Part shown: in pieces, positions 1-64,000 of the stretch | Numbering within the stretch: the stretch's first letter is position 1 | Layout: every line of letters starts with the position of its first letter | DNA from: Rhizoclosmatium globosum | Taxonomy: Eukaryota > Chytridiomycota > Chytridiomycetes > Chytridiales > Chytriomycetaceae | Assembly: GCA_002104985.1 (NCBI GenBank) | Contig: MCGO01000066.1 | Span: 62,001-126,000, forward strand | DNA: 64,000 nucleotides | Reading direction: 5' to 3' | Notes under the pieces: model-generated | What the model was told of the DNA's origin: nothing | The model's database searches: none | What the model saw: the letters and a program-made list of their open reading frames with translations, nothing else | Program-made: the position numbers and the translations under genes

Positions 1-3000
1 CAACTCCTTGCTTCAAGATTGTGCGTCTGGGTGTTGGTGGTTCTGGTGGTATTGTTGGGTTGGTGCGTCAGAGCTGGGTTGGTGCGTCAGAGCTGCGTTG
101 GTGCGTCAGCGTCAGAGACGTCTTGGTGGGCTGGATGGGTTCCTCTGCAAGCTATGGTTTCCAGGGCCTAAGGCAATGCAACGAGCAAAGTCGCATTGGT
201 CCCATACAGCCGAGTTTTCAACTCCTTGCTTCAAGATTGTGCGTCTGGGTGTTGGTGGTTCTGGTGGTATTGATGGGTTGGTGCGTCAGTGTTGGGTTGG
301 TGCGTCAGCGTCAGAGACGTCTTGGTGGGCTGGATGGGCTCCTCTGCAAGCTATGGTTTCCAGGGCCTAAGGCAATGCAACGAGCAAAGTCGCATTGGTC
401 CCATACAGCCGAGTTTTCAACTCCTTGCTTCAAGATTGTGCGTCTGGGTGTTGGTGGTTCTGGTGGTATTGATGGGTTGGTGCGTCAGTGTTGGGTTGGT
501 GCGTCAGCGTCAGAGACGTCTTGGTGGGCTGGATGGGTTCCTCTGCAAGCTATGGTTTCCAGGGCCTAAGGCAATGCAACGAGCAAAGTCGCATTGGTCC
601 CATACAGCCGAGTTTTCAACTCCTTGCTTCAAGATTGTGCGTCTGGGTGTTGGTGGTTCTGGTGGTATTGATGGGTTGGTGCGTCAGTGTTGGGTTGGTG
701 CGTCAGCGTCAGAGACGTCTTGGTGGGCTGGATGGGTTCCTCTGCAAGCTATGGTTTCCAGGGCCTAAGGCAATACAACGAGCAAAGTCGCATTGGTCCC
801 ATACAGCCGAGTTTTCAACTCCTTGCTTCAAGATTGTGCGTCTGGGTGTTGGTGGTTCTGGTGGTATTGTTGGGTTGGTGCGTCAGAGCTGGGTTGGTGC
901 GTCAGTGTTGGGTTGGTGCGTCAGCGTCAGAGACGTCTTGGTGGGCTGGATGGGCTCCTCTGCAAGCTATGGTTTCCAGGGCCTAAGGCAATGCAACGAG
1001 CAAAGTCGCATTGGTCCCATACAGCCGAGTTTTCAACTCCTTGCTTCAAGATTGTGCGTCTGGGTGTTGGTGGTTCTGGTGGTATTGATGGGTTGGTGCG
1101 TCAGTGTTGGGTTGGTGCGTCAGCGTCAGAGACGTCTTGGTGGGCTGGATGGGCTCCTCTGCAAGCTATGGTTTCCAGGGCCTAAGGCAATGCAACGAGC
1201 AAAGTCGCATTGGTCCCATACAGCCGAGTTTTCAACTCCTTGCTTCAAGATTGTGCGTCTGGGTGTTGGTGGTTCTGGTGGTATTGATGGGTTGGTGCGT
1301 CAGTGTTGGGTTGGTGCGTCAGCGTCAGAGACGTCTTGGTGGGCTGGATGGGTTCCTCTGCAAGCTATGGTTTCCAGGGCCTAAGGCAATGCAACGAGCA
1401 AAGTCGCATTGGTCCCATACAGCCGAGTTTTCAACTCCTTGCTTCAAGATTGTGCGTCTGGGTGTTGGTGGTTCTGGTGGTATTGATGGGTTGGTGCGTC
1501 AGTGTTGGGTTGGTGCGTCAGCGTCAGAGACGTCTTGGTGGGCTGGATGGGTTCCTCTGCAAGCTATGGTTTCCAGGGCCTAAGGCAATGCAACGAGCAA
1601 AGTCGCATTGGTCCCATACAGCCGAGTTTTCAACTCCTTGCTTCAAGATTGTGCGTCTGGGTGTTGGTGGTTCTGGTGGTATTGTTGGGTTGGTGCGTCA
1701 GAGCTGGGTTGGTGCGTCAGAGCTGGGTTGGTGCGTCAGTGTTGGGTTGGTGCGTCAGCGTCAGAGACGTCTTGGTGGGCTGGATGGGTTCCTCTGCAAG
1801 CTATGGTTTCCAGGGCCTAAGGCAATGCAACGAGCAAAGTCGCATTGGTCCCATACAGCCGAGTTTTCAACTCCTTGCTTCAAGATTGTGCGTCTGGGTG
1901 TTGGTGGTTCTGGTGGTATTGATGGGTTGGTGCGTCAGTGTTGGGTTGGTGCGTCAGCGTCAGAGACGTCTTGGTGGGCTGGATGGGCTCCTCTGCAAGC
2001 TATGGTTTCCAGGGCCTAAGGCAATGCAACGAGCAAAGTCGCATTGGTCCCATACAGCCGAGTTTTCAACTCCTTGCTTCAAGATTGTGCGTCTGGGTGT
2101 TGGTGGTTCTGGTGGTATTGATGGGTTGGTGCGTCAGTGTTGGGTTGGTGCGTCAGCGTCAGAGACGTCTTGGTGGGCTGGATGGGTTCCTCTGCAAGCT
2201 ATGGTTTCCAGGGCCTAAGGCAATGCAACGAGCAAAGTCGCATTGGTCCCATACAGCCGAGTTTTCAACTCCTTGCTTCAAGATTGTGCGTCTGGGTGTT
2301 GGTGGTTCTGGTGGTATTGATGGGTTGGTGCGTCAGTGTTGGGTTGGTGCGTCAGCGTCAGAGACGTCTTGGTGGGCTGGATGGGTTCCTCTGCAAGCTA
2401 TGGTTTCCAGGGCCTAAGGCAATGCAACGAGCAAAGTCGCATTGGTCCCATACAGCCGAGTTTTCAACTCCTTGCTTCAAGATTGTGCGTCTGGGTGTTG
2501 GTGGTTCTGGTGGTATTGTTGGGTTGGTGCGTCAGAGCTGGGTTGGTGCGTCAGAGCTGGGTTGGTGCGTCAGTGTTGGGTTGGTGCGTCAGCGTCAGAG
2601 ACGTCTTGGTGGGCTGGATGGGTTCCTCTGCAAGCTATGGTTTCCAGGGCCTAAGGCAATGCAACGAGCAAAGTCGCATTGGTCCCATACAGCCGAGTTT
2701 TCAACTCCTTGCTTCAAGATTGTGCGTCTGGGTGTTGGTGGTTCTGGTGGTATTGTTGGGTTGGTGCGTCAGAGCTGGGTTGGTGCGTCAGTGTTGGGTT
2801 GGTGTGTCAGTGTTGGGTTGGTGCGTCAGCGTCAGAGACATCTTGGTGGGCTGGATGGGTTCCTCTGCAAGCTATGGTTTCCAGGGCCTAAGGCAATGCA
2901 ACGAGCAAAGTCGCATTGGTCCCATACAGCCGAGTTTTCAACTCCTTGCTTCAAGATTGTGCGTCTGGGTGTTGGTGGTTCTGGTGGTATTGATGGGTTG

Positions 3001-4540
3001 GTGCGTCAGCGTCAGAGACGTCTTGGTGGGCTGGATGGGTTCCTCTGCAAGCTATGGTTTCCAGGGCCTAAGGCAATGCAACGAGCAAAGTCGCATTGGT
3101 CCCATACAGCCGAGTTTTCAACTCCTTGCTTCAAGATTGTGCGTCTGGGTGTTGGTGGTTCTGGTGGTATTGATGGGTTGGTGCGTCAGTGTTGGGTTGG
3201 TGCGTCAGCGTCAGAGACGTCTTGGTGGGCTGGATGGGTTCCTCTGCAAGCTATGGTTTCCAGGGCCTAAGGCAATGCAACGAGCAAAGTCGCATTGGTC
3301 CCATACAGCCGAGTTTTCAACTCCTTGCTTCAAGATTGTGCGTCTGGGTGTTGGTGGTTCTGGTGGTATTGTTGGGTTGGTGCGTCAGAGCTGGGTTGGT
3401 GCGTCAGAGCTGGGTTGGTGCGTCAGTGTTGGGTTGGTGCGTCAGCGTCAGAGACGTCTTGGTGGGCTGGATGGGTTCCTCTGCAAGCTATGGTTTCCAG
3501 GGCCTAAGGCAATGCAACGAGCAAAGTCGCATTGGTCCCATACAGCCGAGTTTTCAACTCCTTGCTTCAAGATTGTGCGTCTGGGTGTTGGTGGTTCTGG
3601 TGGTATTGTTGGGTTGGTGCGTCAGAGCTGGGTTGGTGCGTCAGTGTTGGGTTGGTGCGTCAGTGTTGGGTTGGTGCGTCAGCGTCAGAGACATCTTGGT
3701 GGGCTGGATGGGTTCCTCTGCAAGCTATGGTTTCTAGGGCCTAAGGCAATGCAACGAGCAAAGTCGCATTGGTCCCATACAGCCGAGTTTTCAACTCCTT
3801 GCTTCAAGATTGTGTGTCTGGGTGTTGGTGGTTCTGGTGGTATTGATGGGTTGGTGCGTCAGCGTCAGAGACGTCTTGGTGGGCTGGATGGGTTCCTCTG
3901 CAAGCTATGGTTTCCAGGGCCTAAGGCAATGCAACGAGCAAAGTCGCATTGGTCCCATACAGCCGAGTTTTCAACTCCTTGCTTCAAGATTGTGTGTCTG
4001 GGTGTTGGTGGTTCTGGTGGTATTGATGGGTTGGTGCGTCAGCGTCAGAGACGTCTTGGTGGGCTGGATGGGTTCCTCTGCAAGCTATGGTTTCCAGGGC
4101 CTAAGGCAATGCAACGAGCAAAGTCGCATTGGTCCCATACAGCCGAGTTTTCAACTCCTTGCTTCAAGATTGTGTGTCTGGGTGTTGGTGGTTCTGGTGG
4201 TATTGATGGGTTGGTGCGTCAGTGTTGGGTTGGTGCGTCAGCGTCAGAGACGTCTTGGTGGGCTGGATGGGTTCCTCTGCAAGCTATGGTTTCCAGCGCC
4301 TAAGGCAATGCAACGAGCAAAGTCGCATTGGTCCCATACAGCTGAGTTTTCAACTCCTTGCTTCAAGATTGTGCGTCTGGGTGTTGGTGGTTCTGGTAGT
4401 ATTGTTGGGTTGGTGCGTCAGAGCTGGGTTGGTGTGTCAGTGTTGGGTTGGTGCGTCAGCGTCAGAGACGTCTTGGTGGGCTGGATGGGTTCCTCTGCAA
4501 GCTATGGTTTCCAGGGCCTAAGGCAATGCAACAAGTGGTG
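1..4540. repeat. Satellite array, about 199-bp unit with 19-bp subrepeats
   Basis: About 22 head-to-tail units run from the window edge to near 4540. The landmark GGGCCTAAGGC recurs with TAA ending at 171, 370, 569, 768, 986, 1185, 1384, 1583, 1820, 2019, 2218, 2417, 2654, 2891, 3071, 3270, 3507, 3744, 3924, 4104, 4303 and 4521. Unit length is 180, 199, 218 or 237 bp because each unit carries one to four copies of a 19-bp subrepeat (GGGTTGGTGCGTCAGTGTT, or AGCT at its end). The plus strand is strongly GT-rich. Few stop codons fall in the unit, so long open frames (up to 655 codons at 2336-4303) cross the array, but they follow repeat phase and look non-coding. The array is cut by the window start. 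Confidence 0.97.
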
Positions 4541-4720
4541 GTTCTGGTAGTTGTCTTGGCCGTAGTCTGATAATGACAGCTAAGTGTCTTTTCCTTCAAT
4601 AAGCAGGTACATTGAAAAGTTAAAAACAATGAGCATGAGTTATAGTTGTCAATAACATTGCAAAAAGATGTTGAAAAGGTGCTTATGAAATAAGAATCAG
4701 AAACTGTGTGATTAATTGAT

Positions 4721-5974
4721 TCAAACTTCCAGCATTGTTCCGAGTGATAATAATCGCTCCTCAACCTTTTTAAGCGCAGCCATGCCTATATGGACAAAAC
4801 ATCAGTTAACCTTAACCTATGCCTAACCTAAAAGATTCTCACCTTCCACAACCTCTGCAAACCCCTTTTCCAACCCGCTCCGAATTGATTTAATTGCACC
4901 ATTCAGCTCCACAACTGCTTCAACCGCCTCCCCACGCAACATTGCCATCGGATTCTTGTCGCCCACAAAAATGCTTGGAAACGCTAATTGAGCCTTCAAA
5001 GCCTCGTTTTCCGCTTGTAACTTTGCCAACGCGTCATTCATGTCTTCAGCTTCCTGCTCCATTCGTATGCTCCCTGATTCCAGAAAAGGTGATGCTGGCA
5101 ATGAATCGACAACTCGATTCAGTCTCAGATCGTCCTGTTCACTCAAATCCATTCCGTAATCGTCAAACAAGTCGTCATCCAGAATTCTCTCTTCTTGTTT
5201 CCCTTCAAGACCATGATCCTCCAACTCATCTTCTGCTGTACGACCCGGCAATCCAGCCATTGTCTCCTCGTCATCCACGTACTCGTTCATTGACTCGCAT
5301 AGATTCTTTTCCACGCCGCCAACATTGTTGACAAAGCCTTGGTCGTGATCATCCCTGTCGCCCAGAACACTGCCGCCGTCATCAACATTCCAGTCACACG
5401 TGTCATCGAATCCTGGACTCAACGCTCGCCGCCGCCGCTTACGACAACTAGAGACAGGCGTTGCAAAGTATTCCTGGCCTCCAAGTGGACTTCCAACATC
5501 AGACACTTCTGCTGTCAGTGCTGGGCTGCGTCCCACGGACGTTGACGAGACAGACTCGTATTCTTGCATTGGAGGGTGGACAGCGGACTGACCTTTTGTG
5601 GGTGTTGGATGCGCGGCTGAACTGGGAGGAGGAGACGCGATGATGTGTGGCGAGGGAGTGTATCCTGAGTCGTGGCATTCGATGTCGTTCGAGTTATTGA
5701 GAGAGTGCGAGTGTGAGTGGAAGTGAGAGTTTGAGTGAGTTTGAGGAGGAGTGAAAAGCGAGTCTTCTGCGATTCGGTTGAAGTGTTCGATTGTTTCTTG
5801 CGTTGGAAGGATGTTGAATGACGCGTCTCTGGGACTGGTTGAAAGGGGTTCGTAGGAGGGAGTATCAATGATTGGTCTTTGGCTGTCGTTATTGTTGCTA
5901 AAGTAGTAGTGATGGTGGTGGTGGTGTTGGTGCGTGTGGTGGTGATGGTGGATGTGCGCTGGTGGTTCGGACAT
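4721..5974 (-). CDS. Unrecognised His-rich, acidic, C-terminal coiled-coil protein
   Basis: I do not recognise the family. The model has two exons (5974-4843 and 4785-4721) joined over a 57-nt intron (GTGAGA...TATAG); splicing replaces an early stop with a helical C terminus and gives about 398 residues. Visible features are a His-rich N terminus (residues 8-22), a low-complexity Ser/Pro/Thr stretch with a second His/Ser run near 80-95, a basic SCRKRRRRALSPGF patch that could be a nuclear localisation signal, an acidic Asp/Glu-rich centre, and a heptad-like segment near 315-335 (MEQEAEDMNDALAKLQ). A nuclear regulator is possible, but no DNA-binding domain is visible. It is transcribed divergently from the sensor gene at 6139. 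Confidence 0.7.
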
Positions 5975-6138
5975 TTTGTTGGTTTAACAAGAATTAATGA
6001 GAGAATCTGATCTTACTGTTCGATATTTTCAATTAGTAACACATTGTTGCGACTTCATTGTTCTTAAAGACGTGGACAAAGAATGGGTTTAGAGTCGACA
6101 AGACCATTGTGTTTAGACCACAAAGAAAGTTGCCAAGA
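5975..6138. promoter_or_regulatory. Short divergent intergenic region
   Basis: These 164 bp separate the start codons of the His-rich gene (-) and the membrane sensor (+), so both promoters must lie here or overlap the 5' ends. If the sensor instead starts at the in-frame ATG at 6058, the gap falls to about 83 bp. I see no clear core promoter motif. Confidence 0.35.
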
Positions 6139-7865
6139 ATGACTGAAGTCGATACCAAATCAACACTTAGCACCACAGCTTCCATGGCCGCGAAAGCAAA
6201 AGCTATCAGACGTCCCAGATTCTTTGTCTTGATGCTTTTGATCCTCGCCATCAGTACAATTACCGTAGGAGTCCTTGGATGGTACAGTGGAAGTCCCTTC
6301 CAACTGAACCTTAAACGAAATTTGATACAGGCAATTGACCTTCAACTCTGCGAAAGAAAATATTGAGAGTCTGGTTTCGGACATGGAGGCTTTAGTGTCC
6401 AACCAAATCTCGTCGTTCATTGGAAACCAAGCCAATTTGTTGCAGCGCATCACTGCAACACAATCTCATAATTTTGCGGTTTGTTTCATATATTATATAG
6501 AAGTTTCGTGTTGCTTATGACAGTGTGCAGGCTGGAAGATGGAGTGTATCAACTCCGCAAAGACAAAATGAAACGCTGAAGGCTATGCTCACAGTTTTAA
6601 ACGATTTCAACCAAAATACTGTCGACACGTATTACTATGACTACCCAGACGGGAAAATGTTTGGATACTTCAACTTGCCTGACCATCCAGGTCAATTATT
6701 CATGGTGAGTATTCAACGTCCAAGTAACCTCATTTACTAAAGTAAACTTCAGTGGACCCAAGAAAACCACACGCTATACACATGGCTCACCGACGCCAAC
6801 GGAAACAAACAAGGAACACCCATCTCCTCAGTTTCCCATGACAGGACTTTGGGAAACATCATTTACCTACAAGCAGGAGCCGCGATCAAGTACATGAACG
6901 GGTATAGCAAGTTCCTAGATCCTTACGTTTGGCAAGGCGCTATCTACAAGAGTTCAATCAACGTTGCCGTCAATTCAGCCACAGGTGAAATCGCAGTTTT
7001 TGGAAACGACTGGACAATGTCGTTTTTGTCGAGCCAATTGAATCAAGTTCTAGCTACGATACCGTATCCCATGTTGGTTGGGATGCTTGACGCTACAACA
7101 GGGTCTGTCGTCGCAACAAGTGCAAACGTATCGCTTATATCTCAAGACCAAACTTCCATTTTGCCTGTGAACCAAATCAATGATCCCTTTTTTCAAGACT
7201 TGACTGGATATCTGAATGGTGCCTATTATGCTCCAAACAATAACCTGACTCAGCAGCTTCCACAGCTAGTGAATGTTCTCACTAAAAGCTACGCTGGATC
7301 CCAAATGTTTGTGAGCCGGAAGGTAAACGGTGCAAACTGGCGGCTTTCTTTGAACACAGTCAAGTTTGGTGATCAAGTCTACATTTTCGCCATTTACTTG
7401 GACGTGGATGCTGTGGAATCTACAGTGAATGAAGTTTCCGCAAGAACGGGTTACATCATGATTGGAATTATTGCTGCATTCCTCATGATCGGCACAGTCT
7501 TTACACTCACTCTTTCCCGACAACTGGACCTTGTTTCCCGTCAAATCCATTTACTCAAAAACCTCAAGTTTCAGGAGGTTTTAGATAAAGATACCGGTGT
7601 GAAGGGAAGATCGTTCATTTATGAACTGGCGTTCTTGCAAGAAGTGTTTCACGAGATGGTTGTCGTGTTTGCAAACACAATCAAGACGAGTCATTCTTTG
7701 CAGAGCCATGCTACTACAACACAGAGCAGACATGTTGGGCAAAGCAGAAATGGTACTCAACAACAATCAAGTATCGCACGTCCAGAACCTTCGCATGTTT
7801 CGGTGGGAATAGTGAAGGCTGGAAGCAACGGTAATTTGAATGGATCTGGCACGGATGGAAAGTGA
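6139..7865 (+). CDS. Two-pass membrane sensor with Cache-like extracellular domain
   Basis: Four exons (6139-6281, 6331-6478, 6531-6704, 6753-7865) give 525 residues with continuous frame. A basic N terminus leads into TM1 (about 28-48). A roughly 340-residue extracytosolic domain follows, with several N-glycosylation motifs and the alternating aromatic/hydrophobic pattern of double-Cache ligand sensors. TM2 is at about 388-410, and a cytosolic tail of about 115 residues starts with a helical, HAMP-like stretch (RQLDLVSRQIHLLK) and ends in low complexity. No cyclase, kinase or response-regulator domain follows, so the protein is a sensor without a recognisable output. The Cache assignment is inferred from architecture, not alignment. 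An in-frame ATG at 6058 would add 27 residues. GPN1 starts 73 bp downstream on the same strand. Confidence 0.75.
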
Positions 7866-7938
7866 TATTCTCTTCTTTATCTCTTTTTCGGTTTCTTTTC
7901 ATTTCTTTTGTTTTTTCCAAGCAACACACACCAAACAA

Positions 7939-9282
7939 ATGGACACGTACTCTTCTCTTGAGAATGCAGCGCTTCCAATTCCTCCTTCATCGGCGAAACA
8001 ATCTTCAGCGAATCCAGGCGATAAGCAGCCTGCAGTTATCCTGTGCATTGGGTTAGTTTGTTGGTGGAAGAGAGGGTAAATCAAATCAAACTGACTGGGT
8101 CCTTTCCAACAGAATGGCCGGAAGTGGAAAGAGTACATTCATGCAAGTAAGTATACAATGTCGGTTTCATAAGAGACAAAGGGCTAACGATTGCACAGCG
8201 TCTCACATCTTCCATCCACTCAGCCAAAAAGACTCCCTACGTTGTGAACCTTGATCCCGCAGTTGGAAAGCTTCCCTTCGGCTGCAACATTGACATCCAA
8301 GATGTGGTCAACTACAAACAGGTCATGAAGCAGTACGGCTTGGGTCCAAACGGAGGCATCATCACTTCCCTCAACCTCTTCACCACAAAGTTTGACCAAG
8401 TTCTCGATTTGATTAGTAAACGAAGCAAGGACCTTGAGTACGTCTTCCCTCTATTGTCCCCACTCCCATCCAAAAACACTAACAACCACACGTTATCAGT
8501 TATGTCGTCTTTGACACACCTGGCCAAATCGAAATCTTCACCTGGTCCGCATCTGGCCAAATCATCACAGACACGCTCGCCTCCATGCACCCAACAGTCC
8601 TCGCCTACGTCATCGACACCCCTCGTTCAACCAGCCCTGCCACATTCGTCTCAAACATGATGTACGCCCTCTCTATCCTCTACAAAACAAAACTCCCCAT
8701 GATCCTCGTATTCAACAAGTGCGACGTGGTCGATGCCGGCTTCGCAAAGGAATGGATGACGGACTTTGAAAGCTTCCAAGCTGCTGTGAGAGAGGACGAG
8801 GATTCTGGGTACATGAGCAGTCTCGTTGGGTCCATGGGTCTCGTTCTTGAAGAGTTTTATAACGCGTTGAAGGTTGTTTCGGTTTCGGCGGTCACGGGGC
8901 AAGGCATGGATGAGTTTTTCGTTGCAGTGGATGAGGCTGTGAAGGAATATCACACGGATTATAGACCGGCGATGGAGAAGAAGTTGTTGGACAAGAAGGA
9001 GGCGTTGAAAAAGTCGAGAGATGAGAATTTGGCGAAGCTGATGAATGATATGGCTGTGGATGGAGGAGGTAAGGAAGTGAAGAGTGGAAAAAAGGCGGAC
9101 GAAGATGACTTTTATGCAGATGATGGTGCTGGTGAGTGTCAATAGTTCCGATGCAATCTTTCCTGTACTGACACACTGTTTCAGACGAAGACGAAGAACT
9201 CAACATGCGCTTTGAAGACCGTAGCACCAATTCACGAGCAGAAGATGAATCCTTCCAACGATTTATCAGATCGCAGAAATAA
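7939..9282 (+). CDS. GPN1: GPN-loop GTPase 1 (RNA polymerase II import/assembly factor)
   Basis: Five exons (7939-8051, 8113-8146, 8199-8437, 8500-9131, 9185-9282) encode 371 residues, the usual GPN1/Npa3 length. Visible motifs are the P-loop GMAGSGKST (38-46), the family-defining GLGPNGG loop (Gly-Pro-Asn at about 98-100), switch/G3 DTPGQIE (about 134-140), and G4 NKCD (about 201-204). The C terminus is a Lys/Glu-rich helix followed by an acidic tail. GPN1 homologues act with GPN2/GPN3 in cytoplasmic assembly and nuclear import of RNA polymerase II. The first ATG after the upstream stop gives a short Ser/Pro N-terminal extension. The gene is convergent with the RRM gene, 119 bp from its stop. 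Confidence 0.95.
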
Positions 9283-9401
9283 AACTGTTTAATCATTCTT
9301 TTACTGACGACCCAACTTCACAACCTATAAACCCATAAATGCTGCTATAAAAGAAATCAAAACCAGCGCGATAGAGCTTTTATTGGTTAAAATTAACCCT
9401 C

Positions 9402-10925
9402 TTAATAATCAACACCTCCAGTTGCATCAAAGTGAACATCAATCTCTTTTCCATTCACTTTAAACTTGTTGAAGATTTCTTTCAAAATAATAAGTCACAA
9501 CATACTAATATGAATTCGAAAACTACATACCAATAGCCAAAAGGCCAGCGTCCCATCCTTTGATTTTAACCAACGCAAACCCCAAGGACCTCCCTTGGTC
9601 ACTTCCAGGAATGAGACAGTTTTGTACTTCCCCTGCCTTTGACAGCAGAGTAAGCAATTGTTGTGAGTTCATACTCTTTGGCAAGCCACCCACATATAAG
9701 TGGCATGACTGAAGTTTGTCAGTGGTTGATTTGAACTCGTGTTTGATTCTCTTGTATTGAATAAATTTAGAAAGTTGGAACATTGATTGCAAGACTCACG
9801 TGGCTTTCCTTGATTGATAAGATTCTTGCTGTCTCGTTTAATCGACTGACAATTTCTTGTGCTCTGACGGCAACCTCATTCTCAGCTTTCTCAAAGCGTT
9901 CTTCACAGGCTCTCAAAGCGTCAACTGTTTCTTCTATTCTGATGCGACTCTTTTCCAACTCTTCCTCCAAAGATTTTGAACGTATCTTTTCTGTTCTCAA
10001 CTCATCCATTAGGTCTTGGATATGGTAGTCGTCCAGTGTTTCTTGGAACTTTGTACGGACACCTTCAAAGTCAAATGTCTGTCCAATAATTATGTTAAGA
10101 AGAATTTTCAAAGAGGTGTGTACCTGTGTTCCAACAGACACACTATTCATGTTCTAAATTTGGTTGCTTGTGTCAGACATGGGAAACGTGTGTATACAAG
10201 CATACAAGAAAAATTCCTACCTTTTCAAACAACTCAATGGATGACGAAGTAGCGGAAGAAGCAGAAGAAGTAGTAGAGTAGATGGTGGATGAGGAGCCAG
10301 ACGAGAAAGGTAGCGTTGAGGTGGACGTCCCAGAGTTCTATATTTATGGACTATCATCAGTTTGTTTCCCACAAAGTGCAAACTTACCACTCGAAGCTTT
10401 ATATCGATATGGTAGTCCATCCAAACGAAGCCGTTGTAGCGTGCTGCAGGGTTGTGTGAACGTGAACCCTTCTCCAAACCACCCAAAACACATACCAATC
10501 GCATTCTCAGCTTCTACTAAAGTCTGCATAACGACTGTTCCCTTTCTCACGAGGCGCCCTTTGTTGTCTGATGCAACGAATGCACGGACAACGCGACCAG
10601 CTGTCTGAAACAAATCAAAAAGATCCTGTTTCGTGGCAAGCGGGGAAAGGTTCTTCAAATCCAAGGTGGCTAGAAACAATCTTTAATCTCAGGAACAACG
10701 TGACAAGGCTCACCATTCTCGGTATTGGCTGCGTTCTGTGGTTCCTCGGTGGCGGAGTGTTTCTAAACAGAGCAAGAGTTAGAATGCACGCAATCGCACG
10801 CGAAGGAATAAGAGTTAGAAAAGGAGTCAAATCATTAACGAAGCGAATTAAACGTTGCTCACTTGGCTGTTCATGTTGTGCGAAAATCGGAGACGCTTTT
10901 CTTTCTTCGCAATTTGCTTCCCCAT
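9402..10925 (-). CDS. Two-RRM RNA-binding protein with central coiled coil
   Basis: Nine small exons (10925-10863, 10762-10714, 10669-10496, 10443-10388, 10337-10221, 10153-10124, 10078-9800, 9708-9531, 9478-9402) keep frame throughout and give about 340 residues. An N-terminal RRM (beta1 ATLDLKNLS, last strand YNGFVWMDYHIDIKL) is followed by a Ser/Thr-rich linker, a long Glu/Lys/Arg coiled coil (LMDELRTEKIRSKSLEEELE onward) and a second RRM (CHLYVGGLPKSMNSQQLL ... RSLGFALVKI ... FKVNGKEIDVHF). It probably binds RNA; target and pathway are unknown. The spacing of two RRMs around a coiled region resembles some Mei2-like or CPEB-like proteins only loosely. Its RRMs are not obviously close to those of the Q-rich family at 24-33 kb. 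Confidence 0.85.
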
Positions 10926-11419
10926 CCAAGACGGTTAATCACGGTTAGAATAAACTTAACTTCATGAGTGCTGAAAAGAAAACACACACAAGACGAATCA
11001 GAGTTAGGTCTATTTATTTGTTGTTTTTGCTTTGAAGCGGAACTTCAAAACAGTAATGATTGTCAGCAAAATCCTCCAACAAACATCCCTCAGTCGCTAC
11101 AGGGGCTCAGCTCAACCCATCCTCTATGATAATGATATACCGTTGAAGATACGTATAGGCGACCGCATTCAAATCTTCGCAGCCTCGTTCTATCTCTTTG
11201 ATGCTAACACGCGAGTTAAACCAGAACTATTGACCGCGAGCCTTCCAAAGCCCCATGTCACATCAAAAATCCAAACCATGTACAATGTACACGCGTTTTG
11301 TGGTACGTTGATTAATTATCGTGTGTGAGGGAAGTGGTTTAAGATGTGATTCTAAACAACCAAGCAACATCAGATTTGTCGCCGTATGCATACAAGGCGA
11401 ACTTCCTTCTACTTTGACT
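10926..11419. other. Intergenic, no supported gene
   Basis: This stretch lies upstream of the two-RRM gene. A 98-codon plus-strand open frame at 11032-11328 lacks an early ATG, a recognisable domain or matching splice sites, so I do not call it. Otherwise nothing is visible before the satellite array. Confidence 0.5.
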
Positions 11420-12236
11420 CCTCTATTATGGTTCTTGGCTTCTTTATTTGGGATCTCGATGGACTGGGGCGGTACAACGCAAGTGCGTGTAGTCATACCT
11501 ATGGCGATGTCCTTTGATTGGCAGAGTCGTGTTGGTACCTCCACAGTTGGGATAGCGTCCCCATGCATGAGATTCCCTGTTCTATTCCCTTATATTCTTT
11601 TTTCCTTTCTATTTTGGTTACTCGATGGACTGGGGCGGTACAACGCAAGTGCGTGTAGTCATACCTATGGCGATGTCCTTTGATTGGCAGAGTCGTGTTG
11701 TTTACCTCCACAGTTGGGATAGCGTCCCCTAGCATGAGATTCCCCTTTATATTCCCTTATATTCTTTTTTCCTTCTATATTGGTTTCTCGATGGACTGGG
11801 GCGGTACAACGCAAGTGCGTGTAGTCATACCTATGGCGATGTCCTTTGATTGGCAGAGTCGTGTTGTTTACCTCCACAGTTGGGATAGCGTCCCCTAGCA
11901 TGAGATTCCCCTTTATATTCCCTTATATTCTTTTTTCCTTCTATATTGGTTTCTCGATGGACTGGGGCGGTACAACGCAAGTGCGTGTAGTCATACCTAT
12001 GGCGATGTCCTTTGATTGGCAGAGTCGTGTTGTTTACCTCCACAGTTGGGATAGCGTCCCCTAGCATGAGATTCCCCTTTATATTCCCTTATATTCTTTT
12101 TTCCTTCTATATTGGTTTCTCGATGGACTGGGGCGGTACAACGCAAGTGCGTGTAGTCATACCTATGGCGATGTCCTTTGATTGGCAGAGTCGTGTTGTT
12201 TACCTCCACAGTTGGGATAGCGTCCCCATGCATAAG
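11420..12236. repeat. 166-bp tandem repeat, about five copies
   Basis: The landmark TCGATGGACTGGGGCGG recurs near 11455, 11622, 11788, 11954 and 12120, a period of 166 bp with very high identity between the inner copies. Each unit contains CCTATGGCGATG, GGCAGAGTCGTGTTG and CCACAGTTGGGATAGCGTCC, which match the core of the other satellites in this window. The 72- to 78-codon open frames that recur every 166 bp on both strands are repeat artefacts. The array lies 110 bp beyond the LYS2 stop codon. Confidence 0.95.
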
Positions 12237-12346
12237 ATTCTGAATTCAATAAAATTACGTATCAAACACATGACTCAATCACATAAACAGTACTTCAGCT
12301 TCTATTACTGAACGAACAAAACAATGAGAATAGGTGATAAACAAAA

Positions 12347-15300
12347 TCACTGTCCAGTTCTCTTAACAGCCTCCAACCCCTTCAAGCTCTCCCAAACAGC
12401 CAACCGTCTCATCTCAACATCCCCACCAACAGGTGCATCCAAGAACCCAATCTCCCTCAAATACCCAAAGTACAAACTCATCACGTCACGCATGTCTGGA
12501 CAAACAACTTTGGACCCAACGCATACCTTGACAGTATTGCTTTCATCGAGTTCAGGCGATCGCGTACTTGTCGGTAAATCATCCAACACAAAGTGAAGCA
12601 GTGGGAAAAGAGCGTGTGGATCTTTTTCCTTCTCGGCATCAATAATGGGCGTAAGTGTCAAATCCATCAACGAAGTTCTCCATGTAATGTAATCCGTGAG
12701 TTGGACATTGTATCCGTGAGCCTTGATTTGAGCAAACAAGTCGTCGAATCGGTAGTGGTGCTTGTTCCAGATATGGAATACTCCAAGAGCGAGAGACTCC
12801 TCCTTGGAAGCAACTTCAGCAACTGCATCCGCAACGTAATCCACGGAACACATGTTGACAATGTTAGAAATGCTGGGGACTTGACCCAACTGGATACATC
12901 CCTTGACAAGACGCCAGATGAAATCGTCCGTGTTGTTGACACCGGTTTGAGAGTCACCGACAATATAACCCGGGCGGATAATTGTAGCTGGAACACCACG
13001 CTCCCGCGCTCTCATAACAAGCTTTTCGGCAACCCACTTGGTCTGTCCATACCCAGATCGAAGACCCTTACGAGCTCCCTCCAAGTCATCACTTTCAGGC
13101 ACAGCCTCACCAGCATTCAAATACCTCCGAATGTAGTAATTCGTGTCCAAAACACTCGTCGACGAAACAAGGTGGAAAGCCTTCAACCGTCCAGTAGTCG
13201 CCAACCGCAATGCCCAATGAGTTCCCATAACATTCGCAGCACGAAGTTTATGGTACGGATACACCCAATGAACCAAAGCACCATTATGCACAACAACATC
13301 AACCTCCTCACAAAGCTGAGCCCATCGATCCGCACTGATACCCAACTGGTCTTCACCCAAATCTCCAATCTCAGCCGAAACACGACCTTCCCAGTCCGCA
13401 GAGTAAACCAAATGCCTCTCTCCGTTCTCCTTCAACCGCTTCCATCCGGTAGCAGCGTCTCTGGCACGAACGAGACAAACGACTTTACAGCCAGGGAACC
13501 GCTTCAACAGCGAGTTGAGGACAAACACACCAAGGAACCCAGTGGCACCTGTCAAGAAGAAAACAGCGGGACGGCCTAACGCAGTCAACTCCTTAAACTC
13601 AAAGGAACGACCGAGAGCAGTCACATTCACATCATCATCAACAACCTCCAAGTCCTCAGCATACGGGAAGATATCCTCTCCAGCGTCTTCAGAAGAACTA
13701 CTCACAGCCCTCTGCCGTCCCTTCTGCTGCTCGATATTCAAATCCGAGTTCCGCAAAGCCTCAACAGCACCCGCCATCAACTCAATCGTGGGATCAGAAT
13801 ACACAACACCCATAGGAATCTCAATCGCAAGCGCCTTTCTCAAGCTAAACACTAACCGCGTCGCCAAAATGGAATGTCCACCCAAATCAAAGAAGTTGTC
13901 ACTCAGAGAAATAGTATCCTCCTTGACGTTCAACAACGTGGCCCAGACAGACCGGATAGAAGCTTGGACGGGAGTCAACTCAGAAGCGTCGACAGTAGCT
14001 ACGGGTGCGTTTCCAAACAATGCTGCAGTGTCTGGAAACGGTAACACGTTCTTATCAATCTTTCCGTTAGGTGTTAACGGCATTCTTCGGATCGGCGCGA
14101 TAACAGTTGGAACAGCATATGCAGGAAGCTTCAACTTCAAATACTCGCGAATCTCCTTCACAAGCGCGCGGAGGTCCATTCCGTCAAAGTCAGCGCCGAG
14201 GGGGACAAAGTACGAGACAAGTGTTGGTTCCTCGAATTTATCACGACGCACGAGTGTAACGTTTTCACGGACGCCAGGGTGTTGAGACAGGTGTGTGTCG
14301 ATTTCACCGAGCTCGATACGGAAGCCGCGGATCTTGACTTGATCGTCGGCTCGGCCTGTGCACTCGACGCTTCCGTCGGGTCTGTACCGACCCAAGTCTC
14401 CCGTCTTGTACATGCGGTCGCGCGCGCCGTGGTAGTACTCGAGGGGTTTGTCGACTCGCTTGGAGAGGTCGTTGAAGGGGTTTGTGAGAAACTTGGATGC
14501 AGTCACGTCGTCGAGTTTGAGGTATCCTTCGGCGAGACCACCACTTCGGACGTGGATTTCTCCGACTTCACCGACACCGCAGAGGAGGCCGTGGGCATTG
14601 ATGACAAGGAGTTGGACGTTTTGCATGCCCTTTCCGGCGGGCATGATGTCCTTTTGGAGGGAGAGGAAAGAAGGGTTTACTGAAGGTGGTGGGATGGGGA
14701 GGTATGATACAGCACGCTGGGTTTCGGTTGTTCCATACATATTGATGATTGTACAGTTTGAAGCTAGGAACTGCAAACGAGACACATCACGCTTGGTCAA
14801 GATATCTCCAACAAAGAAGGCATTGCGAAGTGTTGGAATGGATGTTGTGGCGTTCGCGGATAGCAACTGTCCCATGGCAGGAGTCAAGTGAGTCACAGTA
14901 ATTCCGTGAGAAGACATCCACGAAGCGAGTTGACCCGGAGTAGCGATATCCGCGCTGGTAGGGATATGCAACTGAGCACCGAGGAAGATGGGTGTGAAGA
15001 TATCACGCTGAATAGGGTCGTGTGCAATTCCACTCAACATAGTGAACCGCTCGGCTTCAGACATGTTAAACTCCTTGCGCATCCATGGGTAGAAATGAGT
15101 CAACGAGAAATGACGTCCGCGCACACCCTTTGGAATACCCGTAGATCCAGAGGTAAATGAAAGAGTTCCGATACTGTCTGGACCCAAGACAACACCAGGG
15201 TGGACAGTCCTGAGCGACTGAACAGCATCCAAGGCGTCGCCAGAGGGAACCGCTCCTCCAGTCAATGATCCATCAGCCTGAATTTCAAGAGATGGAATCT

Positions 15301-17258
15301 CGACCTTGATTTCGAGCTCGTTGGAGACATAGGCACGAACTTGTTCGTCCAAGACGCCAGCCTTCTTCAAGACCACCAAACCTCGAGGTTGAGCGACTTG
15401 CAGGTACACAATCTGTCTTGGAGGAGGGTACGCTGGGTCTATTTAAACATAAGAGTTAGTTGACAGCTTTGAACGAGAAGAACTCGTACCAATAACACTG
15501 AATGTGGCTCCACTCTTGAGTACACCCATAACAGCAACCACCAAGTCGACTCCACGGTAAGAGTACAAGACAACCACGTCCTCTCTCTGAATCCCGCCCT
15601 TAATCAAAGCATGAGCGACAACATTAGCAGCCTCATTGATTTGCTTGTACGTAAAAGACCTTTCAGTGCTTGTTACACTATTCATCGGAATCAAAACCAA
15701 CAATCAGCCACAAAAGTCAGGATAAAGGCTAACCAAAAAAACAAACAAACTCACCCATCTTCACCCAACAACGACTCAACAACACAAACTCGCTCAGGAA
15801 CCTCCACAGCCCTCTTCTCCAACACATCCGTAATCGCCCCTTCAAACCCATCCCACTTCAAATCCGCCGTCGGATCGGGCAACCGCTCCTTCTGTGCCTG
15901 TGTCAACAAACTCAGCTCCCCAACCTTCTTGGCCGGGTGCGCAGCCGCTTGAACAATCAGCGACTCAAGTTGGTCGAGAAGGTCTGTGATACGGGCGGAA
16001 GAAAAGAGGATTGAGTTGTAGAGGATTTTGATTTCGAGGGGGAGGATTCGACGGAGGGTTGGGGATTGGGAGATGAGGACTGTTAGGTCGCAGGCGGAGG
16101 ATGAGGAGGAGACTGTTGAGAGGGTTTCTGGGGTTGTGTCTGTTAAGTTGAAGAAGCGGACCTGTGTAGAATAAGAAGTTTAATTCAGATTGTTGAAGTC
16201 GGAAGAAGGGTGGGGAATGTGAGGGTATGGAATAGAGGTTGTTTGAAATTCTGGCTTTTCACCAACACTGACACACGACACTTGCTTCAATCTTGGATTC
16301 CAGGCTCATTTCTATGCACTCGTCGCTTGATATCGAACGCAAGTGGACTTAAACTTTTCCCCACTAGAATCAGAGCTGGGGCAATATCTTTAACTTCCAC
16401 CGGCCTTCACTCTCCACTGATTACAATCAACTTCAAACTCTCATCATCTCACTCTTTTTCTCAATTCAACTGCTGCTGATCAAGGTCACCCATTCTCCAA
16501 CTTTATCTACTCAAGTGCCTCTCCACTCCACCGAAGGTCCAGCAAGTCAACTTCCACCCTCAAGTTTTACTTTGCTCTGTCTCTTTCCCTCCCTCTCTCT
16601 ATCTCTCTCTTCATCAATTCCTCTCTGCCAATCAGTTCTTATCTCTAGAGCCTCAACCAATGACTCATCGAATCATATACCTTAAACAAGGAAGGATTCT
16701 GCTGCAACTCCGTCTCTGGGCCTGGCGCATCAGTTCCTTTAGGTGAAGGTGCTTGAGGAAACATGTAGTCGAGGAGAGCCTGGAAGGGGACTTCCGAGTC
16801 CTGAGCCTCCTTTGTAGCCTGAGCGACGCCATCCAGGATGTGAGCGAAGGGGGCATCATTGTCGACGCGGCACCTTCAGTGTTTCGGCGATAGTTATTAG
16901 AGCGAGATCCTTTTAGTAAAACACACAAACACACTCACCGCACAACAAGCACATTCGACGAGGCACTTGACGAGCCCACGCACACGTCTTCTTCGCCGGC
17001 GTGGCGTCGCAGCAGAACAACAAAAGCGGCGAGAAGAACATTGAACGGCGAGTGAGTTGTTGTTGTTGTTGTTGTTGTTGTCGAAGTAGAAGAAGAAAGA
17101 GCAAGTCGCAACAACGACACCGACGTCGCCTCGCCAACTTCTCTCGTCGTCGATGACTCAACAAACTGCGCTGGAATTGCACGTGGGTAGTCGGAGGGAA
17201 GAACGAGGTCGCTCTGTCCTGCGAGGCGCCTGGCGTTGCGTGCGAGGAGTGCTTCCAT
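12347..17258 (-). CDS. LYS2: L-2-aminoadipate reductase (alpha-aminoadipate pathway)
   Basis: Five exons (17258-16939, 16873-16681, 16161-15755, 15677-15490, 15438-12347) give 1399 residues, the normal length. The enzyme activates alpha-aminoadipate as the adenylate, loads it on a phosphopantetheine carrier and reduces it with NADPH to the semialdehyde, a step of fungal lysine synthesis. A condensation-like N-terminal domain carries a Thr run (TTTTTTTTT) near residue 60. The adenylation domain follows, with LSFTSGSTGIPKG (about 462-474), YGTTETQRA and YKTGDLGRY. The carrier-protein motif FFDLGGHSIL holds the modified Ser at about 892. The thioester reductase has TGATGFLG at about 999-1006 and a GYGQTKW active-site motif. 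Intron 2 (16162-16680) is 519 nt, about ten times the local norm, and rich in pyrimidines on the plus strand. Confidence 0.97.
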
Positions 17259-17455
17259 TCTCTTTTTTTGTCTTATCAGTGGAGATCTGAAAACACGCTG
17301 ATAACAACAGGAACGGGTGATTCACTCGGAATCAATCGGAATCTACTCTTCCTTTTTCCTTCCTTCAGAGATGCTTTCAGATCTAATAGCCACACTTTCT
17401 TTCTCTTTTTCATCATTTCACAAGTATAATTGTTGAACAAATTATCCCCATCATC

Positions 17456-18770
17456 CTCGACTTGGACGAGAACTAATTCGTCCTCCCTCCAGCCGTGGAG
17501 CCACTTGGTTCCCCGCAGCCCGTAACTGTGCCTAATTACAGATTACAAGTTAAAAGTGGCATGTAACAATTCATAAATGCAAGTACCGTCGTGCTGCTGT
17601 TGTTCTTAGTTTTGTTGTTGTTGCCACAGCAATGCCGCTGCCGACGTTGTAATTGACCAGAAGTGAGTCTGGCAAACAATGTCCTGCATCGTCCCTCCAG
17701 CCTTGGAGCTTCTTGTACAACGATAGGCAGCAATTTGTGCCTGATTACAGAAAAAATTAAAGTTAAAACATCGTAGACATGACTATACACTTACTGTTAG
17801 CCACGCATTGGCATGCTCCAGTCGCCGGACAGCCGTTTCCACCCCCGCCATTCGGATTTGTTTATGTTCATACAAGCCTCATTGGGATGGTCGTGCAAAA
17901 TCAAGTACTGAAATATATTTTGATTTTGATTTATTTTGGTCGAGAAGTTAAGACCATGTTCGGACAACATGGTGACTTTGACCTATACTTACGCTAATCT
18001 GAGTTATAAATTACTGTTTCATCTAATATTTTTTATTGTAAAATTAGCAGTAAAATTAGTCGAGTATGTGTTGCCAAAAAATGTGCAATCCCCTTCCCAC
18101 AAACACCCCCAATACTTCTTCCAAATAATCTTTATGGTCACTACTGGTCTCTATGCTGTTACTGTTGCTCTTGCTGTTCCTGGTCTTGGTCCTCTTCTTG
18201 TTCCTGGTCCTGCCTCTCCTGCTGTTCGGGTTCCTGAAGCTGTAGCTGATATTGATTATGCAGAGGAAATTGATCCAACTTCCACCAGCGGAATATCCTG
18301 CTACTCAATTGATGTAGCAGTTTGATACTTTGAGGGCCACTGTAATAAGTTCTTTCAGAGTTTTGGTTTTGATATCGTCCTTTATATTTCTCAACCGTAC
18401 CATCAGTCAAGAAAAAATATCGAAAGCATTTCAGGGTTTCATGTGTTAGAATATTTTAACTCAAATAATAAATAGTAACAGCTCCAAATTTTGACTTAAA
18501 GTTCCTCCACGTCAACAACAAAATTGTCAGAACCAAATATCACCCCCAAATGCTAGCTTTTTTGATTGTAATTAACAGAATGATGTTACTTTTTGTAACA
18601 GTCAACCCCCACTGCCCGCCCCCTACAAGTTTTGGGACTCTCCCGAGATTATCCACATCATCTTCTTGGACGGAATCCACGCTTTGAATTAATTCATTGT
18701 CATTCCTCGTTGTCTTGCTGTAGTTGTAGTTGTTGCAGTTGTTGCTATTGGTGTAAGAAGTCTTACATGT
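17456..18770 (-). pseudogene. Mosaic of relics of the RRM/Q-rich gene family
   Basis: Several short blocks match parts of the intact Q-rich genes at 24-29 kb, read on the minus strand. At 17736-17590 lies an acceptor plus last-exon start with APRLEGRCRTLFARL, matching the gene ending at 23943. At 17545-17456 a second acceptor and exon start follow (AQLRAAGNQVAPRLEGG). At 17830-17790 there is a piece of the coiled-coil exon (RRLEHANAWLT). At 18330-18160 a Gln/Glu-rich frame reads QDQEQEEDQDQEQQEQQ. At 18600-18760 further 3'-end sequence occurs. The order is scrambled and frames are broken, so I see remnants and not a gene. An element at 18440-18560 (AACAGCTCC ... ACGTCAAC ... AAATTGTCAG) recurs at 22.6, 26.8 and, in part, 33.8 kb. 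Confidence 0.7.
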
Positions 18771-18894
18771 AAAGGCTTCAAGAAGTTCATTTTTGTCGGA
18801 ATGATATTAAGGTTACTTTACGGAGTATATTCCACATCTAGGTTCTTAAACACAGTCAAAATAAAAAAACGACAGACCCAAAAATGAATGTTCT

Positions 18895-21800
18895 TCAAGC
18901 AGCCACAACAAAGAACTGCTCGACACCATAGTATTGACGGTAGAGGTTAGAAATCCCCAATAACGTGTCCTTGTGGAAAATTTCCAAACTCTCTTCTTGG
19001 ATCAACTTGACGACAGCTTCCTCCTTACTTGACACTTTCACAAACTCAAAGATTTGATCCCGCAAGAGATCATGCAGATCCAGAGCCAACACAGACTCCA
19101 ACACCTGTTTTTTGCTTGGAACATCGCCTCCCTTCTGCCCTTTCACCCAAGCAATCACAGCAGCGTCAACACCTTTCGCTTCCATAGAATCAGCCAACTT
19201 GGATTTCACACCTTCCTCCGTCAGGGTCGCAGTCAACCAGAATACGAATCCGTTTCCGTCTTTCGTCACATGTTCCAACTCTGCATCTTCGCCGATAGTA
19301 ACGTCGCCATTGAACGAAACCAACGCGGCAGCCAAATCTCTTCCTAATCTACTGGCACAAATATCATGAGCGCACATTTGCTCCCACGCCATCAAGTCTC
19401 CAATGGATTTCAGTAATCTCAGTCGAGGAGCAGGCAACAAGTTCGGGTCGTGGCTTGAAGTATCACAAAGCAAGAACTGCGCTGTTTGGAACCGCTTGCT
19501 CTGCTTGTCAATCAAAGCATACAAAGTCCGCAACGTCTGATCGGCAGTCAACGGCATTTGAGGTTTCTTGTTTTCACCCTTCAACATCAATGGCTCGTCG
19601 TCGCTGCCGGATTCTTCTGCTGAGGTAACTTGACGCAATGGGCTGTGGTTGTTTGCGCGGATTTCACCGGCTTCTGTGAGGGACTGGAGAATTTCTAGTT
19701 GGGTTTCAAGAAGCAAGTGGGCTAATGGCTCGTGACCGACCCATTGAAGAACGCGGAGTTCAAAGACTTGCCACAATGCGAGCAAAAGAGGGCGACCAAC
19801 TTGGAGAGTAGAGTCGTTTGCAGTTGCTGGGCGAGATGTAGCGCTTATAGAGATAGAACGAGCAGCGCGGCTGATGGATGGATCAACCTTGCCACTCTTG
19901 ACTGCGAGTCTGACAATCTTGTCAACAAGGCGACGAGTCTCTGATGGCCATTGAGCGACCATACTTCTCAACAACATGTTCATCAGAACGCTCAGCAGCT
20001 TGAGTTTCTTGACAAGCAAACGGTTGCTACGAGCTGGATGAATAGTACTCAATTCGATTTGATCCAAAAGACTCAGTGTCGATGTGATCCAAGAGAAATC
20101 AAAACGTGGGTTGAAGAGCTTCTTTGAAAGATCGCTAGCTGGTGTCGCAGAGTTCATGAGCAAGTGAACTGGTTTGTCAACCAATGTTTCAAAAGCAATG
20201 TTGAGTGTCAATGGTTCCGCAACACCGGCAGATGGAAGAGTGGCCTCAATATAGAAGGTGGATGGCGCCTTTGGTGGGTGCTTAGGATCGGCCAACGGCT
20301 CTTGCGAAATAAGGGTGGTGTGAATTTCATGAGCAGCCAAGTATTCGTTAGCAACAGTGACACTGACACGATTGCATTCGACCATGTAAGCAACACACTC
20401 ATTTATAGCGTGTGCAGGAGCTCCAGCAGCAATAGCAATGTTTCTGGCGTGCAAGCTCATGTGACCACGCTGAATACCTTCAGTAGAGAGTGCTCGCATT
20501 GCAGCAAAATTCTGTGCAAGACCGATCGCAGCCATTCCCTATTCACATACAAGTCAATTTTCAGCTATATATGGAAAGAAAACTTACCATGGCCAGCTCC
20601 TTAGAGTCAGGGTGTCCCATAATCCCCAAAAGGTATTGGTAAACTGGGTTCGTCTTCAAGACTCCTCCCTTAGTACCCACACTCATTGGCATTTCGATTT
20701 CACCGCAAAAGAAGAGTCCTTCTTCAGATTCGCCGTCGTTCACAACCAAACCAGGCTCTCCTTCAACCCAGTAGTTGGTCAAGGATGTGTACTTTTCTGG
20801 CTTTCCTTCGTCAAAGGCACCACACCCAGAAGCCCAAGCATGAGCAGCAGCTTCAATTGCACGCCAATCTTGTCCGGTGGCAACAGCAACAGCATCAATA
20901 CCGTTCATGATACCCTTATTGTGAGTAGTAGATCTGAATGGATCGTCCTGTGCCCACTCCAAGCTCTCCAACATCCTCGTCGCAACTTGACGTCCAGTAA
21001 AAGTCTTGTACTTCAACGCCTTCAACGGCATTCTGAAACTGGCGCGGACCATTCTCTCCGTCGCCAAGTTACTCACAATCCGAATTCCGATACGTCCCTT
21101 CACCCACTCTGCCAAAAATGGCGCCACACCTTCACTAACCGTAGAAGCTGCGTTCGCACCCATAGCATCACACACATCCAGATGCAAATGCACAACCAAC
21201 CACCTCTCATCACACGCCCGTCCACCAACAAGCACCACTTCTCTTTCTTTCCGTTTCCTTTCAGTAGCAGGTTTTCGCAACGGAGTTCTCACAGTAACGT
21301 CCACAACACCACCACCACGCGCAAGCATATTCGGGACCAACGAATTCGCCAAATCAATAAGTTCCTGCTTACGACCTCTGATGTGATCTGCAGCAGCAAG
21401 CACGTCCGGAACGTCAAGAATTGAAACCTGGGCGTACGTGATGTTCCGCGGAGAAGTTGAAGCGACAAAACCGGTGGAGCCTGGACAACAGATTGTCTTT
21501 GCAGCACCAGAGACAGCGGCAACGACGGAAGGTTCTTCAACGACCATTGGGATGACAGTAGGTTTTCCGTTGATGACAAAGTTAAGGGCGAGACCAACTG
21601 GAAGACCCATTGTTCCGATACAGTTCCTGCACGACACGAAAACATACGTAGTGTTTTAATATTAATAAAGGGAGGGGGGAAGCAAGATACAGGAACATAC
21701 TCGATCATGTTATCGGCGACTTTCTCGTCCAAACCTGTCACGGGAAACTCCTGGTCCTGCACATCGACATTCAAGCCAGCCAGAGAAACAGTTGACATGA

Positions 21801-21993
21801 TCTTTGTCAGGTCGACCTCCGAGTCGCCACTGGCCCTGAGCTGGCTCGATGCACTTGATGGAAACAGGGTTGGATACACTAGGCGAAGCTGGTTCTGGCG
21901 CTCGCGAAGAGCTTTCTTGTGGAAACCAGACCAGATGCTTTGCTGGTTTGGCTGGTTGGAGCTATTCGTTGATGCCTGGTCCGTTGTTAACAT
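18895..21993 (-). CDS. Class II-type HMG-CoA reductase with long C-terminal extension
   Basis: Three exons (21993-21701, 21626-20588, 20538-18895) encode 991 residues. The first roughly 500 match the soluble class II (bacterial, Pseudomonas-type) HMG-CoA reductase and not the membrane class I enzyme usual in fungi: [65 protein letters not shown] and [13 protein letters not shown]. The expected catalytic residues are present: Glu98, Lys335, Asp351 and His470. The family interconverts HMG-CoA and mevalonate with NAD(P)H. About 490 further residues, helical with an acidic Ser linker ([11 protein letters not shown]), have no match I recognise and roughly double the usual length. There are no membrane spans. 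Acquisition by transfer is an inference from class identity. The ATG at 21993 is the first in frame. Confidence 0.9.
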
Positions 21994-22069
21994 GGATGCC
22001 CAATTTGCGGTTTTGTGGTTTGGGCGCTGGTTTGGCGTTCGATTTTCTCAAATTCAGCCCAAAACCAAA

Positions 22070-23110
22070 TAAACCACAGCGATGCCTTTATTTGAGACAT
22101 GTACCTACAAGACTGACGCTGTGTCATACTATACTGCCCGGAACGAACACAAACTTTCCCTCAAAAGAAAAGGCTGAGTTCCTCAACAAGCCTAGCCCAT
22201 CTGCATACGTATGGATCATAATCCTTTTCATTCAATCCTAATGAATTATCAATGACACTTCCGCCGTCAGAGTCTGAGTATGACCAATACGTGAAGGTCC
22301 AGTGTGTTTCTATCGGGTGATATTGCAAATTTATGGAAAAGATATTCGTCGGATAGAAGCGGGAAGAATCCAATGACAACGTACAAGCCCGATTAGCATG
22401 GTCAAATATGCATTCCCCCTTCGCGCAATTCCCCAATACTTCTTCCTAATCAGCCTCGATGCTGCAACTGTTGTTCTTACTGTACCTTGTTCCTCTCCTC
22501 TTCTTGTTCCTGGTCCTAACCCTCCTGCTGTTTATGTTCTCGATCTTTGATGCGGATACCATCCATGGAATATCATGCTTTGCCAACAGTCAAAAGAAAT
22601 AGCGAATGCATTTCAGCTTGTCACGTCTTTGAAGATTCTACTCAAATAATAAATAGTAACAGCTCCAGTTTTGACATAAAGTCTTCCACGTCAACAAAAT
22701 TGTCAGACCAAATCTCACCCCCAAACAAACTGAACTCCCAACCGACCAGCGGCACCTCATCCCATGCCCACTCTACTTCATCGACTTAAAAACATGTAGC
22801 TGGTACGTAGTGTCATATCGTATTCCTCCGTGAAAAAACGCGCTTTTCTAACATCATACTGCTTATACAGTTCGTCTTTGTCCTCGTCTGCCCATACCGA
22901 ACGCGTCAAGTTACTTCTGCTACATTCACTTTGTCTTCTGGTCTGGTTTGGTCTTCTTCGTCAATCTTTCTCTCGGTCTTCTGGTCTGGTCTTTTGGTTC
23001 TGGTCTCCCGTGTCAAGTCAAGTGCTACTCCATCGGTCATCTGGTTCTGGTCCACTGGTTTCAAGTCAAGATCGAGTTCTCCACATTTGTTCTTCTCTCT
23101 CCTGTTTTGA
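22070..23110. repeat. Segmental duplication, copy 1
   Basis: This block is duplicated at about 26280-27285. Shared landmarks, in the same order and spacing apart from small indels, are GCCTTTATTTGAGA, GACTGACGCTGTGTCATAC, CCCATCTGCATACGTATGG, a Gln-rich relic near 22440-22560 (minus strand), AATAATAAATAGTAACAGC, CACGTCAACAAAATTGTCAG, AAAACGCGCTTTTCTAAC and a TCTTCTGGTCT-rich tract. Both copies lead directly into a satellite array. Identity is high but several indels and an extra TGGTTTTG-rich segment distinguish them. Confidence 0.9.
22161..22436 (-). CDS. Conserved open frame inside the duplication, copy 1 (doubtful)
   Basis: This 91-codon frame is partly conserved in the second copy of the duplication (26365-26562). 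The segment from TFTYW through SDSDGGS, NSLGLNEKDYDPYVCRWA to RLVEEL is nearly identical between copies. I recognise no domain. By position relative to a Q-rich relic it could descend from an internal exon of a Q-rich family member (compare exon 5 of the gene at 32056-33430). It may equally be non-coding DNA preserved by a recent duplication. No splice-supported full gene could be built around it. Confidence 0.25.
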   Translation of the reverse strand: MGNCAKGECIFDHANRACTLSLDSSRFYPTNIFSINLQYHPIETHWTFTYWSYSDSDGGSVIDNSLGLNEKDYDPYVCRWARLVEELSLFF

Positions 23111-23139
23111 ATTCCCCTTTTTTATGCATCATATACCTT

Positions 23140-23820
23140 TTACTGTCCGTTGGGCTGAGATGGGTGACAACGCCAGGTTCTGATTTGATCGGCCTATGGC
23201 AATGCTGATGGCAAAGTCGCGTTTCTTCCTATACAGCCGAGACTATGTCTCCTTGCGACGTGACAGTGTTTCTCTTTTGGCTTTATCCTTTGGTTTTCCT
23301 TCTGTTTAATTTAATGCTATCCGTTGGGCTGGGATGGGTGACAACGCCAGGTTCTGATTTGATCGGCCTATGGCAATGCTGATGGCAGAGTCGCGTTTCT
23401 TCCTGTACAGCCGAGACTATGTCTCCTTGCGACGTGACAGTGTTTCTCTTTTGGCTTTATCCTTTGGTTTTCCTTCTGTTTAATTTAATGCTATCCGTTG
23501 GGCTGGGATGGGTGACAACGCCAGGTTCTGATTTGATCGGCCTATGGCAATGCTGATGGCAGAGTCGCGTTTCTTCCTGTACAGCTGAGACTATGTCTCC
23601 TTGCGACGTGACAGTGTTTCTCTTTTGGCTTTATCCTTTGGTTTTCCTTCTGTTTAATTTAATGCTATCCGTTGGGCTGGGATGGGTGACAACGCCAGGT
23701 TCTGATTTGATCGGCCTATGGCAATGCTGATGGCAGAGTCGCGTTTCTTCCCATACAGCCGAGACTATGTCTCCTTGCAACTTGACGGTGTTTCTTTCTG
23801 GCTGTTCTTCTTTCTTCGCT
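23140..23820. repeat. 174-bp satellite array, four copies
   Basis: CCGTTGGGCTG recurs at 23147, 23321, 23495 and 23669, a period of exactly 174 bp; the last unit diverges at its end. Each unit holds GGCCTATGGCAATG, GCAGAGTCGCGTTTC, TACAGCCGAGACTATG and TCTCCTTGC, the core shared with the arrays at 1-4540, 11.4, 27.3 and 34.1 kb. It begins at the edge of duplication copy 1 and ends about 120 bp from the stop codon of the next Q-rich gene. Confidence 0.95.
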
Positions 23821-23942
23821 CCTCTCATTTTTGTGCATTGTAATAAATAGAATGTTACTCTTGGAACAGCTTTATTTCAACCCATTCCACTTCCAGATCC
23901 CACCCCTACAATGTTTGACTTTTCGCCCTCAAATGATACCAA

Positions 23943-24016
23943 TCATCTTCTTCTTGAACGTTGTTGTTGTAGCTGTTGTAGTTGTTGTAGTTGCAGTAGT
24001 TGCTGTTGAAGTTGAA

Positions 24017-24047
<31 letters not shown>

Positions 24048-25000
24048 TTGTAGTTGTAGCTGTTGTCGATGTAGTAGCTGTTGCCGATGTTCCTCGTGTC
24101 TCTGCTGTTGTTCTTGGTCATTTTGTTGTTGCCGCTGCCGCCGTTGTAGTTGACTAGGGGTGAGTCTGGCAAACAATGTCCTGCGTCGTCCCTCCAGCCT
24201 TGGAGCTTCTTGCACAACGACAGGCAGCAACTGTGCCTGATTACAAATTAAATTTGAATTAGCAATGGTAAAACTTTGTAGATATGACTATACACATACT
24301 GTTAGCCGCGCATTCGCTTGCTCCAGCCGGATGACAGACGCTTCCAAGCGCGCCAATTGGGCTTGTTGAACATTAATCTGTTCGTGTAAGCCTGGAATTG
24401 TGCGCAGAGCTTCCGCGTCCTCAGAGGTGAGCAACTAAACAAGGGAGGATGTAAGTAGCTGTTGGATATTATGACAGAATAAGCTCACTAGCGGTTGCTG
24501 TTGGGCGTTTGAGGGCCCAGAAGCATTAGCTGTTGCGGGCTGAGGATATGATAGGAATGTTACAATTGGGTAATGCAGGAGATGTGGAGACTTACTGCAC
24601 CGGACCCACATACTTCGCCAGCCCACCCGTCCTCCTCCACATCCTGTCTAACAATCAAAACACGCCCGTTGAAAGTGGTTCCATTGAGGGTGACTTGAGT
24701 ACCGCGTTAGTGTACGGGAATATGAGAAAGGGTTTGACAAAAGGAGCATACGAATTGAAGCGGCAGCATCAGTCACAGTCGCCATTGTAACCGCTGCACT
24801 ACGTCCAGTTATAAGGCCACTTTCCACTGCACCGGCTCCCTCCAACAAAACCCGAAGTTCTGGCCAAGAAACGGCGGTTGGCAGGTTACTGATGTATAAT
24901 CGCGTAGATGTCGTAGATGTGACGGTAGCCTGGTCAGACATTCAACATAAGCCATTGAAAGAAGATGATGAAAGAAGGAATCACTCACTTGTTTACTCAT
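23943..25000 (-). CDS. RRM protein with glutamine-rich C terminus (family member A)
   Basis: Six exons (25000-24989, 24929-24752, 24693-24596, 24539-24489, 24434-24300, 24236-23943) give 255 residues. A four-codon first exon (MSKQ) is spliced onto one RRM (about 14-94; beta1 RLYISNLP, last strand NGTTFNGRVLIVRQD). A short linker and a heptad-like segment follow (LARLEASVIRLEQANARL), then a Gln-rich tail of about 75 residues with Leu interspersed. Such proteins bind RNA and can self-assemble through the Q-rich part; function here is unknown. Paralogues are at 28091-29792 and 32056-33430, and relics lie at 17.5, 26.2 and 31 kb. An alternative start, MSDQ at 24941, lies just before the exon 2 acceptor and would encode nearly the same N terminus. 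Confidence 0.8.
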
Positions 25001-26200
25001 GATGGCGAGAAGAAAAAGAGAGAACGGTTTTGAGGTAAACAATTGTGTTTCGCCACCCAAACCAAGATATACGCGTCAAATTGGTGCAGCTATTTCGAAG
25101 TCAACTCATGCAGTGATTTATTTGACATTTAGGGAGGATTGACGCCGATTGTTGTTTCCACCACGAACAAACTATTATAGCCGGAAAGTGCTCGAGCCAC
25201 GCAGAAGACCCTGATGAGTATACATTATTGTGAGGCCCTTTTTATCGCGCAACAAACCTGAGCTGCTCGTAGCCTTGCTCTATTGCCGAGCTTGCCAATC
25301 ATGCTAGACTTGCTAGTCCCAATCCATTCACCCTTGTCCATCCAACAACAACCACATCAGCAGCCACCAATTTGTCTATGCGGTACCGTATCCAGATACG
25401 TTGTCAACTGAGAAGTAAAAACGAACGACTCCAACGGAACGACAATGATTTAGATAACGCACAGCAAATCCGATGTTGGTTTGATCAAGACTAAGTGACG
25501 CAAGACTCTCAAATAGTGCATTCATTCACTCAGAGCACGAAGCCCTGATCAGAACTTCTCTTATAAGAATGGTCCTCCTTTCGACAATTTGGAGTCTGGA
25601 CAGCCGTCATTTGAATCAGTATGACATATGGCTTGATGCGTGTAACTGAGCGTATTCGGGATGGACGAAAGCGACAAGGAGACTGTCTCAACGAGTCAAC
25701 GCTGGATGACTTGGATAATGTGCGACTTCATCAATTGGATTGTTCCCGCAACTACAGTCCGATGGCCTTTGGGACTTCCATGGATGAGTGTATTCAGGAC
25801 TGAATCGGACTGATGTAGTGGTAGTTCGGGTGGGAAGAGGGGCAAAGACTTAAGTATACGAACGGCATCTGAAAATTGAGGAAACGGAACAAATTGATGG
25901 AGGGATGTAACAAAACGGAAAGCGAGGCTCCAGAAGATCTCGTGAGAATGGGTGCACTCACTTCGTTTTGATGGCGAGGCGAGTCGATTCGCCTATCAAA
26001 GCCACCCATTCAACATCTTCAACCCTGGGTGACGAATTCGATGGAAATCAGTTTGCCCTGTGGATAGGGAGATGGAGTTGGGCCAGATGGCATTCACTAT
26101 CCCCCGAATTATTGAATAACTTTATTTGACACGTCAACAAAAATGCGAGTGCTTTCTTTAGTTGAACAACATTGTGGAGACGTTGAACCGCTGAACCAAA
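25001..26200. other. Intergenic, no supported gene
   Basis: About 1.2 kb upstream of the Q-rich gene at 23943-25000. Only short open frames occur (60 codons at 25621-25803 on plus, 71 at 25794-26009 on minus) without domains, splice logic or paralogues. I see no tRNA-like or repeat structure apart from the relic starting near 26100. Confidence 0.5.
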
Positions 26201-26300
26201 CTGATCTTGCTCTTGCTGGAACTGTTGCTCAATGCTGGAATAGGTAGCACTGTAGCAGCTCCTAGATTCAGTTTTAGTGAAGAACCACTAATGCCTTAAT
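26100..26300 (-). pseudogene. Relic of a Q-rich family last exon
   Basis: On the minus strand the block 26300-26220 (TTCACTAAAACTGAATCTAGGAGCTGCT) closely matches the intron 5 to exon 6 junction of the intact gene at 32056-33430, including the CTAG acceptor and the GAG CTG CT exon start. The frame set by that acceptor stops after about nine codons. A shifted frame continues as SIEQQFQQEQDQFGSAVQR, consistent with a frameshifted Q-rich exon. It abuts the start of duplication copy 2. Confidence 0.6.
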
Positions 26301-27285
26301 TTGAGATATTACAAGACTGACGCTGTGTCATACTATACTGCCCGGAACGAACACAAACTTTCCCTCAAAAGAAACCGATGAGTTCCTCAACAAGCCTAGC
26401 CCATCTGCATACGTATGGATCATAATCCTTTTCATTCAGTCCTAATGAATTATCTATGATACTTCCGCCATCAGAGTCTGAGTATAACCAATACGTGAAG
26501 GTCTGGTTTGTTTCTATTGGGTGCATATTATCATATTGTGAAACTACGGAAAAGATATTCACCAGTTACAAGCGGGAAGAATCCAATGATGACGTACAAG
26601 CCTGATTAGCTGGTCAAATATGCATTCCCCCTTCGCCAATACTTCTTCCTAATCAGCCTCGATGCTGCAACTGTTGTTCTTACTGTACCTTGTTCCTCTC
26701 CTCTTCTTCTTCCTGGTCATAACCCTCCTGCTGTTTATGTTCTCGATCTTTGATGCGGATATCATCAATGGAATATCTTGCTTTGCCAACAGTCAAAAGA
26801 AATAGCGAATGCATTTCAGCTTGTCACGTCTTTGAAGATTCTACTCAAATAATAAATAGTAACAGCTCCAGTTTTGACATAAAGTTCTTCCACGTCAACA
26901 AAATTGTCAGACCAAATCTCACCCCCAAACAAACGGAACACCCAACTGACCAGCGGCACCTCATCCCATGTCCACTCTACTTCATCGACTTAAAAGCATG
27001 TAGCTGGTACGTAGTGCCATATTGTATTCCTCCGTGAAAAAACGCGCTTTTCTAACATCATACTGCTTATACAGTTCGTCTTTGTCCTCGTCTGCCCATA
27101 CCGAACGCGTCAAGTTACTTCTGCAGGTTCTGCTACATTCACTTTGTCTTCTGGTCTGGTTTGGTCTCCTTCGGCAATCTTTCTCTCGGTCTTCTGGTCT
27201 CGGTCTTCTGGTTCTGGTCCACTGGTTTCAAGTCAAGATCAAGTTCTCCTCATTTGTTCTTCTCTCTCCTGTTTGATTCCTTTCC
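26280..27285. repeat. Segmental duplication, copy 2
   Basis: This is the partner of 22070-23110 (landmarks given there). Differences include short indels, an extra CAGGTTCTG near 27124 and loss of part of the TCTTCTGGTCT tract. As in copy 1, it carries a minus-strand Gln-rich relic (about 26640-26760) and leads straight into a satellite array, so the duplicated unit may include the array. Confidence 0.9.
26365..26562 (-). CDS. Conserved open frame inside the duplication, copy 2 (doubtful)
   Basis: 65 codons, matching 22161-22436 through TFTYW, SDSDGGS, NSLGLNEKDYDPYVCRWA and RLVEEL with a handful of substitutions (Ser to Leu, Val to Ile). The upstream part differs because of indels. It lies just upstream, in minus-strand order, of a relic Q-rich last exon, where exon 5 lies in the intact paralogue. 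Coding status is unproven. Confidence 0.25.
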   Translation of the reverse strand: MNIFSVVSQYDNMHPIETNQTFTYWLYSDSDGGSIIDNSLGLNEKDYDPYVCRWARLVEELIGFF

Positions 27286-27309
27286 ACTTTTTTTTTTTAT
27301 GTATCGTAT

Positions 27310-27800
27310 ACCTTTTACTATCCGTTGGACTGGGATTGGTGACAACACAGGGTTCAGGTAAAACCGGCCTATGGCGATGCTTATGGCAGAGTTGTGTTTC
27401 TTCCGATACAGTCGAGATTATGTCTCCTTGCGACGGGATGGTGCTTCTCTTCTGCCTATTCTTTCTTGGCTCTTCTTTACTTGTGTTTATACCTTTTGCT
27501 GCTTGTTAGACTGGGATTGGTGACAACACAGGGTTCAGGTTAAACCGGCCTATGGCGATGCTTATGGCAGAGTTGTGTTTCTTCCGATACAGTCGAGATG
27601 TTATCTCCTTGCAACATGATGCGATTCTTACCCAGCTGTTTCTTTCTTGGCACAATTCGTTTGTTCTCTATATTTTTTGCTGTTTGTTAGATTGGGATCG
27701 GTGACAACACAGGGTTCAGGTTAAACCGGCCTATGGCGATGCTTAGGGCAGAGTTGTGTTTCTTCCGATACGGTCGCGATGTATTCTTCTCGCATCACAA
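27310..27800. repeat. 181-bp satellite array, three copies
   Basis: TGGGATTGGTGACAAC or a close variant recurs at 27331, 27512 and 27693, a period of 181 bp. Units contain GGCCTATGGCGATGCTTA, GCAGAGTTGTGTTTC, ATACAGTCGAGA and TCTCCTTGC. A near-palindrome, GGTTCAGGTTAAACC, is specific to this array. The third unit is degenerate at its 3' end. It follows duplication copy 2 in the same way that the 174-bp array follows copy 1. Confidence 0.93.
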
Positions 27801-28090
27801 TGGCATTTTTGCATAACATCTTTTAATAAATCAACCCCGTCTTCATTTTGTTTTTGATTACCTCTTTCACTCCAAATTACCTGTTTCCATGTATAGTTGC
27901 CGCTGCCTCATTTACGTTTAATACTTAGGTGATTCAGGGTTGGTGTCAGCCTCGCGATGTATTGACCTGAAATCCCGACTGCGAAACGTTTCTTAATCAT
28001 ATCCATTCAAAGGAATCACAACTCCTGAACATGCATTTTTATTCACCTCTCATCAACAAATCCCAGACTCAACATCCCCTCATCCTCCTT

Positions 28091-29792
28091 TTACAACGGC
28101 TGTGCGTCTCCTCCTTGCTGATTATTGTTCCCTTGTTGTTGCTGCTGTTGCTGTCCCTGTTGTTGCTGCTGTTGCTCTTGTTGCTCTTGTTGCTCTTGTT
28201 GCTGCTGTTGCTGTTGTTGCTGTTGTTGCTGTTGTTGGTGAAGTTGCTGCATATCGTAGATAATGCGGACCGTCGCAGCCGTTCTCCTTTGTTGAGTATT
28301 CCATCGCAACAATATTGCGTCTTGTTCCATCTGCTGGTACTGTTGTTGGTGTTGATGCTGGTTGAGGTGGTGACGCAATTCATTCTGCAGTATATTGAGA
28401 CGTTGTTGCTGGTTTTGTGGAAGTTGTTGAAGGCTCTGCTGCTGCTGAAGAGGTTGCATCGCATCCATGATTTGAATCATGGCTGCGGTTTCTTCCTCGT
28501 CATGCTGCCACTGTAGCCTTGTAATCCTATTCTCCTCCATTTGCTCCTGCTGCTGGTGCTGAAGAAGTTGAAGGTTGTAAAACAGTTCTTCCTGTAGTGT
28601 GATGTGGTGTTGTTGATGTTGCTGTTGTAGTTGCCGTTGTAGTTGCTGTTGTTGGAGTTGTTCTTGTTGTAGTTGCTGTTGTTGTTGTTGCTGTTGGAGT
28701 TGTTGCAGTTGCAGTTGCTGTTGCAGTTGCTGTTCTTCGAGTTGTTCTTGTTGTAGTTGTTGCTGTTGTTGTTGTAGTTGCTGCTGTTGTTGCTGCTGTT
28801 GGAGTTGTTGTTGTAGTAGTTGCTGTTGTTGTTGCTGCTGTTGGAGTTGTTGTTGTAGTAGTTGCTGTTGTTGTTGCTGTTGTTGAACTTGTCGTTGAAG
28901 TTCTTGTTGTTGTTGTTGCTCCTGTTCCTGTTGCTGCTGCCGCTGCCTTGCTGGTGAAGGCCTGAAGAGGGTCCGCACTCCTGGCCCCGTAATCCCGGCT
29001 ACCCGCAACTGTGCCTAGAATAAAGAGTTAACATTTAATGATAATCGACTGAACAATGGAACTCACTCTAAGTTGCGCATTTGAGCTTGACAGCCTCCGG
29101 ACAAAAGTCTCGGCGCGCGCCAATCGGACTCCTTGAACATGGATATGTTCATAGAGACCCGAGACAGAACGCAACGCTTCGACGTCGTCCGAAGTCATGA
29201 GCTAATAAAACAATAGTAAGTGACTGTTCGATAATCTGCCCAACAAAACTCACTTGCGGGGGTTGGGTGCGGGTGTTGGAGGGGCCTGAGACAGTGCCGG
29301 CAACAGCAGGGGCGGCAGACAAGGAGAACGAGGAAGTGAAAGACGAATTAGAAGCCAGAAGGGCAGGGGGAGGCGGCTAGTTATTCGTCAGATGCAACAG
29401 AATGAAGAGCCAAATTCAAACAACATACCGAGACTGTTTCAAAAGGAACAACCTCTAAGCGACGACCGTGGTATTCCGCGTTGTGAAACGCGCCTATGAA
29501 TGCGTGCAATCAATACCGAGAACACTTAATAGATTGAAGAATTGAAACCTACGAATCGCCGCGGCAGCCTCGGCAACGGACGCCATCGTCACGTTGCCGC
29601 TCCGTCCGTTCACTTCCGCAAGTACGACAGCCCCAGCGGTCCCAAAGAAGGTAGAAAGCTCTTGGCCAGAGCTTCTGGACGGGAGGTTGCGGACAAATAG
29701 TCGCGTCGTCAGGCAGACATTCACACTAGGTTCTGCAACGACTTCGGGCAGAGAAAGGGTGAGGGGAAACGGAAGAAGCTCACTTTACTCAT
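28091..29792 (-). CDS. RRM protein with very long polyglutamine tail (family member B)
   Basis: The model has six exons and about 490 residues. A mini first exon near 29792 (ATG AGT AAA) is followed by one RRM (TTRLFVRNLPSRSSGQEL ... FHNAEYHGRRLEVVPFE), a Pro/Ser linker, a coiled-coil exon (LMTSDDVEALRSVSGLYE ... LARAETFVRRLSSSNAQLR) and a last exon (about 29016-28091) that is mostly Gln with Leu and Glu, about 300 residues. Its intron positions match member A. The join of exon 1 to exon 2 is uncertain: the obvious donor after AAA gives a stop, whereas a donor after ATGA (or another nearby) keeps frame, so the N-terminal few residues are tentative. The Q tract is mixed CAA/CAG and could be length-polymorphic. 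Confidence 0.75.
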
Positions 29793-30027
29793 TTCTGGAT
29801 CTGTTCAGGAAAAGGGAGAAAGTTTGAAGCAAACAGCCTAGTGGACGCGTCGTTCTTCTGTTTCGTTTGATCTCCATCAGATTTAAGTCGCGTTTCTATT
29901 GTTAGACCATGATTTCGCAGTAGTATTTCGTCCGTAGGAATGTCACTGACACGAATCAAAGACAAGCATATTCAAGAACGACGACGACCTCCATAATGGT
30001 TCCGATTTAAATAGCTGTGTGAACGCG

Positions 30028-30711
30028 ATGGAAACTGACAAATATTGCAACCGAAGTCAACCTCAGCGAACCCTTGTGAGAAAGACGCAAGCGGATTTCG
30101 AGACCCATACGATTGCTTTCAGGTCAATGACAGTGCTGCCAACATATACAAAGGCAGGTGCCTTTATGAGTTGTTGGATTGTCGAGTGGAAGATTGGTGA
30201 GAATTATGTTGGGCTTGAAGATGGTATTAGCAACGCTTGGGAAAAGGGTGTAGCTGATGGCGCTTACTGTGTTTGCTCCTGTCGCTCCCTGCTTCCTTAC
30301 AAAGACTCATCTCAAATCATCGAAGAACAAATCGATACTACGAAGGGAAAAGAACGCTTTGCCTGGAACATATCAATAACGTTGATTGCGGTAAAAGACG
30401 AAACACTCACTGATTTACGCAAAACCAGCTGGCAGAGCAAAAGGCTCAGAGCTGGAAGAGCAGGAGAGCTAGAGCTCGTTCCACGACATGGTTCTTGTGT
30501 CAGGGGAGTCTCACAAAGCGAAAAAAACAGACAGGACACAGCCACACTCAAACTGAAGCCATTAAGCAAAATAAATGAACAAGCATCAAGTTTCAAGTAC
30601 ATTATTTTAAGTTACTTTGAAAACCCGTCGAACGATAATCATACACCCTCGTATCGCAAACAGACCAAAAACAGAACTGTTACGGGGGTTAATCGAAATT
30701 TCAGCCTTTAG
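30028..30711 (+). CDS. Unsupported 228-codon open frame
   Basis: This is the longest open frame between the Q-rich genes, starting at ATG 30028. I recognise no domain, signal peptide or membrane span. Composition is unremarkable, with Lys/Ser-rich patches. It has no visible paralogue, and no convincing splice partners extend it. It could be a lineage-specific gene or chance in a gene-poor stretch. Confidence 0.25.
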   Translation: METDKYCNRSQPQRTLVRKTQADFETHTIAFRSMTVLPTYTKAGAFMSCWIVEWKIGENYVGLEDGISNAWEKGVADGAYCVCSCRSLLPYKDSSQIIEEQIDTTKGKERFAWNISITLIAVKDETLTDLRKTSWQSKRLRAGRAGELELVPRHGSCVRGVSQSEKNRQDTATLKLKPLSKINEQASSFKYIILSYFENPSNDNHTPSYRKQTKNRTVTGVNRNFSL

Positions 30712-30911
30712 ATTACATTATATTGTCGAGGCATAGGTAGCATGCAGTCAACTGAAAAAAAAGCAACAACTCCACCATACGTTACAAAATGATTCACTTG
30801 GAATCGAATGGAAGCGTTTTTCCTTTCCTCGCATCCCAAAAATCGAAAGTTAGCGTCAGAAAATTGGTAAATATAATAATTTGTAAGACTTCGAAACGTT
30901 ACTTCTTGACG

Positions 30912-31480
30912 TCAGTAATCATTGTCATGGCTGTGGTGCCTGTAGCTGTTAGTATTCAAAAGTTGAAATATTTGATATTGCCAATGCTCTTGTCGTTGCT
31001 GCTGTTGTTCCAGTCCATACCATATTGTTATTCTCGTTGCCGATGTTTGGCAAACAATGTCCTGATCCGTCCATCCTCCCTCCAACCTTTGAGCTTCTTG
31101 GATCCCAGCCACCCGCAATTGTGCCTAATTACAGAGTACACGTTAAAATTAGCGTGTAATATTTAAGAAATGCATGTACAGCCAGCCTCATATTGACGCG
31201 CTCCAGCCGACGGACAAACGTTTCCGCACGCGCCAATTGAACTCGTTGAACCCAGATATGTTCATAATGGAGCGCTACGCGTCGACGTCGTCTAAAGTCA
31301 TAAACTGATAAAATAATGGTGAGCGACTTGGACAACACAAATCTCACTCGCCGTTCAGTGAGGGGGTGAAGGGCCAGAGTTGTGCCGGCTACAGTAGGAT
31401 CAGCGGAAGAGAAAAACGAGGAGGTAAACGAAAACGAGGAGGTAAACGAGGAGGTCAAGGAATGGAGCGTGGCAGGGGGG
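30912..31480 (-). pseudogene. Broken copy of the RRM/Q-rich family (member C)
   Basis: Read on minus, the block 31480-30912 follows members A and B exon by exon but with lesions. The Pro/Ser linker exon begins CCCTCCCCCCTGCC as in B but meets a TGA. The coiled-coil exon reads FMTLDDVDA then TAG where B has Leu, followed by a deletion of about 11 bp before YEHIWVQRVQLARAETFVRR. The last exon opens AQLRVAGIQEAQRLEGG and degenerates into a short Q-poor tail ending at 30912. No RRM exon is visible upstream. Splice sites GTGAGA, GTACAT and TAATTAG are still recognisable. Confidence 0.8.
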
Positions 31481-32055
31481 AGGGCTTGTTATTTGTTAGT
31501 TGCAACCTTCGTGATTGTGTGCGACAGACAGTCTTCCCACAAACTAACCGAGTTACAGCTTTTGAATTTGATTTTCACTTGATGAAATTCAAGTTTAGTT
31601 TCACGATGGCACTAAATGTGTGCTTTGTATTCAGGGTGCACCGTAAACGACCACATACTACCTCGGTTAAAGGATAAATCAATAATTTTTGACAAAATAC
31701 TAAGTCCCTTTAATTGTTGACATTAAGATTACCTTTACAAAGAACTTTCCACACTTACTGACAGAACCTGGAGTGACCTTTCCTGGAAGCAAACAATCAT
31801 AATATTTTCTGGTTCCACTCACTGCTTTCACTCCCTATTAATTTTCATAATACTTTTTTAACTTTCAAAGTAAGTAACATCTCCGCAGCAATGTCGTCTG
31901 GTTGGTGAGGAAGGTCGCTAACTGAAAGTTCGACAAGGATTTGAGGGATATAATTCACTGACAAAACACTGGAATGGAACAAGAAAAAATTCAAACAAAG
32001 ACAACAATATTTATTGCAATGATATAAAAACAAAACTCTGCTCTTTGCTGCATTG
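31481..32055. other. Intergenic, no supported gene
   Basis: The stretch lies between broken member C and the stop codon of the intact Q-rich gene. It holds AT-rich sequence with short open frames only. It probably contains the 3' untranslated region of the gene ending at 32056. Confidence 0.5.
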
Positions 32056-33430
32056 TCATGGCTGTGTTGGCTGCAGCTGTTGGTAGGTAGGAAGTTGGGG
32101 AATTTGAGGTTGTTGACGTTGTTGAGATGGAACTGCGTGCTGAGCAAGTTGAGCCGGCTGTTGAAGTGGCTGCAGCTGTGGCTGTTGTTGCCGTTGTTGT
32201 CGTTGTTGTCGTTGTTGTGGTTGTTGCTCTTGGTCTTGTTGAGCTGGAAAAACTTGCTGAGCAAAATATTCAGGTGGTTGCTGTAGTTGTTGCTGTAAAG
32301 ATTCCACCCTTTCAGCGATTGCAGTCAGGTTTTGCGCCTGGGTAAAGTATGCTTGGTGGAGTTGTTGCATTTGTTGAGTTGACTGTTGTTGAATCTGCCG
32401 AACTGCTGAGACCAACTGAACTTGCATTTGATGGAACTGTAGTCGCTGCTGTTGGAGCAGTTGCTGTTGCTGCTGTTGCGACTCCAATTCTTGAAGGCGA
32501 AGAACCACGTCTTCGTATTCTTCTTGTTCGGCTTGCTGTTGTCGCCGCACTAATTCCCGCTGTTGGCCTGACGAGAAAAGTGTTCTGATACCACTCAAAG
32601 GTTTTCGATAGGCACGGAGCAGCTCCTAGCTTCAGTTTAGTGAAGGACATTAATCCAATAAATCCCTCACCATAAGTTGTAGTTTCTCGCGATACAAATT
32701 GATACATTCTTGTTCAAGGGTGTTGATCCAAACATTTTCAATATATCGAAATGCGTAAGGGGGAATATAACGAAAGTCCTGTTGCACAAAGAGTATTAGA
32801 TTGCCAAATAATATTGCAGAACTCACTGGGTTCGGGAATGGTGCTGCTGATGACGACGAGAAATTGTTCGTAGTAAACTATCGTGCAACAAGTTAGTGAG
32901 TTACATGAAAGATAAAGGTTAGTGGACAGAGACGAGAATTAATTAAAAACTGACCACAGCAGACGAAAACGGCCCCACTTGTTGTACTCCTGTGAATGGA
33001 ACGCTTGTGACATGAAGAGTGTGTCCGTCCCAAACAGAGTCGCCGAGCTCCACTAATATAAACTTGTTAATGAACGTAACATAGAACTAGAAGAATACGA
33101 ACCAATGGCTTGATGAGCTTCGTGGGGGCTTGCGAGCACGACTCGGCTTCTTAAGTTTGACTCGCTGGTCTCAACAACAGATCGAATAACAGTTCCCACT
33201 TGACGGAATATTTCATTCACTCCTTGCCAGGTTGCCGAAGGTGGAAGATTGTGGACGTAGACCGTTCTTTCTGATTCTGGCCCACTGGGCTCGGCATTGT
33301 TGAATCTGTCGTTGTCTTTCCCGTTGGAGCAGTCAGAGATTTGGCGAAACTGCTCGTCACACAACGTCAATTATTGGTAAAACTGACGTTAATTGGGGAG
33401 TCTCACATGGGAAGGCTTCAAGAATTTCAT
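32056..33430 (-). CDS. RRM protein with glutamine-rich C terminus (family member D)
   Basis: Six exons (33430-33407, 33349-33103, 33052-32955, 32877-32827, 32778-32671, 32625-32056) keep frame and give 365 residues. After a short N terminus (MKFLKPSH) comes an RRM at about 36-112 (RTVYVHNLPPSATWQ; last strand WDGHTLHVTSVPF), a Ser/Ala linker, a segment rich in aromatics (DFRYIPPYAFRYIENVW) and a Gln-rich helix-prone tail from about 190 to the end with several Gln runs. The last-exon start (PLSGIRTLFSSGQQREL) corresponds to GPGVRTLFRPSPARQ in member B. The most divergent of the three intact members, it retains the same intron phases around the RRM. Confidence 0.82.
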
Positions 33431-34140
33431 TTTGAGGCAGAGAAGTTGTGGGAATGATATCAAAGAATGCTCCCCTTTTTATCTGATAGAGCGAAGGGGA
33501 CACGGGAGACTAGAAGGGGACGATAAAAGGAAGGGGTGCGATGGAAACAAAGCAAACAATAAACAAATAATTCTTCAACTTCTTCCATATTATTAATTTG
33601 AAATCAACATCTCCTTCTTATTCTCTCTTTATCATTTCGTTATGGATAACCAAAGTATCACACGCACTAGAATTCCTTTCATTTATTTATTTTATATTAT
33701 CATAGAGCAAAGTCTTAGACAACAAATACTTCGCATTAATACAAACTAATGAATGTAGATTCAAATTTAGATAAATTCCGAAGCCACAACAAACAAATTG
33801 TCAGAAAAATCAGACCCCAAACAAACAACCAGTCCAACCAGTCAAGCCAGCAGCGCCCCACCTTCCCATGCCCTTCTCCTTCTATGACTTCATAACACTG
33901 ATGATTGTACGCTTGGTAACATGGTATTCATCCACAAAAAATTGCGCTTTTCTAATATTTGAATGCAGACCATCATCGGCCACAACAAAGACTCCACTTC
34001 ACTCACTGTTCTCGTGTCATAGCGCATGGCTCTGAGCTTCTTCCTTCTGGTCCACCGGTCCACCGGTCTCATGGTTACAAGTTCTGCACACTTTGGTCTT
34101 CTGGTCCACTGGTCATGCGTCATGGGCACTCTCTCTTGTT
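33431..34140. other. Intergenic with a partial copy of the duplicated element
   Basis: No gene is supported. From about 33780 to 33960 the sequence repeats part of the duplication (CAAATTGTCAGA, CAGACCCCAAACAAAC, CATGCCCTTCTCC, ATTGCGCTTTTCTAA), then a TCTTCTGGTCCACTGGTC-rich tract leads into the 186-bp array. This is the same order as at 22.7-23.1 and 26.9-27.3 kb. Confidence 0.65.
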
Positions 34141-35150
34141 TGGCTGCGCGCTGGTACAACACAAGCCCTGGATAAGACCCAGGGCCCATGGCAATGGCAG
34201 AGTCAGAGTCGTGTTGTTTCCATCCCAGCTATGTCAGGATTGAGCCGCTGTGGCGTTCAAGTATTCATTCCAGTTCTGCTCCATCGGTCCACTGATCTTC
34301 CAGTTCCAGTTCCAGCTCTACTTTGGTCTTCTTGGTTGGTCTTAAGGTCCACTGGTCACAAGTATTCCGTCCCAGTTTTTTATTTATCCTTTCCTTATTC
34401 TTATCTGGCATATTTTTGCTATCTGTTGGACTGGGATTGGCAACAACGCAAGCCCTGGATAAGACCCAGGGCCTATGGCTATGGCAGGGTCAGCGTCGCG
34501 TTTTGTCCGATACAGTTGGGATTATATCTCCTTGCAACATGATAGTGCTTCTTTCTGCCTGTTCTTTCTTGGCACCTTTTTCTTTTATTCTTTTATACCC
34601 GTTACTATCTGTTGAACTGAGATTGGCAACAACGCAAGCCCTGGATAAGACCCAGGGCCTATGGCTATGGCAGGGTCAGCGTCGCGTTTTGTCCGATACA
34701 GTTGGGATTACGTCTCCTTGCAACATGATAGTGCTTCTTTCTGCCTGTTCTTTCTTGGCGCCTTTTTCTTTTATTCTTTTATACCCGTTACTATCTGTTG
34801 AACTGAGATTGGCAACAACGCAAGCCCTGGATAAGACCCAGGGCCTATGGCTATGGCAGGGTCAGCGTCGCGTTTTGTCCGATACAGTTGGGATTACGTC
34901 TCCTTGCAACATGATAGTGCTTCTTTCTGCCTGTTCTTTCTTGGCGCCTTTTTCTTTTATTCTTTTATACCCGTTACTATCTGTTGAACTGAGATTGGCA
35001 ACAACGCAAGCCCTGGATAAGACCCAGGGCCTATGGCTATGGCAGGGTCAGCGTCGCGTTTTGTCCGATACAGTTGGGATTATATCTCCTTGCAACATGA
35101 TAGTGCTTCTTTCTGCCTGTTCTTTCTTGGCACCTTTTCCCTCGGCTTAC
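34141..35150. repeat. 186-bp satellite array, four copies plus a divergent leader
   Basis: CAACAACGCAAGCCCTGG recurs at 34441, 34627, 34813 and 34999, a period of exactly 186 bp, with a divergent first unit near 34157. Units contain CCCAGGGCCTATGGCTATGG, CAGCGTCGCGTTTTG, CGATACAGTTGGGATTA and TCTCCTTGCAACATGATAG. A 281-codon plus-strand open frame (34323-35168) runs through it only because 186 is divisible by three; it repeats the same 62 residues and is not a credible gene. Confidence 0.95.
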
Positions 35151-35498
35151 TGCCTTCTCTCTGAATAAATTCCATAATAACTTTAATCAATTCATTTGTA
35201 TTACCTAATTTTTTCTACTGCCCTCTCTCCCACATCAAAAACGAAAGAAAGAAAAACAACCTTCAAAACAAAAAAAAGAAGCTAATCACAAACAAAACTT
35301 ACTCCCCCCTACAAACTACATCCGAAAAAGAATAATAACAAACCAAAGAGAAAGGCAGGGGGGAATACAACAAAAGACATCACCAAGAAGAAAGAAAACA
35401 TCTACATAACCCATGCCCCGTGAAGAAGAAAACAAACAAATGCACATGGAGGGAAAGAAACAATAAAACAAACAAATAAAAGTGGAAGGTGAAACAGG
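35151..35498. other. 3' flank of the WNK gene
   Basis: Gene-free. The plus strand is A-rich with AAAGAAAG and AAACAAAC tracts (T-rich on the coding strand), as expected for a 3' untranslated region and terminator of the minus-strand kinase gene. No further feature is seen. Confidence 0.45.
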
Positions 35499-37185
35499 TT
35501 ACTGCGAGTTTTGTCGGTTTGGTTGCTGGGACTGCTGTTTCTGTTGTTGCAGAGAGTTGATTGATGGTTGTTGCTGCGACAAGGCAGCGGATGGTTGTAT
35601 TGACGATGCAATTGGTTGTTGAGGTTGAGAGAACCCAGAATTCAATGGTCGCACAACACCGCCCAATGAACCCAGTCCATTCAGAGCATTGACAGGAGCA
35701 GGTTGAAGTTGACCAATCTTTCCTGAAACGGCGTTGAAACTTGGCGAGGATCCAGCGGCTGGTGACGTTCCTGTAACTTTCAATCCTTGTGCAGGTTGTT
35801 GAGGTTGTTGAGGAACCATCAGTGGTCGCTGTCCATTCGAAAAAGTCGGCGGTGTTCCAGCTGTGCTACTAGCTGAACTATTTGTTCCACTGCTCGAGCT
35901 TCCTGTCGTCCAGTTCGCTGTTCCATTCCCCACATTGACATTCACACTACCAGCACTAACAGTCCTTCCAGGTTGATTCATAACACCAGGATATGAAGCA
36001 GCATGATACGTCGGAGCATGATGAGGATGAAACTGCGGATGATGAACAGCATGGTGATTGATATGTGGCGCCGAGCTATTCGATCCTTGCGAAGTAGTAC
36101 TATTCCTTGACCCACTATTCGCACCACTCCCCAAATCCTTCAAACTCCGTTCCTGCAATTCCAATAACCGCTGCTGAACTGACGCGTTTGCGGAATTCGT
36201 AGACGGCGGAGTCGTGCTTTGAGGATACAAGGCCGGATTGTTGATTGGTCCAAACGGAACATTCACACCTACAACTGCAGGAACTCCACCAATCAACGAC
36301 GACGCGGCCGCGACAGGAACAGGCGCGATAATCCCCAGCCCTTGCGGCTGAGATGCAGACGGCTGTACACTACTCATACTTGAAACCGACGCTCCAGAGT
36401 TAACTCGTTCAACATTCACAGGCGCGCCGGTTGTACTTGGTCGAGCAGCAGACGGTGTCAAGCCCCCATCACTCGTTATACTAGACGTACCCCACCCACT
36501 ATCACTCGTGTGACTCATATGTGAAGGTCTTCGAAGATGTAGACCATCAGCGGTTACAACTGCACCACCATAATCTGACGACGACGCAACACTCGACCCA
36601 CTTTGTCCCCGCTTATATCCCTCTGATGCGGAACTCGATGGTCCAGTGTTTGGAGACTCCATGGCGGCTGGGGCGAGAAGTGGAGGTGGGGTTTCCGAGT
36701 TCAATGAGAAGACGGCTTTTTGACCGCTGACGGGAGGCGCACCGACGACAGGCGGAGCAGATGGTTTTGTACTTGCGTTAGTAACTGTGGGGGTGACACT
36801 TCCAACACGTTCATTTGTTGCAGAAACTTGTTGACCCAACTGACTTTGAACCACGGGTTTCTTTCCCAGCTGAGGCGATGCGCTGGGCGTAATGTGCGGG
36901 AATCCAGAGGAGCCGGGAGCGCCGGTGGCAGGGTTTGTAGTCCTTACACCTGGTTGAGGGCTGAGTCGACCACCAGCTTGATCACCGGATCCATCGCTGC
37001 TACTACTAAACGACGTATTTGAAAGTGTTCGTGGAAGGGGGATGAAATGCAGATCCGTCAAACTTGAGTTTGCTCGAGGTAAGGACTTTGACTCGTCAAT
37101 TGGGCCAGGAACAAGAGGTTTCGGCACCAAAGGAGGAGCAACAGCGACAGGAGTTTGATCCCGCAACCCCGTGTCCTGTACTTGT

Positions 37186-37217
<32 letters not shown>

Positions 37218-39675
37218 TTGTTGCCCCAGCTTACTTTTCCCCTCCTCAACCCGCCCCAACAAAATCTGCTTCACCTTCTCCTCCAACTTTCTCCTGGCGA
37301 GGACTTCATCCTTCCCATCAATCAAATTCTCCTTCACCATTTCACTGACAACGTCTGTGGCAGTATCTTCAGGGAGATTGAATGGGAATTTGATTTCGTG
37401 TGTTTGGTTTTTGGGATTCGCAGATGATTGAGGATTTGTGTACACCATACGAAGCGTAACTGTACTTTCCGAATGTCTATCAAAGAGTTCGACTGTGACA
37501 GTAGCTGTAGACGCCGACGCAACCGGAAGTGAGGCGGTGCTAGAAGATTGCGTCGCAACAAGATTCGGATTGCTATTTCCACCAGCTATTGATGGTGGAT
37601 TCGAAGTCGGCGGCGTTATCAAATGCTCTTTGGCGGAAATGGGAATCACTGGCTGTTTCGCATCTCCGGTACTTCCAGCGCTTGCCGCAGAATTACTCCG
37701 ACCCGTTGAAACTAGGGTTTCCATGGCATTTGTTATATCACGTGCAGTTGGAGTCGCTTGATTTGGAGTAATGGTTGTGGCGCCGCTAGACGAATTCGGC
37801 ACACGATTCATGGACGAGTGTGGGGACGCCATATACCGTATGTCCCCATTCAGAAGTCCTTCGGGAGGGGGGACAGCCAATGCAGACGCAGGCCCTGCCT
37901 CTGTTGTATTCGAGGTATCCAATGACAACGCGCTTCCACTCATAGGCGTCCCACCAGCAGACACGGGGTTACTTGGCGTCGCTTCTGGGATCTTCATGAA
38001 CGGATGCGTCAATAACTCCGCGGCAGTCGGCCGATACTTTGGGTTATACTGAGTGCAGAATTTGATGAATTCCACAGTTTGAGGGTCCGTAATCTTTTCA
38101 AGGGATTGTGGCTGAATCCCCATTGTGACTTTCTTATATATTTGAATGTGATTGGTGCATTCCGAATATGGGTATTCCTTGGTGACCATTTCGAGGACAA
38201 CCATTCCAAAGGCGTAGATGTCGACTTTCTCATCGTAGTTTTCTGTGATTTCAAAAGGCATTCGTCAGCAATTAGGTAAAATGAAAAGTGCAAGAATCAC
38301 CATCATAGAGTTCTGGGGCCATAAATTCTGGAGTTCTGTGTATAAGAAGAAACGGTTAACGAACAAAAGAGTAGAGTAAGTGACAGAACAAACCCAAGGA
38401 CTGATGAGGCATGGTCTCGACTTTTCGGAATCGCAAGTCCCAAATCTCCAATCTTAGCTTGACCGTTATATCCGTTCATGAAGATGTTTTCGCATTTCAA
38501 GTCACTGTAATTGCAGGTTAGATAAATTTTGTTGGGGCGTTGATCATCGGAGTGGAGATGGAACGGCAAAGTTGGAACAACCAAGGTTCACATTTGACCT
38601 GCAGGTGCAATTGTATGATTGGGCTTGAATTCACCGTCCCAGCGCATGAAATATGATTAAAGCGATGCTTGACTCCGCTTATGCCCAGATGGCTTCACCA
38701 CATGTCATTCACTATACAGTCACACTTCCATCAGCTCCGCCTGATATGAAAAACCTCCGCTCATACACTCGATATGCAATTTGATGCACTCAAAACATAC
38801 CGATGTATTATAGGCGGATCCCGTGAATGTAGATAGTTTAGACCCTGCAGAATCTGACGGCACCATTTCTTGATGACCGGTAACCGAGTAGGCTGCCCTT
38901 TCGCCGTCTTTTTCAGATACTGTTTCAGAGTCCCGGCCGTCATCAACTCTGTGATAAAGAAGACGCGTTCACGACCATCCGAGCCTTTCGCACCCCACGC
39001 ATGATACATTGTGATAATATTTTCATTTCGCAGAGATTTGAGGATCTGAATTTCGGAGAGGATACGTTGAGCTTCCCGTTTAGCGAGGTGATCGACTTTG
39101 AGCTGGTTCCAAGCGACTTCAACGCCTTCGTCTTCGTCAAAGCCCTTGTAGACTTCCTTGTAGGCACCTTTTCCGAGGAGTTTCGAGTAACGAGAGAATC
39201 GGCCTGTTGGATCGGTCTGATGGGGGAGAGTGGGAGGAGTTTGAAAGGTGAGTTTGAGTGGAAAATACGGGGTGAGTCAAAGATAGGCTCATGGAGGGTG
39301 ATAGGATCCAGAGTCCCACTACTTTCGCAGTATACTATTCCGTGCAATTCATCGCTAGGTACTACGGCGTCTTTGAAACAAGGTTCCTTTGTATGCTCCT
39401 CCTCCTCCCTCCAACAACACACGCAAACAACTCTGCACAACACAACACACCTCCACTATCCGATTTTCCTCATCGTCGTCCTCGTCCTGGTTCGACGGCT
39501 GTTGCTGTTGCTGCTGTTGCTGCTGCGAGGGCTGTCTGTTTGGCAGGGCCGAGTACTCGAGGGCAGCCGGGCCTTGATCGAGTGGACCCGCGGTTGGATT
39601 CTGATTCTGGCTCTGATTTCCCGAGTGATTGTTTTGCGGGTTTTGCGGGTTTTGCGGGTTTGAGTGTTCGGCCAT
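35499..39675 (-). CDS. WNK-family protein kinase
   Basis: Five exons (39675-39451, 39216-38801, 38504-38394, 38335-38301, 38242-35499) encode 1176 residues. The kinase domain spans about 80-350. WNK hallmarks are visible: the usual strand-3 Lys is replaced (VEVAWNQLKV, Asn112) while a Lys sits in the glycine loop (GKGAYKEVYKG, Lys95). Also present are HRDLKCEN (about 213-220), DLG (234-236), GTPEFMAPELYDENYDEKVD and YSECTNHIQIYKK. At about 510-595 lies an OSR1/SPAK-like PF2 domain (VTVELFDRHSESTVTLRM ... LARRKLEEKVKQILLGR), as in WNKs. The remaining 580 residues are disordered, rich in Ser, Pro and Gln, with a run of about 16 Gln after residue 600. WNKs act in osmotic and ion-transport signalling. 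Introns of 234 and 296 nt are long for this window. Confidence 0.93.
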
Positions 39676-40236
39676 GGTGTCGGTCTCTCTTTGGATACGA
39701 TGTCAAGTAACAAGTTGTTTTGAGCACCAGGCAACTCAGGAGTGTGCACTGTGTGGATCTCCCCAAGCGTTGTGGGAAAGAAAGGGACGAGGAAAGGTGA
39801 GGAAACGACCTGTCTGTCCGTGTGCGCTGATGCTTTTGTCTTTTTTTCGACTTCACCCTTACTATCACTGTCAACTAGTACAGACAATCAAGGGAGGCTT
39901 TATCACTGGCTTGTAGCACTGGTTCGCTATTAATACCCGCTTTATTCATTGCCGATCACTACTGAGACACCCCCCTTTGTTTCACTGCGATTCTCATCAA
40001 ATGACTGTGTTATGGTGGCTGTTTTCGAACCCCTCCCGTAATTAATGGAAAATAATGGATTAATTAATGAACAGCCACCCATTCCCTAATTGTACTCCAC
40101 ACTGGTTGTGTGTTGGGCGAAACAATGTCAATGATAAGAAAAACACGTGTTCGTTGGTACAAAACCTCTCCCTCAAGCTTACAAAATCGAATCAGTTATT
40201 TGAAAGAAATAGAGTATCATTGAAGAAGATAATTTT
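39676..40236. other. WNK upstream region
   Basis: 561 bp between the WNK start codon and the stop of the next minus-strand gene. It should hold the WNK promoter. An AT-rich segment with repeated TTAATTAA-like palindromes lies near 40040-40072. No open frame or RNA gene is supported. Confidence 0.45.
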
Positions 40237-41220
40237 CTATTGAGACATGATTCGGCTCATCCTACTCTTTTCTGGCTTCTCAGCCATAGTAATAACAGAC
40301 GTCCTCATCGCCACACTAGTTCCACGTGTTGAAACAATTCGTGCGATTTCAATTCGTTCGCGCTTCATTTTCTCTCCTCTCTCTTCCTCTTGTTGCAATG
40401 ACCACTTCATAGCCAATTGCAGAAACACATATATAATCGGTCCAAAGTCGTAAATTCGGAGTGAAACAAGAAACCAGAAGATTGAAACGGTCGGCGTCAC
40501 AAACCAGTAATTGAACAAGACGATTCCAATCAACCAAACCTCCATACAAAAACACGATGCAATACCATACCTAGAAATCACTTTCAGCTTTGCAACATCC
40601 GGTAAATCACTCTTCATTGCCCTCAAATACAAAATATACACTATCGTCACAAGAGCATCGAATAACAACATGACAACATTCACAGTCACACTCAACGCAT
40701 TTGTCACACCATCAACGACGTTCGTCCACTCTTCCATAAACGAAAACGCACTTGCACAAAATTGCATCACAGTCCACGCAAACTGATTTGCCTGCAACAG
40801 CCCAAACAAGACGAAAAACGCAGGCAAATATGGCTCAATACTGGGTATCATTGCGTGAAAAACAGGTCTTCCGCGTTTCCAAGAATAAATTATAATCAAA
40901 CATTGGCTTGAAAGCGTACCAACGTAACTCAGTGAAAGGTATGCAAGCATACTACTCTCAGTTGTAGCTCCGACATAGAGTGCGTTGAAGGCAATTGTCA
41001 TACAGTTGATAAAAATCATTAATAGGAGTAGGGTATTTGTCGCTGAATAGACTTTTCGTCTCGTTTGAGGGTTTTTGGTTTTGGTGTACATCAGATATCC
41101 TAGAATCGTCAACTGAAGTGCCGACGCAACAATTGTGATCCAAAAGTCTTGTGCTCCGACTGTGAGATAGCCATCGTAGTAGGAGTCTGTTGGGAATAGA
41201 GTCGAGTTTGTGGAGTTCAT
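40237..41220 (-). CDS. Seven-TM receptor-like protein, tandem copy 1
   Basis: A single exon encodes 327 residues, with ATG at 41220 (MNSTNSTLF). A short extracellular N terminus with two N-glycosylation sites is followed by seven hydrophobic spans and a basic cytosolic tail (RGEKMKRERIEIARIVSTRG). Motifs shared with the neighbouring copy and with the gene at 59888-60886 are YSWKRG after TM3, MIPSIEPYLPA, VISRYGIAS before TM6 and LAMKWSL after TM7. I know of no characterised homologue; it looks like a GPCR-shaped family private to zoosporic fungi, but rhodopsin or class C signatures are absent. The next gene is a tandem paralogue about 100 bp upstream. Confidence 0.8.
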   Translation of the reverse strand: MNSTNSTLFPTDSYYDGYLTVGAQDFWITIVASALQLTILGYLMYTKTKNPQTRRKVYSATNTLLLLMIFINCMTIAFNALYVGATTESSMLAYLSLSYVGTLSSQCLIIIYSWKRGRPVFHAMIPSIEPYLPAFFVLFGLLQANQFAWTVMQFCASAFSFMEEWTNVVDGVTNALSVTVNVVMLLFDALVTIVYILYLRAMKSDLPDVAKLKVISRYGIASCFCMEVWLIGIVLFNYWFVTPTVSIFWFLVSLRIYDFGPIIYVFLQLAMKWSLQQEEERGEKMKRERIEIARIVSTRGTSVAMRTSVITMAEKPEKSRMSRIMSQ

Positions 41221-41324
41221 CACCAAGTCATAAACCTCTGATGGGAATGGAAATCTCTTTGTCCATTAAATTACATGACTTTAATATCAACAAATACTAA
41301 TTAACGCCACACACACAAAACCGT

Positions 41325-42323
41325 TCAAGCCTGTGATAACGTTGCAGGAGCCCGACTCGACCGACTTTTCTCCATACTCTCCGACGTCGTTGAAACAACC
41401 TGCCCCACCGTCCCCCTTCTCGAAACCAACCTGGCAGTCTCAACCCTCTCCCGCTTCACCTTCTCACCCCTCACCTCCTCCCTCACCAACGACCACTTCA
41501 TCGCCAACTGCAAAAACAAATACACAGCAGGCCCCAAATCGTACGCGCGCAACGAAACCAGGAACCACGAAACATCGACGCTCGGAGACACGAACCAGTA
41601 GTTGAACAGCACTATTCCGATTAACCACGCTTCCATGCATATACACGATGCGATTCCGTACCGCGATATGATTTTGAGTTTTGTGACGTCGGGGAGGTCG
41701 GGTGTCATTGAGCGGAGGTAGAATATGTATACGGATGTGACGAGGGTGTCGAAACAGAGCATGACGGCGCTGACGGTAATCGTGTGTGCGTTTGTTGTTT
41801 CACTTATAACGTTTCGCCAGTCGAGTAGGATGGGTAAGTTGTTTGATATAAACAGGAGAACTGTCCATGTAAATTGGCTGGCTTGGAGGAGGCTGTAGAA
41901 GATGAAAAAGACGGGTAGGTATGGTTGGATGGATGGAATCATTGCGATTATGACGGGGTTTCCACGTTTCCATGTGTAGACCATGATCAAACATTCGAAC
42001 AAAATGGTGCAGAAGGAGCTTAATGCTAAGTAGACTACCACACGGATTGGGACCGTTTCTTTGATATATAGGGCGTTGAAAACCATGGCAAGGCAGTTCG
42101 TTATAATCATGGCACATAACAGAATGTTGATGGCAGTAAATACTTTCTTTCGTTCAATAATACTTGCTGTGGCTTCGTTGACAATGAGATGAATCAATAC
42201 AATCATTTGAACAACAGACACAGCGATGGTTATCCATAAGTCCTGGGCCTCAGTGATTATGTACGCTTGAGTATATAAGTCGATGGGGAATATAGTTGCG
42301 TTTGTTGTATCCGAGTCGTTCAT
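41325..42323 (-). CDS. Seven-TM receptor-like protein, tandem copy 2
   Basis: A single exon encodes 332 residues from ATG 42323 (MNDSDTTNATIF). It has the same plan as copy 1 at 40237-41220: a glycosylated short N terminus, seven spans, YTWKRGNPV after TM3, MIPSIQPYLPVFF, IISRYGIASCICMEAWLIG, LQLAMKWSL and a Lys/Arg-rich tail with possible phosphorylation sites. The two copies are clearly homologous along their whole length but well diverged, so the duplication is not recent. GC content rises in the C-terminal third. It is transcribed divergently from the thioredoxin-like gene, 134 bp away. Confidence 0.8.
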   Translation of the reverse strand: MNDSDTTNATIFPIDLYTQAYIITEAQDLWITIAVSVVQMIVLIHLIVNEATASIIERKKVFTAINILLCAMIITNCLAMVFNALYIKETVPIRVVVYLALSSFCTILFECLIMVYTWKRGNPVIIAMIPSIQPYLPVFFIFYSLLQASQFTWTVLLFISNNLPILLDWRNVISETTNAHTITVSAVMLCFDTLVTSVYIFYLRSMTPDLPDVTKLKIISRYGIASCICMEAWLIGIVLFNYWFVSPSVDVSWFLVSLRAYDLGPAVYLFLQLAMKWSLVREEVRGEKVKRERVETARLVSRRGTVGQVVSTTSESMEKSRSSRAPATLSQA

Positions 42324-42457
42324 CTGGATTGCATGAAGTTAAATAGTTGTGTTCCAGGATGTAAATCCTTTCCTCCATTGTCTACAATTTGCTAAAGTCT
42401 ATTGCTGTTACTTTATTTGCAGAATCAGTTGACTTGGGTCTAACTTCTGAAACCAAA
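42324..42457. promoter_or_regulatory. Compact divergent promoter region
   Basis: 134 bp separate the start codons of the seven-TM gene (-) and the thioredoxin-like gene (+). The region is AT-rich without an obvious conserved motif. The promoter role is inferred from gene orientation only. Confidence 0.35.
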
Positions 42458-43171
42458 ATGCGATTCACACTCCCCTCCCTCTTCCTCACCTTCCTCCTCA
42501 TCCTTGCCACCACAGTATCAGCCATCCAAAGGCTGACTCCAGAGGTAAATTTGACCCCTACCTTAAAGCTATCATGATCCCCATCGGAACCCACCAATAC
42601 AACTTGACCACCAATATCACATCCAACCAACACCTTGCCCCACTCTCCCTCCCCCACCACAGGAAATCGAAGCAAAAGCCCGTCAAGCCGATGAATCCAT
42701 CTGGCACCTGGGCAAAGACCACCTTGAAGACCGAATCAAAACAGGAACTTGGCTCGTCTTTTATGGAACTACTTGGGTAAGTGAGCATATGCCTCCCCGT
42801 TTAGATACCGTCCCTCAGTCGATACCTAACTTGATCAATTCAGTGTAAATTCTGTAAACGGCTGACTCCTCGCTGGCTCCGTGTTCAGAATGAGTTCCTG
42901 AACCAGAACTTGCATCAGAGTGGATTTATGATTACAAAGGTGGACTGTACTGGATCCAACGAGGGTTAGTTCTCTTGAGTTGATGCCATGAAGGGCTTGA
43001 TACTGAGTATTGAAACCTGTAGGTTGGTGTGCAAGCAAGTGGAAGGTTGACGCATTCCCAACTGTCAACTTGTACCACAACGGACAGTTTATCGAAGAGT
43101 ACTTGGGCGACCATGAAGTCCAACCTATTTTGACCTACATCAAGGACAACATCAAAACATACCACAAGTGA
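42458..43171 (+). CDS. Secreted or ER thioredoxin-domain protein
   Basis: Four exons (42458-42544, 42663-42776, 42844-42964, 43023-43171) encode 156 residues. A clear signal peptide (MRFTLPSLFLTFLLILATTVSA) is followed by a helical segment and one thioredoxin fold with the redox motif WCKFC, a cis-Pro region DAFPTVNLY and a C-terminal helix. The domain resembles single-domain PDI/TMX proteins that form or exchange disulfides in the ER. No membrane anchor and no KDEL-type signal is present (it ends KTYHK), so location beyond the secretory route is open. The dinucleotide before the active site sits at an exon border. It is convergent with POC1, 111 bp apart. Confidence 0.88.
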
Positions 43172-43282
43172 GCTAACGTTGATAACTCAAGTTTTGGAAG
43201 GCGATGAAAGGAAGTAATAAACGGAGATCTATTATTGTATCCCATGGGGCGTCACTCAGGATTCCCTTCCTGCTCGACGACT

Positions 43283-45612
43283 TCAATTCATCAAATTCAC
43301 AGGACTCCCACTATTCACAGGCCTTCCAAACCCACCTCCAGTCGAACTAGCCGCACCAACACGACTTCCACCTTTATCCGTTTGTACAAATACGCTTCGA
43401 GGAATTAGTGGGTCCTGCAAATTCTGTCCAAGTCTCGCTGAAATAGAGCTGTTAAGTCCAGGAGACTCTGGTCTCATAAATGAGACATTCTGGCTGGGAA
43501 TATTTGACCGTGTGAAGTTGGAAGATGCGGAAGATGCAGCTTCGCCGCTAGTTGTCTTTGGAGGACGTCGAGGTGCACCTGCAGCTTCTGAGACAAGCGT
43601 TGTCAGTTGAGTCACTCGGTCTTCATTTGATGTCAATCGTGTCTACGAAACTTGCTTTTGAGCGAATATTCATGAAAGGAACGGACAGGAATACCTCCAA
43701 AATAGACATTGTCTGTGTCAGCACATCAATCTGATTGATAATATGCTGCAACGAATTCGCCAACTCATCCGGAATCGTCCTCATTTCAAGCGGTGTTGTA
43801 TAAGACGCATCATCGTCCTGTCCTTGACGAGTAGGGCTTCTAGATTGAGATCGTCCCTGTCAAACGATGTTAAAATGCAACTCTTTCACATGACACAGTA
43901 CGAAACGATACCTGATGATTCAAAATTGGACCCCCAACACTCACAATCTCAGGCTGTTCAGCCTCCAAATGAACACCTGCCATCTCATTTCCAACTCCGC
44001 CACTCCCAGCCATACCGCCTGGACTTGTTCGACCCCCATCTCCTTCGTATCCTTTAACATTCACATTCACAGGCGATTTTCTCCCGCCAGGTGCAGGACC
44101 TGGTAAAGTGGTGACAAGGTTGCTGTTCATAGATGCCAGTTTCCTCTGTAAGACAGTCGTCAGACCCGGTCGATGTTGAGCGATGGAGACAGGATCAAGA
44201 ATTGGATTGGCAGTGGTTGTTGGACGACGTACCGCAAAGAAGGAGGATTGCGTTGTTGGCTCTGTGTGGACTGGATGCATGGCGAGGCCTTGATTTGTCT
44301 TGTATCGAGCTGATTATCATTTTTAATAAATTTATTGGGACAAGAAAGTGGTATTTACCTCCAGTGTCATCGGCTGTTAATGGGACACCGGCATCAAAGT
44401 TACTCTTCCAGACCATCAACTGCGCGTCGCTACCTCCAGTCGCGAAAAAGGCTCCTTCAGGAGAGAAGGCAGCGGCTGTAGTGGGACCATTCTTGTGACC
44501 ATGAAGTGTATAAAAGAGGTGACCTTCCTTCAAGTCCCAAATCTACACCATGTGGTCAGCGAATCGCCAAAGAAGAAACCCATCGCCAAACCTTGACAAC
44601 TCCGTCCATACCGGTACTAATCAACCAGTTCCCACCAGGTCCTCCAAAGTTGACACTGTTGGGACCTCCACCCGCCCATGCAGACTCTCCTCCTTTCGTA
44701 TCAGAAGCCGGCCCAGCACCAACATGAGCATCGTGATAATGCTGAATCAGTTTATGCGTACGAATATCAAAGAGTTTGATAGATCTGTCCGTGGAAGCAG
44801 TTGCGACAATCGTTCCTGCTGGGTGGAACGCTGTACTTGTCACCATTCTAAGACCCTCAAATTAAGCTTCAAATTTACGAAGCAGTGGTTGGGTCTTACC
44901 CGGTATGGTCAAAGTATGTCTTTACACAGTTTTTGCTTGTCAAGTCCCAGAGTTTTACACTTTTATCATCTCCACCAGAAACAACCATCTTGGAGTCTGG
45001 AGAAAACCGAGCAGATCTAACCCAATTCAAATGGCCTGCAAGAGTGTATTGAAACTTGGCGCGTTGAGTGGACCATATCTGTCAAGGTTCAGTGTCATGT
45101 CGTTGGTGAAGGGGTGGCCTCACTTTAATGGATTTATCGTCTGAACAGGTCAAGAATGACTCTCCATCCTGAGAAAATCGAACTGTTCGCACTGTTGATG
45201 TATGCGCCTTGAAGACTGTCACGTCCCCTTTCCTGAATCAACAAAGACAAGTTCAGTCCTCCAAATTCAATATTTCACAAAACATACACGTTAGGAGTCC
45301 ACAAGCGAACAGTTTTATCCCGTGACGCAGAGGCAAGCAAGTTCCCAGACGGAGAAAAGTCAACCGAAGTCACAGGACCCTAAGAATACACATCGGTAAG
45401 CCCTTCCACGCATCCAAATACAAAACATGTTTTTTTGAAGTTACTTTATGGCCCACGAATCTGAATGCCCGCATTTGAGGTTTGAAGTGCCAGACCATGA
45501 CAGAATTGTCCATTGAGCCAGACGCGATTTGGGTCATTGATGGTTTGAATGCGAGGTCGGTGATGACGTCTTTGTGGCCGCGGAAGCTGCGGTCGAGCGT
45601 TGGATCCTGCAT
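43283..45612 (-). CDS. POC1: POC1 centriole/basal body WD40 protein
   Basis: A multi-exon gene with short introns. From ATG 45612 ([16 protein letters not shown]) the protein carries seven WD40 repeats, with [60 protein letters not shown] and the last repeat [20 protein letters not shown] low-complexity linker follows, then the short C-terminal coiled coil typical of POC1 ([16 protein letters not shown] and [16 protein letters not shown]). POC1 stabilises centriole and basal-body walls, so its presence implies a flagellated stage. An upstream in-frame extension to 45717 exists, but the chosen ATG aligns with the start of known POC1 proteins. The C terminus has an extra Ser/Gly/Pro tail ending at 43283. 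Confidence 0.9.
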
Positions 45613-47762
<2,150 letters not shown>

Positions 47763-47958
47763 ATATGGTTTTTCCAAACCTAAAAATTGTACAGTTTCTT
47801 CACACTTTCGCTTCATTGCGGGCTCTCTTTTTACCACATAACGGATCTCGTTCTTAGCTTATTTACATTGTCTGTTTCTGTTTTTTGTTTAAGTTTTGGT
47901 CGAATACAACTTTAGATTTAATAATCTTGATAAATATAGAAGGATAGCATAATGATAA

Positions 47959-49493
47959 TCAAAGAATATGAGTCACGCGCTTATTCTCTAGAATCCTACT
48001 TTGCCGGAACCCCACCTTCTGTGCCGCCTTCTCCAGTCGCTGAAGCTCCTGCAACTTGGGCGCATTCAAAGCGTCCGCCAAACTATTCACTTGAATATCC
48101 GATTTCGGCACACCACGAATTTGAATATCCGCAACAGTAGGATTCAACGGTTTCGCGTTTGCGTGAGAGACAGGAGCAGATCCATACCACGACCCAATCG
48201 TCTTTGACAACGACGACAACACGCCAGCCTTGTTATTCTCTGACGGCTTCTTTTTCGGAGCATCAACCAACGGCACCGTCACCATAACCCCATCATCCGC
48301 CATCTTCCTCACTCCTTCTTTCGCAGCCCACTCCTTATGCCCAAGAACCATCGGCTCTACATCCTTCGAACTCAAAGAACTTCCAGACAAATTCCGGATC
48401 CCAAGCGTCCTCCAGGCTTTCAATTGACTATAACTTCGAGAAACAGTATCCGCCGAATTCGGATCATATTCTGCCACCCCAGCTTCATTCAACTGAAAAA
48501 TAAGCTTGTTGATGTACTCTGTCAGACCAGTCACCTCGTCTCGAAGCGCTACAAAACCGTTTTGGTGTCAAGACCGCGGAATCAGCGGTTTGAGAAACAA
48601 ACCTGCGTTTTCAGCTAATATAGTCGCCTCGGAAGCCGCCTCGTCTCCAGTCTCTTCTTCGTGTGACAGACTGTTTCTAGGTGGTACGTTTCCGTCATCC
48701 ACGACAGCACTCTCCGTCAGCCCACACTCAACAACCACATTTTCTTCGTCAGCGACAGTTTCACAACTACTTTGCATCGCGTCAATTTCCCGTTCCCGGT
48801 CCGCCGCCTCCATCATTAGCCGATCCACAGTCCCTCGCAATTCCAGAACCTCTTGAGCACTCCGAGATGCTTCATTCTCAGCCTGCTTCTTGGCCAACTT
48901 CAACTCCTCAACGTAAATTCGCGTTGCAGCTGCCGTGTCAATTGATTGGTCTTGAGACGACTTCAAATCTGTTTGAAATTAGTCCCATCATCCTTCTTCA
49001 ATATCAAAATAACTCAACTCTTAATTTCCGTCTTCAAATTCTTAATTTCTTTCACGAGTTCTTGTTCCCTAGCTTTCCATTCAAGTTGCTCCGTCTCCAA
49101 TTTCTCCAACTACATATATCTTCATCAGTCACCTCGTAAAGCACAAAAAAGATTTCCAACACATACATCATTTTCACGCTCCCGATTGATTCGTACAAGG
49201 GCACCTTGTTCATGCACAAGACCTTCAACTTCCCCACGAAGTGTCGCGTTTTCAACCTCGAGCGTATGTATCCGATGCGAAGTCCCCGACGCCTCTTGAA
49301 GCAACGTAGTATATTTCTATCACCCAAACCCTGTCAGATCAAGAAAATAACAAACAGAAATATATCCCCATACATTATGCAGTAAGGAATTCTCAGCCTC
49401 AAGAGCCTTCATAAGCTCCTGAGTCTTTCGCGCCTTGTTTGTTATATCAGTTAAATGGGATTCGACAAGGGGATGTAACGAGTGGGCTAACAT
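47959..49493 (-). CDS. Coiled-coil protein, family not recognised
   Basis: At least five exons on minus keep frame from about 49493 to the stop at 47959. Successive helical segments are ARKTQELMKALEAENSLLHN, LEVENATLRGEVEGLVHE, LEKLETEQLEWKAREQEL, YVEELKLAKKQAENEASRS and a shorter one ending NKLIFQLNEAGVAEYD. The C-terminal 150 residues are non-coiled (KAWRTLGIRNLSGSSLSS ... SWYGSAPVSHANAKP) and end in a helix rich in Lys/Gln. The plan suggests a cytoskeletal or trafficking adaptor. The 5' end is uncertain: an upstream ATG (MNGAVAEAYISPTTAGE, near 49599) is in another frame and would need a weak splice. Confidence 0.7.
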
Positions 49494-49915
49494 TTGACTT
49501 GCTTCCTTTACTCGGCGCCGAGGCGTCAACAGAATCGCGGCTTTGCTCTCCCGCCGTCGTCGGAGAAATATAGGCTTCGGCGACTGCTCCGTTCATACTT
49601 TGACAGCGATGGTTTTGAATGCGGGGTTTTTTTTAGACTTTGGGGAATTTTGGTGGCGGGATTGGGGGGTTTGACAAGGGTTGTTGATCAACAAACACTT
49701 GAGACTCAGTAGTCGCGTCGGTGGAAGATAGCGGGAATGATATGGTGATTATGAAGAATATGGAATATACCGGTGTTTATATTTGAAGTGGACGAAAGAA
49801 ACTGATAGAAACAGAAAATATCACAACATGAGCGAAAAGAAAGACGGATCAGAATCTGTTGATGTGAACGACAGGTCAGTGCAATGTTTTCTTGGAACAA
49901 TTAAAAACTAGAGTC
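49494..49915. other. Intergenic, no supported gene
   Basis: Between the coiled-coil gene and the AP-2 mu stop. A possible non-canonical first exon of the coiled-coil gene lies at about 49540-49600. Otherwise AT-rich with a T run near 49630. No RNA gene is seen. Confidence 0.4.
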
Positions 49916-51552
49916 CTACCTAATCTGATACGTGCCAGCCTTTGTCAAATATCGCACCCACTTGACACTTTGATAATTGCTCTTTTCAAAGATCCTGGCA
50001 CGACACAACAACATTAGAATGCGTCGTAAAAAACAGGGGGGTTGACACCGCAACAAACGAAAACAAACTCACTTCATAAACCGCACAACAAGCCCCGAAC
50101 TCGTAAACATAACCACCTGGAAATCCATACTAATCGGCGGCCGACTCCACGGCTTTTTACTATTCGACTCTCCTTGCTGCGCCTGACACGTAATCACATA
50201 CTCCTGGCCACCTTGGAACCGCGCAATCTTCCACACAATCGCATTCTCACTGCCAACATACTTTGCCTTCCCCCCAGTAACCTTAATCTTTGTCGCATTC
50301 GTCGACGGCGGCGTCGGGACCCGAATGACAACATTCTGGCCATACGTTTTAGCGTCATACAAAGAGCGCACAGAGATTTTATAATTGACGTGATTCGCGT
50401 CTGCGAATTCATCGACGATAGCGTTTACGCGGAAGGGGAGGTACACGTTGTTTGTAGATCTGTAACGCATGAGTTCGAATTCGCCGTCGGGGGGCACGAA
50501 AGTGATTGTTCTTGATTCTTCGAAGCCGCTGAGTTTGACGCATTGGTGGAATTGGGCGTCGTCGAGGTCGACTGTGGAGCTTCCGCCTTTTTTGTTGGAT
50601 GAGATTGTTGGGGGTACGATGCGGCCGAGGTGTTCGCCGCCTTCGACGGCGACGCGGTCGTTGAGGCCGAATTTGCATTCGGGCATGCCGGAGAGGTAGG
50701 CTCGCATGATTACTTGGCCGGAGACGTCTGCGCGGAGAATGTTTCCTGTTTTTGTTTGATTTGGTGAGTGGGTGATTGGGTTATTCCCCATCAATCATTG
50801 GTACCTTTGGAGGACATTAACAGATTCACAGACTCGACGACATCAATAAACGCTTCGTTTTTGCGGTACTTGATATCGGGTCTGCGCCAGGAAACAGCAC
50901 CCGTTGCCTGAATGGCAATCTGTTTACCCATTTCCAGCACAGCCTTTTCAGACTTGACGCCTTCCGTAGTAATATACATTTTCAATGCTTCTGGTTCCGT
51001 AATTTGAGGGAATCCAAAGTCACAGATTTCTGTTAGGTTGTGAAGGTATCAGCCCCTTCACAGCACACAATCGCACCACCCCCACCCAACTACTCCAACC
51101 AAACCACTCCCACCACTTCAACCCAACAAACCAAAACCAAACCTACTCACCATCCATCAACTCGTAAACCAGGGTAAAGTTCGCCTTCACGGCCGCCTCG
51201 TCAAATCGACCAAAGTAGCTCTGGCCAATCAGGGCGACCCGACCAAGAAACTCAAAGACAATTGCGGCATTCACATTCAGTTTTGAGACAGCGACCAAGT
51301 AAATGTTCTCGTGTTTGATGTGGAAAAAGGCAGTTGAACCAGAGATTTGAGTGATTGGCGAGCGCACGTCGGTCGATGAAACGACTTGGATGCGGAAGAG
51401 ATCGGAGAGCGACCGTCTTTTTGGGTTGGTTGTTAATTGGTTGTCAATAGGTTGGAGAGGCAAACAACTACGCCTCACTTGATGTCGTTGCGGTACAGCC
51501 GCGAGATTAGTACTTCGCCCTTGGCGTTGAATATGAAGAAACCAGAAAGCAT
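49916..51552 (-). CDS. APM4: AP-2 clathrin adaptor mu subunit
   Basis: Five exons keep frame from ATG 51552 (MLSGFFIFNAKGEVLISRLY) to the stop at 49916, about 430 residues, the usual size. The N-terminal longin domain (RSPITQISGSTAFFHIKHEN, LVYELMDEICDFGFPQ) is followed by a linker and a mu-homology domain (GAVSWRRPDIKYRKNEAF, SGMPECKFGLNDRV, FIPPDGEFELMRYR-type FVPPDGEFELMRYRS, GSENAIVWKI, WSRPPISMDFQV) and the terminal SVKWVRYLTKAGTYQIR. It recognises YxxPhi cargo in endocytosis. The last intron (about 80 nt) splits the KIFEKSNYQ segment. The AP-2 assignment over AP-1 rests on MLSGFFIFN and the QVTG-like linker. The gene is divergent from the GNAT gene, 97 bp away. Confidence 0.93.
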
Positions 51553-51649
51553 AAGTGGTTTGGTTGCGTGGTTGGTTGGCTGGGTGGTTGGTGGTGGTTG
51601 GAGGAAAAGTTACTTTCTTTTGTTGAGTATTGAGTATTAATCACTCTGA
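51553..51649. promoter_or_regulatory. Very short bidirectional promoter region
   Basis: Only 97 bp separate the AP-2 mu (-) and GNAT (+) start codons. The region is a run of GGTTGG/TGGTTGG-type repeats followed by AT-rich sequence. The promoter role is inferred from orientation. Confidence 0.35.
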
Positions 51650-53246
51650 ATGACCACCACCAACAAGAGACCCACTTTCCTCGAAACCCCAATTCAATTA
51701 GACAATAACCTTGTTCTTCGGTCAGCGCAAGTCAGCGACAGGGACAACTTGGTTTGTTTGAACCAAAAGACTTATCGGACTTGTTTTTAACTCGTTCGAT
51801 CGAATCGAATCCAGGCGCAGTTTCTCGCAAAGAATACATTTGCGGCAGTTGCGCGTGAATCCGCAGATTCGCTTCGAGGCCCGTTAATCCTGGCCCAGTC
51901 GCCAACAGCCCTTGTCCTGCACAACGACAAGATTGTTTCAACCATGGCTGCCATCCCTCAAACTTGGTACTTTGGAAATCCAGGGAAAGAAAAGGTTGCT
52001 TTGACTGTTGTTCGTTTGGAGGCTGTTGCTACAGACCCAGAATACAGAGGAAATGGTCTCGTCAAGAAGCAGATTGATGCGTTTCACAAGTGGGGTGCTC
52101 TCTTTGGAGTAGACTTGTTTTTCATTGGTGGAATGCCACTGTATTATTCACGATTTGGATACGATCAGTGTCCACCAAGAAATGGAGGAAGAGGTGGGAC
52201 GAAAGCCACTACAGCTCCTTTACTCTCTGCGCGTGCTGCTACAATTGCAAGAGATCCTTCGGTGATTCCTTCTCTTTCATGGAGACATGCGCAGGTAATT
52301 GAAGTGACCCGTTATTATTAAATCTAAATAATCACACTCAGACTTCAGATGCCTCATTCCTCACCTCTCTTCTCCGCGAAAACTCATCACGTCGGCTCAA
52401 CCTGTGGACTGATATTCCCGTAACTACTTGGCAAAGAGTTATAGACTACCGCAACCCAGGCTCATACACAGGGCACACAATCTACATTCTCGAATCACAA
52501 GACCAAAATGAACCCCAAAAGCAACCTGCTGGATTCATTCAAATCCACGGCTTCTCCAACGCAGTCACAATTTTTGAAATCAACGACACAATCTCTTGGA
52601 CAGATGCAACCACATCTCTCCTCGAGTTCCTCGAAACCCACGACCTAACTCTCGGAATCCCCAAAAAGTCTCTCCTCAACGCCCCATACACCTCCACATC
52701 CTCACCAACCCCAACCCCAACCCCCCTCTCTCCAATCCCCACCCTCCCCGAAGACTGGACATTCAAACTCCTCCTCGGCTCCTCCCACCCAAGCTACACA
52801 TCAATCCCGCAAACCTCCCTCCCACTCACCCACCCCCATTCTACTGGTACACACACATCCCACACCTCCCAACCTTCCTCAAAACCATCCCAAAAGTCCT
52901 CCAACAACGCCTCCACGACTCCATAACGTTCACACGCGTGACGTTCTCGGTCGCGATAATGACGAGTTTCCATGCAGCTGCTGGAAGCGCGATCGTGGCG
53001 ATACGGCGTGGTGAGATTGTGGATGTGCGTGAGGGGCGGGGTGATGAGACGAGAGGGAGTTTGACGAGGGATGGTATTGCGTGGGTGTGTTTTTCGGGGA
53101 CGTGTTGGGTTCGTATGGTGTTGGGGTGTCGTACTGCGAGTGAGTTGCAGGAGACGGGGGAGGTTGTAGGGTTACCGATGGGTATTGCTGTACTGGATGC
53201 TTTGTTTCCGAGAGGGAGTGGTGGTGAGGTTGTTGGATTGAATTGA
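51650..53246 (+). CDS. GNAT-family acetyltransferase with a probable frameshift
   Basis: Exons 51650-51751, 51821-52294 and 52342 onward read as an N-terminal GNAT domain: RSAQVSDRDNL, VRLEAVATDPEYRGNGLVKK (the acetyl-CoA loop, with RGNGLVKK in place of the usual R/Q-x-x-G-x-G/A) and MPLYYSRFGYDQC. A second region (LPEDWTFKLLLGSSHPSYTS) then breaks. The following FYWYTHIPHLPTFLKTIPKV through to the stop at 53246 lies in another frame, with no GT-AG intron between. The switch falls within 52810-52840, where a run of five C (52833-52837) is the likely site; six C would restore the frame. Either a base-call error or a true lesion. The C-terminal part may be a second, degenerate GNAT or SCP2-like domain. 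Substrate unknown. Confidence 0.75.
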
Positions 53247-53359
53247 AAAAATCTCTGTTGTTTGAACTTTGACATTAACATTCAAATTTAAGTGGAAACG
53301 CGAGTAAAGAGAGATTGTCAGGAAATAGGAACACTTAAAAAAGAGACGCGAGAATCTCA

Positions 53360-55410
53360 ATGTCGGTCGTAGTCGCGTTACTTGCTGTTGCACACTTTGC
53401 GAATGGAGATGCTTCCTGTTACGCGAACCTTCCACAGTCTCAGTTCACAAACTGTCTATCTCTTTCTCCGCGTATTGCATTACACTGGACCGTAGACGCA
53501 TCTACAATCACGTTCGGCGTGGACGTTGATATTCCTTTATCAGCAAACAACTGGGTTGGAATCGGACTTAGTCCATATGGCGGTATGCACGGCGCAGATA
53601 TCTGGGTTCTTCTCAAAAACGCAACTTCTGGGATCTATTATATCCAGGTTTACACTGTCACTTGACCCATCAGCCCACAAAAAACTGACAATTCTTTTTA
53701 GGATTCCTTTGCAACCTCCACAACGCTACCAGTCGCAGACTCCCAACAAGATGTCCGTCTTATCAAAGCCCCTTCTGCATTATCCACAAACACAGTCTTC
53801 ACATTCGCACGTGGTCTCAGAACCTGTGATTCCCAGGACTTGGAGGTTATCCAAGGCCAAACTCAACACATCATTTGGTACACACACCTTCCTCCCATTC
53901 TCTTAAACCAATAAACTGACCACCCTTCCTCCAGGGCATTCGGCCAAACATCCACCCAACTCTCATACCACGGCCCACTCACCCGCGGAACCCAAGTCCT
54001 AACACTCTACCCACTCCCCTCAACCTCAACCCAAATGAAAGCAAAAGCAAAAGCAAAAGCAGCAGTCTCATCCCTCGCCACAACATCATCCCTCCAAACC
54101 CTAACGATCCAGTTCCCGAACGTGACGGTCCCGTCTGCTGGGACAAGCTACTTGTGCACGCATGTACAGGTGCCAGCGGATAGGAAGTATCATGTTGTGC
54201 AGTTTGAGGGAATGGTTCAGTCAAAGTATGTGATATTCAGTTTTTCGTTGGTGTTGGAACTGAATTCAATATGGATAGATTGATTCATCACATGATTTTA
54301 TACGGATGTATCAACAAGCCTCCAGTCTTGAACGATTTGTATGAATGTTCGTCTATGGAAGCGTTGTGCAGCAAGTTGAGTTTTGCTATTGTTCTGATCC
54401 ACAGGGGTGTTTTTCTAAACATGTTTTCCTCAGATTCACACTCGCGTGGGCACCTGGAGTCGGTTTAACCGTGTATCCTGCTGATGCTGGATTTGCAATC
54501 GTATGCTTCATTCTATTCTCTGGCTCTGTTGTGAGATTGCTTACAACGTCACACAGGGAGCCACAGCGATTCAGTATTTTTCACTCCAAATTCATTACAA
54601 CAACCCAAACGGCCTGACAGGAGTTGTGGATAACAGCGGAATGAAGGTTAGCTCCATATTTTTGTGGAATATGGCTATTAAATCCTTCAAATAAGCTCTA
54701 CTACACCTCCCAACTTCGCAAGAACGATTTGGGGATATTACAGCTCGGAAACATGAACATAAACATTCCTGGAAACTCTCCCAATTACACATCAACAACG
54801 TGGAATGTCTGTGCATCCACCTGTACAAAGCAGTTCCCCAGGAACTTGACTGTCGTTTCCGTCGCTTTCCATATGCACACCCTCGGATTCAATATATCCA
54901 CGCGCCAAATCCGCAACGGTCTAGAAATCACGCCATTAGGAATTCGCAACTATTACGACTTTTCGTAAGTCCTTTCTTCCCTCCTCCACAACTTAACAAA
55001 CCTTCATCTCCAACAGATTCCAATCCGCAGTCCCCCCAATAGACCCAACCGCCGTCATATCCCCCGGCGACACCTTAATCACAAAGTGCACTTACCTCCC
55101 CACGAAAAACATCCGCTCAAACACTACAACATTCGGAGAATCAACATCCGACGAGATGTGCTTCAACTTTGTAACCTATTACCCCGCGATGTATGGGATT
55201 TGCGGGAGTAACGCGAGGTTCGCGAATTCAACGTCGTTGCCGCAGATGTTTCAGGATGGGTTGATTGTTCCTGTTTCGTTGCCGAGTTTTTTGCCTTATT
55301 CTGCGCCGGTTTGTAAGCCCTCGGATATCAAGAATTTGCTGGTTGTGACGTCGAGTGGGGAACGTGTTTGGTTGGGGATTGCTTTGGTTGGAATGTTGCT
55401 CTTATTATAA
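53360..55410 (+). CDS. DOMON plus copper type II monooxygenase (DBH/MOXD1-like)
   Basis: Eight exons (53360-53647, 53702-53877, 53935-54225, 54279-54374, 54434-54500, 54557-54646, 54696-54964, 55017-55410) give 556 residues. A signal peptide (MSVVVALLAVAHFANG), a DOMON domain (WTVDASTITFGVDVDI ... NNWVGIGLS) and the two copper-binding halves of the dopamine beta-hydroxylase family follow. Visible candidate ligands are IHHMILYGC, the HMHTLG motif and Met in SDEMCFNFVTYYP. LQIHYNNP and LYYTSQLRKNDLGILQLG match the family. A hydrophobic C terminus (WLGIALVGMLLLL) suggests a GPI or membrane anchor. The enzymes hydroxylate small substrates with O2 and ascorbate; the substrate here is unknown. Its stop is 60 bp from the convergent receptor-like gene. 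Confidence 0.88.
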
Positions 55411-55470
55411 ACGTTTATTTAGAATCTTTATGTTCTGGAAAATAAATAGTAGAAAAGGGGAAAAATGGTA

Positions 55471-58400
55471 TCAATTATGCGATTCATTTTCATTCGCTGA
55501 ATTTTGGTTTGTAGGCTGCTGGCTTTTAGCTGAATCTCGCGGTGAATCAAATTGTTGCATTTGTCGCATATGTGTCAAAGACTCGAACTGTAAGTGTTGT
55601 GACGTGGGTCGAGATACGTTTCTTCCCGTAGGAGCTCTCAGCGATTGTATTCCTACGTGATGATTTGCACCGGGTACTAACAAGACTGGGTCTGCATGAA
55701 GGTGCGTGTTCGAATGAATGAAGCTTCCAGCCATTGATGGCTTTCGATTATGTTGTCCAGCTGATGCCATACTGGGCTCAAGACTTCGTACCTGAGATCG
55801 AGCTAATATTTGATGGACTTTGAGTTTGAGGTAATCAACAAACTTTGTGAGATCCTTGCCACAACGCTCAAATACCATAGGTATCAATGGATCTTTTCGA
55901 GTTTTAGGTTTATAATCTTAAGTTAAAATGCATTGTACCTTCATATTTGATGGCCACTTTTATAGCTTTCGCTTCATCTTTGTCAAACATCTTCAGCTTC
56001 TTGGCGGAGTCAATGGCCATGTCAAACTTTTTCCATTGGGTCTGCAGGGAGAAGCATTAATTTAGCAGGTGATAATTTCCGGAACTTACCGCTGAGAAAC
56101 CATTTTTGGATCCAGAATTGTGATAGATGTTTACTTGACTTGCTCCAACATTGCTTGCCCCTGTACTGATCAAACTTGAATCACTTATTGCTTTTCTAAG
56201 TTGACCTTCGTGCACTTCAGCTTCGATGTTGTTATCGTCTGTCTCTTCGTCACCAAACGCTGCGAAGAACTGTTTCAGCTCAGCCTCCTTTGCCTTTCTT
56301 TGAGCTTTGTTTAATCCTGCCTTGTACTTAATCACAAAAATTGCATAGCTTAATACAGACAACCCAAGGGTTATCCCCAAGATTGCTGCTGACAATGTAT
56401 CATTCAGCTGATGTCTTAATTGGTAGTCGTTTACAGATATTAGAAGCTCCAGGACAAACAAAACGAGGCAAACAATTGAGCAGTAAATGTACACCCCGCC
56501 GCGGAAATAGTTGAACCAGAATATCTCGTTTGGCTGACCAAGAAACGAACCGGAAGCCATAAACAATAACAGACAGAAGGTGACACCAAGGAAGTTGATG
56601 TTTTTCAAGTTGTAGTAGAGGATTAGCATGAACGTTTTAACGACAGAGTCCACATAAATCTGCCAATCCTCGTCTCGAAAATCAAATTGTTTTCGAAGCA
56701 TCTGTTGTCATCTGTCAGAACTCAGCGAAACGACAAAACAAATCATACCTTCAATACTTTTGAATACCGAACCACAAAATTTGTGAACGTGCAAACTAAT
56801 ACAAAGCTTACGATAGCTGTGCCCCAATGGCTCTTTTCCCAACAGAAATCGTGATAGCTGTTAAGATAATCCCACTCCAATGTTGACAAACGACAATCGA
56901 ATATCTTGATGAGCAATTCCACGCTTGGGTTATACATTATAACGGCATAGTTCGGTAAGAAATCAGCAAGAACCATGTGGAAAATTGTCATCTTGAACAA
57001 CGTTCTTGGAGAGTATTTTTCGATCAGAACGTATACATAGTTTGTGTAAACCATGCATAGAATCCAAATGAAGACTGTGAAATTTAAAATAACGTAGTAA
57101 GGATAGAGATCTGGAATGATTCCTAACCAAGACACAACTTCAAGATAAACATTGTGCTGAATCGCAACTGATCGAGTCATACAGAGATACAAGATTTGAA
57201 AGCAAGTTATATACTGTGTGATTATACCAAGGCGGTTTTGAAAGCTGAAGGTAACTTTACCGGCTTTCCGTGCAGCGGCTTCCTCTTTATCCTCTTCCAA
57301 GTCATCATCGGCATCATCAGAACTTCCTACAACAGAACCAGTTTTGATACTCTGAGTCAAATTATTTTCTTTGGTCTCTCCATGTGAACTGCCCCCGTGA
57401 GTAAAATATCGGAACATATTAAACCCAAACGGAAACAAATTGCAGCATATTAACGCAGCATAAAATACAAGATAGAGCCCAGTGCTTATTGGAGAAGATT
57501 TGTATTTGATTGAGTTTTCCCAGAAGGGAATAGCATTGTCCCATTCAAATTCTTCAGTCTCTAAATAACAACATTAAAAAACGAGAGCCACAGCGAGTAT
57601 AAACTCAACTATTTGCATAGAAATCAATGCGATCAATTTCTACATCCAGCTCATCAGCCACATTGCGTCGATTACAAGTTATCAACATCAAAGCCTCAAT
57701 ATTTTTCTCAAGAAGCCGGCCTGCAATTGGGACCCCACCATACTCCATATTCTTGATTTGCAGTTGTATGTTAGAAAAGTAAAAGTAAAAAAAGTACACG
57801 AGGGCCTTAATGCGATCGCATTCAACGTCACTTGCCGATTCATCGTAATAGTAGTGCTCCCTCAAAAGCGCATAAGACAATATAGAAATTGGGTAAGCAT
57901 TAGGAGCGTTGATATCAAATATTGAAATGTAATTATGCCTGCTGAAAGGCGTCAGTTTCGCAACCGCTTCCATTCCCGCAACTACGTAGTCATTTTCTGG
58001 ACTTGTGGCCGTTCGGTTTGCATTTATAATTGAGGCTTTTGTCGTGGGGATTCCAAGCAACTTTGCTTGTGTAATGGTCTCCATTGGAATATATGAAATG
58101 GAATATTGGAGTGAATTGAGCATGTACACGAGTTCAATGGCAGAGTTGCCAATGGCGAATGATTTGGGCCATTTTGGGGTTGAAGTAACACCTATTGTTG
58201 AGTAATACTTTTTGGAATACTTGTACACATATGCACCAAGCATAGAATTGGTTGCGGAATTATCACCTCTTGCAATGACGTTTATATTTTCAGCAGGTAA
58301 CGTTACGTCTGGATTCAGGGCTTGCAAACTGGGATCGTTCCATTTACTTATGGCACCGCAGAAAATGTCTCCCAAAACAGATGCATTCAAGGTGAGTTGC

Positions 58401-59075
58401 CTTTTGGATGGTAATCCTGGAATGCTGGAGGAACTTGAGCTTTGTCAAATATATAACGAAGACTTACTTGTAAACAACCCCAAGGGCTCCGCCCATGACT
58501 GTGGGATTCAAGATTAGGCAAAAAACCTCCAATAATGCGTTACCTGGCATAATAATATTTCCAAGGTGAGCGGGTGCCCTCGAATCAACATACTGCGACA
58601 CATTCTTCAATCCAGATCCATCGTCGGGTAAAAAGTACTTCAAATCTCCTTTTGAAACATCTGAATCAACACCTCCAAATAAATTATACCCATGGAAAAA
58701 ATCCGACAGCCCAACAGCATTACTTGCTGGTACATATTCAAAGTCAAACGTGTAACCAGACTGTTGTTGCAAGATAAAGTTCGAAAAACCAATGAAACTT
58801 CTTTGCCACGCGTTTTGCATCAGGATTGACCCTGATGCATTGACGTAGCGATGCGGTTTTTCAGGATGAGTGAAGTTTGGGCTTGATTCGTCAACTTCAG
58901 CGGAAAGGAAACTAGACACAATCGCTACAGCAGCTATTGGAAGCAATACAAGCGCAAGGAGTCGCAATTTAAGTTTCAAAGGAATTCCGTTGGATTCCGA
59001 GGTTTTCAACGGCGGGATATTTCCGTCAGGTTTTAGTTTGGATTCATGAAGGTTGCTGTCCTTGAGTGAATTCAT
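55471..59075 (-). CDS. PstS-like binding domain fused to multi-pass membrane domain, copy 1
   Basis: Six exons (59075-58468, 58439-57610, 57560-56749, 56701-56090, 56041-55939, 55892-55471) encode 1128 residues. A cytosolic N terminus and TM1 (about 33-57) lead to an extracytosolic domain of about 400 residues resembling the phosphate-binding PstS protein: ASVLGDIFCGAISKWNDPSL, QALNPDVTLP, VIARGDNSATNSM, STPKWP, YSISYIPMETITQAK. About seven membrane spans follow (500-880), with conserved FNYFRGGVYIY, DCRLSTLEWDYLN and CWEKSHWG segments, then a cytosolic tail with a Lys-rich helix and a low-complexity Gln/Ser/Asn end. The architecture is that of a venus-flytrap receptor. The ligand is unknown; anion sensing is a guess from the PstS similarity. 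The downstream paralogue is at 61005-64000. Confidence 0.85.
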
Positions 59076-59251
59076 ACTGTTTGGGAAACAAAGAAGATTT
59101 TGACAATAGATTGCAAAAACAATGGGATAAAATACAATGGCGTTTTGTATCCTCGGATTTAATAAGAGATGTCAGAAATTTATTGAATGGAAAAGAGGGA
59201 GGAAATTTACAGCTGGCGATCTAGCCGGAAGATGTCGTCTGGATTAAATAT

Positions 59252-59802
59252 TCAAATATCATTTTGTGACTGAGGTGTTTCTAATGTGGTGGATTTTGGA
59301 GTGCTCTTAGTTTCACTGACAGCCTTCGACCTACTTCGTCTACTCACTCTACCTACTGCAGTACTTTTTTCCTGGACATCATTCCTCCACAAAGCCCATT
59401 TCATTGCACACAAGATGCAATACGTCAAGAAAAAGAGAACATGAGTCATGGTCTGGAAAGGTGATGCTCGAACAACACAATGAACGAACTTTCCATTGCG
59501 CGGATATACTCTATCTATTATACCACCTGCGCGTTTCCTTCCAATATGATAGTAAATATCTGAAAGCGACGGTCATCTTAAACAAATCCTCACCAAGAGT
59601 AATAAATGTACGATGTTTCCATAGCTGAAGTCGAAGTGAACAAGAATAAATTACATCCGATGGCACGTCTATCAATGCGAGGATCAATTCCATCTTTGAA
59701 GCAATCTATGTCTATTTCAAAACGTTTTCCTTGTGATATCAAAAGTCCCAAGATGGAAGCTCCGCATAGCAACAGTGCAACGTTGAACGGAGCGGATGAC
59801 AT
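59252..59802 (-). pseudogene. Truncated seven-TM gene relic
   Basis: This matches the intact gene at 59888-60886 only in two pieces. The first (SAPFNVALLLCGASILGLLI to METSYIYYSW) corresponds to TM2-TM3, with the same splice after TCT TG. It is joined through a GGAAG acceptor to KRAGGIIDRVYPRNGK, then directly to the last span and tail (THVLFFLTYCILCAMKWALW). TM1 and TM4-TM6 are missing. The frame is still open, so a short two- or three-span product is conceivable, but an internal deletion and 5' loss are the simpler reading. Confidence 0.7.
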
Positions 59803-59887
59803 GAATCAGTCTTGAAAGATTTACAAAGAAAATCAACAATTGAATCCATATTTAAAAAGTATCCCATAAATCCTGTCCAGTCATATT

Positions 59888-60886
59888 TTATGTGATACTC
59901 TTTTGCGGTAAAGTAGCTGGCATTTTCCGCAGTATTGCTCCATCCAGCTCAGGGTGCCCACTTCCATGATGTTGAGAATCGCAAGATGGCGCGGTCTGTC
60001 CTCGACTACTTTGCTTCCGCTTTTCTTCGTTCCAAAGGGCGTATTTCATGCCAAAGAGAACCCAAAAGACTCCAAGCAAGAATAGTTCGACTAAAAACAG
60101 AGGACCATCCCAGTCAGTTATAACGAACATGACATAGAAGAGGAGAGAGCAAATAATAAGGAGAACAGAAGCAATTCCATATTTTGAGATAATCATGAAG
60201 CGTTGATCAGGCTCATGCGAGGCTGCTTGCTTTGTTGTTTGGACGAATTTGATAAATGCAGATATGAGGATTATATCTACAGTGACTGTGAGGAGCCCAC
60301 ACACAGACGCAATTATTGATAAGATTTTGCTCGCTATAATCGTGACTTCACGTGAAGGGAATATCAACCGAGCAAAGAGAGGCAAAAGCTGGCAATAAAA
60401 AGCCACGGGAGTGCAAAGCACAAGGTACCTGATAATCTTTTCAGTATTTGGGAAAACTGCATCAAGAATTGGACCAGCTCGCTTCCTGCGAACACAGTCT
60501 TGTCAGTTGATTAACCCGTTTAAAATTCATTACCAAGAATAGTATAAATACGATGACTCCATTGTTGCTGTGAATATATACTTCAGCACGTTGTTGAGCA
60601 ACGCAGTTCTGTCAAAGTTATAGTCTGACCCTGACAAGTGACATCCTATCATGATTTCATACGTTCTTCCATCCAAAATCAAGAGTGCCATCAAAGAAAC
60701 AATATAAGACATTAATGAGATGTTGAAAGGAGAATATCGTGCGTCAACTCGTTCAGCTTCGACAATGAACACCAACAGTGCCAGAAGGCCAAGTAAACCA
60801 AAGCTTCCGGTTACATAATATAGATTCACATAAACTCTAAGAGATCCATCGTTTGGTATTGGCGAGGTAGCATTAGCTGCCTCCAT
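59888..60886 (-). CDS. Seven-TM receptor-like protein within the receptor cluster
   Basis: Two exons (60886-60534, 60485-59888) encode 316 residues from ATG 60886 (MEAANATSPIPNDGS, one N-glycosylation site). Seven spans are visible. Family motifs shared with the pair at 40.2-42.3 kb are YYSWKRAGPI after TM3 (the intron falls inside this Trp codon), IISKYGIAS before TM6 and MKYALWNEEKRKQSS after TM7. The tail is Ser/Gln-rich. It lies 118 bp from the stop codon of the PstS-like receptor copy 2, on the same strand; the whole 55.5-64 kb cluster is co-oriented. No catalytic motif is visible. Confidence 0.8.
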
Positions 60887-61004
60887 ATCTCGGAAGAACT
60901 TTGAAACAAGAGATTTACGTTTATTACTGGCCGAATAAAAGGATACATATGCCATTGTTGAGTTGTGAAAAATATTAAAAATTAGAGAATAGCATCGTCT
61001 TGAT

Positions 61005-64000
61005 CTAATCGTTTTTGGGGTGGTGTGCGATAAAGACTTGACTTCCTCCACCATACTCACTTGGTGCCTTTGAAAAGGCGCTGGGCCTCATACCGGCCCC
61101 GTCTTTAGCCTTTGCAAGAACTTGAAACACTTTCCGCTTCAAGTGATCCCTGAGAGGATATTTAATAACGCCCAACAGACCCCTTATGTACTCACACAAG
61201 TTTGTTCACATCTCTTCCACATCTGGAGAACACTAAGGTAATAACAGGATCTGACAGAAAGAAAATTCATTAATTTCAACAAAATTTCAAACCATTTATA
61301 GAAACCTTGGGCTTTGATAGCGAGTTTAATGGCCTTGGCCTCGTCTTTCGTCAGCATATTCGCTTTCTTGGCTTTATCAATGACCGTCTCGATTTTGTTC
61401 CAAAAAGCAGGACTGACACTGTGCTGGCTAGTGACACTGCCAAATTGTCTCGCCACATTACCGCCCTGCACACTCCCAGCGCCTGATTCAGCCGCTGATT
61501 TAAGAATTTCGGAGTCATCACCATCAAAAGCCGCAAAAAACTTTTTCAAGTCCTCCTCCTTCTTTTGCTGTTCAGCTTTAGTCAGTCCGGCTTTATACTT
61601 TGCTCTGATGGTAAGGTACAAAGTTGCACATAGAGCAATAGCTGAGACCAGGATAGCCAAACAAAGAGGCTGATAAATTGCCGTTCGTTTCTCATAATCA
61701 TCCTCTTTGACAATAATTTCCAGAACAAACAGGATGAGATAAACCGCCGCACTGTATAAATAGATTCCGCCGCGGAAATAGTTGTACCAGTAGATAGTAT
61801 TGGGTTTTCCAATCAATGAGCAGAGGGAGAGTCCAACGAGAAGTACGAACGTAAGACCTAAGAAATACACATTCGGAATGTTGAAGTAGAGGATAACCAT
61901 GAAAGTTTTGGCTACTGAGTCTACGTAGATACACCATTCCTCATCGATTAGGTCGAATTGCTTTCGCAGATGCTGTAATACTGGCTTAATGAAATTGATG
62001 TCAAGAAAACTTCAATACCTTCAAAATCTTGCTAAATTTAACCACAAAGTTCGTGAACGTACAAACGAGAACAATCGCCACGATTGCCATGGACCAATGC
62101 GCTCCTTCCCAACACGTGCCTACTAATTCGCTATGATATTCTCCATGGTGCGTGGACAATCGACAGTCAAATACTTTGGAAAGCATTTCGACACTTGGAT
62201 TGTAGAAAATGACGGCAAAGTTGGGCAAAAACTCCGCAAGGAATGCATGAAACTTTGTGAGACTCATGAGTTTTTGCGGATAATACGTTTCCATGATCCC
62301 GTGTCCGTAAATTGTATAAAACATGCATACGATCCAAATGAGGACAGAAAAGTTGAGGAGAAGGTAGTAAGGGAACCAATCGAAGATCAACCCGATATAA
62401 CTGATGATGTCCAAGTAAATGTTCTTTTGAATCACGGTGGATCGCGTCAAGCAGAGATACAAGACTTGAAAACATGTGAAAAACTGGGTGACGATTCCCA
62501 ATACATTTTGCAATGTGAATGGAATCTTGCCAGCTTTCCTCGCTGCTTGTAGTTCTTCTTGCTCTTTCAGATCTTCCAACTCGTCTTCGTCGAGCTCGTC
62601 GTGAGGAACCGAACTTCGTTTTATGTTTTCGCCAGTTTGAACTTCACTGTCGTCTGTATGCGAGACAGACTGTTCGGAGAGGTATCGCTTCATATTTAAA
62701 GCAAAAGGAATGGCGTTACAAAGGATAAGACTTGCGTAGAATAGTATGTACAGGAATGAGCTTATTGGTGATGCAGCAAACTTGTCGTGATTGTTCCAAA
62801 ACGTCACTGAAGTCTCCCATTCATATTCGCTTGTTCCTATATATATTTTTCAGCATCTTTGGTTGAAGAAAATGATCACTCAACTGTTGGTGTAGAAAGC
62901 AACTTTCTCTAAATCACCCATCAGCTCTTCCATTACGTTGCGACGATTACAGGTAATCAAATTAAGCGCCTGTAAATTTTTCGACAAGGTGGTACCAGCA
63001 ATAGGGACAGCGCCAATATCCGTAATATCTTGGGAAACTGTTGTGTCAGTGAAGACGAATTGGAAGAAATAGACCATCGCCTTCACTCGATCGCACTCAG
63101 ATTGATTTCCAGGGCTGAAATAGTAATAATTCTCTCGTAAAAGCGTGTGAGATACGACGGTGATTGGATAAGCACTTGGTACGTTAATGTCAAATGGTAA
63201 TATAAAATTGTGTCGAGTGAAGGGAAGATTAGACGTCATGCCTTCTATCGCTGCAATCACATTGGTTGGCTGTGGAGCGCTGAGGGTCTGGTTCGCATTG
63301 ATGACGAGTGCGATACTAGCAGGCAAACCCAGTGTCACAGCTTGTTTCACAGTTTCTATCGCTATATAAGCTATTGCATATCGTAGCGTAGAAAGTGTGT
63401 AAACCATCTCAATCGCGGTATATGCCAACGTCGTCCCTTTCGGCCATTTTGGGAAAGCAGAAGCACCAACCATTTTTTTGAAGGTAGTTGAGTACTTTCC
63501 GAGATACAGACTAAGTATTAAGTTTGTGGGCGTAACATCTCCTCGCCTAAATATTGATTTCATTCATCCATCAGTCAATGCGGCGATAGATAAACACTGT
63601 CATCACATACCCAATCACTCGAATGGTTTCGTTTGGCAAATCAACGTTGGGGTTCAGAGCCTTTATTGCCGGATCATTCCACATTGTTATCGCTTGACAG
63701 AAAATGTCGCCCAACACTGGTCCGTTCAGAACCAACTGCTTGTCCTTTGGGAAACCTGGAATATTGAACGCGATTCCAACAGCTTGGCCAATAAACGGGA
63801 TCAAAATATTTCCATAATGGGCAGGAACTCGAGGATCGATGTACTTCGTTGCATTTGAAGGCAGACTATCGTCATCTGGAAGAAAGTACTTTCCATCGTC
63901 AGCAGATACATCAACGTCAGTTGCAGCAAAAAGATTATAGCCCGCAAAGAATTCAGATTGACCAAGTGTGTTCGATCCTGGCCGGAAATCCAAATCAGGG
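61005..64000 (-). CDS. PstS-like binding domain fused to multi-pass membrane domain, copy 2 (partial)
   Basis: A tandem paralogue of the gene at 55471-59075 whose N terminus runs past the window edge. The binding-domain part has NGPVLGDIFCQAITMWNDPA, KALNPNVDLP, FPKWPKGTT and YAIAYIAIETVKQA. An exon join near 63548 replaces the RGDNSATNSM region of copy 1 with RGDVTPTNLI. Membrane spans follow from about 62780 to 61600 with ASPISSFLYILFYASLILCN, WYNYFRGGIYLYS, DCRLSTHHGEYHS and CWEGAHWS. The cytosolic tail contains KYKAGLTKAEQQKKEEDLKK and FWNKIETVIDKAKKANM, and the last exons (61260-61005) end HHPKND, lacking the Q/S-rich end of copy 1. Exon borders match copy 1. Confidence 0.83.

Follow-up and report, generated by a model that had tools for sequence, protein, structure and literature searches.

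What do the two neighbouring genes at the end of the 64,000-nucleotide stretch of the Rhizoclosmatium globosum genome analysed here (the window) encode, and are their products receptors? The preliminary description reported two co-oriented paralogues with a transmembrane anchor, PstS-like motifs, about seven further membrane spans and a long charged tail, and proposed a receptor-type fusion in a zoosporic fungus. Both genes were found on the minus strand and Rhizoclosmatium is indeed a chytrid. The genes belong to a small set of chytrid surface proteins, referred to below as the window family, in which a PstS-type phosphate-binding domain is joined to an orphan membrane module. The features of the two copies were as follows.

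55471..59075, minus strand: copy 1 coding sequence including the stop codon (gene model; 98% to P0001; dN/dS 0.05 against the C388 duplicate)
59075-58544, 58498-58468, 58424-57610, 57560-56749, 56701-56090, 56041-55939, 55892-55471, minus strand: copy 1 exons
58899..58979, minus strand: copy 1 N-terminal anchor helix, residues 33-59 (hydropathy, flank charges; helix 32-58 in the P0001 model)
57620..58859, minus strand: copy 1 PstS-type (type II periplasmic-binding-protein) ectodomain, residues ~73-456 (Pfam, PDB profile, TIGR00975, Foldseek)
58250..58270, minus strand: copy 1 ligand loop RGDNSAT (alignment to E. coli PstS R135-T141)
56321..57492, minus strand: copy 1 membrane module, residues ~483-857 (hydropathy, charges, models; no informative Pfam or PDB match)
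55801..56101, minus strand: copy 1 tail domain of short helices, residues ~931-999, with two introns inside (alignment, model helices)
61005..64000, minus strand: readable part of copy 2 (96.3% identity to P0002 residues 72-1018)
(64119)-63611, 63546-62885, 62836-62019, 61972-61306, 61250-61196, 61149-61005 including the stop codon, minus strand: copy 2 exons
63525..63545, minus strand: copy 2 ligand loop RGDVTPT (alignment)

The copy 1 gene contained seven exons and six introns of 43-49 nt and encoded 1108 amino acids, which matched the Rhizoclosmatium protein P0001 with 98% identity over 100% of the length. Comparison with the duplicate on C388 revealed 32 synonymous and 6 non-synonymous changes and no exon indel, and selection on copy 1 is strongly purifying (dN/dS 0.05). 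The charges flanking the anchor helix placed its N-terminus inside. For copy 2, 951 amino acids were readable using 119 bases beyond the window, with 96.3% identity to P0002 of R. hyalinum (residues 72-1018) and 49.6% identity to P0001. The gene is cut outside the window at 64120/64121, where an LTR-type element starts (position 64121 in window numbering), and for this reason copy 2 at this locus lacks a start and an anchor helix. The anchor described for both copies is present in copy 1, and P0002 has one. The duplicates on C388 and C133 matched P0001 from residue 12 onward.

The motifs first recognised as PstS-like reflect real homology. The Pfam model PBP_like_2 (PF12849) scored 34.2 bits for P0001 (cut-off 27) and gave matches at E<=1 in nine of the ten members, with P0001, P0005 and P0006 above the cut-off and P0002 and P0003 just below it. 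The NCBIfam PstS model TIGR00975 gave a value of 4.2e-36, below the equivalog cut-off in all five proteins scanned, and the best solved structure in a profile search of the PDB was PstS (E 6.3e-31). Two AlphaFold models were obtained from an alignment of 10 proteins, both of them weak, with mean pLDDT of 52.7 and 52.0 and pTM of 0.39 and 0.42. Foldseek placed phosphate-binding proteins at ranks 1-18 for the first model (E 2.7e-9 to 9e-7), giving the structural match to periplasmic-binding proteins that the preliminary description had asked for, and PstS at ranks 1-9 for the second, with a best E of only 5.8e-3. The outer domain shares its ancestry with bacterial PstS and forms one uninterrupted type II binding-protein domain; chance is ruled out by the homology E-values together with the excess of synonymous changes between copy 1 and its C388 duplicate. 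Two cysteines of the ectodomain were present in 10/10 proteins, and the ectodomains contained 59 sequons compared to 45.9 +/- 6.0 in shuffles, a number reached in 10 of 500 shuffles.

The ligand pocket was compared with the residues of E. coli PstS that we take to contact phosphate. D56 was kept in all ten aligned proteins, R135 in eight, D137 in eight with glutamate in one more, and serine or threonine at the position of S139 in nine. The motif R-x-D-x-S-G-S/T was complete in five of the ten (P0003, P0005, P0008, P0010 and P0011), and contained E for D in P0009; P0001 and P0002 have a changed version, and P0004 and P0006 no longer have it. Both window copies lack parts of the phosphate pocket, and the ligand loops differ between them as originally noted, RGDNSAT versus RGDVTPT. 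Mean pairwise identity, calculated over seven of the ten proteins with P0005, P0010 and P0011 left out, was 51% for the membrane module compared to 41% for the binding domain. The module is more conserved than the binding domain, so that change falls on the ligand end and the membrane end is kept, a sensor-like pattern.

Behind the ectodomain are seven strongly hydrophobic helices (mean 19-residue GES 1.4-2.0) and two weaker ones, at 650-667 (GES 0.91) and, marginally, at 742-760, making the earlier count of about seven spans a fair one. All nine helices appear in both AlphaFold models, which were too weak for the module to be placed in a fold. Analysis of the charges favoured nine spans, followed by seven; the tail lies inside with either number but not with eight. 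The basic residues favour an anchored domain outside and a tail inside, in agreement with the external ectodomain predicted previously. An acidic loop follows the first module helix, an outer loop of the module contains two cysteines in 9/9 members having that stretch, and a conserved FFAAF-like motif follows the last helix. The best match of the module in Pfam was no better than E 0.04, and the PDB gave no sequence match at E<=10. The tail had been described as long and charged; charged sequence was found, together with a conserved helical domain. All 23 matches to this tail domain in the R. globosum genome were in window-family loci, and comparison with Pfam gave nothing above cut-off (best E 0.0047).

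The R. globosum genome contained 16 window-family loci, about 8 of them distinct and all with the PstS domain, and in this genome the membrane module was found with no ectodomain of another kind. In protein searches with 7995, 7920 and 7993 candidates scored, the module was found only in Chytriomycetaceae. A literature search by title and abstract, with subscription journals mostly outside its coverage, found no paper treating the family. The same genome also has PstS-type class C GPCR fusions (group A). In a tree of 48 rows group A and the window family formed separate branches (100/100 and 97/91), and were grouped together against bacteria and P0007, a protein of another eukaryote, with weak support (87/46). 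A grouping of the window family with bacteria was not rejected (p-AU 0.281), in a tree with few bacterial rows and long branches, which would fit either a single recruitment of the PstS domain or two. A search of bacterial genomes for a donor gave 5 loci from 106 pattern matches, all of them, by title, from actinobacterial metagenome bins and none proposed here as the source.

Several explanations of this architecture were considered. Bacterial PstS works in uptake, and much the same appearance would result from a binding domain that passes phosphate on to a transporter. An uptake protein or transceptor, in which the PstS-type domain hands phosphate or another solute to a transporter or channel module, would be suited by the nine spans that best fit the charges and by the strong conservation of several polar and charged residues within the membrane or close to it (H653, N662, E673, K677, S748 and K751 of P0001), and the authors of PMC4815078 interpret their own PBP_like_2-7tm3 fusions as transporters. 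However, no transporter module or ATPase was matched in Pfam, in NCBIfam (five of the ten proteins scanned) or in the PDB by sequence. With the two weak models Foldseek listed no transporter below E 0.8, and the wide variation of the pocket contrasts with a constant module. An uptake function is on this evidence rather unlikely.

The module could also be a GPCR, of class C or another class, that has diverged beyond recognition. Consistent with this are the number of strongly hydrophobic helices, seven, with the tail again inside if these are the spans, the presence in the same genome of class C 7TM modules bearing PstS-type domains, and the combination of PBP_like_2, several helices and an RGS domain in P0007. 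Class C membership was nevertheless rejected on sequence: neither 7tm_3 nor another GPCR model matched any of the ten members, although 7tm_3 recognises the class C modules of other proteins encoded in the genome, and hhalign of the window module with seven R. globosum class C modules gave 0.14%. Seven spans would leave the basic loop 725-741 outside and fit the charges more poorly than nine, and the first inner loop would be acidic and about 55 residues long. We regard a hidden GPCR as likewise rather unlikely. The wrong joining of neighbouring PstS-like and membrane genes into one gene model is conceivable for introns placed by eye, as those of the window were, but the same fusion is present in gene models made by others for other species (P0001-P0006, P0008 and P0009), the C46 paralogue contains both domain and module within a single 861-aa open frame that needs no splicing, and the C388 duplicate has no exon indel at a dN/dS of 0.05; an artefact of this kind is extremely unlikely.

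There is close to an even chance that the window genes encode cell-surface ligand sensors in which the PstS-type domain drives the membrane module. Of the readings considered, the likeliest is a receptor for oxyanions whose membrane module is specific to the lineage, and thus probably a sensor of a chemical or nutrient with a layout familiar from other receptors. Since this module has no identified relative, receptor function rests on the architecture. The two lobes of the PstS-type domain would close around an oxyanion, namely phosphate or a similar anion where the PstS pocket is kept, and possibly around other small ligands in pocket-changed members such as both window copies. Closure would pull on the two attachments, the anchor helix and the first module helix, and so shift the module; from its basic inner loops and its tail the signal may pass to cytosolic partners, plausibly in zoospores. 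The phosphate receptors of the eukaryotic outer surface are poorly known, and the family offers specific candidate proteins, several of which have a phosphate pocket that can still be recognised. Its natural series of changed pockets on a constant module makes the ligand range directly testable. More tentatively, and with some doubt, the module may belong to a new, ligand-driven class of signalling modules without kinship to GPCRs, having originated in Chytriomycetaceae in combination with a PstS-type sensor; a single fungus would then possess two receptor systems based on PstS whose membrane halves are unrelated. If it is truly unrelated to GPCRs, the design of a bacterial binding protein on a membrane module was reached more than once, in one genome, with unrelated membrane parts.

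The likeness to bacterial PstS (PF12849, TIGR00975) covers the whole ectodomain, and includes the full ligand loop in half of the ten members. Unlike bacterial PstS, the window family is eukaryotic, tethered to the membrane at both ends and without importer parts in the protein; the pocket is changed in several members, both window copies among them, and the five scanned fall below the equivalog cut-off. An anchor helix at the N-terminus and a tail domain of its own distinguish the window family from group A, which has a cysteine-rich linker of EGF-like appearance. The usual class C GPCR has a type I ANF domain, whereas the large outer venus-flytrap domain here is type II. The receptor-like architecture proposed in the preliminary description was upheld. 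A PstS-type domain on a 7TM receptor of a fungus did not prove to be new, such domains having been published on class C GPCRs: Krishnan 2012 (PMC3251606) reports PBP_like_2 in the Glutamate-family GPCR SPPG_06488 of a chytrid, and a 2016 Plasmodiophora study (PMC4815078) describes PBP_like_2-7tm3 fusions, some with phosphate as the proposed solute. What sets the window family apart is the membrane module. SPPG_06488, the Plasmodiophora proteins and group A share with the window family an outer PstS-type domain followed by a multi-helix module, which is 7tm_3 in the fusions and has no detectable relation to it in the window family. The gut-fungal class C GPCRs of PMC5168858 are alike in that there, too, a zoosporic fungus has a membrane receptor with a binding domain of type II; that paper reports SBP type II domains on about half of roughly 100 GPCRs, describing them as sugar-type on class C modules, unlike the window family. 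Ionotropic glutamate receptors also combine a type II binding-protein fold with a membrane part, but according to the same paper their fold is assembled from two non-consecutive parts of the chain, whereas that of the window family is contiguous and precedes the module.

The two genes and the insertion interrupting the second are located as follows.
Copy 1: 59075-55471, minus strand, 1108 residues, seven exons separated by six introns (43-49 nt each)
Copy 2: end at 61005, upstream of copy 1, same direction as copy 1
LTR-type element: 64121 outwards, outside the window (C384:126121-154529), inserted in copy 2, 28.4 kb between outer edges

The ends of the element, of 1091 bases each (C384:126121-127211 and 153439-154529), were 100% identical and its flanks overlapped by 4 bases, as expected for an LTR-type element. 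Because the element is inserted from 64121 outwards, copy 2 stands in the window without its start and anchor helix; the missing portion was present in duplicates of the locus on contigs C388 and C133. Near-identical element ends occurred elsewhere, on C257, C62, C90, C87 and others.

The genome searched, in which the window is C384:62001-126000, comprised 56.9 Mb in 420 contigs and contained the whole locus in triplicate (C384, C388, C133) at approximately 93-98% identity, as alleles or segmental duplicates. The C388 duplicate matched at 97.6% over 9.1 kb and the C133 duplicate in pieces at 93-96%. Copy 1 differed from its C388 duplicate by 32 synonymous and 6 non-synonymous changes, giving a dN/dS of 0.05 with exons free of indels, and the readable part of copy 2 gave 48 and 13 changes and a dN/dS of 0.073. 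Against C133 the values were 0.12 for copy 1 and 0.164 for copy 2; copy 1 on C133 carries small deletions (four exons) and lies close to the contig end. Rhizoclosmatium belongs to the family Chytriomycetaceae of the Chytridiomycota. Copy 1 shared 98% identity over its whole length with P0001 (HDU79_007358) of Rhizoclosmatium sp. JEL0117, and copy 2 shared 96.3% with P0002 of R. hyalinum. Both copies are real genes under purifying selection, and the preliminary description of tandem receptor-like proteins with a PstS-type domain was sound.

The outer domain is PstS-type and contiguous. The Pfam family PBP_like_2 scored 34.2 bits in P0001 (cut-off 27) and matched nine of the 10 aligned members at E<=1, two of them just below the cut-off. 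The PstS model TIGR00975 gave 4.2e-36 in P0001 and was covered from position 1 to 289 of 315 in P0003, with its equivalog cut-off unreached in all five proteins scanned. At E<=0.01, 26 PDB sequences were matched, the named chains being phosphate-binding, DING or alkaline phosphatase proteins (best 6.3e-31). Foldseek placed phosphate-binding proteins at ranks 1-18 for the P0001 model (E 2.7e-9 to 9e-7) and at ranks 1-9 for a second model, yet there at E 5.8e-3 and weaker. The pocket was compared using a list of residues that we take to be the phosphate contacts of PstS. D56 (E. coli PstS numbering) was present in 10/10 members, and the loop R-x-D-x-S-G-S/T (R135-T141) was intact in five of the 10; it is lost in P0004 and P0006, and E replaces D in P0009. 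The alignment to E. coli PstS also bore out the difference proposed between the ligand loops of copy 1 (RGDNSAT) and copy 2 (RGDVTPT). The variation of the loops over this wider series of members makes diversification of the ligand more likely.

The membrane module appears to be peculiar to this lineage. A Pfam scan of the 10 members gave no family under E 0.041 besides PBP_like_2, and 7tm_3 was absent among the 12 families listed; hhalign of the module with seven class C modules from the same genome, combined in a profile, gave 0.14%. By sequence, a class C identity of the module was rejected on these two results. A profile built on five modules, starting at the second helix, matched none of the PDB sequences at E up to 10. 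Two module sequences searched against the genome matched at E<=1e-3 only the family's 16 loci (a single further match had E 0.35), all of which encode the PstS-type part; among them are the tandem pair in triplicate and further near-duplicates, and approximately eight are distinct in the binding-domain tree. All 23 genomic matches of the tail domain fell within the same loci. Among the protein-database matches listed, the family occurred in Rhizoclosmatium, Obelidium, Siphonaria (records labelled UNVERIFIED_CONTAM by NCBI) and Entophlyctis, all Chytriomycetaceae. Conservation was 51% in the module and 41% in the binding domain (7/10 proteins).

Between the two copies lies another gene (59888-60957, minus strand; exon 2 at 59888-60502), which is 7TM-like with no Pfam match over cut-off, and a fragment of a likely relative lies at approximately 59252-59830. 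Exon 2 had at least 148 genomic matches at E<=1e-3 (150 of 263 candidates scored), suggesting a very large orphan 7TM family.

The topology was examined in AlphaFold models of P0001 and P0008 (mean pLDDT 52.7 and 52.0), built on an alignment of 10 proteins. The main helices behind the ectodomain agreed in both models and in the same order, being in P0001 residues 482-514, 565-587, 611-641, 650-678 (broken), 702-731, 742-760, 763-784, 790-816 and 822-856. Seven are strongly hydrophobic (1.4-2.0), 650-667 is weaker (0.91) and 742-760 is marginal (0.1-1.3 in single proteins). The mean excess of inside over outside basic residues, counted in six of the 10 proteins (P0003, P0006, P0010 and P0011 being incomplete), was 18.0 for nine spans, 13.5 for seven and 11.2 or 6.7 for two readings with eight, which favours a predicted nine spans over the others. 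A loop with two cysteines (C681, C698), conserved in all nine proteins having the stretch, would be outside if there are nine spans. The N-terminal anchor ahead of the ectodomain is preceded by 4 basic and 1 acidic residues and followed by 1 basic and 3 acidic ones. Sequons exceeded shuffled sequences in the ectodomain only (59 vs 45.9 ± 6.0; 10/500 shuffles as high), with 13 vs 18.5 in the module and 16 vs 17.6 in the tail.

The best-supported interpretation is that these proteins sense an oxyanion or related ligand at the cell surface and that their membrane module is peculiar to the lineage. Closure of the binding domain would drive signalling through the spans to a presumably cytosolic tail, with a signalling output that may serve zoospores. 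A diverged GPCR is an unlikely alternative, with seven strong helices on its side and the nine-span count and the class C comparisons against it. It is similarly doubtful that these proteins are transporters or transceptors; PBP_like_2-7tm3 fusions of Plasmodiophora are interpreted as transporters, some for phosphate, by the authors who described them (PMC4815078), and in the Pfam scan the module itself matched no family under E 0.041. The data show the homology and contiguity of the outer domain, its fusion, the anchor, purifying selection and the family's restriction within these searches; the number of spans, the ligand, the cytosolic tail and the route and use of the signal are predictions.

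A second PstS-type system is present in the same genome, where 26 PBP_like_2 matches were divided between the window family (10) and 16 other loci. At 14 of these 16 a 7tm_3 match lay downstream on that strand, no more than 2 kb away, one of the 14 under cut-off; at C53:5340 and C247 none was found within that distance among the matches listed. Examples with a PstS-type domain and class C 7TM downstream are:
L056: contig C223
L057: contig C7
L058: contig C53
L060: contig C368
L064: contig C82

On C223 (two genes) and on C82, a single open frame encodes the PstS-type domain, then a cysteine-rich linker and then the first class C helices, and C82 alone among 15 aligned rows has the loop R-x-D-x-S-G-S. 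The genome's 7tm_3 matches, at least 139 when duplicates and split exons are counted (150 candidates scored out of 163), point to a very large class C repertoire. The PstS-type domain may have been recruited once or twice. A further protein, P0007 (1427 aa), has PBP_like_2 twice, together with several hydrophobic helices and an RGS domain, which would tie a PstS-type domain to G-protein signalling in another organism.

In the literature, SPPG_06488 carries PBP_like_2 (Krishnan 2012, PMC3251606), a paper on amoebal GPCRs gives PBP_like_2 among its domain names (PMC10445921), and type II binding domains occur on about half of the approximately 100 class C GPCRs of gut fungi (PMC5168858). The window family would probably escape the fungal GPCR classification of 2025, because that draws on Pfam models and filters for seven helices (PMC12842992). 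No description of the family's membrane module was found in the sources searched. The gene family is real, and the broad idea of such a fusion was already known (PMC3251606, PMC4815078). The PstS-type domain on a class C module, as on C223 and C82, is a known architecture, and what the window family adds to the known idea of such a domain on a receptor-like protein is its membrane module.
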